From the NCBI GenBank assembly GCA_001830425.1, contig MIAA01000027.1, forward strand, positions 14,096-64,231: a stretch of 50,136 bases of DNA, in the 5' to 3' direction. This document shows, piece after piece, positions 1 through 50,136 of this stretch; within the stretch, counting starts at the first letter, position 1; every line of letters starts with the position of its first letter. Source of the DNA: Rhodospirillales bacterium RIFCSPLOWO2_02_FULL_58_16 (lineage in GTDB: Bacteria; Pseudomonadota; Alphaproteobacteria; Rhodospirillales; 2-02-FULL-58-16). The position numbers and the translations under genes are program-made. The notes beneath the pieces were generated by a model. The model was not told the DNA's origin and made no database searches. It was given only the letters and a program-made list of their open reading frames with translations.

Positions 1-239
1 CCATCGCCGTCGCCGTCGCCATCGCCGTCACCGTCGCCGTCACCATCGCCGCCGCCGCCACCGCCGCCGGAAGCCGAGGCCGGGGTGAGTCCCAGCAATG
101 CCGGCGCCATGTAAACGGCCAGCGCGGTAAGGCCAAGCCTGGTCAGCGCGGCCCTGCGGCCCTCGTTGATTTCGCAAGTTTCCTTGGAGGTTTCATCAGT
201 CGGAACGGTCTGTTCGATAAGGTTTTCGGTGGTGGTCAT
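1..239 (-). CDS. Secreted small protein with Gly-Asp repeat, possible modified-peptide precursor (3' end outside window)
   Basis: Reading leftward from the ATG at 239, 79 residues are visible before the window edge. Residues 1-27 are polar. Two arginines (28-29) precede a hydrophobic stretch (about 35-51) and an Ala-Ser-Ala site (54-56), which looks like an export signal. The Arg-Arg pair makes Tat export possible, but the usual Tat Phe-Leu-Lys context is absent. A run of seven glycines (58-64) and at least eight Asp-Gly units follow, running off the window. A GAGGGA ribosome-binding site lies about 9 nt upstream of the ATG. The gene is divergent from an HPr-kinase-like gene and a PqqD-family gene, so a role as their substrate is attractive, but this is inference. 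It could instead be an unmodified acidic, metal-binding secreted protein. I recognise no named family. Confidence 0.72.
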   Translation of the reverse strand, partial: MTTTENLIEQTVPTDETSKETCEINEGRRAALTRLGLTALAVYMAPALLGLTPASASGGGGGGGDGDGDGDGDGDGDGD

Positions 240-348
240 CGTGACATCCCTCATGTTTTATAATTCAACCCGGACAAAATGTCGCGCTCATGCGAACCTT
301 ACCGTATAGTTTGACAAAGCGATCATTAACCGACGATGAATAATATAA

Positions 349-1188
349 ATGCTCCTTTCATTTGAAGGAATGTCCCGACCGATTTCCCTGATCGGATGCG
401 GGGAATTAAAGCCGATGATCATGGCGGTTCTTCGCGGCTGGCAAATCCGGGAGGTTGCGTCCGGCGGATCGCCGTTGCCGATCATCGAGATCGAGAAAAC
501 CGACAAGGGATACCGCCGCAAATCGCCATGGGTCGATAAACCGGCCGTCTTCACGGACGGCGTTGACGCCGTTTGTGATTTTCTGGTTGACCTGATCAGA
601 TACCACATTTCAGACGGGATTCCGCAACTATGCCTTCATTGCGCGGCGGCGGCTTTCACCTCCGACCTGATGATCTTTCCCAGCGCCTACGAGGCCGGAA
701 AAAGCACCCTGTCCGTCCATTTGGCGGCGCACGGCGCACGGCTGTTCGCCGATGATGTCCTCCCTTTGGAGAACTCAAGCAATAACGGCATTGCGCCAGG
801 AATCCTGCCGCGTTTGCGCTTGCCCCTTGCCGACGACGCCGGCAAGATTTTTCATGATTTCGTCGCCCGCCGCCAAGGATTGCAAAACGACCGTTTTCTC
901 TATGTGGGCCTGAAGGAGAATGAATTAGCGCCGCTGGGAACAACGGCGCCGATCCGCAATATCATTATGCTCAAGCGTGATCCGGGAGGAAAAACCGAGT
1001 TGGTCCCGGCCAAAAAAAGCGACACCCTCAGGGATTCCATCATGCGAAACTTTTCCGGCAACGTGCCGGCGATCAAGATACTTGACCGTCTGCACGCCGT
1101 CGTCGAATCCGCCCGATGCTACGCCCTGCACTACACTTCCGGCGATGACGGCGCCCGCGTGTTGCGCGATGCCTTCGCTCGGGAATAA
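349..1188 (+). CDS. HPr kinase-like P-loop protein (HprK-related)
   Basis: A 279-residue protein with a P-loop at residues 111-120 (Pro-Ser-Ala-Tyr-Glu-Ala-Gly-Lys-Ser-Thr), followed by Leu-Phe-Ala-Asp-Asp at 133-136. This is the layout of HPr kinase/phosphorylase-fold proteins, where the acidic pair follows the P-loop by about 20 residues. A Leu-His-Cys-Ala-Ala segment (97-101) just before the P-loop is typical of HprK-related proteins outside the phosphotransferase system. No PTS gene is visible nearby. The next gene, 9 nt downstream, is PqqD-like. From memory, such kinase/PqqD pairs are named the HPr-rel-A system, and HprK homologues phosphorylate some lasso peptides. The substrate here is unknown. 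The start at 349 is the first ATG; an ATG at 370 sits directly after GAAGGA, too close to serve as a normal Shine-Dalgarno. Confidence 0.72.
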   Translation: MLLSFEGMSRPISLIGCGELKPMIMAVLRGWQIREVASGGSPLPIIEIEKTDKGYRRKSPWVDKPAVFTDGVDAVCDFLVDLIRYHISDGIPQLCLHCAAAAFTSDLMIFPSAYEAGKSTLSVHLAAHGARLFADDVLPLENSSNNGIAPGILPRLRLPLADDAGKIFHDFVARRQGLQNDRFLYVGLKENELAPLGTTAPIRNIIMLKRDPGGKTELVPAKKSDTLRDSIMRNFSGNVPAIKILDRLHAVVESARCYALHYTSGDDGARVLRDAFARE

Positions 1189-1197
1189 GATCGGAAC

Positions 1198-1503
1198 ATG
1201 AACCTTACCCGGCGCTATGTCCGCAACCCGAATGTCGTTGAAAGGACTGTTGATGACGCAACTTTTCTCGTCGGTGCCGACAACAAATCGCTGTATCACC
1301 TGAACCCGTTGGCCGCCGCCCTGTGGACGCTGCTGGCCGATCCGATCTCTGTTAACGAGGCCTGCGCCGTCATCCATCAAGCCTTTCCGGACGCAGGAAG
1401 GAAAAACATCAGGAACGACGTTGCCGCCCTGATTTCCGACCTGAAAACCAACGACCTTGTCATCATCGGGAAACGGCCTGAAAATACCTCTCGGCAAAGA
1501 TGA
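1198..1503 (+). CDS. PqqD family protein (peptide chaperone / RiPP recognition element)
   Basis: A 101-residue protein with the PqqD-like order: N-terminal basic strand, a Leu-Val-Gly beta hairpin, the Tyr-His-Leu-Asn-Pro-Leu-Ala-Ala-Ala-Leu-Trp segment (about 38-48) and a C-terminal winged helix ending in an acidic helix that leads to a Leu-Val strand. PqqD proteins bind leader peptides and present them to modifying enzymes. It is co-directional with the HprK-like gene, 9 nt away, so the two are very probably cotranscribed. No PQQ biosynthesis genes are present, so a role in PQQ synthesis is unlikely. The last few residues are polar and probably disordered. Family assignment is good; the client peptide is unknown, with the divergent Gly-Asp-repeat protein as the nearest candidate. 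Confidence 0.8.
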   Translation: MNLTRRYVRNPNVVERTVDDATFLVGADNKSLYHLNPLAAALWTLLADPISVNEACAVIHQAFPDAGRKNIRNDVAALISDLKTNDLVIIGKRPENTSRQR

Positions 1504-1581
1504 ACACAGGATGAATTGCCCGCTCAGCATTAATTCACATTGAACAATGTATTAAGTTGAGTCGAAGGGAGTAATGCAGCC

Positions 1582-2694
1582 ATGTCCGACGGCAGTCACA
1601 ATGTAAAAGTCTGGGATGCTCCCACCCGCATATTCCATTGGCTGCTGGCGGCGCTGGTGATTCTCGGCATAATCACCGGCTTCCTGTCTCCGGAATGGTG
1701 GATGGGCGTTCATATCTGGGCCGGCTACGGCATTGTTGTCCTGATCGTCTTCCGTCTGGTCTGGGGCGTCTATGGTTCGGAATACAGCCGCATCGGCAGC
1801 TTCGTCTTTCCGCCGCGCAGAATCGTTGAGCACCTTCGCGGCGTGCTGATGATGCGCCCGCCCCACTATCTGGGCCACAATCCCACCGGCGCCGTTATGA
1901 TTTTCGCCCTGATGATCTTCCTCGTCGTCATCAACGTCAGCGGCCTGTTGGTCCTCGGCGGCGAGGAAAAGCAGGGTCCGCTGGCCGGAATCGCCCGCTA
2001 TCCCCTAGGCAACGCCGCTAAAAACATTCACCTGTTTCTGGTAATTACCTTGATGACGATGATCGTCGGCCATGTTGTCGGCGTCATCGTCGAGTGCTGG
2101 ATAACCAAAGAAAACCTGGTGAAGTCGATGATCACCGGCATGAAGTCGCTGCCTGACGGGACGCCGGTTCCCGAACACCGCGCTTCCCGTCCCTTGCCGG
2201 CGATGATTACGATGGTCCTGTTCACGGCAATAGCGGGGGCCATTCTGGGATTTCTGGGCCAGATGCCGCCTGTCGGCCACCAGGCGCTGCCTGATTTCCC
2301 CGTATACAATACGGAGTGCGGCGACTGCCACATGGCCTATCACCCCAGTCTGTTGCCGGAAAAATCCTGGAAAGAATTGATGTCCGGTCTGGATGATCAC
2401 TTCGGCGAGGCCGCCACCCTGGATGACGCCACAGTCCGCGACATAACCGCGTATCTGAGTTCATACGCCGGGGATTACTGGGACACCGAGGCTTCCAACC
2501 GCTTCCTTAAGGTTTCTCCGGAAAAGCCTCTGCAAATTTCAGAGAGTCCTTATTGGGTAATCAAACATGAGAAAGTCAACGATATCGTATTCAAACGTAG
2601 GAGCGTTAAAGGAAAAGGGAACTGCATAGCTTGCCACAAGGACGCGGCGACAGGCCGCTTCGATGATCAAAAAATCAACATTCCGGAGAACTGA
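1582..2694 (+). CDS. Cytochrome b561-type membrane protein fused to a dihaem cytochrome c (DHC) domain
   Basis: A 370-residue fusion. Residues 1 to about 190 are a cytochrome b561 / hydrogenase cytochrome b domain: it opens with Val-Trp-Asp-Ala-Pro-Thr-Arg-Ile-Phe-His-Trp and has four hydrophobic helices with conserved histidines for two haems b. A fifth helix (about 205-225) anchors a periplasmic C-terminal domain with two c-type haem motifs, Cys-Gly-Asp-Cys-His (246-250) and Cys-Ile-Ala-Cys-His (348-352). That domain resembles the separate dihaem cytochrome c encoded at 3128-3652. The likely role is electron transfer across the membrane between quinol and the soluble cytochromes encoded next. 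A GAAGGAG ribosome-binding site precedes the ATG by about 10 nt. The gap to the next gene is 5 nt, so the three haem genes form an operon. Donor and acceptor are not shown by sequence. Confidence 0.85.
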   Translation: MSDGSHNVKVWDAPTRIFHWLLAALVILGIITGFLSPEWWMGVHIWAGYGIVVLIVFRLVWGVYGSEYSRIGSFVFPPRRIVEHLRGVLMMRPPHYLGHNPTGAVMIFALMIFLVVINVSGLLVLGGEEKQGPLAGIARYPLGNAAKNIHLFLVITLMTMIVGHVVGVIVECWITKENLVKSMITGMKSLPDGTPVPEHRASRPLPAMITMVLFTAIAGAILGFLGQMPPVGHQALPDFPVYNTECGDCHMAYHPSLLPEKSWKELMSGLDDHFGEAATLDDATVRDITAYLSSYAGDYWDTEASNRFLKVSPEKPLQISESPYWVIKHEKVNDIVFKRRSVKGKGNCIACHKDAATGRFDDQKINIPEN

Positions 2695-2699
2695 CAATC

Positions 2700-3119
2700 A
2701 TGAAAAAAATCAGCGTTTTTGTTCTGTCCTGCGCCGTCGGCGGACTCCTGGCCTCCCCCGCTTTCGCCGGACCCCGCGAGTCCATCCTTGGCGATCTGGC
2801 GGCCCAGGCGAAGGCGGCTGACCCCGGCTTTTCGGCTTTTTCCGCCGAGCGCGGCAAAGCCCTGTTTACCAAAAACTTCGGCACAGGCTCGCCTGAAACT
2901 CCGGCATGCACGTCCTGCCACGGCACGACGCCCCAGTCCGGCGGCCAGACCCGCGCCGGCAAGCCCATCGACCCCATCGGCGTCTCCAAGACCCCCGACC
3001 GCTACACCGATCCCAAGAAGGTGGACAAGTGGTTCGGCCGCAACTGCCCCAGCGTTATCGGTCGTGAATGTACGCCCATTGAGAAGGGCGACTTTATTAC
3101 CTTTATGGCCGGCCAGTAA
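2700..3119 (+). CDS. SHP-like monohaem cytochrome c (DUF1924 family)
   Basis: A 139-residue protein with a signal peptide ending at Ala-Phe-Ala (residues 21-23) and one haem motif, Cys-Thr-Ser-Cys-His (70-74). The C-terminal segment has Arg-Asn-Cys (114-116) and a second Cys at 124. This agrees with sphaeroides haem protein (SHP), where an asparagine is the sixth, displaceable haem ligand and lies near a disulfide. Asn115 would be that ligand and Cys116/Cys124 the disulfide. SHP binds oxygen or nitric oxide when reduced and is reduced by a dihaem cytochrome c, here encoded on both sides. The position between a cytochrome b-DHC fusion and a stand-alone DHC matches the known cytochrome b/SHP/DHC gene set. 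The physiological function remains uncertain in the family. Confidence 0.85.
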   Translation: MKKISVFVLSCAVGGLLASPAFAGPRESILGDLAAQAKAADPGFSAFSAERGKALFTKNFGTGSPETPACTSCHGTTPQSGGQTRAGKPIDPIGVSKTPDRYTDPKKVDKWFGRNCPSVIGRECTPIEKGDFITFMAGQ

Positions 3120-3127
3120 GGATAAGC

Positions 3128-3652
3128 ATGATGAAATTTGTACTGGCGATCCTTTTGACGCTGTCGGCGCTGCCGGCTCTGGCCGGCGGACCATTCCCGG
3201 CGATTGCCGACGAGGCCGTCGCCAGGGAATGCGGCGAGTGCCATATGCTGTACTATCCGCAGATGCTTCCCCAAAAGTCGTGGAAGATCATCATGGACGG
3301 GCTGGCCGACCATTTCGGCGAGAACGCCGCCCTGGAACAGGATGTCCTCAAGAAGGTCACCGACTACCATGTCGCTAACGCCGCCGACGTGGACGACAAC
3401 AGGTTGGCCAAGAAGTTCATGGAGGGCGTGGACTTGAGCAATCCGCCGCTCAAAGTTACCACGACGCCGCGTTTCATCAAAAAGCACAGCGGCATCCCGG
3501 ATCAGGTTTTTACTCAGAAAGAAGTCGGCTCCAAGGCCAGATGCGGCGCCTGCCACCTTAACGCCAAGGACGGCAGGATTGACGATGACGACGCAGTAAT
3601 TCCCGGATACATCAATCTGTTCGGCGTCACCAGCATCAAAAAGTTCTGGTAG
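3128..3652 (+). CDS. Periplasmic dihaem cytochrome c (DHC)
   Basis: A 174-residue protein with a signal peptide (residues 1 to about 19, ending Ala-Leu-Ala) and two haem motifs, Cys-Gly-Glu-Cys-His (35-39) and Cys-Gly-Ala-Cys-His (139-143). It is clearly homologous to the C-terminal domain of the cytochrome b fusion two genes upstream: both have Glu-Cys-Gly-(Asp/Glu)-Cys-His-Met followed by a Lys-Ser-Trp and Asp-His-Phe-Gly-Glu segment. Known DHC proteins reduce SHP. It is the last gene of the three-gene haem operon and starts 8 nt after the SHP stop. No haem-maturation genes are nearby. Confidence 0.87.
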   Translation: MMKFVLAILLTLSALPALAGGPFPAIADEAVARECGECHMLYYPQMLPQKSWKIIMDGLADHFGENAALEQDVLKKVTDYHVANAADVDDNRLAKKFMEGVDLSNPPLKVTTTPRFIKKHSGIPDQVFTQKEVGSKARCGACHLNAKDGRIDDDDAVIPGYINLFGVTSIKKFW

Positions 3653-3680
3653 AGCGCCCGTTAATATAAGCGGCGCGGCC

Positions 3681-3713
3681 TAAACGGCTTGATTTTTTGA
3701 CGAATGCCGTTTA
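3681..3713. promoter_or_regulatory. Perfect 8-bp inverted repeat upstream of tRNA-Glu
   Basis: TAAACGGC at 3681-3688 and GCCGTTTA at 3706-3713 form a perfect inverted repeat with a 17-nt T-rich centre. It lies between the dihaem cytochrome c stop and the tRNA. It could act as a weak terminator for the haem operon or as part of the tRNA promoter region (TTGACG occurs at 3697-3702). Function is not established. Confidence 0.3.
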
Positions 3714-3731
3714 CGACACCGACACTCTCTA

Positions 3732-3807
3732 GTCCCCATCGTCTAGAGGCCTAGGACACTGGCCTTTCACGCCGGTAACACGGGTTCGAATCCCGTTGGG
3801 GACGCCA
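3732..3807 (+). tRNA. tRNA-Glu (anticodon TTC)
   Basis: A 76-nt cloverleaf with encoded CCA. The acceptor strand GTCCCCA (3732-3738) pairs with TGGGGAC (3797-3803). The discriminator base is G3804, and CCA is at 3805-3807. The anticodon stem CTGGC/GCCGG encloses a seven-base loop with TTC at 3766-3768. The T arm contains GGTTCGAATCC. The gene lies between the haem operon and an SDR gene. Confidence 0.96.
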
Positions 3808-3827
3808 GTCATCAAGGTCAGCCGATC

Positions 3828-4604
3828 ATGACCGAAAACCGCAAGGCGTTGCGCTCCATCCTGATTACCGGCGCTTCAAGCGGCATCGGCGAGGCGCTGG
3901 CCATGGCTTATGCAAAGCCGGGCGTCTTTCTGACGATATCGGGCCGTGACGAAGAACGGCTGGAGGCGGCAGCCGAAAACTGCCGCCGCCGAGGGGCCGA
4001 GGTCGTCGCCGGAATCATCGACGTCACCGAACGCGCCGCGATGCTCAAGTGGATAAAAGACGCCGATGACAGGCATCCGCTGGACCTGGTCATCGCCAAC
4101 GCCGGAACCTCGGCGGGCAGCGGCGGCGCCGCCGGCGAGAGCGAGGAACAGGTCCGTGAAATCTTCGCCGTCAATCTGACCGGCGTACTGAATACGCTGC
4201 TGCCGGCCATCGCCCTGATGCGCCCCCGCAAACGTGGACAACTGGCCATAATGAGTTCCATCGCCGCCTTTCGCGGAATGCCCGGCGCTCCCGCCTATTC
4301 GGCGAGCAAGGCGGCGGTAAAGGCCTACGGCGAGGCCCTGCGCGGCCTGCTGGCGCCGGAAGGCGTTCAGGTATCGGTGATCTGCCCCGGTTTCGTCGTC
4401 AGCCGCATGACCGCTGAAAATAAATTCCCCATGCCTTTCCTGATGGATGCCGGGAAAGCGGCGCAAAAGATCATTCACGGACTGGAAAGCGACCGGCCGC
4501 TGATCGCCTTCCCATGGCCTATGTACATGGTCATGCGTATAATCGGCGTCCTGCCGGCGCGGATGGCGGATCGGCTGCTGAACCGGATGCCGAAAAAGGC
4601 TTGA
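3828..4604 (+). CDS. Short-chain dehydrogenase/reductase (SDR) family oxidoreductase
   Basis: A 258-residue classical SDR. It has the nucleotide-binding Thr-Gly-Ala-Ser-Ser-Gly-Ile-Gly motif at 14-21, Asn-Ala-Gly at 91-93, catalytic Ser at 143-144 and Tyr157-x3-Lys161. A C-terminal hydrophobic stretch (about 225-245) suggests membrane association. The substrate cannot be read from sequence, and neighbours do not help: a tRNA lies upstream and a toxin-antitoxin pair is convergent downstream. The start ATG follows the tRNA by 20 nt. Its last 74 bases overlap, tail to tail, the C-terminal coding region of the HigA-like antitoxin. Confidence 0.9.
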   Translation: MTENRKALRSILITGASSGIGEALAMAYAKPGVFLTISGRDEERLEAAAENCRRRGAEVVAGIIDVTERAAMLKWIKDADDRHPLDLVIANAGTSAGSGGAAGESEEQVREIFAVNLTGVLNTLLPAIALMRPRKRGQLAIMSSIAAFRGMPGAPAYSASKAAVKAYGEALRGLLAPEGVQVSVICPGFVVSRMTAENKFPMPFLMDAGKAAQKIIHGLESDRPLIAFPWPMYMVMRIIGVLPARMADRLLNRMPKKA

Positions 4605-4878
4605 TCTTGCCGATAGCCTTGCCGACTTCACGCCGGGCTTCCATCATGTCGTAGACATTTTGCAGGCGCAGCCAATACCCTTCGGACAGGGCAAAAAACC
4701 TGGCAAGGCGCAGGTCGGTGTCGGCGGTAATGCCGCGCCGTCCGCGAATGATTTCATTGATCCGGTTGGCCGGAACGCCGATGGCTTGCGCCAGCGCGTT
4801 CTGGGACAGGCCCAGCGGTTCCAGAAATTCCTCTTGCAGGATTTCGCCGGGGTGCGGATTTTTCAAAAGTTTAGCCAT
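4531..4878 (-). CDS. higA: HigA family antitoxin (XRE-type helix-turn-helix)
   Basis: A 115-residue protein. Residues 8-85 are the HigA layout: Asn-Pro-His-Pro-Gly-Glu-Ile-Leu near the N-terminus, then a helix-turn-helix (Leu-Ser-Gln-Asn-Ala-Leu-Ala through Asn-Arg-Ile-Asn-Glu-Ile) and the Ala-Arg-Phe-Phe-Ala-Leu-Ser-Glu-Gly-Tyr-Trp segment. It neutralises the HigB-like RNase encoded just upstream and represses the shared promoter. Family members usually stop at about residue 95-100. Here about 20 extra, low-complexity residues (Ser/Ala/Pro-rich) run into the 3' end of the convergent SDR gene, suggesting loss of the original stop. Toxin-first order with a 20-nt gap is typical of higBA. Confidence 0.88.
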   Translation of the reverse strand: MAKLLKNPHPGEILQEEFLEPLGLSQNALAQAIGVPANRINEIIRGRRGITADTDLRLARFFALSEGYWLRLQNVYDMMEARREVGKAIGKIKPFSASGSAADPPSAPAGRRLYA

Positions 4879-4898
4879 GTTCTTCTCTATTTTTCCCG

Positions 4899-5180
4899 TC
4901 AGTGATAATCCACAATCTCGACATCAAAAACTTCGTTATCCCGCCGGACAAAGCAGACGCGCCACTGATCGTTAATCCTGATGCTCATCCGGCCCTTGCG
5001 GTCGCCTTTCAGATGCTCCAGCCGGTTGCCGGGCGGATTTTTCAGATCATCAAGGGTCTGCGCGGCATCAAGCTGACGCAGTTTCCGCAAGGCCCGATCC
5101 TGCATGTCGCCGGGAAACTTGCGGGACTTTTCACCGTTCCAGATTTTCTCGGTATCCTTGCATCTAAATGACCTGATCAT
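4899..5180 (-). CDS. higB: HigB/RelE-type mRNA interferase toxin
   Basis: A 93-residue RelE/ParE-superfamily toxin of the HigB type. Visible landmarks are the opening Met-Ile-Arg-Ser-Phe, a Lys-Leu-Arg-Gln-Leu-Asp-Ala-Ala helix, Pro-Pro-Gly-Asn-Arg-Leu-Glu-(His)-Leu-Lys-Gly-Asp-Arg, the Ser-Ile-Arg-Ile-Asn-Asp-Gln-Trp-Arg-Val-Cys-Phe strand and a C-terminal Val-Glu-Ile-Val-Asp-Tyr-His. Such toxins cleave mRNA on the ribosome. Length and key basic residues look intact, so the toxin is probably functional. It is the first gene of the pair, with a promoter and palindrome immediately upstream (5193-5222). Confidence 0.9.
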   Translation of the reverse strand: MIRSFRCKDTEKIWNGEKSRKFPGDMQDRALRKLRQLDAAQTLDDLKNPPGNRLEHLKGDRKGRMSIRINDQWRVCFVRRDNEVFDVEIVDYH

Positions 5181-5192
5181 CCGTCAATTCTC

Positions 5193-5222
5193 ATTGTAGC
5201 GGTTGTATGCAGTCCGTACAAC
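5193..5222 (-). promoter_or_regulatory. Promoter and probable HigA operator of the higBA pair
   Basis: On the minus strand, TTGTAC (5221-5216) and TACAAT (5198-5193) are separated by exactly 17 nt and lie just upstream of the higB ATG at 5180. A palindrome, GTTGTA (5202-5207) and TACAAC (5217-5222) around 9 nt, covers the -35 hexamer and most of the spacer. This is where an autorepressing HigA dimer would bind to block RNA polymerase. HigA autoregulation is known for the family; the assignment to this palindrome is inference. Confidence 0.6.
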
Positions 5223-5316
5223 ATAATAATTTCACATCCGCAACCGGCGGGGTAAATTCGGTGATTTGTTCTTTTACCGCTTTCAGGACGGAAAAGCTTC
5301 GGTTATTCATCTCCGT

Positions 5317-7035
5317 ATGCCGAAAAAGGATTGTGACGCTCACCCGAAGTTCCCGGCCAACCCTTCCCGAACCGGCGGGCGTCTGGTTGTCGCCTCCCTG
5401 CTCGCCCACGGCGTCGATGCCGTGTTCTGCGTACCCGGCGAGAGCTACCTGGAGGTGCTGGACGCGCTGCATGACGTAAGCGACCGGATCAGGCTGATCG
5501 CCTGCCGCCACGAGCACGGCGCCTCCAATATGGCCGAGGCCTACGCCAAGCTCACCGGCAAGCCCGGCGTCTGCATGGCGACTCGCGGACCCGGCGCCTG
5601 CAACGCCGCCATCGGGGCGCATACCGCCTTCCAGGACTCGACGCCGATGATTCTGCTGATCGGACAGGTGGCGCGCCCCAACATAGGCCGCGAGGCCTTC
5701 CAGGAAGTTGACTTCAGGCGCATGTTTGCTCCGCTGGCCAAACGGGTGGAGCAGATTGACGACAGCGGACAGGTTCCCGAAATCATGGCCCGCGCCTTTC
5801 ATGACGCCGTTTCGGGACGCCCCGGCCCGGTAGTGCTGGCATTGCCCGAAGACATGCTGCGCGAGACAACCGGGGCGCCGGACGTCGGCCCTTTCAAGCC
5901 GACCCATGCCGAACCCGACGCCGCCGACATGGAAGCGATGATGAAGCTGCTGGCGAAATCCCGGCGACCTGTGGCAATGCTCGGCGGCGGCGGATGGACT
6001 TCGCAGGCGCGCCTCGACATCGCCTCCTTCGTCGAGGCCAACGCCCTTCCCGTATGCGCCTCGTTCCGCTGCAACGATCTGCCGGACAATCGCCATCCCT
6101 GCTACATCGGCGAGATGGGCATAAGCCCCGACCCGGCGCTGGTCCGGCGCATCAAGGACAGCGACCTGCTGCTGGCGGTGGGGGCGCGACTCGGCGAGAA
6201 AACCACCCAGGGCTATACCCTGATCGGCTGTCCCACGCCCGAACAGACCCTGATCCATGTCTACCCGTCCGCCGAAGAACTTGGGCGCGTCTTTCACCCG
6301 AATCTGGCTATCCATTCGGCTATGGCCGGCTTTGCCGCCGCCGCCGCCGGCCTCAAGCCGATAGCCGGCAGGCAATGGCGCCGGTGGACCGAGGAAGCCC
6401 GCAATGACTACATAAAGAACTTTGAGCCGCCTGCCTCCGGCGGACCATTGGACCTGGGCCGGGTCATGGTCGAGCTGGACAAAATGCTGCCCGCCGATGC
6501 GGTAATCACCGTCGACGCCGGCAACTTCTCGGGCTGGCCGCAGAGGTTTCTTACTTTCGGCGGCGGACGCCGGATGCTGGGGGCGACCAGCGGCGCCATG
6601 GGTTACGGCGTGCCGGCGGCGGTAGCTTCCATGATCGCCGATCCCAAGCGGTGCGCGGTGGGAATGGTCGGCGACGGCGGCTTCGCCATGACCGGCCAGG
6701 AACTGGCGACGGCGGCGCTGTACGGCGTTGCCCCGATAATTCTCGTTTTCAACAACCGCATGTACGGCGCCATCCGCATGCACCAGGAACGCCGCCATCC
6801 GGGGCGCGTCATCGGCACCGACCTCTATGATATCGACTTTGCCGCCCTGGCCGAAGCCTACGGCGCTCACGGCGAAAGGGTAAAGAAAACCGAGGACTTC
6901 GCCCCGGCGTTCTCCCGCGCCCGCGCCTCCGGCAAACCGGCGCTGATCGAGTTGAGATACGATCCCGATATCATCAACACCCGCACCACCCTATCCGCCG
7001 TCAGGGCGGCGGCGCTTCATCCGTCGGCGTCATGA
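5317..7035 (+). CDS. Thiamine diphosphate-dependent enzyme, acetolactate synthase-like
   Basis: A 572-residue three-domain ThDP enzyme of the acetohydroxyacid synthase/oxalyl-CoA decarboxylase superfamily. The N-terminal domain has Cys-Arg-His-Glu-His-Gly-Ala-Ser with the glutamate that activates ThDP. The C-terminal domain has the ThDP/Mg motif beginning Gly-Asp-Gly-Gly-Phe-Ala-Met and ending Phe-Asn-Asn. The ATG at 5317 is preferred: an upstream in-frame TTG at 5266 would add 17 residues unlike the family N-terminus. No small regulatory subunit (ilvN) is adjacent, so this may not be the biosynthetic acetolactate synthase; the true substrate is unclear. It overlaps trmFO by 4 nt (ATGA), so the two are probably cotranscribed. 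Confidence 0.85.
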
Positions 7036-8369
7036 ATAACTCTCAACCGATTCACATCATCGGCGGCGGTCTGGCCGGCTCGGAAGCCGCCTGGCAGACG
7101 GCCCGTTTAGGCGTTCCGGCGATCATTCACGAGATGCGTCCGAATCGTCTGACCGAGGCTCATGTCACCGGCAACTTGGCCGAACTGGTGTGTTCCAACT
7201 CGTTGCGCTCCGACGATGCCGAATACAACGCCGTCGGCCTGCTGCACGAGGAAATGCGGCGGATGGGATCGCTGATCATGCGCTGCGCCGACGCCAACAA
7301 GGTGCCGGCGGGGGCCGCCCTCGCCGTTGACCGGGAGGGGTTCAGCAAGGCGGTCCAGCAGGCGCTGGAAGACGAACCGCTGGTCACCATCAGGCGCGAG
7401 GAAGTCACCGAATTGGATGACCGGGATTCGGTGATCATCGCCACCGGGCCGCTGACCTCGCCGGCGCTCGCCGAAGCCATCCGCCGGATGACCGGCGAGG
7501 ACTCGCTGGCCTTCTTCGACGCCCTGGCGCCGATTGTTTACAAGGACTCCATCGACTTTACCAAGGCCTGGTTTCAGTCCCGCTACGACAAGGGGGAGGG
7601 CAGCGACTACATCAACTGTCCGTTGGATCATAACCAATACGAGACCTTTGTCGCCGCCCTGACCACCGCCGCCACCGTCGATTTCCGCGACTGGGAGAAG
7701 GACACTCCCTACTTTGAAGGCTGCCTGCCGATCGAGGTGATGGCGTCGCGGGGGCCGCAGACACTGGCCTATGGCCCGATGAAGCCGGTGGGCCTGACCA
7801 ACCCCCGCAACCCGCAGACCAAACCCCGCGCCGTGGTCCAACTGCGTCAGGATAATGCGCTGGGGACGTTGTACAACATGGTCGGTTTCCAGACCAAGAT
7901 GACCCATGGCGAGCAGAAACGCCTTTTCACCACCATCCCCGGCCTGGAAGGGGCCGAGTTCGCCCGCCTCGGCGGTCTGCACCGCAACACTTTCATCAAC
8001 AGCCCCAAACTGCTGGACGGCACGTTGCGTTTACGACAATCCATTCGTTTCGCCGGGCAGATCACCGGCTGCGAAGGCTATGTCGAGAGCGCCGGCGTCG
8101 GCCTGCTGGCCGGCCGTTTTGCCGGTCGGGAGCGTCTTGGCCGGGAGCCGTCGCCGCCGCCGCCGGAAACGGCGCTGGGCGCTATTCTCGGCCACATCAC
8201 CGGCGGCGCCAACCCGGAAACCTTTCAGCCGATGAACGTCAACTTCGGCCTGTTCCCCCCCATCGACGCCAGAAACGACAAGGGCCGCCTGTTAAAAGGC
8301 CGCGACCGCAAACAAGCCATGTCCAAAAGAGCGCTGGACGCGCTGGACGCATGGCTGAAGGCTACTTAA
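7032..8369 (+). CDS. trmFO: tRNA (uracil-54-C5)-methyltransferase, folate/FAD-dependent (TrmFO)
   Basis: A 445-residue TrmFO, which makes ribothymidine-54 in the tRNA T loop using methylenetetrahydrofolate and FADH2. The FAD-binding motif [11 protein letters not shown] lies at 11-21. Family landmarks follow: Cys-Ser-Asn-Ser-Leu-Arg-Ser, Lys-Val-Pro-Ala-Gly, Gly-Gly-Leu-His-Arg-Asn-Thr-Phe and [12 protein letters not shown]. The cysteine in the last of these lies in a conserved functional region. Length is normal. It starts inside the stop of the ThDP-enzyme gene (ATGA overlap). Confidence 0.96.
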
Positions 8370-8458
8370 GCCATATGTCCGGCGATTACGGTTTCCCTTG
8401 TCATGGGGAAATCTGCTATAGTTCCAACCATGCGGCAAGGTTTGAGAAAGGCATCAGC

Positions 8459-9043
8459 GTGGGACGCACGGCGCTAAAGCAGCCACCTGCCCGAATGACG
8501 GTGGAGGAATTCCTGGTCTGGGACGGTGACGCCGACGCTCGATACGAGTTGGTGGGCGGCGAAGTTTTCGCCATGGCTCCGCCGGGACCGGGGCACAGCA
8601 AGATAGCCTTCAACTGCGGTCACGAGATCGCACGCCGGTTGAGGCCTCCATGCGGTGGGTTTTCGGAAGCCGGCATACGAATTCCCGGCAGGGATGACGC
8701 CTACTACCAAGCCGACCTTGCGGTAAGTTGTACGCCGCCGGCAGCCGGTTCTGCTCATGTTTTCGACCCGGTCGTAATTATCGAAATTCTATCGCCGTCT
8801 ACTGCCGCCCATGACCGGGCAATCAAGCTGCCGGACTATCGCAGGATACCATCCGTCAAAGAAATCATTCTTATTTCATCCGATGCCGTCAAGGCGGAAC
8901 AGTGGCGTCGTTCGGCAGAAACCTGGACTGTTATCGACGTGGAGGGGAAAGACGCAGTTCTCCTCCTCTCATCCATCGGCATCGAGATTCTGTTGGGAGC
9001 TGTCTATGAAGGCGTAGCGTTTGAGGCGGATAAAACGGGATGA
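8459..9043 (+). CDS. Uma2 family (PD-(D/E)XK-like) protein, putative endonuclease
   Basis: A 194-residue Uma2/DUF820 protein. After Arg-Met-Thr-Val-Glu-Glu-Phe-Leu it has the family segment Tyr-Glu-Leu-Val-Gly-Gly-Glu-Val. The nuclease-like residues follow: Asp in Gln-Ala-Asp-Leu-Ala-Val, Glu in Ile-Ile-Glu-Ile-Leu-Ser-Pro-Ser-Thr, and Lys in Arg-Ala-Ile-Lys-Leu-Pro-Asp-Tyr. The GTG start at 8459 is chosen because GAGAAAGG lies 7 nt upstream; the longer in-frame reading from 8351 overlaps trmFO and adds residues unlike the family. Biological function of the family is poorly known. It sits alone, convergent with rlmE, with a palindromic repeat in the gap. Confidence 0.82.
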   Translation: MGRTALKQPPARMTVEEFLVWDGDADARYELVGGEVFAMAPPGPGHSKIAFNCGHEIARRLRPPCGGFSEAGIRIPGRDDAYYQADLAVSCTPPAAGSAHVFDPVVIIEILSPSTAAHDRAIKLPDYRRIPSVKEIILISSDAVKAEQWRRSAETWTVIDVEGKDAVLLLSSIGIEILLGAVYEGVAFEADKTG

Positions 9044-9058
9044 TTTTGAAACAGGGCT

Positions 9059-9101
9059 GAGGTCACGCAGCTTGCAAATTCACAATTCAAGACCTGACCT
9101 C
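9059..9101. repeat. 43-bp REP-like palindrome at the uma2/rlmE junction
   Basis: GAGGTCA (9059-9065) and TGACCTC (9095-9101) are perfect inverted ends around a partly palindromic AT-richer core with CTTG...CAAG. It lies between two convergent genes and covers the last codons and stop of rlmE. It resembles short REP-type elements of the 'GGTCAGGTCTTG' kind that I recall from many environmental genomes. Copies elsewhere cannot be checked here. Confidence 0.5.
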
Positions 9102-9817
9102 GATGCGCACTCCCCCTTAAACCCCATCGCCACCAGATACATCTCGGCGGAGTCTGAGCGGCTTGCCGGCGGCTTGGCGTGGCGCACATTTTTGAACAGG
9201 CGGTTGATATCGGCGAGAAGCTGCTGTTCGGTTCCGCCTTGCAGCACCTTGCAGACAAATGCTCCGTCCGCCGCCAGTATCTCGCAGGCGAAGGCGAACG
9301 CCGCCTCGCACAGGCCCATGATCCGCAAGTGATCGGTGGCGGTATGGCCGGTGGCCGGCGACGCCATATCGCAAAGCACCGTATCCGCCGGACCGCCGAG
9401 GGCTTCCCTGATAAGGGCCGGGGCTTGGTCATCAAGGAAGTCACAGTGAATGATCTTGGCGCCGCTTACCGGCTCCATTTCACAAATATCCAACGCCGCC
9501 ACCAAGGCTTCGCCCTTATCCGCCTTCACCCGTTCGACGGCGACCTGGGTCCATCCTCCCGGCGCCGCGCCCAGGTCCACGACTCTTGAGCGCGGCTTGA
9601 GAAAATGGAAACGGTCATCCAGTTCAATCAGCTTGAAGGCGGCGCGGGAGCGATAGCCCCGCCGGGCGGCTTCGGCAACGTAGGGATCGTTGAGTTGGCG
9701 CTTGAGCCAAAGCGTTGAAGAGGTCTTGCGTTTCTTGGCCGTTTTTACACGGGTGGCGACGCCCCGACCGCTTAGACGTACGCCGCCCTTTGAACCCTTG
9801 CCCCGACCGGCGGTCAT
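9080..9817 (-). CDS. rlmE: 23S rRNA (uridine-2552-2'-O)-methyltransferase RlmE (FtsJ/RrmJ)
   Basis: A 245-residue RlmE that methylates U2552 in the A loop of 23S rRNA with S-adenosylmethionine. The SAM motif Val-Val-Asp-Leu-Gly-Ala-Ala-Pro-Gly-Gly-Trp is clear. The Lys-Asp-Lys-Glu catalytic set can be placed: Lys in Ala-Ala-Phe-Lys-Leu, Asp in Leu-Cys-Asp-Met-Ala, Lys in Phe-Val-Cys-Lys-Val and Glu in Ala-Glu-Met-Tyr-Leu. The basic N-terminus (about 1-45) is usual in alphaproteobacteria. The family normally ends near Gly-Phe-Lys-Gly. Here about ten extra residues and the stop lie in a palindromic repeat. It overlaps the upstream ppx/gppA gene by 4 nt. Confidence 0.95.
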   Translation of the reverse strand: MTAGRGKGSKGGVRLSGRGVATRVKTAKKRKTSSTLWLKRQLNDPYVAEAARRGYRSRAAFKLIELDDRFHFLKPRSRVVDLGAAPGGWTQVAVERVKADKGEALVAALDICEMEPVSGAKIIHCDFLDDQAPALIREALGGPADTVLCDMASPATGHTATDHLRIMGLCEAAFAFACEILAADGAFVCKVLQGGTEQQLLADINRLFKNVRHAKPPASRSDSAEMYLVAMGFKGECASRSGLEL

Positions 9818-10854
9818 CGTCCGGCGCCGGAAGAAAGCTCGCCGTCCTCGGCCATCATCCCAAGCAGCAACCCCTCGCGGATGCCGCGATCAGCGGCGCG
9901 CAGCCGCTTCACCGGCCAGCGCCGCAGAATGGCTTCGAGAAAGGCGCACCCCCCCACCGCCAGTTCGGCGCGCTGGCGACCGATACATGGAATGACGGCG
10001 CGCTCGGCGCGGTTCATGGCGGCGAGGCGGGAAGCGATAGCCAGGACAGGCTCAACGTCCATGTCCAGACCATCAACCATGGAGCGGCTGTAGTGCGGCA
10101 GATCCAGATACAGGCCGCCGAGCATAGTCACGGTGCCGGACGTTCCCAGCATCTGAACCTTGCCGCCGGCGATCTCGCCGTAAATCGAGTTCCTGGCGTC
10201 GAAATCCGACAGGCCGGTATCGATCAGCTTCATCATCTCGGCGTAAGAACGGCTTGATATCGCATCGCAGCCGAAACGTTCGGCCAGAGCAACCACGCCT
10301 AATGGAATCGATATCATATCAAGCAATCGCGGCGGTCGGCCTTGGGTCAACTCGATCCACATCAATTCGGTGCTGCCGCCGCCGATATCAACGATCAGCC
10401 CGTAGGGAGTATCGGCGCTCAACAATATTGCGCAACCGGCAAGCGTCAATTCAGATTCTTCCTTGGCCGATATCGTCTCCAGAACGATCCCGGCTTCCGC
10501 CTTAACCTTTTCCGCGAACTCCCGATTGTTGGCGGCGCGACGGCAAGCCTCGGTGGCGACGGCGCGGATTCGACGCACTTTTCCTTTATGTATTTTTGCG
10601 GAACAAACCTTAAGGGCGTCGATAGCGCGTTCAATGGCGGCGTCGCCGAGGCGGGAGCCGGTCGATAATCCCTCGCCCAGGCGGATGATGCGCGAGAATG
10701 AACCAAAAACGCAAAGCTCTCCATTAACGGAGGAAGCCATCAACATGCGGCAATTGCCGGTTCCAAGATCGATTGCCGCGTAAGCGGGCGCGCTACGCAA
10801 GTCGGCGTCGCCGGCGCATTCTTCCTGCGGATAAATCCCCACTTTGCGCGACAC
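9814..10854 (-). CDS. Ppx/GppA family phosphatase (exopolyphosphatase / pppGpp phosphatase)
   Basis: A 346-residue member of the Ppx/GppA family, ASKHA ATPase fold. The phosphate-1 motif Ala-Ile-Asp-Leu-Gly-Thr-Gly-Asn-Cys-Arg lies near the N-terminus and the second motif, Val-Asp-Ile-Gly-Gly-Gly-Ser-Thr-Glu-Leu, mid-protein. It hydrolyses polyphosphate or pppGpp; which one cannot be decided from sequence. Length suggests the short form lacking the C-terminal HD domain. The GTG at 10854 is preferred because a G-rich ribosome-binding site lies about 8 nt upstream and it begins 16 nt after the pssA stop; another GTG is at 10842. The pairing with rlmE (4-nt overlap) is common in alphaproteobacteria. 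Confidence 0.9.
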   Translation of the reverse strand: MSRKVGIYPQEECAGDADLRSAPAYAAIDLGTGNCRMLMASSVNGELCVFGSFSRIIRLGEGLSTGSRLGDAAIERAIDALKVCSAKIHKGKVRRIRAVATEACRRAANNREFAEKVKAEAGIVLETISAKEESELTLAGCAILLSADTPYGLIVDIGGGSTELMWIELTQGRPPRLLDMISIPLGVVALAERFGCDAISSRSYAEMMKLIDTGLSDFDARNSIYGEIAGGKVQMLGTSGTVTMLGGLYLDLPHYSRSMVDGLDMDVEPVLAIASRLAAMNRAERAVIPCIGRQRAELAVGGCAFLEAILRRWPVKRLRAADRGIREGLLLGMMAEDGELSSGAGR

Positions 10855-10870
10855 CCGGATAGCCCCCCAG

Positions 10871-11692
10871 CTATTTGGATAGATTTTCTTTACTTTTATC
10901 ACCGTCGGCAGGATTAACGGCGGCGCCCTGGATGTCTTCCGCCTGACGCTGCAGGGAAGCATAGGCGCGAACGGAGAACGGAATAGTTACAAGGTAGACG
11001 GACAAACTGATCGACAGAGTCGCCCACGGGGCGCTGGCCAGCGAAGCGACAACCAGACCGACGATCAGCATCATCGGCAACACCCAAGGGATGGGAACCT
11101 TGAACTTCTTGAAGGCGAAAGTGGGAATGCGGCTGACCAGCAGTCCCGCCACCGTTACCAGAAAGATCGATGTCACCCACGGCTGCCGGAAAAAGCCATC
11201 GCCTAACTGAAGGGAAAAGATCAACGGCAAAAGCACCAGTCCGGCGCCCGCCGGCGTCGGAACTCCGGTAAAGAAATTATAGGACCAGGGCGGGGCGCCC
11301 GGCTCATCTATATTGGTATTGAAACGCGCCAGCCTGAGCACGCAACACACGCAAAACAACATCACCAGCAACCATCCCGCCCTGCCGGCGTCTTTCATCG
11401 TCCATAGATACAGGATTATCGCCGGCGCCACCCCGAAGCTGACAAAATCGGCCAGCGAGTCCAACTCGGCGCCGAACTTGCTGGTGCCCTTGAGGATGCG
11501 CGCGACGCGACCGTCCAGGGCGTCCAGAATGGCGGCGACGACGATAGCCAGCACCGCATGTTCCCATCTGTCCTGAATGGCGAAGCGGATCGCCGTCAGG
11601 CCGGAGCACATGGCCATAAGAGTGAGGATGTTGGGGATCATCCTGTTGAAGGGAAGCCCCTTCAGGCGAGGGCGGCGAGGGCGTCTTGCCAT
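10871..11692 (-). CDS. pssA: CDP-diacylglycerol-serine O-phosphatidyltransferase
   Basis: A 273-residue integral membrane enzyme that joins CDP-diacylglycerol and serine to give phosphatidylserine. The CDP-alcohol phosphotransferase signature is complete: Asp-Gly-x2-Ala-Arg-x8-Gly-x3-Asp-x3-Asp, within Leu-Asp-Ala-Leu-Asp-Gly-Arg-Val-Ala-Arg and the following Gly-Ala-Glu-Leu-Asp-Ser-Leu-Ala-Asp. Several hydrophobic helices follow. The start ATG at 11692 is 4 nt after the psd stop; the longer open frame upstream is a reading of psd in another frame. The hydrophilic C-terminal tail ends Ser-Lys-Glu-Asn-Leu-Ser-Lys. Confidence 0.95.
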   Translation of the reverse strand: MARRPRRPRLKGLPFNRMIPNILTLMAMCSGLTAIRFAIQDRWEHAVLAIVVAAILDALDGRVARILKGTSKFGAELDSLADFVSFGVAPAIILYLWTMKDAGRAGWLLVMLFCVCCVLRLARFNTNIDEPGAPPWSYNFFTGVPTPAGAGLVLLPLIFSLQLGDGFFRQPWVTSIFLVTVAGLLVSRIPTFAFKKFKVPIPWVLPMMLIVGLVVASLASAPWATLSISLSVYLVTIPFSVRAYASLQRQAEDIQGAAVNPADGDKSKENLSK

Positions 11693-11696
11693 GTTT

Positions 11697-12380
11697 CTAA
11701 CGCACCTCCCCGACGCGCGGCGGTTCCTTGGCGTTGATGTCGGCGATGACGGTCTCTCCGGCCGTCGTAAGTTGTCCGACGGCGACCAGCGGCGACACGC
11801 CCTCGGGCAGGTAGACATCGACCCTGCTGCCGAAACGGATAAGACCGAAACGCTCACCGGCGCGCACCGTCTGATTTTCACTGAGCAGGCACAGGATGCG
11901 CCTGGCGACCAGTCCGGCAATCTGGACGAAGGCGATGTCGTGACCTTCCGCCGTTTTCATGCGTACGCCCTGGCGTTCGTTGAACTTGCTGGCCTTATCC
12001 AGCGAGGCGTTGAAAAACTTGCCCGGCGTATAGACCAGCTTGGTGATGACGCCGTCGCACGGCGCCCGATTCACATGAACGTTAAAGACATTCATAAAGA
12101 TACAAACCCGCAGCCTCGCTTCGTCGCCCATATCCAGTTCCGGCGGCGGCGGCGCCCGGTCGATAAACTGAACAACGCCGTCGGCGGGGCTGACGATCAG
12201 CCCTTGACGGGTCGGCGTCACCCGCTGCGGATCGCGAAAGAAATAGACGCACCACAGGGTCAAAACAACGCCGACCCAGCCCAGGGGCCGGGCGACAAGG
12301 GCCAACGCCACAGAGACCGCCGCGAACAAAGCGATAAACGGCAGACCGGCGCGGTTGACGGGAACCAGGATGGTTTTCAA
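11697..12380 (-). CDS. psd: Phosphatidylserine decarboxylase proenzyme
   Basis: A 227-residue short-form (PSD-A type) decarboxylase that turns phosphatidylserine into phosphatidylethanolamine. Two N-terminal membrane helices (about 12-48) are followed by Phe-Phe-Arg-Asp-Pro, Val-Ser-Pro-Ala-Asp-Gly-Val-Val and Phe-Asn-Val-His-Val-Asn-Arg-Ala-Pro. The autocleavage site is Arg-Phe-Gly-Ser-Arg-Val-Asp, where the serine becomes the pyruvoyl group. It overlaps the upstream LysM gene by 4 nt and is followed by pssA after 4 nt, so decarboxylase and synthase are made together. Confidence 0.95.
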
Positions 12381-13408
12381 TCTTTGTTTCCTTGTTTTGA
12401 CGGCAAGGTAAAAATTTGTCCCGGATAAATCAGGTCCGGGTTTTTGATCTGCTCTGCATTGGCCTCATATATGACGGTAAACTGCGTTCCTTGACCATAG
12501 GTATTGCGGGCGATGCGCCACAAACTGTTGCCGGGCTGGACAATAACGGTAGCGGCATTTTTTTCCTTCGGCGATTCGGCGCGGGTGAAAGGAATTTCAA
12601 TCCGCGCCAGCACCTTGCCGGCGGCATCCACCTGATCGGCCCTAAGGGAGTAGTCGCCGGGCGCGATCACTGATTGGGGACTCATGCGCCAGCCGCCGTC
12701 GCCGCCGGCCCGGACGCGGCCGATAAGGCCGTTGTTCAGGTAAATTTGCAGTAATCCGCCGGCCGCCGCACGACCGCTGATAAACAGTTTGCCGGAGTCG
12801 CCATAGTCGATGGAGTCGATGGAAATGGAGAAGATATTTTCTTTTGCCGAAGGCGTCGGTTTCTGCAACACGACGCCGGCGCCCTGACCGTCCTTGGCGA
12901 CCTTCACCGCCAAGGCCTGGGACGGCTCCGCCGTTTCACGACCGGCAATATCCTTGTTCTTCTCCGGCGCCACCAGCACGACCATATCCGCAGAGGCCAG
13001 CGGCGCCGCCCCCCCAAAACGCATTTCCAGGCTTAGTTGGTGGCTGCCCGGCTCCAGCGGCTTGGCGGGAATAAACACCCATTCGCCGCTCTCATCGGCA
13101 GTAACAACTCCGATTTCCTTGCCGTCGTCCAGGATGGCGACGACGCTGCCGGGCATAGCCCTTCCGGCAATGACGGTATCTCCCTTGGGGTTGATGCGGG
13201 CAATGTCAAAACTCGGCGGAACGACAGGAGCGGCTTTTGCGGGTTGTTCAGGCTTTGTCGCGGGAGCCGCCTTCTGTTTTGCGGGCGGTCGGGCATTTTG
13301 CATATCGTCGCCGCCGTTCCGCCACAGGGGGAAGTTCAATCCGATGGCGACGGCGACGACGCCGGCGCCGATAACGGCGAGCAACAGCGGACGATTCACT
13401 AAAATCAC
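12377..13408 (-). CDS. Membrane-anchored LysM-domain protein with Ig-like repeats
   Basis: A 343-residue protein. Residues 5-25 are one membrane helix (uncleaved signal anchor). A Pro/Ala/Lys-rich linker follows, then two similar Ig-like segments: one containing [10 protein letters not shown], the other [10 protein letters not shown], each ending in a Gly-x-Trp beta hairpin. The C-terminal LysM domain (about 290-338) opens [11 protein letters not shown] and ends Tyr-Pro-Gly-Gln-Ile-Phe-Thr-Leu-Pro. It probably binds peptidoglycan from the inner membrane. The 4-nt overlap with psd links it to phosphatidylethanolamine synthesis. Confidence 0.88.
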
Positions 13409-13495
13409 CTCAAGCCAAGCGCGTCCCTGATCGGAACCGCCATAAACTTACGTCGTTTACATTAATACGGCGCTTCATACGGCGCAACGCCTGCC

Positions 13496-13876
13496 CTACT
13501 TCTTGCCGGGCATTATGAGTTTTTTCGCCATCAGATGGAGCCTGAGCCTGTCATCGGGGCTGAGGTCGCCGAGGACTTTTGCCTTGTCGCGCTGAGTCGC
13601 CAGGGCCTGACGGATCAATGCCCGGCGGGTGTCCGTTATTTTCGGGCTGCTGCCGCCGCCGGGCGGCGCTGGTCGCCCCTGAGCCGCAGGCGCCGCATTC
13701 AAGGTTCCTTCGTCAAGGGCCTTCTCCAGTCTGGTTAAAGCATCAAACAGACGATCCGGCTCGACCGGCTTCGCAACTCTCTCGTCCGGACACAGTAATT
13801 CATTCTGGTTTTTGGGAGCGGCGCTTTTCCCCGTGACCAGCGACATTATGGCCTTGGAGACAAATTTCTTCAGCAT
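13496..13876 (-). CDS. Hypothetical protein, 126 residues
   Basis: I do not recognise this protein. The N-terminus is a basic amphipathic stretch (Met-Leu-Lys-Lys-Phe-Val-Ser-Lys-Ala-Ile). Residues 35-60 form a likely helix (Asp-Arg-Leu-Phe-Asp-Ala-Leu-Thr-Arg-Leu-Glu-Lys-Ala-Leu). Residues 60-80 are an Ala/Gly/Pro-rich linker, and the C-terminal 45 residues are helical and basic, ending Met-Pro-Gly-Lys-Lys. There is no signal peptide. It starts 9 nt after the stop of the 402-residue unknown gene on the same strand, so the two are probably coexpressed and may interact. Compositional periodicity and codon use support a real gene. Confidence 0.7.
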   Translation of the reverse strand: MLKKFVSKAIMSLVTGKSAAPKNQNELLCPDERVAKPVEPDRLFDALTRLEKALDEGTLNAAPAAQGRPAPPGGGSSPKITDTRRALIRQALATQRDKAKVLGDLSPDDRLRLHLMAKKLIMPGKK

Positions 13877-13885
13877 GGCCGTTGG

Positions 13886-15094
13886 TCAGGATAATCCGCC
13901 GGCATCGGTGGAAACCCAGCGGAAAAAAACGGGCAGACGGCGTCTGCGGGAGTCGGCGGTGGTGCCTTGAGAGGCGACGAACGATTTCTGGACTTTAGTC
14001 GAGAAATCCTGCGGACAGGCGAAATAGGCCCAAAGGGAGAGAAGTTCCCCGCAATGGGGCGGCATTTTATTGATCAGGTCACACATGAACTTGCGCCCCG
14101 ATCCGTCACGCCCCTCGCCCTCGGTAATCTCTTGGCGCAGCATCTGCCTGATTCCATTCATGCCGTTGCGGATTTTTTCAGGGTCGTATTCAGGCAGAGC
14201 TTTATAGACCATGATGTCGGTAATATCCGGCGGGTCGAAATTGTTCTCTACGGCGCCGGTCTTGATGATGTCCCAGACCTGCGAGGCTTCCTTTTCAAGT
14301 TCTTCGTTAAGTTTGATCGCGGTGGTCAGGTAAGTCTTTTTCTTATCGCGTTTGAACACATTAAGCAGGGACTTTTTTTTATGTTTGTCCCTCTTTCTTG
14401 CCTCTTCGGCCTTGTTTATGGCGCTTATGGTATTCTTGATGTTATCCCAGCGGTTTTCCCAGACGTAGCGGACGACGTTTTCCTTCAGCGGCTTTTCAAA
14501 TTCGGCCATGAAGGCGTTTTCGTCAGCTTCTTCCATGTTCATGCTCTGAGCCATAATCCTGATGCGGCGATTATCGAGCACGGCGGGTATGATGTAGGCG
14601 CGGATGGCCTTTTCAAAAACATCGGCGAATCCCGGCGCCAGGATAAACGGCAACGGCGTCGAATGTTCCGTAGTGATTTGCCAGGGCGTGAGCTTCTCGC
14701 GGAGAAAAGCGCACAAGCTTTCGGTGAATGCCGCCTCAAAGCTTGCGTTGAGCTTGGGCGCGTCTTCCGCCTCATTTTCAGCGGGGACGACCGCCAAAGC
14801 GGGTTTGGCGGACTGGGTGAGCGCCCTGGCGGCTGTTTCGAGAGCCGCCGCCCGACTGATCTGGGTAAGAGGCTCAATCACCTTCAGCGCCCGCTGTTTT
14901 CTTTCTGTAAAGTCCTGCTTTTTAGAGATGAATTCGATGACCTGCTTGGAAAGCTCGGAATAGGTCTCCGGGTTTGCCTGGAGAGATTCCAGCAATACCA
15001 TGACCGCGTCCCGCACGGTGCCGTCCAACTTGTCGGCATCCGGCGTTTCTTCGATACGCTGACGCCAATATGTGAAGTTTTTTTGCAGCGGCAT
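13886..15094 (-). CDS. Hypothetical protein, 402 residues, mostly helical
   Basis: I do not recognise this protein. It is soluble (no signal or membrane helix) and largely helical. The N-terminal 130 residues are rich in Glu, Ala, Leu and Lys. The middle holds a strongly basic stretch (about 245-270, Lys-Arg-Asp-Lys repeated) and the C-terminal third contains two isolated cysteines plus a Pro-Pro-His-Cys-Gly-Glu-Leu segment. An AAGG ribosome-binding site precedes the ATG. It is somewhat less GC-rich than its neighbours. It heads the leftward series that continues with the 126-residue unknown and then LysM-psd-pssA-ppx-rlmE. It is divergent from the epimerase gene. Confidence 0.75.
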   Translation of the reverse strand: MPLQKNFTYWRQRIEETPDADKLDGTVRDAVMVLLESLQANPETYSELSKQVIEFISKKQDFTERKQRALKVIEPLTQISRAAALETAARALTQSAKPALAVVPAENEAEDAPKLNASFEAAFTESLCAFLREKLTPWQITTEHSTPLPFILAPGFADVFEKAIRAYIIPAVLDNRRIRIMAQSMNMEEADENAFMAEFEKPLKENVVRYVWENRWDNIKNTISAINKAEEARKRDKHKKKSLLNVFKRDKKKTYLTTAIKLNEELEKEASQVWDIIKTGAVENNFDPPDITDIMVYKALPEYDPEKIRNGMNGIRQMLRQEITEGEGRDGSGRKFMCDLINKMPPHCGELLSLWAYFACPQDFSTKVQKSFVASQGTTADSRRRRLPVFFRWVSTDAGGLS

Positions 15095-15240
15095 AATTAC
15101 CTTATAGCCAATGTTGCCGCGATAGTGTCAAGGTTTTGAAGTTAACCCGATATAATGCCGCCGATTGTCGTCTTAGGGCGTGATTTTTGCGCCGCCGACG
15201 GTTATATGGATGGCAATATCTTTTTGCGACGGACATAAAC

Positions 15241-16230
15241 ATGACGGTCCTGGTTACCGGCGCCGCCGGCTTCATCGGTTTTCACGTTTGCCAAGCGCTT
15301 GTTAAGCGGGGCGAGCGGGTGGTCGGCGTTGATAACCTGAATGACTACTATGATGTTTCCCTGAAAAAGGCGCGCCTCGCCGTCCTCAAGGATGAGGACG
15401 GGTTCTCCTTCGAGCGTCTGGATATCGCCGAGCGCGCCGATGTGGATAGTCTGATCAAAAACCACGGGGATATCGACCGAATCGTTCATCTGGCGGCCCA
15501 GGCGGGGGTGCGCTATTCCCTGATCGACCCCTACGCCTACACCCGCGCCAACATCGAGGGACATCTGGTGCTTCTCGAAGCCTGCCGTCGGCTGAAACCT
15601 TTTCATCACATGGTTTACGCCTCGTCATCATCGGTCTACGGGTCTAACGAAAAAATGCCGTTCGCGGTGGATGACCGCACCGACTCCCCGTTGTCCCTTT
15701 ACGGCGCCACCAAAAAGGCAATGGAAGTGATGAGCCATGCCTATGCTCATCTTTTTGAACTGCCGCAGACGGGGCTGCGCTTCTTTACGGTATATGGCCC
15801 TTGGGGGCGGCCCGATATGGCGGCCTTTATATTTGTGCGCAAGATACTGGCCGGCGAGCCGATCCCCGTCTTCAATAACGGCGATATGAAGCGGGACTTT
15901 ACTTATATCGACGATATCGTTGACGGCGTGCTGCGCTGCCTCGACCACCCGCCTTCCATCGGCAAAAAAGGAGATGGGCCGCCGTGCCGTCTTTATAATA
16001 TCGGCAACAGCCGCTCGGAAAACCTCATGGATTTCATCGCCTTGATCGAAAGAGAACTAGGGAAAAAGGCCGGGATCGCGTTCAAGCCCATGCAGCCCGG
16101 CGACGTCAAGGAGACTTACTCCGACATCGCCGACGCCCGGCGCGACTTCGGCTACATGCCCAAAACCACCATCGAGGAAGGCATTCCCCGTTTCGTCCGG
16201 TGGTATCGAAATTATTATGAAAATTACTAG
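15241..16230 (+). CDS. NAD-dependent epimerase, UDP-glucuronate 4-epimerase-like
   Basis: A 329-residue extended SDR. It has the NAD motif Thr-Gly-Ala-Ala-Gly-Phe-Ile-Gly near the N-terminus, Val-Asp-Asn-Leu-Asn-Asp-Tyr-Tyr-Asp, catalytic Ser-Ser-Ser-Val-Tyr-Gly and Tyr-Gly-Ala-Thr-Lys, and the Tyr-Gly-Pro-Trp-Gly-Arg-Pro-Asp-Met-Ala segment. These match the LpsL/WbnF-type UDP-glucuronate 4-epimerases that make UDP-galacturonate for surface polysaccharide. The ATG at 15241 places the NAD motif at the expected distance; an upstream in-frame start at 15187 would add 18 unrelated residues. It stands alone before the flagellar block, so its product might feed LPS, capsule or flagellin glycosylation. 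Confidence 0.88.
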   Translation: MTVLVTGAAGFIGFHVCQALVKRGERVVGVDNLNDYYDVSLKKARLAVLKDEDGFSFERLDIAERADVDSLIKNHGDIDRIVHLAAQAGVRYSLIDPYAYTRANIEGHLVLLEACRRLKPFHHMVYASSSSVYGSNEKMPFAVDDRTDSPLSLYGATKKAMEVMSHAYAHLFELPQTGLRFFTVYGPWGRPDMAAFIFVRKILAGEPIPVFNNGDMKRDFTYIDDIVDGVLRCLDHPPSIGKKGDGPPCRLYNIGNSRSENLMDFIALIERELGKKAGIAFKPMQPGDVKETYSDIADARRDFGYMPKTTIEEGIPRFVRWYRNYYENY

Positions 16231-16358
16231 GCAAATTTTGCCGGGTTGTTAACGTCTTTTTCACGTTCCATGCACTATATTATGAAAATCAAGCAGGAAA
16301 TTCCCCGTCGCATGGTGGACGGGGGCAGTTTTTCTAACGCCGGATAAGGGGACGATTA

Positions 16359-18011
16359 GTGGAAACTTTAGTGCAGGCCCTTCGCAATCTCGGTCCTATG
16401 CGCCTGGCCGTAATGGGAGCCATGGTCTTCGGGCTGGTCTTCTTTTTCATCTATCTCATCACCCGGTTCGGGACGCCGCAAATGTCGCTGTTATACGGCG
16501 ATCTGGCGCAAGGCGATTCATCCCGCATCATATCCCAGCTTGACAGCCAGAACATCCCTTATGAATTAAAGGGCAACGGCGCCCAGATATTCGTCCCCGG
16601 AGACAAGGTTGCAAAGCTCCGCATGGATATGGCCGGCCAAGGGCTGCCCAGCGCCGGCGCCATCGGTTATGAAATTTTCGACACCGCCAGCACGTTAGGC
16701 ACAACCAATTTCGTCCAGAATATCAATCTGGTGCGCGCCATGGAAGGCGAACTGGCCCGAACCATCGGCTCCCTTGATATGGTGAGATCGGCCCGGGTTC
16801 ATCTGGTGCTGCCCAAGCGTGAGCTGTTCTCCCGTCAACAACAGCCGCCCAGCGCCTCAATCATCATCAAGATGGGAGGGGCGGGCCGTTTGAGCAACGA
16901 ACAGGTTTTAGCCGTTCAACATCTGGTGGCGGCGGCGGTTCCGGGACTGGCGCCCAACCTCATTTCCATTATCGACAACAAGGGCGCTTTGCTGGCTCCC
17001 GGATTCGACGGCGGCGGAACCGCCGGCTCACTCGACGCCAAGGCCGAGGAACGCAAGCGGGGATTTGAAAATCGTCTGGCCCGCACCATTGAGGGATTGC
17101 TCGAAAAGACAGTGGGCTTCGGTCGGGCGCGCGCCGAGGTGACCAGCGAGATGGACTTCGACCGCATCGATACAACCGAAGAACAGTTCATTCCCGACGG
17201 TCAGGTGGTGCGCTCGACGCAGAGTATCGAAGAATCAGCCAATTCCAATGAGGCCGACTCCTCTCAGCAGGTAGGCGTCGCCAATAACCTTCCCGACCCG
17301 AATATCGCCGCAGGCGGGGCCGGCGGCGCCTCCGCCAAAACGGCGCAAAACCGCACCGAGGAAACGATCAACTTTGAAATTTCCAAGAAGATCATTAACC
17401 ATGTGCGCGAATCCGGCATCATCAAACGCCTTTCGGTAGCCGTGCTGGTGGACGGCGTTCGCACGAACGACCAGGAAACAGGTAAACAAATTTACGCGGC
17501 GCGTCCCGCCGCCGATATGGAGCTTCTGGCCACCCTGGTTCGAAGCGCCATCGGCTTCAATGCCGACAGGGGGGATTCCGTTGATGTGATCAACATGGAG
17601 TTCGCCGACCTCGGCATGGCGGAAGAAAAACCCCTGGAGTTGTTCTTCGGCCTCGACAAGAACGATATGCTGCGCATCGCCGAATTCCTGGTGTTGGGCA
17701 TCGTCGCCATCCTGGTTATCCTGCTGGTGGTGCGTCCGCTGGTCAGCCGCGCCTTCGAGTCCATCCCGACAGGAATCGCCGTCACTCCCGACGGGCGGCT
17801 GCTTGCCGACACCTCCGCGCCGGCCCTGGGCGCCCCGATGCCCAAGAGCATAGCGCCGGTCGAGGAAGAGCATTTCGAGGAACTGATTGATATCGACCGC
17901 GTCGAAGGCCGGGTTAAGGCCTCCTCGGTGAAGAAAGTCGGCGAAATCATCGGCAAGCACCCTGACGAGGCATTGTCCATCATACGCTCCTGGATGTATC
18001 AGGAAAGCTAG
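16359..18011 (+). CDS. fliF: Flagellar MS-ring protein FliF
   Basis: A 550-residue FliF, the membrane base of the flagellar basal body. An N-terminal helix (about 17-37) and a C-terminal helix (about 445-467) flank the periplasmic ring-building region, which has Leu-Tyr-Gly-Asp-Leu, Ser-Ala-Arg-Val-His-Leu-Val-Leu-Pro and Ala-Val-Gln-His-Leu-Val-Ala motifs. The C-terminal tail (about 510-550) binds FliG. The GTG start follows an AAGGGGA ribosome-binding site. It is the first of ten closely spaced flagellar genes, so the main promoter should lie in 16231-16358. I could not identify a convincing sigma-54 or CtrA site there. Confidence 0.96.
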   Translation: METLVQALRNLGPMRLAVMGAMVFGLVFFFIYLITRFGTPQMSLLYGDLAQGDSSRIISQLDSQNIPYELKGNGAQIFVPGDKVAKLRMDMAGQGLPSAGAIGYEIFDTASTLGTTNFVQNINLVRAMEGELARTIGSLDMVRSARVHLVLPKRELFSRQQQPPSASIIIKMGGAGRLSNEQVLAVQHLVAAAVPGLAPNLISIIDNKGALLAPGFDGGGTAGSLDAKAEERKRGFENRLARTIEGLLEKTVGFGRARAEVTSEMDFDRIDTTEEQFIPDGQVVRSTQSIEESANSNEADSSQQVGVANNLPDPNIAAGGAGGASAKTAQNRTEETINFEISKKIINHVRESGIIKRLSVAVLVDGVRTNDQETGKQIYAARPAADMELLATLVRSAIGFNADRGDSVDVINMEFADLGMAEEKPLELFFGLDKNDMLRIAEFLVLGIVAILVILLVVRPLVSRAFESIPTGIAVTPDGRLLADTSAPALGAPMPKSIAPVEEEHFEELIDIDRVEGRVKASSVKKVGEIIGKHPDEALSIIRSWMYQES

Positions 18012-18025
18012 GATAGAATTGAATT

Positions 18026-19048
18026 ATGGCCAGAGTTAAAGACGACGCACGCTCGCTATCCGGTCCCCAAAAGGCGGCCGTCTTCATGCTGGCGCTGGGT
18101 CAGGAGCACTCCGCCACCCTGTTCGAGAAGATGGACGACGAAGAAATCCGGGACATGTCCCAAACCATGGCGACACTGGGCAACATCAGCGCCACTGTCG
18201 TTGAGCGTTTATTCGTCGAATTCGCCGATCAGCTTTCCGGCGGCGGCAGTTCCCTGACCGGCTCCTTCGACAGCACCGAACGGCTGCTGTACGCTTCTCT
18301 GCCCCAGGAGCGCGTCAACCAGATCATGGAAGAAATCCGTGGTCCCGCCGGCCGCACCATGTGGGACAAGCTTGAGAACGTCAACGAGACGGTGCTGGCC
18401 AACTATTTCAAGAACGAGTACCCGCAGACGGTGGCGGTGGTTCTTTCCAAGATCAAATCGGATCACGCCTCAAAGGTGCTGGCCCTGCTGCCGGAAAGCT
18501 TCTCGATGGAAGTAATCATGCGCATGCTGCGCATGGAGGCCGTGCAAAAAGAGGTTCTGGACAACGTCGAGCAAACGCTGCGCTCCGAGTTCATGAGCAC
18601 CCTGGCGCGCTCGGCCAGACGCGATTCTCACGAGATGATGGCGGAAATTTTCAACAGCCTGGACCGCAACACCGAAAACCGTTTCATGACGGCGCTGGAA
18701 GAACGCAACCGGGAATCAGCGGAAAAGATCAAATCACTGATGTTTACCTTCGACGATCTGGCCAGACTGGACATGGCCGGCGTCCAGGCCGTGCTTCGTC
18801 AAGTGGACAAAGGTCAGTTGGCGCTGGCCTTGAAGGGAGGGTCAGAAGACGTCAAGAGCCTGTTCTTCAAGAACATGTCGGAGCGCGCCGGCAAGATGAT
18901 GAAGGAAGACATGGAGGCGATGGGCGCTGTTCGCCTCAAGGACGTGGATGAGGCCCAGGCGGGCATCGTTCAAGCCGCCAAGGCGCTGGCCGACGCCGGA
19001 GAGATCGTCATCGCCAGCGGCGGCGAGGAAGACGAACTGGTGTACTGA
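18026..19048 (+). CDS. fliG: Flagellar motor switch protein FliG
   Basis: A 340-residue FliG, the rotor protein that contacts FliF, FliM/FliN and the stator. Visible features are the N-terminal [15 protein letters not shown], the central [11 protein letters not shown], the Met-Phe-Thr-Phe-Asp-Asp-Leu linker that joins middle and C-terminal domains, and the charged C-terminal torque helix (Ala-Leu-Lys-Gly-Gly then Lys-Asn-Met-Ser-Glu-Arg-Ala). Length is normal. It lies 14 nt after fliF. Confidence 0.97.
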
Positions 19049-19115
19049 CCGACCGAATCAGGCCATTAAGACGGGCTGACAAATAAATTGATTTGCATGA
19101 TCGGATATATTGAGC

Positions 19116-19754
19116 ATGACGGTCGTAAGAAAGTTCCTCTTTGATGTCGACTTTAAAGAAGAAACGCCGCTTATTGAGAAAACTGAAGATGTCGTTGAGG
19201 ATGTCGAGCCTGAGGTAATCGAGCCTGTTTTTAAGGGATATAATCTGGAAATTTCATACGATGCGGGGTTTGACGACGGCAAGGAAGAAGGCATTCGCGA
19301 GGCATCAAGCGCTGTTCAACAACAGACCTCTGAAACACTGAAGACGATAATGAAGAATCTGTCGGATATCTACGGCATTCAGGAAAAAGCCAATGTTGTT
19401 GAAGCGCGAAACGCCATGGCGGCGGCCCTTGCCGTAGCGCGTAAGGCGCTTCCGGCACTCGGCGAGCGCAACGCCTTGGGCGAGATTGAGAGAATGATTG
19501 AAATGATCCTTAAAAAAGTAATTGATGAGCCGCAGGTCACCGTTCGGGTCAACGATAAACTGCACGATCAAATACTTGAACATGTCGAAGCGCTGGTCAA
19601 GAGCGGTAATTTCAAAGGCAAGCTGATCCTGCAACCGGATTCCGCCCTGCCGATCAGCGATTGCAAAATCGATTGGGGCAGCGGCGGCGCCGAGCGCAAT
19701 ATGGAGGTCCTGTGGCAGGAAATCGACGCGATTATTGAGCGCAATTTCAACTGA
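19116..19754 (+). CDS. fliH: Flagellar export ATPase regulator FliH
   Basis: A 212-residue FliH-like protein. The acidic N-terminus (residues 10-40) opens with Val-Arg-Lys-Phe-Leu-Phe-Asp-Val-Asp-Phe, which recurs in alphaproteobacterial FliH. A long helix follows with Gly-Phe-Asp-Asp-Gly-Lys-Glu-Glu-Gly, and the C-terminal domain resembles the V-ATPase E-subunit (Leu-Gln-Pro-Asp-Ser-Ala-Leu-Pro-Ile-Ser-Asp-Cys). It would link FliI to the rotor; fliI is not in the window. The ATG at 19116 is preferred to the TTG at 19110. The ribosome-binding site is weak. Confidence 0.88.
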   Translation: MTVVRKFLFDVDFKEETPLIEKTEDVVEDVEPEVIEPVFKGYNLEISYDAGFDDGKEEGIREASSAVQQQTSETLKTIMKNLSDIYGIQEKANVVEARNAMAAALAVARKALPALGERNALGEIERMIEMILKKVIDEPQVTVRVNDKLHDQILEHVEALVKSGNFKGKLILQPDSALPISDCKIDWGSGGAERNMEVLWQEIDAIIERNFN

Positions 19755-19785
19755 GGCGATTAACATTTAATCTTGGGAGTCGGCT

Positions 19786-20166
19786 ATGGCGGAGAATAAC
19801 GCGGATAAAGGAGCAAGGACAACGAATCTCCAGCTTTCCGAATTGGAAAGCGATACGGGTCCGTCGTCCGCTGCCTCCGGAACAGGGCAATCCGCTCCTC
19901 CCGATTTCGGCGGCGACATCACCCCCCAGAATCTGGAAGCGATCTACGACATCCCGGTGCAGGTTTCCGCCGTGCTTGGAAAATCCTCCATGCAGGTGAG
20001 CCAGCTTTTGAAACTGGGCCGGGGCGCCGTGGTTGAATTGGACCGCAAGGTAGGCGAAGCCATTGATATTTATGTAAACAACCGTCTGGTGGCTCGCGGC
20101 GAAGTCGTGGTCGTTGACGACCGTCTCGGCGTGACGATGACGGAAATTATCAAAACCGACAGATAG
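19786..20166 (+). CDS. fliN: Flagellar motor switch protein FliN
   Basis: A 126-residue FliN. The first 45 residues are a variable polar region. The rest is the SpoA domain: Tyr-Asp-Ile-Pro-Val-Gln-Val-Ser-Ala-Val-Leu-Gly, Leu-Leu-Lys-Leu-Gly-Arg-Gly-Ala-Val-Val-Glu-Leu-Asp and Val-Asn-Asn-Arg-Leu-Val-Ala-Arg-Gly-Glu-Val. It builds the C-ring with FliM (not in the window). TTGGGAG precedes the ATG by about 8 nt. Confidence 0.96.
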   Translation: MAENNADKGARTTNLQLSELESDTGPSSAASGTGQSAPPDFGGDITPQNLEAIYDIPVQVSAVLGKSSMQVSQLLKLGRGAVVELDRKVGEAIDIYVNNRLVARGEVVVVDDRLGVTMTEIIKTDR

Positions 20167-20193
20167 CAATAATGCCGCAAGAAAGCAGACGCC

Positions 20194-21021
20194 ATGACGA
20201 ATAGTGAGACAAATATCGATTCCGGCATTCAGGCGGGAAGGGTCAAGTTCTCCATGGACATGGCGACTGTTATCGGCCTCTTTTGCGGCTTCGCGCTGAT
20301 CATGTCGGCGATTGTCATGGGCGGCGATGCAAAATCTTTCATTGATATACCCTCGATCCTGATTGTTTTCGGCGGCACCTTGGCGGTTACCACCGTATGC
20401 TTCTCGTTCGCTGAAATCGGGCACACTTTCAAAGTCATAATGAAGACGGTTTTCTACGGCAGACGCGATGCCTCCGAGGCCGCGATCCAGATTTTGCGCG
20501 TCGCCGAGATGGCCCGCAAGCAAGGCGTTCTTTCACTTCAAAACGTGCTTGAATCCATAAGCGCCGATGCGTTCATGCATAAAGGAATCTCTATGGTCGT
20601 TGACGGCACGCCGGGCGAAGAGGTGGAAGCCATCCTGTGCCGCGATATACAGGCTACCATCATGCGTCACATCAAAAGCACCAGCGTCCTTCGCAAGGCG
20701 GCTGAGTTTGCTCCGGCGATGGGCCTGATCGGCACCCTTGTCGGTTTAGTGCAGATGCTGGGGCATCTGGACGATCCGTCCACCATCGGACCCAGCATGG
20801 CGGTGGCTCTGCTCACCACCTTTTACGGAGCGGTACTCGCCAACATAGTTTTTTTGCCTTTGGCGTCAAAGCTTGAGCGGAATTCCGCCGAAGAGACCCT
20901 GGTCAACAATGTCTATCTGATGGGAGCGGCGTCAATAGGCAGGCAGGAAAACCCCCGCAGACTGGAAATGCTTTTGAACAGCGTCCTGCCGCCGGCGAAG
21001 CGCGTACGATATTTTGATTAA
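20194..21021 (+). CDS. motA: MotA/PomA-type flagellar stator subunit
   Basis: A 275-residue member of the MotA/TolQ/ExbB family. Four hydrophobic helices are visible, at about 24-44, 52-70, 178-195 and 205-225. The cytoplasmic loop between helices 2 and 3 carries the conserved Arg-Arg-Asp-Ala-Ser-Glu-Ala region. The Glu-Phe-Ala-Pro-Ala-Met-Gly-Leu-Ile-Gly-Thr-Leu-Val-Gly-Leu motif at helix 3 is diagnostic of the ion-driven stator. About 20 polar residues precede helix 1, longer than in E. coli MotA, and the sequence is closer to the PomA type. No motB follows, so the partner must be elsewhere. Its place between fliN and flbD is seen in other Rhodospirillales. Confidence 0.9.
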   Translation: MTNSETNIDSGIQAGRVKFSMDMATVIGLFCGFALIMSAIVMGGDAKSFIDIPSILIVFGGTLAVTTVCFSFAEIGHTFKVIMKTVFYGRRDASEAAIQILRVAEMARKQGVLSLQNVLESISADAFMHKGISMVVDGTPGEEVEAILCRDIQATIMRHIKSTSVLRKAAEFAPAMGLIGTLVGLVQMLGHLDDPSTIGPSMAVALLTTFYGAVLANIVFLPLASKLERNSAEETLVNNVYLMGAASIGRQENPRRLEMLLNSVLPPAKRVRYFD

Positions 21022-21039
21022 ACTTGAGAGAATTTGAAT

Positions 21040-22398
21040 ATGCGGTTGCTTATTATCGGAACCCTTGAAGGACAGCTTGGAAATGCCGGCCAGATCGCCA
21101 TTTCCCATGGCGCCGATGTGCTTCAGGCGGATGATGTAGAAAAAGGCCTCGCTGTTCTCAGGTCGGGTCAAGGCGCCGATTTGGTAATGATCGATGTCAA
21201 ATGGGATGTCGGCCTTCTGGTTCAGAGTCTGAAGTCGGAACGCATCAACACGCCGGTGGTTGCCTGCGGCATCGGCGCCGATACGCAAGCTGCGGTTCGC
21301 GCCATCAAAGCCGGGGCCAGGGAATATATCCCCCTGCCGCCCAACGCCGATCTCATCGCCGCCGTGCTGGCCGCCGTTTCCGAGGAAAGCCACCCCATCA
21401 TCCTCACTGACGAGAGCATGATCAACTTACTAGCGCTGGCCGACAAGGTGGCTTCCAGCGACGCCGGCATCCTGGTGACGGGAGAATCCGGCACCGGCAA
21501 GGAGCTGCTGGCCCGCTACCTGCACGATAAAAGCCGCCGCTCCGGCGGTCGCTTTATCGCCGTCAACTGCGCCGCTATCCCGGAAAATCTTCTGGAATCA
21601 GAATTATTCGGTCATGAAAAGGGAGCTTTTACGGGGGCCGTGGCGCGGCGCATCGGCAGATTCGAGGAAGCTGACGGAGGCACGTTGCTGCTGGACGAAA
21701 TCAGCGAGATGGACATTCGTCTCCAAGCCAAGATGCTGCGCGTCATCCAGGAGCGCGAGGTCGATAGAGTCGGCGGTTCAAAACCGGTTAAGGTGAACGT
21801 GCGGATCATCGCCACCTCCAACCGCAACATGGAAGACGAGGTGGCCAAAGGGAACTTCCGCGAAGACCTTTTCTTTCGCCTCAACGTCGTCAACCTGGTA
21901 ATTCCCCCGCTTCGCGAACGCCCCAAGGATATTGAAGCGCTGGCCGCTCACTTTATCGCCAAATATGCCGAGGCCAATGATGTGCGGGCGCTGCCCCTTT
22001 CGCCCAAGGCCAAGCAAAAGCTGTTGAACCACTCCTGGCCCGGCAATGTGCGCGAGCTTGAAAACACCCTTCATCGCGCCGTGCTGTTTGCCGGCGGCGA
22101 AATGATTGACGCCGATAATATCCACATCGCCGGACCTTCGCCGTTCGCGGCTACGCAGGGCCGGACGGCGCCCGCCGGCGGCGTAGACGGCGAACGGGGC
22201 GGGCTGGTCGGACAGACCGTCTTTGAGGTCGAACGGGGGCTTATTATTGATACGTTGAGTTACTGCGTCGGCAACCGCACTCACGCCGCCAATATTTTAG
22301 GTATTTCCATACGCACTCTAAGGAACAAGCTGAAACTATATAACGAGCAAGGGTTTAACGTGCCTGCGCCCGGCGATGCCGAGCAGGCGGCGGTTTAA
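21040..22398 (+). CDS. flbD: Sigma-54-dependent flagellar regulator FlbD
   Basis: A 452-residue activator of late flagellar genes. The N-terminal 120 residues are receiver-like but degenerate: the usual acidic pair near the start is missing (Leu-Leu-Ile-Ile-Gly-Thr), while the Val-Met-Ile-Asp-Val strand remains. The AAA+ domain has Walker A Gly-Glu-Ser-Gly-Thr-Gly-Lys-Glu (148-155), the sigma-54 contact Gly-Ala-Phe-Thr-Gly-Ala (195-200) and Leu-Leu-Leu-Asp-Glu. The C-terminal Fis-type helix-turn-helix is Ala-Ala-Asn-Ile-Leu-Gly-Ile-Ser-Ile-Arg-Thr-Leu-Arg-Asn-Lys. The ATG at 21040 is preferred to a TTG at 21034. Caulobacter FlbD works with the trans-acting factor FliX; no fliX is seen here. 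Confidence 0.94.
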   Translation: MRLLIIGTLEGQLGNAGQIAISHGADVLQADDVEKGLAVLRSGQGADLVMIDVKWDVGLLVQSLKSERINTPVVACGIGADTQAAVRAIKAGAREYIPLPPNADLIAAVLAAVSEESHPIILTDESMINLLALADKVASSDAGILVTGESGTGKELLARYLHDKSRRSGGRFIAVNCAAIPENLLESELFGHEKGAFTGAVARRIGRFEEADGGTLLLDEISEMDIRLQAKMLRVIQEREVDRVGGSKPVKVNVRIIATSNRNMEDEVAKGNFREDLFFRLNVVNLVIPPLRERPKDIEALAAHFIAKYAEANDVRALPLSPKAKQKLLNHSWPGNVRELENTLHRAVLFAGGEMIDADNIHIAGPSPFAATQGRTAPAGGVDGERGGLVGQTVFEVERGLIIDTLSYCVGNRTHAANILGISIRTLRNKLKLYNEQGFNVPAPGDAEQAAV

Positions 22399-22428
22399 AT
22401 AATTAATCACTAAAAGGTAATGGCGTTC

Positions 22429-24552
22429 ATGGCCGTAGTTTCATCTAAAGCCGCAGCGGCGGGACCGGCAGACGTAGACTTCCGCCATTACATGTCTGTG
22501 CTGTTGACGCGGCCCGACATCGCCATGGCGGCCGGCGTCGTCATCATTCTTATGGTGTTGATCCTGCCCTTGCCGTCCTGGTTGATGGATATCGGCCTGG
22601 CCATTTCAATCATGATCTCCGTGCTTATCCTGATGACGGCGCTGTTCATCGCCAAGCCGTTGGAATTCAACGCTTTTCCGATCGTATTATTGCTCGCCAC
22701 GATGTTGCGGCTGTCGCTGAATCTGGCGTCGACCCGGCTTATTCTGGCTGAAGGCCATCAAGGCACGCACGCCGCCGGCAGGGTTATTGAGGCCTTTTCC
22801 GGCTTCATAATGGGCGGCAACTTCGTCATCGGCATTATCGTCTTTTCCATTCTGGTTATCGTCAACTTTATCATTATCACAAAGGGTTCAGGGCGCATCG
22901 CCGAGGTAGCGGCGCGCTTTACCCTGGACGCCATGCCGGGCAAACAAATGGCTATAGACGCCGATTTATCGACCGGATTGATTGATGAAGCGGAAGCCAA
23001 GCTGCGCCGCAAAGAACTGGAGGATGAAAGCACCTTCTTCGGAGCCATGGACGGCGCGTCCAAGTTCGTTCGCGGCGATGCCGTCGCCGGCCTTTTGATC
23101 GTCTTCATCAACATTATCGGCGGCATAATCATCGGCGTCGCCCAGAAGGGCCTTACCTTCTCTGCGGCAGCCGACATTTATACCAGACTGACCATCGGCG
23201 ATGGTCTGGTCACGCAGATTCCGGCCTTGATCGTTTCCACATCCGCCGGTTTGGTAGTCACCAAGGCGGGACTTACCGGAGCAACCGAAGCGGCCCTGTT
23301 CAAACAGCTCGGCAACTCGCCGAAGTCTTTGGCGATGAGTTCCTTTCTGCTGCTTGCCCTGGGGGTGCTGCCGGGCATGCCTTTGCTTCCTTTCACGGCC
23401 ATAGCGTCAATGTTGGGGGGATACGCCTTCTTCCTCAACCGCAGGCAGGATACGGTAATCGAGGAGGCGCGCGCGCGCACCGAAGAAGATGAGGCCGGCG
23501 TGTCGCCGATGGAAGAAGAGCCTATCGCCTCCGCCTTGCGCATCGACTATCTGCGTCTGGAACTGGGGTACGGGCTGTTAAACCTGATCAACAATCCCCG
23601 CGAGGGGCAAAGACTCACCGACCAGATCAAGGCCCTGCGTCGTCAGATGGCCGCCGACGTCGGCTTTATCATGCCCTCGGTGCGCATTCAGGACAACATG
23701 CAGCTTCAACCCAACACTTACATCATCCGCGTCAAGGAGATTGACGCCGGACGCGGCGACCTGCGTCCCAACATGATGCTTGTCATGGACCCTCGCGGCG
23801 AGGACATCACCATTCCCGGCGAGAAAACCACCGAGCCTACATTCGGACTGCCCGCCGTGTGGATTGATGAACCCAATCGCGAAGAAGCCCTGTTCCGTGG
23901 CTACACGGTGGTTGATCCGGCGACGGTGATCACTACCCATCTTACGGAAGTAATCAAGGACAACATGGCGGAACTGCTTTCCTACGCCGAGACTCAGAAG
24001 CTTATGGACGAGTTGGACAAGGATCAGCAAAAATTGATCGCCGATATGGTGCCGACGCAAATTTCCATCGGCGGCATCCAGCGTATCCTGCAAAACCTTC
24101 TGGCCGAACGGGTTTCCGTCCGCGATCTGCCGACCATACTTGAGGGCATATCCGAAGGTTGCGGCCATAGCCGCAGCGTGATGGTGATTACCGAGCATGT
24201 CCGCGCCCGTCTGGCTCGCCAGATCAGTGATATGAACACCAACGAGCAGGGATTTATCCCCCTGATCACCCTGTCGCCGGATTGGGAACAGAGGTTTGCC
24301 GAGTCGCTGGTCGGCCAGGGTGACGACCGCCAGCTTTCAATGGCGCCGTCGCGTCTACAGGAGTTTATTACGACGCTCCGCAACTCCTTTGAGCGTCAGG
24401 CGATGGCGGGAGAATCTCCGGTCTTGCTGACCAGTCCGGGCATCCGCCCCTATGTGCGTTCAATAGTCGAGCGATTCCGGCCCATGACCATGGTTATGTC
24501 GCAAAATGAGGTCCATCCGAAGGCGCGCATCAAGACCGTCGGGAGCGTATAG
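22429..24552 (+). CDS. flhA: Flagellar type III export protein FlhA
   Basis: A 707-residue FlhA, the export-gate subunit. About eight membrane helices occupy residues 30-330, including the conserved Phe-Asn-Ala-Phe-Pro-Ile-Val-Leu-Leu-Leu-Ala-Thr-Met-Leu-Arg-Leu segment and the cytoplasmic loop Asp-Ala-Met-Pro-Gly-Lys-Gln-Met-Ala-Ile-Asp-Ala-Asp. The C-terminal half is the soluble domain that docks chaperone-substrate complexes. Two ATGs are possible: 22429 has AAAGG at about 10 nt and is preferred, while 22420 is only 2 nt from the same AAAGG. Adjacent flhF/flhG is the usual order. Confidence 0.97.
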   Translation: MAVVSSKAAAAGPADVDFRHYMSVLLTRPDIAMAAGVVIILMVLILPLPSWLMDIGLAISIMISVLILMTALFIAKPLEFNAFPIVLLLATMLRLSLNLASTRLILAEGHQGTHAAGRVIEAFSGFIMGGNFVIGIIVFSILVIVNFIIITKGSGRIAEVAARFTLDAMPGKQMAIDADLSTGLIDEAEAKLRRKELEDESTFFGAMDGASKFVRGDAVAGLLIVFINIIGGIIIGVAQKGLTFSAAADIYTRLTIGDGLVTQIPALIVSTSAGLVVTKAGLTGATEAALFKQLGNSPKSLAMSSFLLLALGVLPGMPLLPFTAIASMLGGYAFFLNRRQDTVIEEARARTEEDEAGVSPMEEEPIASALRIDYLRLELGYGLLNLINNPREGQRLTDQIKALRRQMAADVGFIMPSVRIQDNMQLQPNTYIIRVKEIDAGRGDLRPNMMLVMDPRGEDITIPGEKTTEPTFGLPAVWIDEPNREEALFRGYTVVDPATVITTHLTEVIKDNMAELLSYAETQKLMDELDKDQQKLIADMVPTQISIGGIQRILQNLLAERVSVRDLPTILEGISEGCGHSRSVMVITEHVRARLARQISDMNTNEQGFIPLITLSPDWEQRFAESLVGQGDDRQLSMAPSRLQEFITTLRNSFERQAMAGESPVLLTSPGIRPYVRSIVERFRPMTMVMSQNEVHPKARIKTVGSV

Positions 24553-24567
24553 GAAAAGTGACCTGAT

Positions 24568-25566
24568 ATGCGCCTGAAAACTTATTCCGCGCCGACAATG
24601 TCCGAAACCATGGAACTGGTTCGCCGGGAGATGGGCGAAGACGCCGTTATCGTTTCCACCCAAAAAGGCGCTGACGGCCAAGGGGCGCGGGTGATCGCGG
24701 CTATAGAGGAATTGCCCATTGACGAGGCCGCCGTCTGCGAACGCCCGGAAGACGAAAAGATAGATGTCATAGCCACTATCCGCCAAGCCCTGACCTATCA
24801 CGGCGCTCCGTCCAGGCTGATTGACCGTCTTATTGACGCCGCCGGCGACCTGGATGAAGAAGACCCGACCATGGCCTTCGCCGGCGCGGTGGACTCCAGC
24901 TTCAGTTTTGAGCCTTTATCCGAGCCGAATGAGGGCAAGCTGATCATGCTGGTGGGGCCGCCCGGCGTCGGCAAGACCATTACTACCGCCAAACTGGCCG
25001 CTCGCGCCGCCTTGTCCAGTCAGCCCGTGGAAGTGATAACCACCGACACCCGCCGCGCCGGGGGCGTTGAACAACTTGAAGCCTTCACCCGCATCCTCGA
25101 TCTTGGCCTCAAGACCGCCGATACCGTTAAGGAACTCGGCGATATGGTGAAGGCGTTAAGGGGAAGCAACGGCGCCTCCTCCGTTCAGATTATTGTCGAT
25201 ACTCAGGGGACAAACCCCTTCAGCGACACCGAGATGGACCACTTGAGAGAACTTATCAAAGTTTCCGGCGCCGAGCCTGTTCTCGTCCTGGCCGCCGGAG
25301 GCGACGCCTTTGAGATGGCCGACATCGCGGCTTCTTTCGCCGCCATCGGCGTCAGGAGACTGTTGCTGACGCGCCTTGATATAGCGCGCCGCCTCGGCGG
25401 CGTCCTGGCGGCGGCCGACGCCGCCCGGATGACGTTTTGCAATGTTTCCATCACGCCCCACGTTTCCGACGGGCTAAGTCCGATCAATCCGGTCTCACTG
25501 GCCCGTCTGATCATGCCCTACTCTTCCAGTTCAGTTGAAACCCCTTATAAGATCGAGGCCGCATAA
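24568..25566 (+). CDS. flhF: Flagellar placement GTPase FlhF
   Basis: A 332-residue SRP-type GTPase that sets the polar site of flagellar assembly. The N-terminus (Met-Arg-Leu-Lys-Thr-Tyr-Ser-Ala-Pro-Thr-Met) is typical. The P-loop is Gly-Pro-Pro-Gly-Val-Gly-Lys-Thr, followed by Asp-Thr-Arg-Arg-Ala-Gly-Gly-Val-Glu-Gln-Leu. Two nucleotide-binding motifs differ from the textbook forms: Asp-Thr-Gln-Gly replaces Asp-Thr-Ala-Gly, and Thr-Arg-Leu-Asp replaces Thr-Lys-Leu-Asp. The protein is also shorter than gammaproteobacterial FlhF. Its stop overlaps the flhG start by one base (TAATG). Confidence 0.9.
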   Translation: MRLKTYSAPTMSETMELVRREMGEDAVIVSTQKGADGQGARVIAAIEELPIDEAAVCERPEDEKIDVIATIRQALTYHGAPSRLIDRLIDAAGDLDEEDPTMAFAGAVDSSFSFEPLSEPNEGKLIMLVGPPGVGKTITTAKLAARAALSSQPVEVITTDTRRAGGVEQLEAFTRILDLGLKTADTVKELGDMVKALRGSNGASSVQIIVDTQGTNPFSDTEMDHLRELIKVSGAEPVLVLAAGGDAFEMADIAASFAAIGVRRLLLTRLDIARRLGGVLAAADAARMTFCNVSITPHVSDGLSPINPVSLARLIMPYSSSSVETPYKIEAA

Positions 25567-26357
25567 TGACGCCGGATCCCCTGATAGCCCCCAATCTCGC
25601 CGCCCGCACCAAGGGACGCAACATATTCGCCGTTGCTTCCGGAAAGGGGGGCGTCGGCAAGACGTGGTTCTCCATTACCCTGGCCCACACGCTGGCCAGC
25701 AAAAACGTCCGCGTCCTGCTGTTTGACGGCGATCTGGGCCTGGCCAACCTTGATATCCAACTCGGCCTGATGCCCAAGCATGACCTCGGCAGCGTCGTTA
25801 CCGGCCGCTTGACCCTCAATCAGGCGGTGGTTCACTACGATGAGGGGAACTTTGACGTTATCGCCGGACGATCCGGTTCCGGCGGCCTCGCCAATATAGC
25901 GTCGGGACGCCTGCAAATTCTCGGCGACGATCTGGCCTTGCTGGCCGCCGGTTATGACAAGGTGATCATGGATCTCGGCGCCGGCGTGGAGCGGACGGTT
26001 CGCCAACTTACCCATGGCGTCAACTCATGTCTGGTGTTGGCCACCAACGAGCCGACTTCACTGACCGACGCCTACGCCTTTATCAAGATCACTCACATGG
26101 AGCGTCCGGACACCAAAATCAAGATTGTTATCAACATGGTTAACTCCATCCGCGAGGGCGAACGCACCTATAACACTCTGCTCAAGGCCTGCGAGGGTTT
26201 CCTCAAGATTTCTCCGCCTTTGCTCGGCATCATCCGCCGCGACAACAAGGTGGCGGACGCGATCCGCAACCAGGTGTCTATTTTAACGCGCTCGCCCAAT
26301 GCCGAAGCCGTCGAGGATGTCGAAAAGATAGCAGTAAAGATGATTAGATCAGATTAA
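25566..26357 (+). CDS. flhG: Flagellar number regulator FlhG (MinD/ParA family ATPase)
   Basis: A 263-residue MinD-like ATPase. The deviant Walker A Gly-Lys-Gly-Gly-Val-Gly-Lys-Thr lies at about 30-37 and is followed by Asp-Gly-Asp-Leu-Gly-Leu-Ala-Asn-Leu-Asp, then Asp-Leu-Gly-Ala-Gly-Val. FlhG limits flagellar number by acting on FlhF. The start overlaps the flhF stop by one base, implying translational coupling. Its C-terminal membrane-binding helix is short or absent. Confidence 0.93.
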   Translation: MTPDPLIAPNLAARTKGRNIFAVASGKGGVGKTWFSITLAHTLASKNVRVLLFDGDLGLANLDIQLGLMPKHDLGSVVTGRLTLNQAVVHYDEGNFDVIAGRSGSGGLANIASGRLQILGDDLALLAAGYDKVIMDLGAGVERTVRQLTHGVNSCLVLATNEPTSLTDAYAFIKITHMERPDTKIKIVINMVNSIREGERTYNTLLKACEGFLKISPPLLGIIRRDNKVADAIRNQVSILTRSPNAEAVEDVEKIAVKMIRSD

Positions 26358-26370
26358 ACCTGAAGGCGTC

Positions 26371-28056
26371 ATGAGCACCATCGTTCCGCTGCCCCTGCCT
26401 TTGCCGATAATGACATCTTCGACGCCTTTGCCGTCGGCGACCGTGCTTAACCCGCCGACGCCGCTGACCCTGCTTGCCGTGGGAACCAAACTCGAAGGCA
26501 CCGTCATACAGCAAGACGCCAAGAGCGTTTTCCAGGTGCAGACTTCGTTAGGCGCCTTTGCCGTTCAGACCGCCGTTTCCTTGCCTCAGGGAGCAACGCT
26601 GTCCTTGCAGGTCAGCGCCTTCATGCCCCAGATACAGATGCAGATCATTTCCGTGAACGGTAAAACTCTGCGTCAAGTCGTTGCTCAACAAGCCGCCGGC
26701 AAGGAAATCGCCCCGACCGCCGCCGGCGGCGCGACAGCCGGGGGCAGAGCGTCCCCGCCAAGCCTGATTGTCGGCGGCACGGTCACCGCCACCCTGTTGA
26801 GGCCACCCTCGGGGCAAACCGGCGGCTTTTCGGCGGAAGCCTCACGGGGACCGCAAGGAGCATTGTTACCCCAGGGAGCGCCCGGCGCACCTCAAGACCT
26901 ACGGCAGGCACAGCAGGCAGCCATGACTGCGCCGCCGCCTCAACAGGCGGGCATCCGGACGGCCCAAGTCGCTTTGCCGGGACAACAGGGCGCCCCCAAC
27001 CGACCGGCGACATTGTTATCCGCAGCTCCCGCCGCCGTTCATCGTCCCGGCGCGGCGCCCGGAAATCCGGCGGCTGTTCCCGTCGGCGCCCAGGTTACGG
27101 TTAAGGTCATTTCCTTACAGTTCCCCCGACCCGACGGTCCTCTTCTGTCTCTGCCGCAAGCGGGAACTGCCGGCCTTGCCGCCGGACAGAATTTGAACGG
27201 CATTGTCATCGGCGCATCGCCCTTCGGGCGAACGCTGGTTATGACCGAGGCCGGAGAGTTGTCCCTGGCTGTCCGCTCATCTCTGCCCGAAGGCTCTGCG
27301 CTGACCCTTCAGGTAACCGGCAAGCCGCTGTTGCCTGCTACTCCGGCTCAAGTATTCACTTATGGTTCCGGCGAAGGCATGTTCGCGTCGCGCGATTGGC
27401 CCGCCTTCAGGGAAGCGATGGCGGCCTTGCAGGACGCCGACCCCGTCGCCGCCCGGCATTTGTTAAACAACATAATTCCGCGCCCCGATTCACAGTTGGC
27501 GGCCAACGTCTTGTTCTTCCTGACGGCGTTGCGGGGCGGTAATTTGCGCAGTTGGTTCGGCGATGAACCGGCTTTGGCGCTGCAACGCGCCAGACCTGAG
27601 TTGCTGGCCCGCCTCAAGGATGATTTCAACACGCTCGGCCGCATGTCCAAGGAGCCTTCCCCCTCCGATGACTGGAAGATTACATTGGTTCCTTTTTTCA
27701 ACGGCGCCGGGCTTGAGCAGATTCGTCTGCTGACCCGCCGTCATGGCGGCGATAACGAGAAAGGCGAGGAACAGGAGAGCACCCGTTTTGTAATTGATGT
27801 TGACCTCAGCAAACTCGGACGTCTTCAACTGGACGGATTGTTGCGTAATAAAGGCAAGCATATGGACTTGATCGTTCGCACCGACAGCCGTTTACCCGAT
27901 CAAATGCAGAATGACATCCGCAATATCTTTCAGGACGCCGCCGAACTGACCGGAATAAAGGGAGGCGTCGGCTTTCAGGCGTCGCCTCCCAACTTCACCG
28001 AGGTCTTGCTTGAGAAAATCATCGTCGAGAGTGATCGTGACGGGTTGATTGTCTGA
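26371..28056 (+). CDS. FliK-like flagellar hook-length control protein
   Basis: A 561-residue protein. The N-terminal 20 residues are Pro/Leu-rich. A segment resembling a beta domain (35-95) is followed by a long low-complexity linker (about 100-245) rich in Ala, Gly, Pro and Gln, then a second beta-like segment. The C-terminal part (about 430-555) resembles the FliK hook-control domain: Asp-Leu-Ser-Lys-Leu-Gly-Arg-Leu-Gln-Leu-Asp-Gly-Leu followed by a polar helix. Such length, Pro/Gln-rich linker and conserved C-terminus are usual for FliK. It starts 13 nt after flhG and overlaps the next gene by one base. I give no symbol because the match is to fold features rather than to a clear signature. 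Confidence 0.65.
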   Translation: MSTIVPLPLPLPIMTSSTPLPSATVLNPPTPLTLLAVGTKLEGTVIQQDAKSVFQVQTSLGAFAVQTAVSLPQGATLSLQVSAFMPQIQMQIISVNGKTLRQVVAQQAAGKEIAPTAAGGATAGGRASPPSLIVGGTVTATLLRPPSGQTGGFSAEASRGPQGALLPQGAPGAPQDLRQAQQAAMTAPPPQQAGIRTAQVALPGQQGAPNRPATLLSAAPAAVHRPGAAPGNPAAVPVGAQVTVKVISLQFPRPDGPLLSLPQAGTAGLAAGQNLNGIVIGASPFGRTLVMTEAGELSLAVRSSLPEGSALTLQVTGKPLLPATPAQVFTYGSGEGMFASRDWPAFREAMAALQDADPVAARHLLNNIIPRPDSQLAANVLFFLTALRGGNLRSWFGDEPALALQRARPELLARLKDDFNTLGRMSKEPSPSDDWKITLVPFFNGAGLEQIRLLTRRHGGDNEKGEEQESTRFVIDVDLSKLGRLQLDGLLRNKGKHMDLIVRTDSRLPDQMQNDIRNIFQDAAELTGIKGGVGFQASPPNFTEVLLEKIIVESDRDGLIV

Positions 28057-28442
28057 TGGACAGAATGGAAAGACGCGGAATTCTGAAAGCCCGGACCAGC
28101 CCTGATTTCAAGCTGGATTGCATCAGCACGCTGGAGGGCAAGATCGGCCTTTCCTCGGTCAGTCTACGCTATGTTCCCGACAAGCATATCCTTGATCCCA
28201 AGTCCTTCGGCGCCTATCTGAAGGCTATTAACGATCTGCCGTGGGAGTCGCCGGAGGCGATGACGCTGGCCATCCTTGATGACGTCAACAACGAGATCGT
28301 GGCGCGCTGGACCCGGATTACGGTAACCACTGCCCCCGAAACCTCCGTTGATAAAGGCATCGTCGCTCATAGCGTCATGGTCGAGGACCGCCAGCCCAAA
28401 TGGGATAATCCTGCGCTGCTGTCCGGGCTTAAAAGAAATTAG
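28056..28442 (+). CDS. Hypothetical protein translationally coupled to the FliK-like gene
   Basis: A 128-residue protein I cannot name. It is soluble, with Asp-Phe-Lys-Leu-Asp-Cys-Ile-Ser-Thr-Leu-Glu-Gly-Lys, then Leu-Arg-Tyr-Val-Pro-Asp-Lys-His-Ile-Leu-Asp-Pro. A mixed alpha/beta middle follows, with Val-Ala-Arg-Trp-Thr-Arg-Ile near residue 90. The ATG shares its first base with the preceding stop (TGATG), implying coupled translation. It is the last gene of the rightward flagellar run and is followed at once by an inverted-repeat element. A flagellar accessory role, for example as a partner of the FliK-like protein, is inference from position only. Confidence 0.72.
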   Translation: MDRMERRGILKARTSPDFKLDCISTLEGKIGLSSVSLRYVPDKHILDPKSFGAYLKAINDLPWESPEAMTLAILDDVNNEIVARWTRITVTTAPETSVDKGIVAHSVMVEDRQPKWDNPALLSGLKRN

Positions 28443-28450
28443 GGCGCGTC

Positions 28451-28644
28451 AGGATTGATTGGGATCACCCGCGTTGCGCCTTGCCGTCATTGCGACCGTG
28501 AGAGCGTCAGCGACACGGGAAGCAATCCAGTGGCCGGTGGCGCTCTCTGGATTGCTTCGTCTTGCTTCGTCGCTCCGCTCCTCGCAATCCTCGCAAAGAC
28601 GGGAAGGCGTGTCCCACAGCGGCCTTGGGCGATTCCAATCAATC

Positions 28645-28646
<2 letters not shown>
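28451..28646. repeat. 196-bp MITE-like inverted-repeat element
   Basis: The ends, 28451-28470 and 28627-28646, are inverted repeats matching at 18 of 20 positions (AGGATTGATTGG...). Further inside, CGCCTTGCCGTCATTGCGA and its counterpart match at 16 of 19. The centre has a perfect 12-bp hairpin, GAAGCAATCCAG (28519-28530) and CTGGATTGCTTC (28547-28558). The 'GTCATTGCGA / GAAGCAATCCAG' pattern is a widespread non-coding intergenic repeat. It fills the gap between convergent genes and touches the stop codon of typA. It may serve as a bidirectional terminator. No transposase and no obvious target duplication are seen. Confidence 0.75.
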
Positions 28647-30475
<1,829 letters not shown>

Positions 30476-30483
<8 letters not shown>

Positions 30484-31468
30484 GCTTTTTCGCCACCAGT
30501 TTGGCGAGGGATACTTCAGGCCGGGCGCCAAAATGCCCGATCACCTCGGCGGCGGCGATAGCGCCGATACGCCCGCAATCATAAATACTCTTTCCGTTGA
30601 CCAGTCCGTAAAAAAAGCCGGCGGCGTAGGCGTCGCCGGCGCCGGTGGTGTCAACCACCTTTTCCAACGGCTCGGCGTCAAGCACATGCACCTCATCGCC
30701 GGAAATCAACACCGCGCCCTTGGCGCTGCGGGTGAGAGCCGCGATTTCGCAGTGGCCGCGCACTTTCTGCAAGGCGGCGTCAAAGTTGCTCACCTGATAG
30801 AGCGACGTAATCTCGGCCTCGTTGGCGAACAGGATATCGACATGGTTGTCCACCAGATCGATGAAATCGTCCCGGTGACGGGCGACGCATAACGGATCAG
30901 ACAGGCTGAGCGCCACCTTGCGTCCGGCCTTGCGGGCGACAACGGCGGCCTTGACGAAGGCCTCTTTAGCCTTCGGCGGATCCCAAAGATAGCCCTCCAG
31001 GTAGGTGATGTGGGAGTCAGCGATCAGGTTCTCATCAATATCGTCCGGTCCCAGTTCGACACAGGCGCCCAAATACGTCTGCATGGTGCGCTGGGCGTCC
31101 GGCGTCACCAGAATCAGGCAGCGGGCGGTGGAGGCGCTGTAGCGTGACGGCGTGCTGTTGAAAACGATGCCCAACGCCGCGATATCCTTGCGGAAGATGG
31201 CGCCGAGCTTGTCGTCGCATACCTTTCCGATAAAGGCTCCGCGTCCGCCCAGCACGGCCAGCGCGGCGATGCTGTTGGCTGCCGAACCGCCGGAACATTC
31301 GAGCGTCGGCTCTATTTCTTCGTATAATTTGTCCGCAGCCTGTGAATTGATCAACGACATCGTTCCCTTCACAAGCCCGTGGGATTTAAGAAACGAATCC
31401 TCGGCGTGGGCGAGAACGTCAACAATGGCGTTGCCGATACCTACGACATCATATTTTGCATTAGGCAT
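30476..31468 (-). CDS. PfkB-family sugar/nucleoside kinase, adenosine kinase-like
   Basis: A 330-residue ribokinase-family enzyme. The N-terminus has Asp-Val-Val-Gly-Ile-Gly-Asn-Ala-Ile-Val-Asp-Val, the middle has Gly-Gly-Ser-Ala-Ala-Asn, and the C-terminus has the catalytic Thr-Thr-Gly-Ala-Gly-Asp-Ala-Tyr anion hole. This pattern fits the alphaproteobacterial adenosine kinase-like subgroup that phosphorylates adenosine to AMP, but substrate is inferred. The ATG at 31468 has AAGGAA about 10 nt upstream. It overlaps typA by 8 nt, so the pair is probably cotranscribed. Confidence 0.88.
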
Positions 31469-31626
31469 TTTCGATTTTTTCCTTGGCGAAATCTGCAAGC
31501 GGCGCAGTATAGCTACGAAGCGTTTAACGACAAGGGGGATAAATCAGGACTTTCCCCGAAAATTTCAACAAACGCCGATAGTGAACATGGTAATTTTTAT
31601 CGGAAGGCAATAATCTCAATACCGTC

Positions 31627-32439
31627 ATGAATGTAAAAGACCAAAAGCCGGCCCACAAAAAAGCGATGACCCCCGCCGCCCAAAGCAGGGCGCTGGCGGA
31701 GACGGTGACCGCGTCATTTCTTGATCGCCTCAAATCGGAAGCGACGCGCCGGGGAGGCTATCTGACCATTCAGGATATCGACGAACTCGGCGAGGAATTC
31801 GCCAAAAAAACGGAAGCCCTGAAGGCGGTCTTTGAAAAATCGTTCGAGGAATATGTGCAGACCCGCGAGCGGGCCTCGATGAACCTGTCGCGTGACTATC
31901 CCTTCGACCGGCTGTTTGTTTCCAAGTTCGCCCGTCTGTTCAAGGATGATAACGAGTTGTTGCAGGATGACGACACCATTTCCCGCCGCATCCTGCCCGG
32001 CTTCTTTATGGCCGTAAACATAATGCTGGGCGTAGAATCCGTCGACAGGCTCCAGAAGAATACCGGCGCCGTCGTCAAGCGTCTCAGCAAGGGACGTGAG
32101 CTGGAATTCGACTGGTACGAGGTCTATGGCGACAAAGAGGGCAAGGAACTGATCCTCGACGCCCTGGTCGGCATGGCCCTGTATTTCGAAAACATCAAGA
32201 AACGCACCATTTGGTTCATCGCCATGATAAACGACAACATACGTCCGTTCGAGGAAGGGTCCAACCCGGACCTGCGCGCCTGGACCTTCACCGAGGTGGC
32301 CTTCAAAAAGCTGCTGAAAGCGCTGTTCTCCGACCTCAAGGAAGCCATCTCCAACGAGGCGGGCAGATTGATGATCTCGAAGAGATACAGCGTCGACACC
32401 TGCGTCACCCTGGCCGAAATCCTCAAGCATTTCGACTGA
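31627..32439 (+). CDS. Hypothetical protein, 270 residues
   Basis: I do not recognise this protein. It is soluble and helix-rich: the first 25 residues are basic and Ala-rich, then Phe-Leu-Asp-Arg-Leu-Lys-Ser-Glu-Ala and a highly charged helical core follow. Residues about 190-215 read Leu-Tyr-Phe-Glu-Asn-Ile-Lys-Lys-Arg-Thr-Ile-Trp-Phe-Ile. Steady codon usage, full length and absence of overlap with a better frame support a true gene. It is divergent from the adenosine kinase gene and convergent, with a 1-nt gap, with the DUF4175 gene. No function can be given. Confidence 0.75.
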   Translation: MNVKDQKPAHKKAMTPAAQSRALAETVTASFLDRLKSEATRRGGYLTIQDIDELGEEFAKKTEALKAVFEKSFEEYVQTRERASMNLSRDYPFDRLFVSKFARLFKDDNELLQDDDTISRRILPGFFMAVNIMLGVESVDRLQKNTGAVVKRLSKGRELEFDWYEVYGDKEGKELILDALVGMALYFENIKKRTIWFIAMINDNIRPFEEGSNPDLRAWTFTEVAFKKLLKALFSDLKEAISNEAGRLMISKRYSVDTCVTLAEILKHFD

Positions 32440-32440
32440 A

Positions 32441-34813
32441 TTAGAACCGTCTAAGCAGTCTTTCGAGATAGTCCAGTTCGGTTTTGGGGCGGCGCTGGTC
32501 GCCGGCGCGGCGGTGAAGTTCTTTCAGTATTTCCCGCGCCTCGCGCGCCTCCGTGGGGCCGGGTAATTTCAGCGAGCCGCTGATGGAGCCGAAGGCGCGG
32601 CCCGACCCTCTCCCGAAGGGGTCAAGGCCGCCGGATTCCGGCCCGGCCATCATCATGGAACGCCTTCCACCCAGTTTTTGAGCCAATTGTTCGCCCAGGT
32701 CTTTCATGCTCCGGCGCAGTTCCTCCAGTGCTTTTGATTGTTCCGGCAAGGCCGAATGCGCCCGGTCATGGTTCAATTCGTCAACCGCCCTGCGCATGGC
32801 CAGTTCGGCTTCGCCGAGGGAGCGGGGAATTTTGTCCATAAACTCGCCGAGACCCTGCATCATTTGACCCAGGTCGCGGCGCAACGATTCCTGTCCGGCG
32901 GCGCTGTTATCGGGCTGTCCGGGCTGCCCCTTTTTCGGGCGGCTTTCCCGCAATCGGCTGAAGTTGTCGTCCAGCAGGCGCTGCTGGCGCCCGCTCAATT
33001 GACGCAAGTTTTCGATCAGTCGGCGAGCCTCGGCTGTTTCACTTGCGGAATTATCCGTTAAGATGCCGGACTGAATATCGTCAAGAATTTGTTGTAACTG
33101 CGACAGCATTTGACGAGCGCCGTCAACGGCTCCGGCGCGCGCAAGTTCGCGGGCGTTATCAACAAGGCGTTGCAGGTCGTCGCCTCCCAGCGTCCGCATG
33201 GACGAATCCGCCAGCTCCGGCGGCATGTCCTGCTTCTTCAGATGGCCGGCAAGGGCAGCAAGATAGTTGTTCAACGCTTGTTGCAATCGGTCCATCAGGC
33301 GCTCAATTTGTTCGCCGGCGGCGCCGTCGCGGAGCGCCTCGGTTAACTGCTCCTGCGCCTCCCGCAGCGCCGTCTCGGCAAGGGAAAGCCCGCCGTCCTC
33401 AAGGCGCAAGGCCGTACTCCACAGGATTTCCTGAACCGATTTATCGGCATTAACGCTCTGATCATGAGCGAGGCGGAAGCGGGCCACCCTCAAGGCCAGA
33501 TAGACCACCGTGTCATCGGCAAACCGTTCGGGGGCGGCGGAGACGGCGTCAAGGTCGATAACCGTCTCGACGCGCCCCCCGCGCAGGGGATCGGCCAGCT
33601 TTTTTCGCGCAGCGATGATCGCTTTTGCCGTCGGGTGGGTGAAAATGCGCTCGGGCAGCTTCATTTCCACCGTCCCGCTTTCTCCCTTTTGGCCGATGAT
33701 GTCGGAAGCTTCAAGGCGCAACGTCGCCGTCAGCCCGGCCCAGGGATGGGCGGTGATATCCCTGACGGCGGTTCCATGAGACGAAGCCTCCCCCCGCTTG
33801 CCGAGAGGCAACGGCAGCCTTAATTCACCTTGGTTTCCATCGGAAAGCCTGATAATTGCCGTCAGCCCGGTCACGCCGTAATCATCTTCGGCGGCATATT
33901 CAATGCTCAGCCGTTGCCCATTGTCTTCCGCCGGGTTTTTGCCGAGAGTCACATGGGGAGGGGCGTCAGGAATCACCTGCAACGGCCACCCGGCGATTTC
34001 CCGTTTTTCGTATTCCAGCGAAAGCCGCTCGCCTTCTTTAATGATTGTCTCGGCCCGGTAGTCGCTTTGGCCGATGGCCTTGAATTCGGCGACGGTTCCT
34101 CCCAGCTTCAGCCGGGGCGCCGTTTGAGCGCCGCCGACCCGGGCCAGCAAGGCGCCGCCTGCCGGCGTCTCTATGAGTTGGCCGTTTTTCATCGCCTCGC
34201 CGCCAAGGAAAACAGGGGGGCGTCCGGTGTATGCCGGCGGCGTGATCCATGCTTCTATGGTCGGGGGCTGATCGGTAGCGTTCCCTAAACGGGGAATCAA
34301 CGCATTCTTCAAACGCTCCGGCGCCCGGCTCCCGGCGGCGGCGAGGCCGACTGCCAGAAACAGCAGGACCAGCGCTCTCAACCCGTAGGGGTCGCGGCTT
34401 GCCAGTCCGGGGGCGGGAAGACGGAGGCGCAGGTTCCGCGCCGCCTCGGCCATGCGTTCAAGATGAACGCCCCACAGCGTGGCGGCGGCTTCATCGGCGG
34501 GGCCGTCGCCAAGACGATCCTCAAGAGCGTTTAAAGGCCGATGTTTTAGCCCGCTGTCCGTTTCCAGACGACGGCGCGCCGCCGACCCGCTCACCGGCGT
34601 CAGTCCCCGCAAACCATAAAACAGGGCGACCGCCGCCCCGGCGGCGAAGATCAACAGAATCAGCCCGTGCAGCCGACCGCCCGGTCGAGGAAGGAAATCC
34701 AGCAGCGCGATTGTTACAAAAAGCCCGAAGACGCCGACGGTCGGCCACAGGCGCGGCCACAGACGCTCCCAAAAAACAGCCGCCGCCGCCGCCTTCAAAT
34801 AGAAGCGGATCAC
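32441..34813 (-). CDS. TIGR02302/DUF4175 family membrane protein
   Basis: A 790-residue protein. Three hydrophobic segments near the N-terminus (about 17-65 and 140-160) are followed by a large predominantly helical region and a Gln/Arg/Glu-rich C-terminal half (Asp-Asn-Ala-Arg-Glu-Leu-Ala-Arg-Ala, Arg-Gln-Gln-Arg-Leu-Leu-Asp). This layout is the alphaproteobacterial TIGR02302 family, of unknown function, usually adjacent to lysA. The GTG at 34813 overlaps the lysA stop by 4 nt (GTGA) and is favoured over the ATG at 34840. The C-terminus ends Leu-Leu-Arg-Arg-Phe. Confidence 0.88.
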   Translation of the reverse strand: MIRFYLKAAAAAVFWERLWPRLWPTVGVFGLFVTIALLDFLPRPGGRLHGLILLIFAAGAAVALFYGLRGLTPVSGSAARRRLETDSGLKHRPLNALEDRLGDGPADEAAATLWGVHLERMAEAARNLRLRLPAPGLASRDPYGLRALVLLFLAVGLAAAGSRAPERLKNALIPRLGNATDQPPTIEAWITPPAYTGRPPVFLGGEAMKNGQLIETPAGGALLARVGGAQTAPRLKLGGTVAEFKAIGQSDYRAETIIKEGERLSLEYEKREIAGWPLQVIPDAPPHVTLGKNPAEDNGQRLSIEYAAEDDYGVTGLTAIIRLSDGNQGELRLPLPLGKRGEASSHGTAVRDITAHPWAGLTATLRLEASDIIGQKGESGTVEMKLPERIFTHPTAKAIIAARKKLADPLRGGRVETVIDLDAVSAAPERFADDTVVYLALRVARFRLAHDQSVNADKSVQEILWSTALRLEDGGLSLAETALREAQEQLTEALRDGAAGEQIERLMDRLQQALNNYLAALAGHLKKQDMPPELADSSMRTLGGDDLQRLVDNARELARAGAVDGARQMLSQLQQILDDIQSGILTDNSASETAEARRLIENLRQLSGRQQRLLDDNFSRLRESRPKKGQPGQPDNSAAGQESLRRDLGQMMQGLGEFMDKIPRSLGEAELAMRRAVDELNHDRAHSALPEQSKALEELRRSMKDLGEQLAQKLGGRRSMMMAGPESGGLDPFGRGSGRAFGSISGSLKLPGPTEAREAREILKELHRRAGDQRRPKTELDYLERLLRRF

Positions 34814-36102
34814 CGATCCGTCCCGCCCGCTTCCAGCCATGGGGGAGAGGATTCATAGGCCATCTGATCATCGACGGTAACCCGGCGGCGGATCACGGCG
34901 AAGCCGCCGCCCTTGACCAGCACCTCGGGGATCAGGGCGCGGGAGTTGTAGGTGGAACTCATTGCCGCCGAATAGGCCCCGGCGGTGCGTATGGCCAAAA
35001 GGTCGCCCGCCTTTATCTCCGGCAGCGGCAGTTGTTTGGCGAAAGTGTCTCCGGTTTCGCACACCGGCCCTACTACATCCATCTCTCTCCGCCGGGCGTT
35101 CGGCCGCGCTTCGATTATGGGAACGACGGCATGAGCGGCGCCGTAAAGAGCCGGACGCAACAAGTCGTTCATGGCGGCGTCGATAATGACGAAGGTGCGG
35201 CTTGCCCCCTCTTTTATGTAAAGAACGCGGGAGACCATGACGCCGGCGTTGCCGGCAATGGCCCGGCCCGGTTCAAGAATCAGCCGGCAGCCGAGATTGC
35301 CGAGAATTGACTTGACCGCATCCGCGTATTCGCCCGGCGTCGGCGCGATATTTATCAAATTACCGATGTCGTAAGGAACGCCGAGACCGCCGCCGATATC
35401 AAGGCTGTCAATGCTGTGTCCGTCGGCGCGCAGGATGGCCGTCAGGTCGCGCATCCTGACAAAGGCGTCGGCAAAGGGTTTGATGTCGGTAATCTGTGAA
35501 CCTATATGCACGGCGATGCCGGTAACGGCGACAGACTTCATGGCGGCGGCGCGGCGGAATACTTCATGCGCCCGCGTCCATTCGATGCCGAACTTGTTTT
35601 CACGCCTGCCGGTGGTGATCTTGTCATGGGTATTGGCGTCAATGTCGGGATTGACGCGGATGGCGGCGGCGGCGATGACCCCCATCGAAGACGCCGCCTT
35701 GTTGAGGACATCCAGTTCCGGGTCTGACTCGACATTGATCCGCGCTACGCCGGCCTTCAGCGCCGCCGCTATCTCGGCCTCGCTCTTGCCGACGCCGGAG
35801 AAGACGATTTTCGCCGGGGAGACGCCCGCCGCCAGGGCGCGCTTCAGTTCGCCGCCGGAGACCACGTCGGCGCCGGCGCCGATATTCGCCAGGGTGCGGA
35901 TAACGGCGATGTTGGAGTTGGCCTTCACCGCGTAGCAAATCATCGCGTCGAGGCCGGCGAAGGCGTCGGCGAAGGCGCGATAATGGCGCTCCAAAGTCGC
36001 CGTCGAGTAACAATAAAAGGGCGTGCCCACCTTGTCGGCTATAACCTCAAGGGAAACATCCTCGGCGCACAGCCTGCCGTCACGGTATGTGAAATGATCC
36101 AT
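34810..36102 (-). CDS. lysA: Diaminopimelate decarboxylase
   Basis: A 430-residue PLP enzyme that converts meso-diaminopimelate to lysine. The PLP lysine is in Cys-Tyr-Ala-Val-Lys-Ala-Asn-Ser-Asn, and the glycine-rich phosphate loop is Gly-Gly-Gly-Leu-Gly-Val-Pro-Tyr. Glu-Pro-Gly-Arg-Ala-Ile and Gly-Pro-Val-Cys-Glu-Thr-Gly-Asp provide substrate and dimer active-site residues. In related genomes it follows argH and lptM directly. Here a toxin-antitoxin pair on the other strand separates them. Confidence 0.97.
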   Translation of the reverse strand: MDHFTYRDGRLCAEDVSLEVIADKVGTPFYCYSTATLERHYRAFADAFAGLDAMICYAVKANSNIAVIRTLANIGAGADVVSGGELKRALAAGVSPAKIVFSGVGKSEAEIAAALKAGVARINVESDPELDVLNKAASSMGVIAAAAIRVNPDIDANTHDKITTGRRENKFGIEWTRAHEVFRRAAAMKSVAVTGIAVHIGSQITDIKPFADAFVRMRDLTAILRADGHSIDSLDIGGGLGVPYDIGNLINIAPTPGEYADAVKSILGNLGCRLILEPGRAIAGNAGVMVSRVLYIKEGASRTFVIIDAAMNDLLRPALYGAAHAVVPIIEARPNARRREMDVVGPVCETGDTFAKQLPLPEIKAGDLLAIRTAGAYSAAMSSTYNSRALIPEVLVKGGGFAVIRRRVTVDDQMAYESSPPWLEAGGTDR

Positions 36103-36329
36103 GTTTGCTCCAGCATTTTATCGCTCACGGCGACAAAGTAATCACCCCCGCGCATGACGATAGCGGGTGAGCGTTAAAAACCCAACAGTCATATTTCACT
36201 ATTTCGCCGCAACCGGCCCCTGAAATGCTCCCCGGCTTCCTGAATGGGAACGGGAAACGGAGATGTCGTGAGAGCGTTGATTTCACCGGCTCTTTCAGCC
36301 TATCCTTGCCGAAAGATGGGAGATAGGAC

Positions 36330-36632
36330 ATGGCAACGGTGCTTGATGACGTCATGCGGCGAATCAGGGCGGAAGAGGCGGAACTCCGCCGACGCGGCGT
36401 TTGCCACGTTGCCGTGTTCGGGTCGGTGGCGCGTGGCGATGAGCGCCCCGACAGTGACGTGGATATTGCCGTCGAGATCGAATCCGGACGATCATTTTCG
36501 CTAATTCGGATGGAAGACACCCGTCTGCTGCTGGAGGATGCGCTCGGCAGACCTGTCGATATCGGCGAGACCGACAGCTTTCGGCCTCAGATACGGGCCT
36601 CGTTCGAGCGCGAGCGGGTGTCGGTGTTCTGA
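36330..36632 (+). CDS. mntA: MntA-type nucleotidyltransferase antitoxin
   Basis: A 100-residue minimal nucleotidyltransferase. The motif Gly-Ser-x10-Asp-x-Asp is exact: Gly31-Ser32 and Asp43/Asp45. In MntA-HepT systems MntA transfers AMP to a tyrosine of the HepT toxin and silences it. It shares one base with the following gene (TGATG), as expected for the pair. The ATG has GGGAGATAGGAC upstream. It lies on the strand opposite the flanking lysA and lptM genes, suggesting later arrival. Confidence 0.9.
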   Translation: MATVLDDVMRRIRAEEAELRRRGVCHVAVFGSVARGDERPDSDVDIAVEIESGRSFSLIRMEDTRLLLEDALGRPVDIGETDSFRPQIRASFERERVSVF

Positions 36633-36976
36633 TGGTGCGCAAAGAGGAAACACGCATCGGAGACATTCTCGCGGCCATAGCCGACATTCGCGCCGATACG
36701 ACGGAAATGGATTTCCACAGGTTTTCCCAAAATCCCGTTGTCGTCCGCTCAGTTCTTTATTCCATCGGCGTTATTGGCGAAGCAGTGAAACATCTTGGCG
36801 CGGATTTTAAGGCGGCTCACCCTGAAATCCCGTGGCGCGCCGTTGCCGGCATCCGCGACCGGGTTGTCCACGAATACTTCTACACCAACACCCGCCGCAT
36901 ATGGGACGTGGTGGCGGATGACCTTGATCCCCTGGAGCGCACTCTACGCGCCGCCTTAGGGGCTATGACAAAATAA
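36632..36976 (+). CDS. hepT: HepT-type toxin (DUF86, HEPN RNase)
   Basis: A 114-residue HEPN-domain protein. The nuclease motif Arg-x4-His-x-Tyr is complete: Arg75, His80 and Tyr82 in Arg-Asp-Arg-Val-Val-His-Glu-Tyr. Tyr82 is the residue class modified by MntA. Conserved Ser-Ile-Gly-Val-Ile-Gly-Glu-Ala lies at 44-51. Both catalytic and modification sites are intact, so the module appears functional. It overlaps mntA by one base. Confidence 0.9.
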   Translation: MVRKEETRIGDILAAIADIRADTTEMDFHRFSQNPVVVRSVLYSIGVIGEAVKHLGADFKAAHPEIPWRAVAGIRDRVVHEYFYTNTRRIWDVVADDLDPLERTLRAALGAMTK

Positions 36977-37070
36977 TTGAATCTATTTCTGAGATTTTTT
37001 ATGGGCCACAGGTAGACACCGACAGGCTTTAGCGTGACGGAAAGACGTATGGGCGCGGGGTCTTCCCGGA

Positions 37071-37205
37071 CTATTGGGTCGGGTAGTCACGCGGGTATTC
37101 GGCCCCCGGAGGCGCCTTGGGCGTCGATTTGCGTCCGCAACCGGCAAGCGGCGACGCCACGGCGGCGATAAGCAGGATAATCAGAAGTTTTTGTACCATG
37201 TTCAT
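37071..37205 (-). CDS. lptM: Small LPS-translocon lipoprotein LptM-like
   Basis: A 44-residue protein, easily missed for its size. An N-terminal hydrophobic stretch (residues 7-17) is followed by the lipobox Leu-Ala-Gly-Cys (20-23), then Gly-Arg-Lys and a Pro-rich tail with Tyr-Pro-Arg-Asp-Tyr-Pro. This is the standard pattern for the short lipoprotein between argH and lysA in proteobacteria, now linked to LptD maturation in enterobacteria. It begins 23 nt after the argH stop on the same strand. Two ATGs, 37205 and 37199, are possible. Confidence 0.85.
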   Translation of the reverse strand: MNMVQKLLIILLIAAVASPLAGCGRKSTPKAPPGAEYPRDYPTQ

Positions 37206-37228
37206 GATCTTACTCTTGTTTCCCGCCG

Positions 37229-38620
37229 TTATTCCAGAAAGCGTTTTCGGGCGTCGGTCGCCGCCCGGCGCACGTTATCAGGCGCCGTGCCGCCGAAACA
37301 GGCGCGGGCGGCAACCGAATTATCGACGCCCAGCACGTCAAATACCGTCTTGTTAATGGAAGACTCCACCGTTTGCATGTCTTTCAATGACAAGGCATCC
37401 AGGGCTACGCCTTTATTCTCGGCCATCTTGACGATACGCCCGCTGATATGATGGGCGCTGCGAAACGGCACGCCGAGAACCCTGACCAGCCAGTCGGCAA
37501 GATCAGTGGCGCAGGCATGGCCCCTTGACGCCGCTTCCCGCATATTCCCGCAATTGAACTTTGCGTCTTTCAACATGCCGGTCATGGCGGCGACGCTCAG
37601 GGCCAGCGTATCGGCGGCGTCAAACACCGGCTCCTTGTCTTCCTGCATGTCCTTGCCGTAGGCCAGCGGCAATCCTTTGACGGCGATAAGAAGGGTGTTG
37701 AGGGCGCCGATCACCCGTCCGCTCTTGGCGCGCACCAGTTCAGCGGCGTCGGGATTGCGCTTTTGCGGCATGATCGAACTGCCGGTAGAAAAAGCATCAG
37801 CCAGACGAACAAAGCCGAACTGATCCGAACTCCACAACACTATCTCCTCGGCCAGGCGGGACAGATGGACGGCCAGGATTGCCGCCAGGGATAAAAACTC
37901 CATGGCGAAGTCGCGATCCGACACGCCGTCCAGGGAATTGGCGCAGGGGCGGTCAAAGCCCAACGCGGTCGCCGTCATATGGCGGTCGATATTAAACGAA
38001 GTGCCGGCGAGGGCGGCGGAACCCAACGGACATTCGTTAAGGCGGCGTCGGCAGTCGGCGACGCGCCCGCGATCACGCCCGATCATTTCTACATAAGCCA
38101 GAAGATGGTGGCCGAGGGTCACCGGCTGCGCCGCTTGCAGATGGGTGAACCCCGGCATCACGTCGGCGGCGTGTTCCTCGGCCCTGGTTATAAGAACTTC
38201 CTGGAAATTCCTGAGGCCGACGTCCAGTCTTTCCAGCGCCTCGCGCACCCACAGCCTGAGGTCGGTCGCCACCTGATCATTGCGCGAACGCGCCGTATGC
38301 AGGCGTTCACCCGCCTCGCCCGCCAGTTCGGTAAGCCGGGCTTCCACATTCATGTGGATGTCTTCCAGTTCCCGCTTGAACTCGAAATCGCCGCTTTCCA
38401 TTTCCTTGAGGACCGCATCGAGTCCTTCGAGGATGGCGTCCGCATCTTCTTGCGTTATGATGCCTTGGCGCGCCAGCATGGCGCAGTGGGCTTTGGAGCC
38501 GGCAATATCCTGGGCGTAGAGACGTTGGTCAAAACCGATGGAAGCGTTGATTTCCTCCATGATTTCAGAAGGACCGCCGTCGAAGCGCCCGCCCCACATA
38601 TTTGATGGTTTATCAGTCAT
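37229..38620 (-). CDS. argH: Argininosuccinate lyase
   Basis: A 463-residue fumarase-superfamily enzyme that splits argininosuccinate into arginine and fumarate. The N-terminus is Asn-Met-Trp-Gly-Gly-Arg-Phe, and the superfamily signature [12 protein letters not shown] is complete. [10 protein letters not shown] is also present. The ATG at 38620 gives the family start; the open frame extends much further upstream but crosses the divergent tlpA gene. Confidence 0.97.
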
Positions 38621-38644
38621 GACACGACCAAAGGAGAAGTTTGA

Positions 38645-39220
38645 GTGAACCCGAACATGTTGCGCGCCTTGCTCTTGGGGTTGATCGCCTCGGCAATTCT
38701 GGTCATATCCCCGCCGCATGCAAGCGCCGATAACAAAAAATGCGCTGACGACGGTAAAGTAATAAAGGATTTTCAGCCCCAAGAGAAGCCCGCGCCGGCC
38801 CCTTCGGCGCCCTTTTTTACCGCCGAGGGGGCGGAGCGGACCTTTGCCGACTATCGCGGCGCCGGTCTGGTCGTAAACTTCTGGGCCACATGGTGCGCCC
38901 CATGCGTACGCGAAATGCCGTCGCTTGACCGCCTGCAATCCAAGGTTAAAGGAGACGCCATACTGGTATTGGTCATCTCCGAGGATCGTGACGGCGCCGA
39001 GGCGGTCAGGAAATTCTACGCCAAGGCAAACATCGCCAACCTGCCGATCCTGCTGGATAACCGCAGCAAGCTGATGCGCCGAGCCGAAATCAACGGACTG
39101 CCGGCGACGCTGCTGATTGATCCGCAAGGCAATCTGGCGGGGCGGGTCGTCGGAACCGTCGAATGGGATTCCCCCGAAGTCGTCGCCTTTATCCGCCGCT
39201 GCTTGGGCGCCGTTGACTAA
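38645..39220 (+). CDS. TlpA/ResA-like thiol-disulfide oxidoreductase
   Basis: A 191-residue periplasmic thioredoxin-fold protein. Residues 6-28 form a signal peptide or anchor. The active site Trp-Ala-Thr-Trp-Cys-Ala-Pro-Cys has its cysteines at 84 and 87, and the cis-Pro segment Gly-Leu-Pro-Ala-Thr is present near the C-terminus. It probably reduces apocytochromes or other envelope thiols. The GTG start has AAGGAGA about 8 nt upstream. tlpA divergent from argH is a recurring alphaproteobacterial arrangement. Confidence 0.9.
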
Positions 39221-39290
39221 CAGGCTTTGGTTGCTTGAGAGAGCTTTTTTGTTATAACCTTTCCAGAGAAAGGCCGGAACAAAATCAGCC

Positions 39291-40541
39291 ATGCTGGAAA
39301 AGAGGAACCCTAACGCGCAGCGTCGTAAGGTTTCGTGCGGGGAAAAGTCCTTGCCGGAGGGGGGCGTTCATTACCTTTCCATAAAGGAACCCCTTAAAAA
39401 CAGCCGCCATGATTTACGCGACGGCGCGGCTCACTACCAGGAACTGGTCGATTTGACGCCGGATATTTTCTGTATCCTCAAGGGCGGGGTTATCGTCCTG
39501 ATCAACAAAGCCGGCATACAAATTCTGGGCGCCGCCGACAATGAAGACCTGATCGGCCGACCTCTTGCCGAGTTCATTCATTCCGACTTCCATACCTTGC
39601 TGGAGGACGGCATGAAAGTCCTTATCGAAGAGCCGGGATGGGCGCCGTTGAAGATGGTCAAGGTCAATGGAGGGGTGATCGACGCCGAGTTGCAGGTGCG
39701 GCCCTTTAATCCGTTCGGCGATGACGCGGCGGTGCTGGTGGCCCGCGACACCACCGAGCGGCGGCGGGCGGCGGAGACCATGCTAAGTCACGAAGAAAGT
39801 CTGCGCGAGGCCAAGGAACATGCGGAAATAGCAAACCGGGTGAAGAGTGAATTTCTGGCCGCCATGAGCCATGAACTGCGCACTCCCCTCAACGCCATCA
39901 TCGGTTTTTCGGATGTTATGAACGGAGAGATTTTCGGCGCCCTCGGCTGCGCCAAATACAAGGAATACGCCGGGAATATCGCTGATTCCGGACGCCGCCT
40001 GCTGGATATCATTACCGACATTCTTGATGTGGCCCGAATCGAGACAGGCAAAATGGAATTCCGCCCCGAACGCATGAAGGTCGCCCCGGCGGTGGAATCC
40101 TGCCTGCTTTTGATCAAGGACCGCGCCGCCGGCGCCGGAGTGAAATTGCGCTGCCGGATAAGCAGGGACTTGCCGGATATTTTTTCCGAACCTCGCCGCT
40201 TCAAGCAGATCATCCTCAACCTGTTGTCCAACGCCGTGAAATTCACGCCGGAGGGCGGTCGCGTCGGCGTCAATGTAATTTTCTCGGAGAAGACCCGGCA
40301 GTTAATAATTTCAATCAGCGATACGGGCATCGGCATCAAGGCCGAGGACATACCGAAAGCAATGTCGCTCTTCGGCCAGGCGGACAGCCGGCTGGCCAGA
40401 AAATATGAAGGCGCCGGCCTGGGCCTGCCGTTGGCCAAGGCCTTCGTCGAGTTGCACAACGGGGTTCTGAAGCTTAGAAGCATCCGGGGCGTCGGCACCA
40501 CCGTCACCGTACATATACCCCCCGATTCACTGATGTTTTGA
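39291..40541 (+). CDS. PAS-domain sensor histidine kinase (orphan)
   Basis: A 416-residue cytoplasmic kinase. Residues about 45-160 form one PAS domain ([11 protein letters not shown]). The dimerisation/phosphoacceptor domain has the H-box Ser-His194-Glu-Leu-Arg-Thr-Pro. The ATPase domain has Asn-Leu-Leu-Ser-Asn-Ala-Val-Lys-Phe, Asp-Thr-Gly-Ile-Gly-Ile and Gly-Ala-Gly-Leu-Gly-Leu-Pro. There is no membrane helix and no response regulator beside it, so its partner is unknown. The first 40 residues are basic and unstructured. Confidence 0.9.
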
Positions 40542-40566
40542 CGGTCGGATAGATAAAATCATCGTC

Positions 40567-40887
40567 ATGTCTTTATCAAAATTATCGGCCTTTTTGGTTA
40601 TTGTTTTATCGGTAGCGTCTTGCGCCGCGTCCGGCCATTGGGAAAATCCGAACGCGCCCGTGGGCCAGTGGCCCGGCGATCAGGCCGCCTGCGCCCGAAA
40701 AGCCAACGCCGAGGCTGAAAGGGAAATGGTCTATAATCCGAATTATCAGGACATGGATATGGGGCGCACCGATACGCTGGGGGCTAACATGGCCCGCTAT
40801 AAAGCCGGCAAAAGCGGCGAGCATACGCTGGATGCCTGCATGAGGCGCCTGGGATACGCCAAGGTCACAAACAAGAGAAAAAATTGA
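40567..40887 (+). CDS. Small lipoprotein, unknown function
   Basis: A 106-residue protein with a hydrophobic signal (5-17) and lipobox Val-Ala-Ser-Cys19. The mature part begins Ala-Ala-Ser-Gly-His-Trp-Glu-Asn-Pro and includes Trp-Pro-Gly-Asp-Gln-Ala-Ala-Cys-Ala-Arg-Lys-Ala and Ala-Cys-Met-Arg-Arg-Leu-Gly-Tyr near the end. The two mature cysteines could form a disulfide. This 'Cys...Cys-Met-x-x-Gly-Tyr' layout is common in small secreted or outer-membrane lipoproteins of proteobacteria. It overlaps the aminopeptidase gene by 4 nt (TTGA). Confidence 0.8.
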   Translation: MSLSKLSAFLVIVLSVASCAASGHWENPNAPVGQWPGDQAACARKANAEAEREMVYNPNYQDMDMGRTDTLGANMARYKAGKSGEHTLDACMRRLGYAKVTNKRKN

Positions 40888-42929
40888 CCGACAAAGACCC
40901 ATTATCGGCAAACGAAGCCTGTCAGGAGAACGAGACGCTTGAGCGTCTCTTGCGTCAGGCCGGATCGCGCCTGAGGGTGGACGAAGTCCGCGCCCTGGCT
41001 CACGGCGCCGCCGCCGCCGCCGCTTTTGATCCTGACTCATGGCTGACCCTTGTCGATGCCGGAGGAGATGTAAGGCTTGAAACCCGACTGAAGGCGCTTT
41101 ACGCCGAAATGGCGGCGTCCCTTGACGGCGGCAAGGGCGATAGCGCGATCAGACTCGCCGCGTTGCGCAAAGAATTAAATCGTCGCGGCGTGCAGGGGTT
41201 CATCGTGCCTCACTCTGATGAATGCCAGGGTGAATATGTCCCCAGATGCGCCGAGCGATTATCATGGCTTACCGGATTTACCGGGTCCGCCGGCGCGGCG
41301 GTGATTCTTGAGGACAAGGCCGCCATATTCGTCGATGGCCGTTACACTCTTCAGGTTCGTGAGGAAGCCGACGGCGCCTTGTTTGAATTTGTGAGCCAGG
41401 GCGACGGCCGGCCCGGAGAATGGATTTCCCGGAATCTGGCCTCTGACGCCAGACTCGGCTACGACCCCCGGCTGCATACGCAAAATCAGATAATGAGATT
41501 GGAGACCGCCTGCAAAAAGGCCGGGGGCACGCTTGAGGCTCTTGATGACAATCCGCTGGACGCCGTCTGGTTCGACCGGCCGCCGCCTCCCATCTCGCCG
41601 ACGGTCCCCCACGAGATCGTCTTTGCCGGCGAATCTTCCGACCGCAAGCGTCAGAGGATTGCCGAAGATATAAAGCAGGATGGGCTGGGCGCCGCCGTTC
41701 TCACTGCTTCTGATTCCATAGCATGGCTTTTGAACATACGCGGCGGAGATGTGCCGTTTGCTCCCCTGACGCTGGCCTTCGCCGTCATTCACGCCGATGC
41801 CGCCGTCGAGCTGTTCATCGACCGCCGGAAACTTACGTCTAAAACCGTCCGTCATCTGGGCGATGGAGTCAACGTCGAGGATATTGAGGCTTTCGGCGCC
41901 GCCCTGGACAGGCTGGGGGCAAAGAAGACCAGGACGCGCCTCAACCTTGACGGCGCCTCGGCCTGGGTCTTTGCGCGGCTGAAAAAAGCCGGCGCCGATA
42001 TTGTTCCCGGCGTCGATCCGTGCGCGCTTGCCAAGGCATGCAAGAACACGATGGAGCTGGACGGCATCCGTAACGCCCACAAGCGCGACGGCGTCGCCCT
42101 CTGCCGCTTCCTCGCCTGGTTGTCCGGGCAGGCGCCGGGATCGGGGCTTACCGAAATGGCCGCCGCCGAGCGACTGGACGCATTGCGCCGCGAGGGGGAG
42201 CATTTTCGCGGGCCGAGTTTTGCCACCATCTCCGGCGCCGGCGCTAACGGCGCCGTCGTCCATTACCGGGTCAGCGAAAAAAGCAACCGCCGGATCGAGA
42301 ACGGAACCCTTTATTTGGTTGATTCCGGCGGCCAGTATCTGGACGGCACCACCGACGTCACCCGCACCATCGCCATCGGCAACCCTTCGGTCGAGATGCG
42401 CCTCAACTTCACCCGCGTGCTCAAGTGTCACATCGCGCTGGCGTCGGCCCGTTTCCCGGAAGGCGCCACCGGCTCACAGCTTGATGTTCTGGCCCGCAAG
42501 GCGCTGTGGGACGTCGGCCTGGATTATGATCACGGCGCCGGCCACGGCGTCGGAGCCTATTTAAACGTCCATGAGGGGCCGCACAGGATTTCCAAGCATC
42601 CCAACCGGGTTGCGCTCAAACCCGGCATGGTGACTTCTATCGAGCCGGGCTATTACAAGACCGGGGCCTACGGCATCCGCATCGAAAATCTGGCGGCGGT
42701 GGCGTCGCTGCCGTCGCCCCGCTCCCGGGAAAAAGAAATGCTGGGATTTGAAACCCTGACCATGGCTCCCATCGACCTGTCGTTGGTGGAAACAGCGCTG
42801 CTTGATGTAGGCGAAGCGGTGTGGCTGGACGCCTATCATGGCCGAATCAGGATGGAACTGAAACCGCTGGTCGACGCCGAAACCGCCCGCTGGCTGGAAC
42901 AGGCAACCCGGCCCGTCGGCTGGCTTTAA
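40884..42929 (+). CDS. M24-family aminopeptidase P (Xaa-Pro aminopeptidase)
   Basis: A 681-residue long-form aminopeptidase P. After an unusual N-terminal region (1-75), two creatinase-like domains precede the C-terminal pita-bread catalytic domain. Metal ligands can be placed: Asp in Leu-Val-Asp-Ser-Gly, Asp in Gly-Thr-Thr-Asp-Val-Thr, His in Gly-His-Gly-Val-Gly, Glu in Ile-Glu-Pro-Gly and Glu in Ile-Arg-Ile-Glu-Asn. It removes an N-terminal residue before proline. The TTG start overlaps the lipoprotein stop by 4 nt; an internal ATG at 41109 would give a 606-residue protein of standard size, but the upstream region looks like coding sequence. Confidence 0.9.
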   Translation: MTDKDPLSANEACQENETLERLLRQAGSRLRVDEVRALAHGAAAAAAFDPDSWLTLVDAGGDVRLETRLKALYAEMAASLDGGKGDSAIRLAALRKELNRRGVQGFIVPHSDECQGEYVPRCAERLSWLTGFTGSAGAAVILEDKAAIFVDGRYTLQVREEADGALFEFVSQGDGRPGEWISRNLASDARLGYDPRLHTQNQIMRLETACKKAGGTLEALDDNPLDAVWFDRPPPPISPTVPHEIVFAGESSDRKRQRIAEDIKQDGLGAAVLTASDSIAWLLNIRGGDVPFAPLTLAFAVIHADAAVELFIDRRKLTSKTVRHLGDGVNVEDIEAFGAALDRLGAKKTRTRLNLDGASAWVFARLKKAGADIVPGVDPCALAKACKNTMELDGIRNAHKRDGVALCRFLAWLSGQAPGSGLTEMAAAERLDALRREGEHFRGPSFATISGAGANGAVVHYRVSEKSNRRIENGTLYLVDSGGQYLDGTTDVTRTIAIGNPSVEMRLNFTRVLKCHIALASARFPEGATGSQLDVLARKALWDVGLDYDHGAGHGVGAYLNVHEGPHRISKHPNRVALKPGMVTSIEPGYYKTGAYGIRIENLAAVASLPSPRSREKEMLGFETLTMAPIDLSLVETALLDVGEAVWLDAYHGRIRMELKPLVDAETARWLEQATRPVGWL

Positions 42930-43016
42930 AAGGCTGAATATTAACTAATCAGCAATCACTTGGCCGTAAACCTGATAGACGCTGTGTTATGAGAAACGGT
43001 CGGGGATCAAACGGCG

Positions 43017-43424
43017 ATGTCAGTTGATTCAAGCAATATCCTTGATCCCAACTGGGCGAGATCGAAAAGCGGACGGTTCCACCGCTTCATCAATCTCGAC
43101 CCCGAGGAAGAAGGGCTTAGCAACATCAGCGGCGTCTATGTAATCTGGCACGCCGGCATCCGCCCGGCCTGGGTCTACATGGGCAAAAGTGACGATTTGG
43201 CCGCCGCCTTCCATGAACTCGGCAATAATCAGGAAATACTCGATTACGAAGTCAACGGCGGCCTGTTCGTGAGCTGGTCGCTGGTGCGCCCCCAACACCA
43301 GGACGGCGTGCTGCGTTATCTGGAAACCGCCCTTCATCCGCTGGTGACCAATCCCGACGGCCCCGGAGAAGACGTCGCCCCGATCCCCGTATACGCCCCC
43401 GGCCATGCCGCCAAGATCGAGTAA
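43017..43424 (+). CDS. Small protein with degenerate GIY-YIG-like fold
   Basis: A 135-residue protein. Residues 39-60 read Gly-Val-Tyr-Val-Ile-Trp then Trp-Val-Tyr-Met-Gly-Lys-Ser-Asp-Asp-Leu-Ala, resembling the paired GIY and YIG strands and following helix of that nuclease superfamily. A Leu-Glu-Thr-Ala-Leu helix near 105 could hold the catalytic Glu. The classical Arg and Tyr are not clearly matched, so nuclease activity is uncertain. It is followed, about 100 nt later, by the cobalamin adenosyltransferase gene. I call the fold tentatively. Confidence 0.6.
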   Translation: MSVDSSNILDPNWARSKSGRFHRFINLDPEEEGLSNISGVYVIWHAGIRPAWVYMGKSDDLAAAFHELGNNQEILDYEVNGGLFVSWSLVRPQHQDGVLRYLETALHPLVTNPDGPGEDVAPIPVYAPGHAAKIE

Positions 43425-43520
43425 CCGCCGCTCCGTTTCCCCTGCGCCCACGCTGAAAATAACCGACTATTCGTTCGTTTTGCCATAGGAAGCGTGGCGC
43501 TTGCAGCATATGGTTAAATC

Positions 43521-44054
43521 ATGGTGAAGCTGGATAAAATCTACACACGCGGCGGAGATGGCGGCAAAACCTCGCTGGGCAATGGAAAGCGGGTGGTCAA
43601 GCATGATCCCGCCGTCGTCGCCTGCGGCGCTATCGACGAGGCCAATGCGGCTATCGGCGTGGCCCGTTTGCATACCGATGGCGAGGCCGGCGCCATGCTG
43701 GGGCGCATCCAGAACGATCTCTTTAACCTGGGCGCTGATTTGAGTTGCGGCGGTACGCTGCGTATTACGGATCAGCAGGTGAAACGCCTGGAATCCGAGA
43801 TCGACGCCCTTAACGCCGGTCTTGAACCGCTTGATTCCTTCATCCTGCCCGGCGGCTCGCCGGCTTCCGCCTGTCTGCATATGGCGCGAACCGTGACGCG
43901 CCGCGCCGAGTGTCTGATCAGCGGCCTGGCCGGAGTCAACCCGGCGGCATTGTGCTATGTCAACCGCCTGTCCGACCACCTGTTTGTGCTGGCCCGCCAT
44001 CTCAACAACGACGGCGCCGACGATGTGTTATGGGCGCCGGGGACCAACCGCTGA
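43521..44054 (+). CDS. Cob(I)alamin adenosyltransferase, PduO type
   Basis: A 177-residue ATP:cob(I)alamin adenosyltransferase. The ATP-binding N-terminus Thr-Arg-Gly-Gly-Asp-Gly-Gly-Lys-Thr-Ser-Leu-Gly lies at 9-20, and the active-site C-terminal region is Leu-Ser-Asp-His-Leu-Phe-Val-Leu-Ala-Arg. It makes adenosylcobalamin for enzymes such as methylmalonyl-CoA mutase. The sequence from 90 to 130 also fits the family. Directly upstream of etfBA is a usual position in alphaproteobacteria. The symbol varies (pduO/cobO), so none is given. Confidence 0.92.
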   Translation: MVKLDKIYTRGGDGGKTSLGNGKRVVKHDPAVVACGAIDEANAAIGVARLHTDGEAGAMLGRIQNDLFNLGADLSCGGTLRITDQQVKRLESEIDALNAGLEPLDSFILPGGSPASACLHMARTVTRRAECLISGLAGVNPAALCYVNRLSDHLFVLARHLNNDGADDVLWAPGTNR

Positions 44055-44129
44055 CGCCGAATGGACTTGACCGACCGAGGCCTTGCCCCTCAAGATGTCA
44101 TTATACAATGAATTCATGGTGTTAGAGAA

Positions 44130-44888
44130 ATGAAGATCATCGTCGCCGTCAAGCGCGTGATTGACTACAACGTCAAGGTCCGCATCAAAGCCGACGGCTC
44201 GGGAGTCGAGACGGCCAACGTCAAGATGTCGATGAACCCCTTCGATGAAATCGCCGTCGAGCAGGGAGTCAAGCTCAGGGAATCCGGCGTCGCCTCGGAA
44301 ATGATCGCCGTCTCCATCGGCCCCAAGCAGTGTCAGGAGACCATCCGCACGGCGCTGGCCATGGGCGCTGATCGCGGCATCCATATAGAAACCGACGCCG
44401 AGATTCAGCCGTTGGCCGCCGCCAAGCTGCTGGCCGCCGTGGCCAAGCGCGAAATGCCGGAATTGATCATCCTCGGCAAGCAGGCCATCGATGACGACGC
44501 CAACCAGACCGGCCAGATGCTGGCCGGATTGCTGGGCCGTCCCCAGGGAACCAACGTCTCCAAACTTGAATTCACCCCCGATAAAAGCGCCTGCGTAGCA
44601 TCCCGCGAGGTTGACGACGGCCTGGAGGTATTGACCATAAAAACGCCGGCGGTGATCACGGTTGATCTTCGATTGAACACGCCCCGGTTCGCCACCCTTC
44701 CCAACATCATGAAGGCCAAGAAAAAGCCCATCGCCGTCATTACCCCGCAAGAGATGAACGTGGACATCGCTCCCCGGCTGACCACCATTAAGGTGGCGAC
44801 TCCGGCCAAGCGCCAAGCCGGGGTCATTCTGAAAAGCGTCGCCGAACTGGTGGACAAGCTGAGAAACGAGGCGAAGGTGATCCCATGA
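44130..44888 (+). CDS. etfB: Electron transfer flavoprotein, beta subunit
   Basis: A 252-residue EtfB that, with EtfA, carries electrons from acyl-CoA dehydrogenases to ETF-quinone oxidoreductase. Family landmarks: [10 protein letters not shown] at the N-terminus, Asn-Pro-Phe-Asp-Glu-Ile-Ala-Val-Glu, and Gly-Lys-Gln-Ala-Ile-Asp-Asp-Asp. The stop overlaps the etfA start by 4 nt (ATGA), ensuring balanced synthesis. Confidence 0.97.
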
Positions 44889-45823
44889 GCGCCCTAGTCA
44901 TCGCCGAACATGACAATGTATCCCTGAAGTCCGCCACCCTGAATGCCGTTACGGCGGCGGCGCAGCTTGGGGAGGTCGCCGTTCTGGTCGCCGGACATAA
45001 TTGCCGCGCCGTCGCCGAAGCCGCCGCCGGGGTCAACGGCGTCGCCAAGGTATTGCTGGCCGACGCCGCCGTCCATGCGCATCCGCTGGCCGAGGTGCTG
45101 GCGCCGCTGATCGTCAGGCAGGCTCCCGGTTTTGAGCATATATTGGCGTCGGCCACCACCTACGGAAAGAATCTGATGCCGCGAGTGGCGGCGCTGCTGG
45201 ACGTGGCGCAGATTTCAGAAATCACCGCCGTCGAAAGCCGTGATGTCTTCGTCCGTCCCGTCTATGCCGGCAACGTCATGGCCACCGTCCGCTCCGGCGA
45301 TGCCGTAAAAGTAATCACCGTACGCGCCACCGCCTTCGCCGCCGCCTCTTCCGAAGGCGGAAGCGCCGCCATTGCCGTCATCGAGCCGGGCGCGGATTCC
45401 GGCATATCCGTCTTTTCCGGCCGGCGGTTGACCAAGTCCGAACGTCCCGAATTAACCGGCGCCAAGATCGTGGTTTCCGGCGGGCGCGGCATGCAGAGCG
45501 CTGAAAAATTCAAGCTTCTCGAAGGTCTGGCCGATAAACTGAACGCCGCCATCGGCGCTTCCAGGGCGGCGGTGGACGGAGGCTTTGTCGCCAACGATTC
45601 CCAGGTCGGCCAGACCGGCAAGATAGTGGCCCCGAATCTGTATATCGCCTTCGGCATCTCCGGCGCCATCCAGCATGTGGCCGGAATGAAGGACAGCAAG
45701 GTCATCGTCGCCGTCAACAAGGATGAGGACGCGCCGATCTTCCGGATTGCCGATTATGGGCTGGTGATGGACCTGTTTCAGGTTATACCTGAATTGTCGG
45801 CGGAACTGGACAAGCATCAATGA
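44885..45823 (+). CDS. etfA: Electron transfer flavoprotein, alpha subunit
   Basis: A 312-residue EtfA holding FAD. The C-terminal FAD site shows Ser-Gln-Val-Gly-Gln-Thr-Gly, [12 protein letters not shown] and [10 protein letters not shown]. The N-terminal domain is shared with EtfB. It overlaps both neighbours by 4 nt (ATGA on each side), so etfB, etfA and the dehydrogenase are translated as a unit. Confidence 0.97.
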
Positions 45824-46707
45824 CCGGTAAGATTTCCATAAAAAAGATCGGCGTCATCGGCGCCGGGCAAATGGGCGGCGGCATCGCCCATGTGTGCGCC
45901 CTCGGCGGTTACGACGTTCACCTGATCGATATCGACGAAGATCGTCTTGAACAGGGCGTGCGGACCATCGAAAAAAACATGTCCCGTCAAATAGCCAAAG
46001 GCAGGATTTCCGAAGGCGACAAAACGGCGGCGCTGGCGCGTCTCACCACCGGACTTGGAGCGGACGGCTTCAAGGACTGTGATCTGGTTATCGAAGCCGC
46101 CATCGAGGATGAGGAGACCAAAAAGGCGATTCTCAAGAATCTGTGTCCTCACCTCAAGAAAGACGCCCTGATCGCCACCAACACCTCGTCCATTTCCATC
46201 ACCCGCCTGGCGGCGCGCACCGACCGCCCCGGCAAGTTTATCGGCCTGCACTTTATGAACCCGGTGCCGGTGATGGAGCTGGTGGAGCTGATTCGCGGCA
46301 TCGCCACCGAGAACGATACCTACGAAGCGGTGCGCGAACTGACCTTGAAGCTGGGCAAAACGCCGATCAACGCCGAGGACTTTCCGGCCTTTATCGTCAA
46401 CCGCATCCTGCTGCCGATGCTGAACGAGGCCATCTATGTCCTGTACGAGGGCGTCGGCACCGTCGCCGCCATCGACGGGGCGATGAAGCTGGGCGTTCAC
46501 CATCCCATGGGACCGCTGGAGCTGGCCGACTTCATCGGCCTGGATATCTGTCTGGCGATCATGAACACCCTGCACGAAGGCCTGGCCGACGCAAAGTACC
46601 GCCCCTGCCCGCTGCTGGTGAAATATGTCGAGGCCGGCTGGCTGGGCCGCAAGACGGGTCGCGGATTCTATGACTACGCCGGGGCGATTCCGATACCGAC
46701 GCGGTAG
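45820..46707 (+). CDS. 3-hydroxybutyryl/3-hydroxyacyl-CoA dehydrogenase
   Basis: A 295-residue NAD-dependent dehydrogenase. The Rossmann motif Gly-Val-Ile-Gly-Ala-Gly-Gln-Met-Gly-Gly-Gly-Ile-Ala lies at the N-terminus, Asn-Thr-Ser-Ser mid-domain, and catalytic His in Gly-Leu-His-Phe-Met-Asn-Pro-Val-Pro. The C-terminal domain has Asn-Arg-Ile-Leu-Leu-Pro-Met-Leu-Asn-Glu-Ala. It acts in beta-oxidation or butyrate/polyhydroxybutyrate metabolism, and coupling to etfBA favours fatty-acid or butanoate oxidation. Symbols hbd, paaH and fadB2 are all used, so I give none. Confidence 0.95.
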   Translation: MTGKISIKKIGVIGAGQMGGGIAHVCALGGYDVHLIDIDEDRLEQGVRTIEKNMSRQIAKGRISEGDKTAALARLTTGLGADGFKDCDLVIEAAIEDEETKKAILKNLCPHLKKDALIATNTSSISITRLAARTDRPGKFIGLHFMNPVPVMELVELIRGIATENDTYEAVRELTLKLGKTPINAEDFPAFIVNRILLPMLNEAIYVLYEGVGTVAAIDGAMKLGVHHPMGPLELADFIGLDICLAIMNTLHEGLADAKYRPCPLLVKYVEAGWLGRKTGRGFYDYAGAIPIPTR

Positions 46708-46727
46708 GGTTTGCGCGACTTAGAGCG

Positions 46728-47405
46728 TTAATCCGGCCCGTTCGCGGCGGATAATCTGCAATAGACAAAACCCGAAAGCCCACCAAGAGCGAGCCAGAAA
46801 AGGCCGGTGGTTACCAGCGAAGCGGTGATGAACTCGACAACGACCTCCGCCGGAACGGTATTGTCGCCTATCGGCAGCGGCGCGCCGACCGCATGGGGCA
46901 AGATCATCGCCGCCACGCCCAATAACTTGAAGCGCCGATTTCCGAATGCCAGCAAGGCCAGTCCGGCGGCGGTCGCTGCGGCGCAGGCCAGCCACCACAA
47001 TTGGCTTTCCTGCAACGGCATATGCGTCGATCCGGGCGGGGCGGGCGGCAGGCCAAGGGCCGGGGCCAGGGAGAAGGCGGCAAAACCGGCAAGCCCCCAG
47101 ACAATCCCCTGCTTCCAGCTTATCGGCTCTCCGCGCAAGGCATATCCGGCGGTCAGCAACAAGCCGAAAGCCACCCCGGAAAGGATGTTGAACAGCGCCG
47201 TGTAGCCCAACCGCTCCACAGGCATGGCGTCTTTCAGGGCGGCCCCCGGAGGGCATTCCAGATCGGGGGTGCAGAATTCGTAGGCCTCCGCCTGCTCGAT
47301 CAACGGAATAACCCACCTCGCCTGGATGGCGGACATGAAAAGACCGGCGATGAATCCGGCCGCCAGCGCCGTAATCAGGATTCGCTTAAGCAACGTCAGT
47401 GGCAA
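46728..47405 (-). CDS. cbtA: CbtA family cobalt transporter subunit
   Basis: A 225-residue protein with about five or six hydrophobic helices, and family features Leu-Phe-Met-Ser-Ala-Ile-Gln, Glu-Arg-Leu-Gly-Tyr-Thr-Ala-Leu, Pro-Gly-Ser and Ile-Leu-Pro-His-Ala-Val-Gly-Ala-Pro. CbtA and CbtB are proposed to form a cobalt importer, often under B12 control. No ATG fits the family start; the TTG at 47405, overlapping cbtB by 10 nt, is the best choice. It is convergent with the hydroxyacyl-CoA dehydrogenase gene, 20 nt apart. Confidence 0.85.
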   Translation of the reverse strand: MPLTLLKRILITALAAGFIAGLFMSAIQARWVIPLIEQAEAYEFCTPDLECPPGAALKDAMPVERLGYTALFNILSGVAFGLLLTAGYALRGEPISWKQGIVWGLAGFAAFSLAPALGLPPAPPGSTHMPLQESQLWWLACAAATAAGLALLAFGNRRFKLLGVAAMILPHAVGAPLPIGDNTVPAEVVVEFITASLVTTGLFWLALGGLSGFVYCRLSAANGPD

Positions 47406-47587
47406 GGAAATCCGAAAGAATGACGGGTATCATGGGCGACGTCATGGGTGGTCCCGGCGAATCCGACGCCGATCAACATAAAAAACCCCAGCAACAGGGC
47501 TAAAACTACAGGCAATCCGGCGACGAGCCGTTGAGCGCCGACAGCCTGACCGGATACTTTTTGGGCAATGACTACGGGGGATTTCAT
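47396..47587 (-). CDS. cbtB: CbtB family cobalt transporter subunit
   Basis: A 63-residue protein with one membrane helix (about 24-44) and a metal-binding-looking C-terminus, Thr-His-Asp-Val-Ala-His-Asp-Thr-Arg-His and Gly-Phe-Pro-Cys-His, the CbtB signature. GGAGAG precedes the ATG by about 8 nt. It is first in the cbtBA pair. No B12 riboswitch is visible in the 168-nt space between cbtB and chvI. Confidence 0.88.
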   Translation of the reverse strand: MKSPVVIAQKVSGQAVGAQRLVAGLPVVLALLLGFFMLIGVGFAGTTHDVAHDTRHSFGFPCH

Positions 47588-47674
47588 CGTATGATCTCTC
47601 CGCTATAAAACTGACGGCATGGATAATTCCAAAAACCGTCTTCACAATTACACAAGCAGAAAATTATTAACCGG

Positions 47675-47704
47675 ACTATAATTTCAGCGTAGCCCCTGCG
47701 TCAA
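47675..47704 (-). promoter_or_regulatory. Putative promoter of cbtBA
   Basis: On the minus strand TTGACG (47704-47699) and TATAGT (47680-47675) are separated by 18 nt. Transcription would begin near 47668 and leave about 80 nt of leader before cbtB. This leader is too short for a typical B12 riboswitch. Confidence 0.4.
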
Positions 47705-47755
47705 ATGCTGATAACGGCTTGACGTTATTTTTTACGGATACAAGGGATTAACGGC

Positions 47756-48448
47756 ATGTCCCATACCATTGCTCTCGTTGATGACGATCGTAATATCCTG
47801 ACCTCGGTGTCGATGGCGCTTGAGGCCGAGGGATATAAAGTGCGGACCTACGTCGACGGCATGGAGGCGCTGGACGGCCTTGAGAAAAAGCCCGCTGACC
47901 TGGCGATCCTCGACATCAAGATGCCGCGCATGGACGGCATGGAATTGCTGGACCGAATCAGGAAGAAGAGCGATATGCCGATAATCTTCCTTACCTCCAA
48001 GGATGATGAAATCGACGAAGTGCTGGGACTGAGAATGGGCGCTGACGACTACATCAAAAAGCCGTTTTCCCAGCATCTGCTGATCGAGCGCATCCGAGCC
48101 GTTTTGCGGCGCCGCGAACTTTCCGCCGACGCCGACGACAATACGGACATTCTGTCGCAAGGCGATCTGACGTTGGATTCGGCCCGTCACCTGTGTACCT
48201 GGAAAGGCATGGAAGTGAACCTGACGGTAACCGAATTCCTGCTGGTGCAGGCCCTTGCCAAGCGCCCGGGGCATGTCAAGAACCGCGATCAATTGATCGA
48301 CGCCGCCTATGGGGAAAACATTTATGTCGATGACCGCACCATCGACAGCCACGTCAAACGGCTGCGCAAGAAATTCAAGGACGTCGATTCCGCCTTTGCG
48401 CAGATCGAAACGTTATACGGCGTCGGCTACCGCTACCGCGAAAGCTGA
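47756..48448 (+). CDS. chvI: OmpR-family response regulator ChvI-like
   Basis: A 230-residue response regulator. The receiver domain has Leu-Val-Asp-Asp-Asp at 7-11, phospho-acceptor Asp53 in Leu-Asp-Ile-Lys-Met-Pro, and Thr-Ser-Lys-Asp-Asp-Glu. The C-terminal winged helix has Thr-Val-Thr-Glu-Phe-Leu-Leu-Val and [11 protein letters not shown]. ChvI regulates envelope, exopolysaccharide and acid responses in related bacteria. chvG follows after 6 nt. Confidence 0.92.
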
Positions 48449-48454
48449 GCTGTT

Positions 48455-50065
48455 TTGCAAACATATCCTTACCTCCATATTAAAAAACGCACCCTATCGC
48501 CGATCACCCGGCGGATTCTCGCCGTCAATCTCCTGGCGCTGGGAATTCTGGTGGCCGGGCTTCTGTATCTCGGCGAGTACCGGCGCAGTCTGGTGACAGG
48601 CGAACTGGAGGCGCTGAATACCCAAGCCGACATGTTCGCCGCCGCTCTCGGCGAAGGCGCCGTCAGCGCCGAGGGGTTCACCGGCGAAAGACTGGTAAAT
48701 GAACTGGTGCGCCAAATGGTTCGCCGTCTGGTAAAGACCACCGGCACCCGCGCCCGCCTGTTCAATAACGCCGGCATGTTGATCGCCGATTCGATGGCGT
48801 TGGTCGGCCCCGGCGGCATGGTGCAGATCGTTGATCTGCCGCCGCCGCGCCTTGATACCGGATATATCGGCGCCGTCCTCGATGTGTATGACCTTCTGGC
48901 CCGATGGCTGTCCGGCGAGGATCAAATACGCCCCTATCGTGAAAGGCCGCTGCAAAAAGCCGAGGACTACGACGAGGCGCTGGCGGCCCTGTCCGGCGAC
49001 AACGCGGGAATGGTGCGCAGTTACAACGGCGGCATGATTCTCAGCGCCGCCGTGCCGATCAGGCGTTACAAGCAGGTGCTGGGAGCGTTAATGCTGTCCA
49101 AGGACTCCAGAGACATCGACGAAACGGTGCTTCAGGTGCGCCTTGATATCCTCAAGGTGTTCGCCGTGGCGCTGGCGGTGACCATCGGTCTTTCCCTCTA
49201 TCTGGCGCGAACCATAGCCCGGCCCCTGCGCCGTCTGGCCGAGGCTGCCGAGAAAGTGCGTCACGGCCACCACCGCCGGCACGCCATCCCCGATATGTCG
49301 GAGCGCAACGACGAGATCGGCGAACTGGCCAAGACCCTCGATGATATGACCGAATCACTGTGGCAGCGCATGGACGCCATCGAAAGTTTCGCCGCCGATG
49401 TCGCCCATGAGATCAAGAATCCCCTGACCTCGTTGCGTAGCGCCGTAGAGACCGCCGCCAGGGTCAAGAACCCGGACCAGCAGCGCGAGTTGATGTCAAT
49501 CATCAAGGAAGACGTGCTGCGCCTGGACAGGCTGATCAGCGATATTTCCGATGCGTCCCGCCTCGACGCCGAGATGTCCAGGGCTGAGGAGGCGCCGGTT
49601 GATCTGAGGCCGATGCTGGCGACGTTGGTCAGTATATATACCGCCGGCGACGATGCGCCCCGCCTTCGTCTGGAAAGCGGCGGCGTCGATAGCAAGTTAA
49701 TGGTCAACGGCGTAGAAGGACGTCTCGCCCAGGTATTCCGCAACATCATCGCCAACGCTGTCTCTTTCTCGCCCAAAACCGGAGAAATTATCATCGGCGT
49801 TTCATCCGCCGACGGCTGGATCATCGTCAATGTGGACGACCAAGGCCCCGGCATTCCCGAGGGCAAGGAGCAAGCCATCTTCGACCGCTTCTACTCGGAA
49901 CGCCCGGAAGAAGAAAAGTTCGGCACTCATTCCGGCCTCGGCCTCAGCATCTCCAAACAAATAGTCGAAGCCCACGGCGGCGCCATAGTCGCCCAAACTC
50001 TGAAAAATGAAGCCGGTAAAACTGCCGGAAGCCGCTTTACCGTGCGCTTGCCGATGGGTTCTTAG
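48455..50065 (+). CDS. chvG: ChvG-like stimulus-sensing histidine kinase
   Basis: A 536-residue membrane kinase. A first helix (about 25-42) and second (about 232-252) enclose a periplasmic sensor region of the ChvG type. HAMP (about 252-305) is followed by the H-box Asp-Val-Ala-His-Glu-Ile-Lys-Asn-Pro-Leu-Thr-Ser, and the ATPase domain has Asp-Asp-Gln-Gly-Pro-Gly-Ile-Pro and Gly-Leu-Gly-Leu-Ser-Ile-Ser. A TTG start is inferred since no ATG fits. In many relatives chvIG precede hprK and PTS genes; that is not so here. The last 29 bases overlap the convergent NuoB-like gene. Confidence 0.92.
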   Translation: MQTYPYLHIKKRTLSPITRRILAVNLLALGILVAGLLYLGEYRRSLVTGELEALNTQADMFAAALGEGAVSAEGFTGERLVNELVRQMVRRLVKTTGTRARLFNNAGMLIADSMALVGPGGMVQIVDLPPPRLDTGYIGAVLDVYDLLARWLSGEDQIRPYRERPLQKAEDYDEALAALSGDNAGMVRSYNGGMILSAAVPIRRYKQVLGALMLSKDSRDIDETVLQVRLDILKVFAVALAVTIGLSLYLARTIARPLRRLAEAAEKVRHGHHRRHAIPDMSERNDEIGELAKTLDDMTESLWQRMDAIESFAADVAHEIKNPLTSLRSAVETAARVKNPDQQRELMSIIKEDVLRLDRLISDISDASRLDAEMSRAEEAPVDLRPMLATLVSIYTAGDDAPRLRLESGGVDSKLMVNGVEGRLAQVFRNIIANAVSFSPKTGEIIIGVSSADGWIIVNVDDQGPGIPEGKEQAIFDRFYSERPEEEKFGTHSGLGLSISKQIVEAHGGAIVAQTLKNEAGKTAGSRFTVRLPMGS

Positions 50066-50136
50066 CGTACTTTGAAAGCAGGGCCATAAGCCCTCTCAGC
50101 ATCATGTCCGGGGACGGCGGGCAGCCGGGAATGTGC
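50037..50136 (-). CDS. C-terminus of a NuoB / [NiFe]-hydrogenase small-subunit-like protein (5' part outside window)
   Basis: The last 32 codons before a TAA (50039-50037, minus strand) read His-Ile-Pro-Gly-Cys-Pro-Pro-Ser-Pro-Asp-Met-Met-Leu then a hydrophobic helix and a short Ser/Ala-rich tail. Pro-Gly-Cys-Pro-Pro near the C-terminus followed by such a helix is the last FeS-cluster cysteine motif of the NADH:ubiquinone oxidoreductase 20-kDa subunit family. That family includes small subunits of group 3 and 4 hydrogenases. Which member it is cannot be told. It overlaps chvG tail to tail by 29 bases. Confidence 0.7.
   Translation of the reverse strand, partial: HIPGCPPSPDMMLRGLMALLSKYAKNPSASAR

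Follow-up and report, generated by a model that had tools for sequence, protein, structure and literature searches.

RiPP recognition elements (RREs) are known as peptide-binding modules in natural-product pathways, and bind leaders as an extended strand. The discrete RREs of lasso peptide pathways recognise the motif [Y/W]xxPx[L/V/I/A/F/Y]. In the system of linear polyphosphorylated peptides (LPP, lpp cluster), described from Bacillota, the kinase LppK adds phosphate to Ser3 in the core of a precursor that has a YxxP leader; the RRE is LppB, whose binding requires YxxP and whose Asp70 bonds to the leader Tyr (PMC13381572). LPP includes its own SipW-like peptidase, an NTP transferase and an MsbA-like exporter, and its leader conforms to YxxPxVLxHQxIxFETxxS (PMC13381572). 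HprK-related kinases and PqqD-family proteins are also paired under the name HPr-rel-A in the NCBI models (TIGR04352 and TIGR04353, respectively). No paper in the open library searched contains 'HPr-rel-A' or 'HprK-related', and 'undescribed' as used here refers to that library and the copies of Pfam and NCBIfam used.

The locus analysed here lies at the left end of a 50,136 nucleotide window, the term used for the whole stretch of DNA analysed (G000:C27:14096-64231), on a 121 kb contig of the 2.73 Mb genome of Rhodospirillales bacterium RIFCSPLOWO2_02_FULL_58_16. It resembles LPP in its HprK-like kinase, discrete PqqD-fold RRE, YxxPx[V/L] leader, signal-peptidase-type cleavage logic and variable C-terminal parts. 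However, no SipW-like peptidase, NTP transferase or MsbA-like exporter is encoded among the genes neighbouring the window-type pair of kinase and PqqD-family protein, the leaders share only YxxPx[LMFI] with that of LPP, the motif is situated in the core of a signal sequence, and the proteins on which the pair would act (the clients) are complete exported proteins, among them cytochromes. An HprK-like kinase and a discrete B1 RRE also occur in paeninodin-type lasso loci, but the window-type motif has Y in place of W. A lasso pathway was rejected, with the B2 leader peptidase (PF13471) unmatched in the whole genome and no macrolactam cyclase in the genes flanking the pair. A PQQ pathway, with which the locus shares the PqqD fold, was likewise rejected, as the PqqD equivalog model gave 16.1 bits against a cut-off of 46 and no PqqE scored over cut-off in the genome. 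As in HPr-rel-A loci, the HprK-related kinase and PqqD lie beside a small exported protein with an RR-type leader, and the preliminary description had brought up this pairing. The NCBI models do not bear out that assignment: the kinase matches TIGR04352 weakly (37.5 bits; cut-off 200) and the window PqqD has no TIGR04353 match at E 1, while two bona fide HPr-rel-A PqqDs score 53.5 and 66.5 bits. HPr-rel-A loci, unlike those of the window type, also hold nucleotidyltransferase-like and asparagine-synthase-like genes. We class the system, so far undescribed, as a novel form of RRE-guided modification by an HprK-like kinase, distinct from LPP, lasso, HPr-rel-A and PQQ.

The exported proteins and their leader

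The three-gene layout given in the preliminary description was recovered, with the open reading frame of a Gly-rich exported protein and the genes for the kinase and the PqqD-family protein diverging from a shared upstream region (Table 1). The client frame extends from an ATG at position 239 to the window edge, and an in-frame ATG upstream, at 254, is a less likely start since AGGGA is found 7 nt before the former. A 42-N assembly gap (L007:14054-14095), inside the client gene, abuts the left edge of the window, and beyond it the gene consists of Gly-Ala repeats (GAGAGAGG)n up to a stop at L007:13801, with GGTGL at the C-terminus. As the repeat left of the gap is open in all three frames, the frame across the gap is taken from the GGTGL ending, which is common to relatives (L050 and L121). 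The Gly-Asp repeat emphasised earlier is present in the visible part of the protein, but is replaced further left by these Gly-Ala repeats, and it is not a conserved feature: the leader is conserved, while the clients range from Gly-rich repeat proteins to dihaem cytochromes. Outside the gap, the acceptors after AxA in the window client are Ser57 and one Thr. A DUF4189 exported protein encoded left of the client gene (L007:13280-13738) was rejected as a client, as it forms no cluster with the genes of other loci.

Table 1. Features of the locus, in window coordinates
Feature	Position	Strand	Basis
Client gene (first 79 codons) for a Gly-rich exported protein	1..239	-	ORF; leader profile E 2.1e-13
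Gly tract and Gly-Asp repeat	3..68	-	ORF translation
Leader/signal-like segment, residues 28-57 (RRAALTRLGLTALAVYMAPALLGLTPASA-S)	69..158	-	Alignment; 44 distinct leaders
AxA-S (A54 S A56 / S57), probable cleavage site of signal peptidase; Ser a candidate phospho-acceptor	69..80	-	
Site at which PqqD is predicted to bind as RRE: YxxPxL (Y43 M A P46 A L48)	96..113	-	44/44 leaders
Shared divergent upstream region, 109 bp	240..348	.	Intergenic, client vs kinase
HprK/PEPCK-fold kinase, 279 aa	349..1188	+	21 orthologs including that of the window; AlphaFold2
P-loop of the kinase, SAYEAGKS; GKS is invariant, the usual first Gly is replaced	682..705	+	Aligned to 3tqf
PqqD-family discrete RRE, 101 aa	1198..1503	+	Pfam, profile and structure matches
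PqqD Asp74, aligned with LppB Asp70	1417..1419	+	Asp in 18/18 family members
SHP-type operon, neighbour and not core: cytochrome b561-DHC fusion (1582-2694), DUF1924 (2700-3119), DHC (3128-3652)	1582..3652	+	

Leaders were first sought in the sequence preceding the kinase genes by a pattern lacking YxxP, and afterwards by profile. Those found in this way form one family with the pattern RRxAL..LG......YxxPxL..L..AxA-S, or in longer form the consensus xxNRRxALAxLGLAAxxAYxxPxLxSLxxAxASG, in whose alignment L, L, G, Y, P, L and A are invariant. Forty-four distinct leaders were found in all, and each has the motif YxxPx[LMFI] (the last position being L in 37, M in four, F in two and I in one); in the first 80 aa of other N-termini its frequency is 10/270, and among signal-like N-termini 2/64. 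On its own the 44/44 count is partly circular, since the profile used in the other leader searches includes the motif; a profile in which the six motif columns were masked retrieved eighteen leaders, four of them absent from profile building, and the motif is present in 18/18. An AxA-like site likewise occurs in 44/44 leaders and is followed within three residues by Ser in thirty-nine. In the other five clients no Ser directly follows AxA, and four of these five are gammaproteobacterial proteins with a Ser further on. The PqqD-family protein had earlier been supposed to bind residues 1-27 of the client; the predicted site is instead Y43xxP46xL48, within the signal-like segment. The leader, and those Gly-rich clients that were scanned, are matched by no model in Pfam or NCBIfam.

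Two kinds of protein bear the leader, namely repeat proteins of low complexity and dihaem c-type cytochromes. Several Gly-rich repeat clients end in G[TI]GL, while those of loci L111-L114, outside the order, carry YSRP/SRP repeats and not Gly repeats. Others combine the leader and a linker with a dihaem cytochrome c domain (DHC, PF09626), as does the second client of the window genome (L117:6908-7483, contig C16), a dihaem cytochrome c with a Gly linker that matches DHC with 86 bits.

The kinase and the PqqD-family protein

The AlphaFold2 model of the kinase (pLDDT 93.3) matches PEPCK with a Z score of 15.0 (260 residues, 4.2 Å) and HprK with a Z score of 13.4 (130 residues, 2.6 Å), and its His, GKS and DD residues align with those of HPr(Ser) kinase 3tqf. 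The residues invariant in the alignment include W31, H97, P111, G117-K118-S119, D135-D136, R155, R157 and R210. All twenty-one kinase orthologs match TIGR04352 at E <= 0.01, the best at 8e-14. A canonical HPr kinase with a role in the PTS was rejected, as PTS genes are absent at the locus and the score against the Pfam HPr kinase C-terminal domain (11.9 bits) is below the cut-off of 33.3. A viral origin was also rejected, with no match in IMG/VR kinase searches. A separate HprK-like frame of 155 aa is found on another contig of the same genome (G000:C52).

The PqqD-family protein passes PF05402 (44.4 bits; cut-off 23.4), and its best curated match is lasso_PqqD_Strm, below cut-off, a model that all sixteen relatives match too. 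Comparison of the family profile with PDB sequences gave TbiB1 as the best match (2.8e-11), followed by 9x8z, 9x90 and TfuB1, where 9x8z and 9x90 are taken to be LppB and PbaB1 on the basis of residue spacing. The top structure match of its AlphaFold2 model (pLDDT 86.8) is the TbiB1-leader complex 5v1v (TM 0.74/0.83). In the column of LppB Asp70, the Asp conserved in the family is also found in the YxxP binders TbiB1, LppB and TfuB1, with Gln in the WxxP binder PbaB1, and the column of LppB N33 holds Asn or Asp in 18/18 window-type PqqDs. By contrast, none of the nine readable HPr-rel-A PqqDs, whose clients lack the Tyr, has Asp in the Asp70 column, a comparison which is suggestive only, since some of the HPr-rel-A rows are weak matches. 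The prediction that the window PqqD is an RRE recognising the YxxPxL of the leader is well supported.

Distribution, gene order and neighbourhood

Twenty-one strong kinase matches, including that of the window, were found among 248 genomes of the order, the others sharing 37-48 % identity with it. When only strong matches are counted, both leader and kinase occur in eighteen of these genomes, the kinase alone in three, the leader alone in two and neither in 225 (Fisher 2e-22). Among 398 genomes of the phylum the corresponding counts are 8/0/0/390 (Fisher 7e-17), the genomes with a leader being exactly those with a strong kinase match; these p values ignore phylogeny, the eight phylum genomes representing some four or five lineages. 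Pairing is not seen in G009, with three leader proteins and a distant, partial kinase match only, or in G025, where the kinase is present and no leader was found. Since the leader is common to forty-four distinct proteins and twenty-one orthologous kinases occur in the 248 genomes of the order, the locus is not a chance arrangement. The Gly-rich protein, proposed earlier as the client, is very probably so, the leader family tracking the kinase across order and phylum. Two findings that would have spoken against it were looked for: homologues are not mostly without HprK/PqqD, and no different conserved client adjoins the pair in the loci read.

At the twenty-one kinase loci the PqqD is encoded separately in seventeen and fused to the kinase in two (L045 and L048); that of L047 was overlooked by the simple gene caller and found by profile in L094, which covers the same stretch, and no PqqD was found beside the kinase of L054. 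A leader is encoded upstream of the kinase in thirteen loci with enough upstream sequence and is absent in L036 and L048, with the genome of L036 (G092) encoding a leader protein on another contig. In the remaining kinase loci the contig ends near the kinase, two of them (L035 and L039) within Gly-rich repeat, where an assembly break is plausible. The contigs of L035, L039 and L062 all end within or near such repeat, comparable to the 42-N gap at the window. Leader and kinase genes diverge in some lineages and point in the same direction in others. Each genome has one to three leader proteins, encoded beside the kinase-PqqD pair or elsewhere, and one kinase of the window type. In six loci outside the order (L110-L114 and L116), kinase-PqqD fusions directly adjoin leader proteins. 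In G263, leader and kinase lie some 40 kb apart, with the PqqD beside the kinase, while in G096 the kinase is found beside one leader protein and the PqqD beside another, on a different contig. The named carriers are mostly Rhodospirillales MAGs, together with a gammaproteobacterial symbiont of Solemya and MAGs that bear the label Deltaproteobacteria or Gammaproteobacteria.

In the window the pair is followed by genes for a cytochrome b-DHC fusion, DUF1924 and DHC which, together with regulators, make up the gene set described for SHP operons (PMC2909971), and the DHC family is also that of some clients. Genes for PepSY, response-regulator and sensor-kinase proteins are located left of the pair (L007 8967-11557). 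Neither the window-type kinase nor its PqqD figures in the SHP operons as described in the text consulted (PMC2909971), and the remaining loci that were read show no SHP operon. L050 and L051 also have the full set of PepSY, response regulator and sensor kinase genes close to the kinase, while in L046 the response regulator and sensor kinase genes are found there. Given the leader-fused DHC proteins, a link of the system to an SHP-type electron-transfer chain is attractive.

Proposed phosphorylation of the clients and competing explanations

The explanation that we consider probable is modification ahead of export: PqqD would capture the client by its leader and the kinase would add phosphate to it, with one kinase and one PqqD serving all leader-bearing proteins. 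The client N-terminus would be both a signal sequence (positive n-region, hydrophobic core and AxA) and an RRE leader, with YxxPxL in the core. As a discrete RRE, PqqD is predicted to capture YxxPxL, with Asp74 holding the Tyr, and the signal core would thereby stay covered in the cytoplasm during the kinase reaction. There the HprK-like kinase would transfer phosphate from ATP to the captured client. The most likely site is Ser57 just after AxA, and the conserved Ser is the position closest to LppA Ser3; the other visible candidate acceptor is the Thr of the C-terminal GGTGL. In the order of events that we infer, release from PqqD would free the client for general export and for signal peptidase I, and phosphorylation may affect this export. 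A single S26 signal peptidase was found in the window genome, on contig C14, and would cleave the client after export. The single kinase and single PqqD would act on both the Gly-rich repeat proteins and the leader-fused dihaem c cytochromes of the cell. Dihaem c cytochromes need export before haem attachment, so with such clients phosphorylation would have to precede Sec transport. This requirement counts against the explanation, as do the very few acceptors after AxA in the window client, the five clients without Ser directly after AxA and the unpaired genomes G009 and G025; nor do we know of a solved example in which the motif read by an RRE lies in the core of a signal sequence.

That position of the motif would suit PqqD as a dedicated signal-sequence chaperone, in which case the kinase would never modify the client but would switch capture and release by way of another target, be it PqqD, some small molecule or an export factor. 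The near absence of Ser, Thr and Tyr after AxA in the window client points the same way, and kinase-PqqD fusions would suit self-regulation. We nevertheless regard this as unlikely, as the characterised RRE-HprK pair of LPP, the closest precedent, phosphorylates the RRE-bound precursor (PMC13381572) and a Ser follows AxA in most clients. Less probable still is that the phosphate is only an intermediate, through which the kinase primes the client for further modification, for example with a nucleotidyl or sugar group: a nucleotidyltransferase-type gene adjoins the kinase in paeninodin and LPP loci (PMC13381572) and in HPr-rel-A loci, but no such gene recurs beside the pair in the loci read. It is very improbable that the leader is an ordinary Tat/Sec signal peptide, conserved through shared ancestry only. 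Its RR and AxA resemble a signal peptide, but RR is present in just 29/44 leaders, mature parts as unrelated as Gly repeats, SRP repeats and dihaem cytochromes follow one and the same leader, and the DHC paralog at 3128-3652 of the window has an ordinary signal peptide without YxxP. A metabolic role for kinase and PqqD, close to Gly-rich genes by chance or shared regulation, is scarcely credible: the fold is common to metabolic enzymes such as PEPCK, but leader and kinase have an identical distribution in the phylum, the association is kept despite varying gene order and orientation, and the RRE contact residues are conserved.

If client phosphorylation is correct, RRE-guided modification would move from peptides to a protein secretome: what the RRE seems to recognise is a motif hidden within signal sequences that belong to ordinary exported proteins, dihaem cytochromes among them, and the kinase is its only constant partner; a class of orphan HprK-like kinases would also gain a testable client. 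A possible but tentative extension is a phospho-tagged secretome, in which the RRE-kinase pair marks unrelated exported proteins via a common leader before export, perhaps for a common extracellular redox or matrix structure, with HPr-rel-A as a parallel branch with its own leader. This parallel would offer a candidate client for a family which the NCBI models name without one, namely the small exported protein encoded in the HPr-rel-A loci L154-L165. Four such proteins were scanned and gave no convincing Pfam or NCBIfam match. Their conserved leader (RRRRLLKGL...VPxxxTLxxGAALA) is found beside PqqD and HprK_rel_A in at least eleven of the twelve loci.
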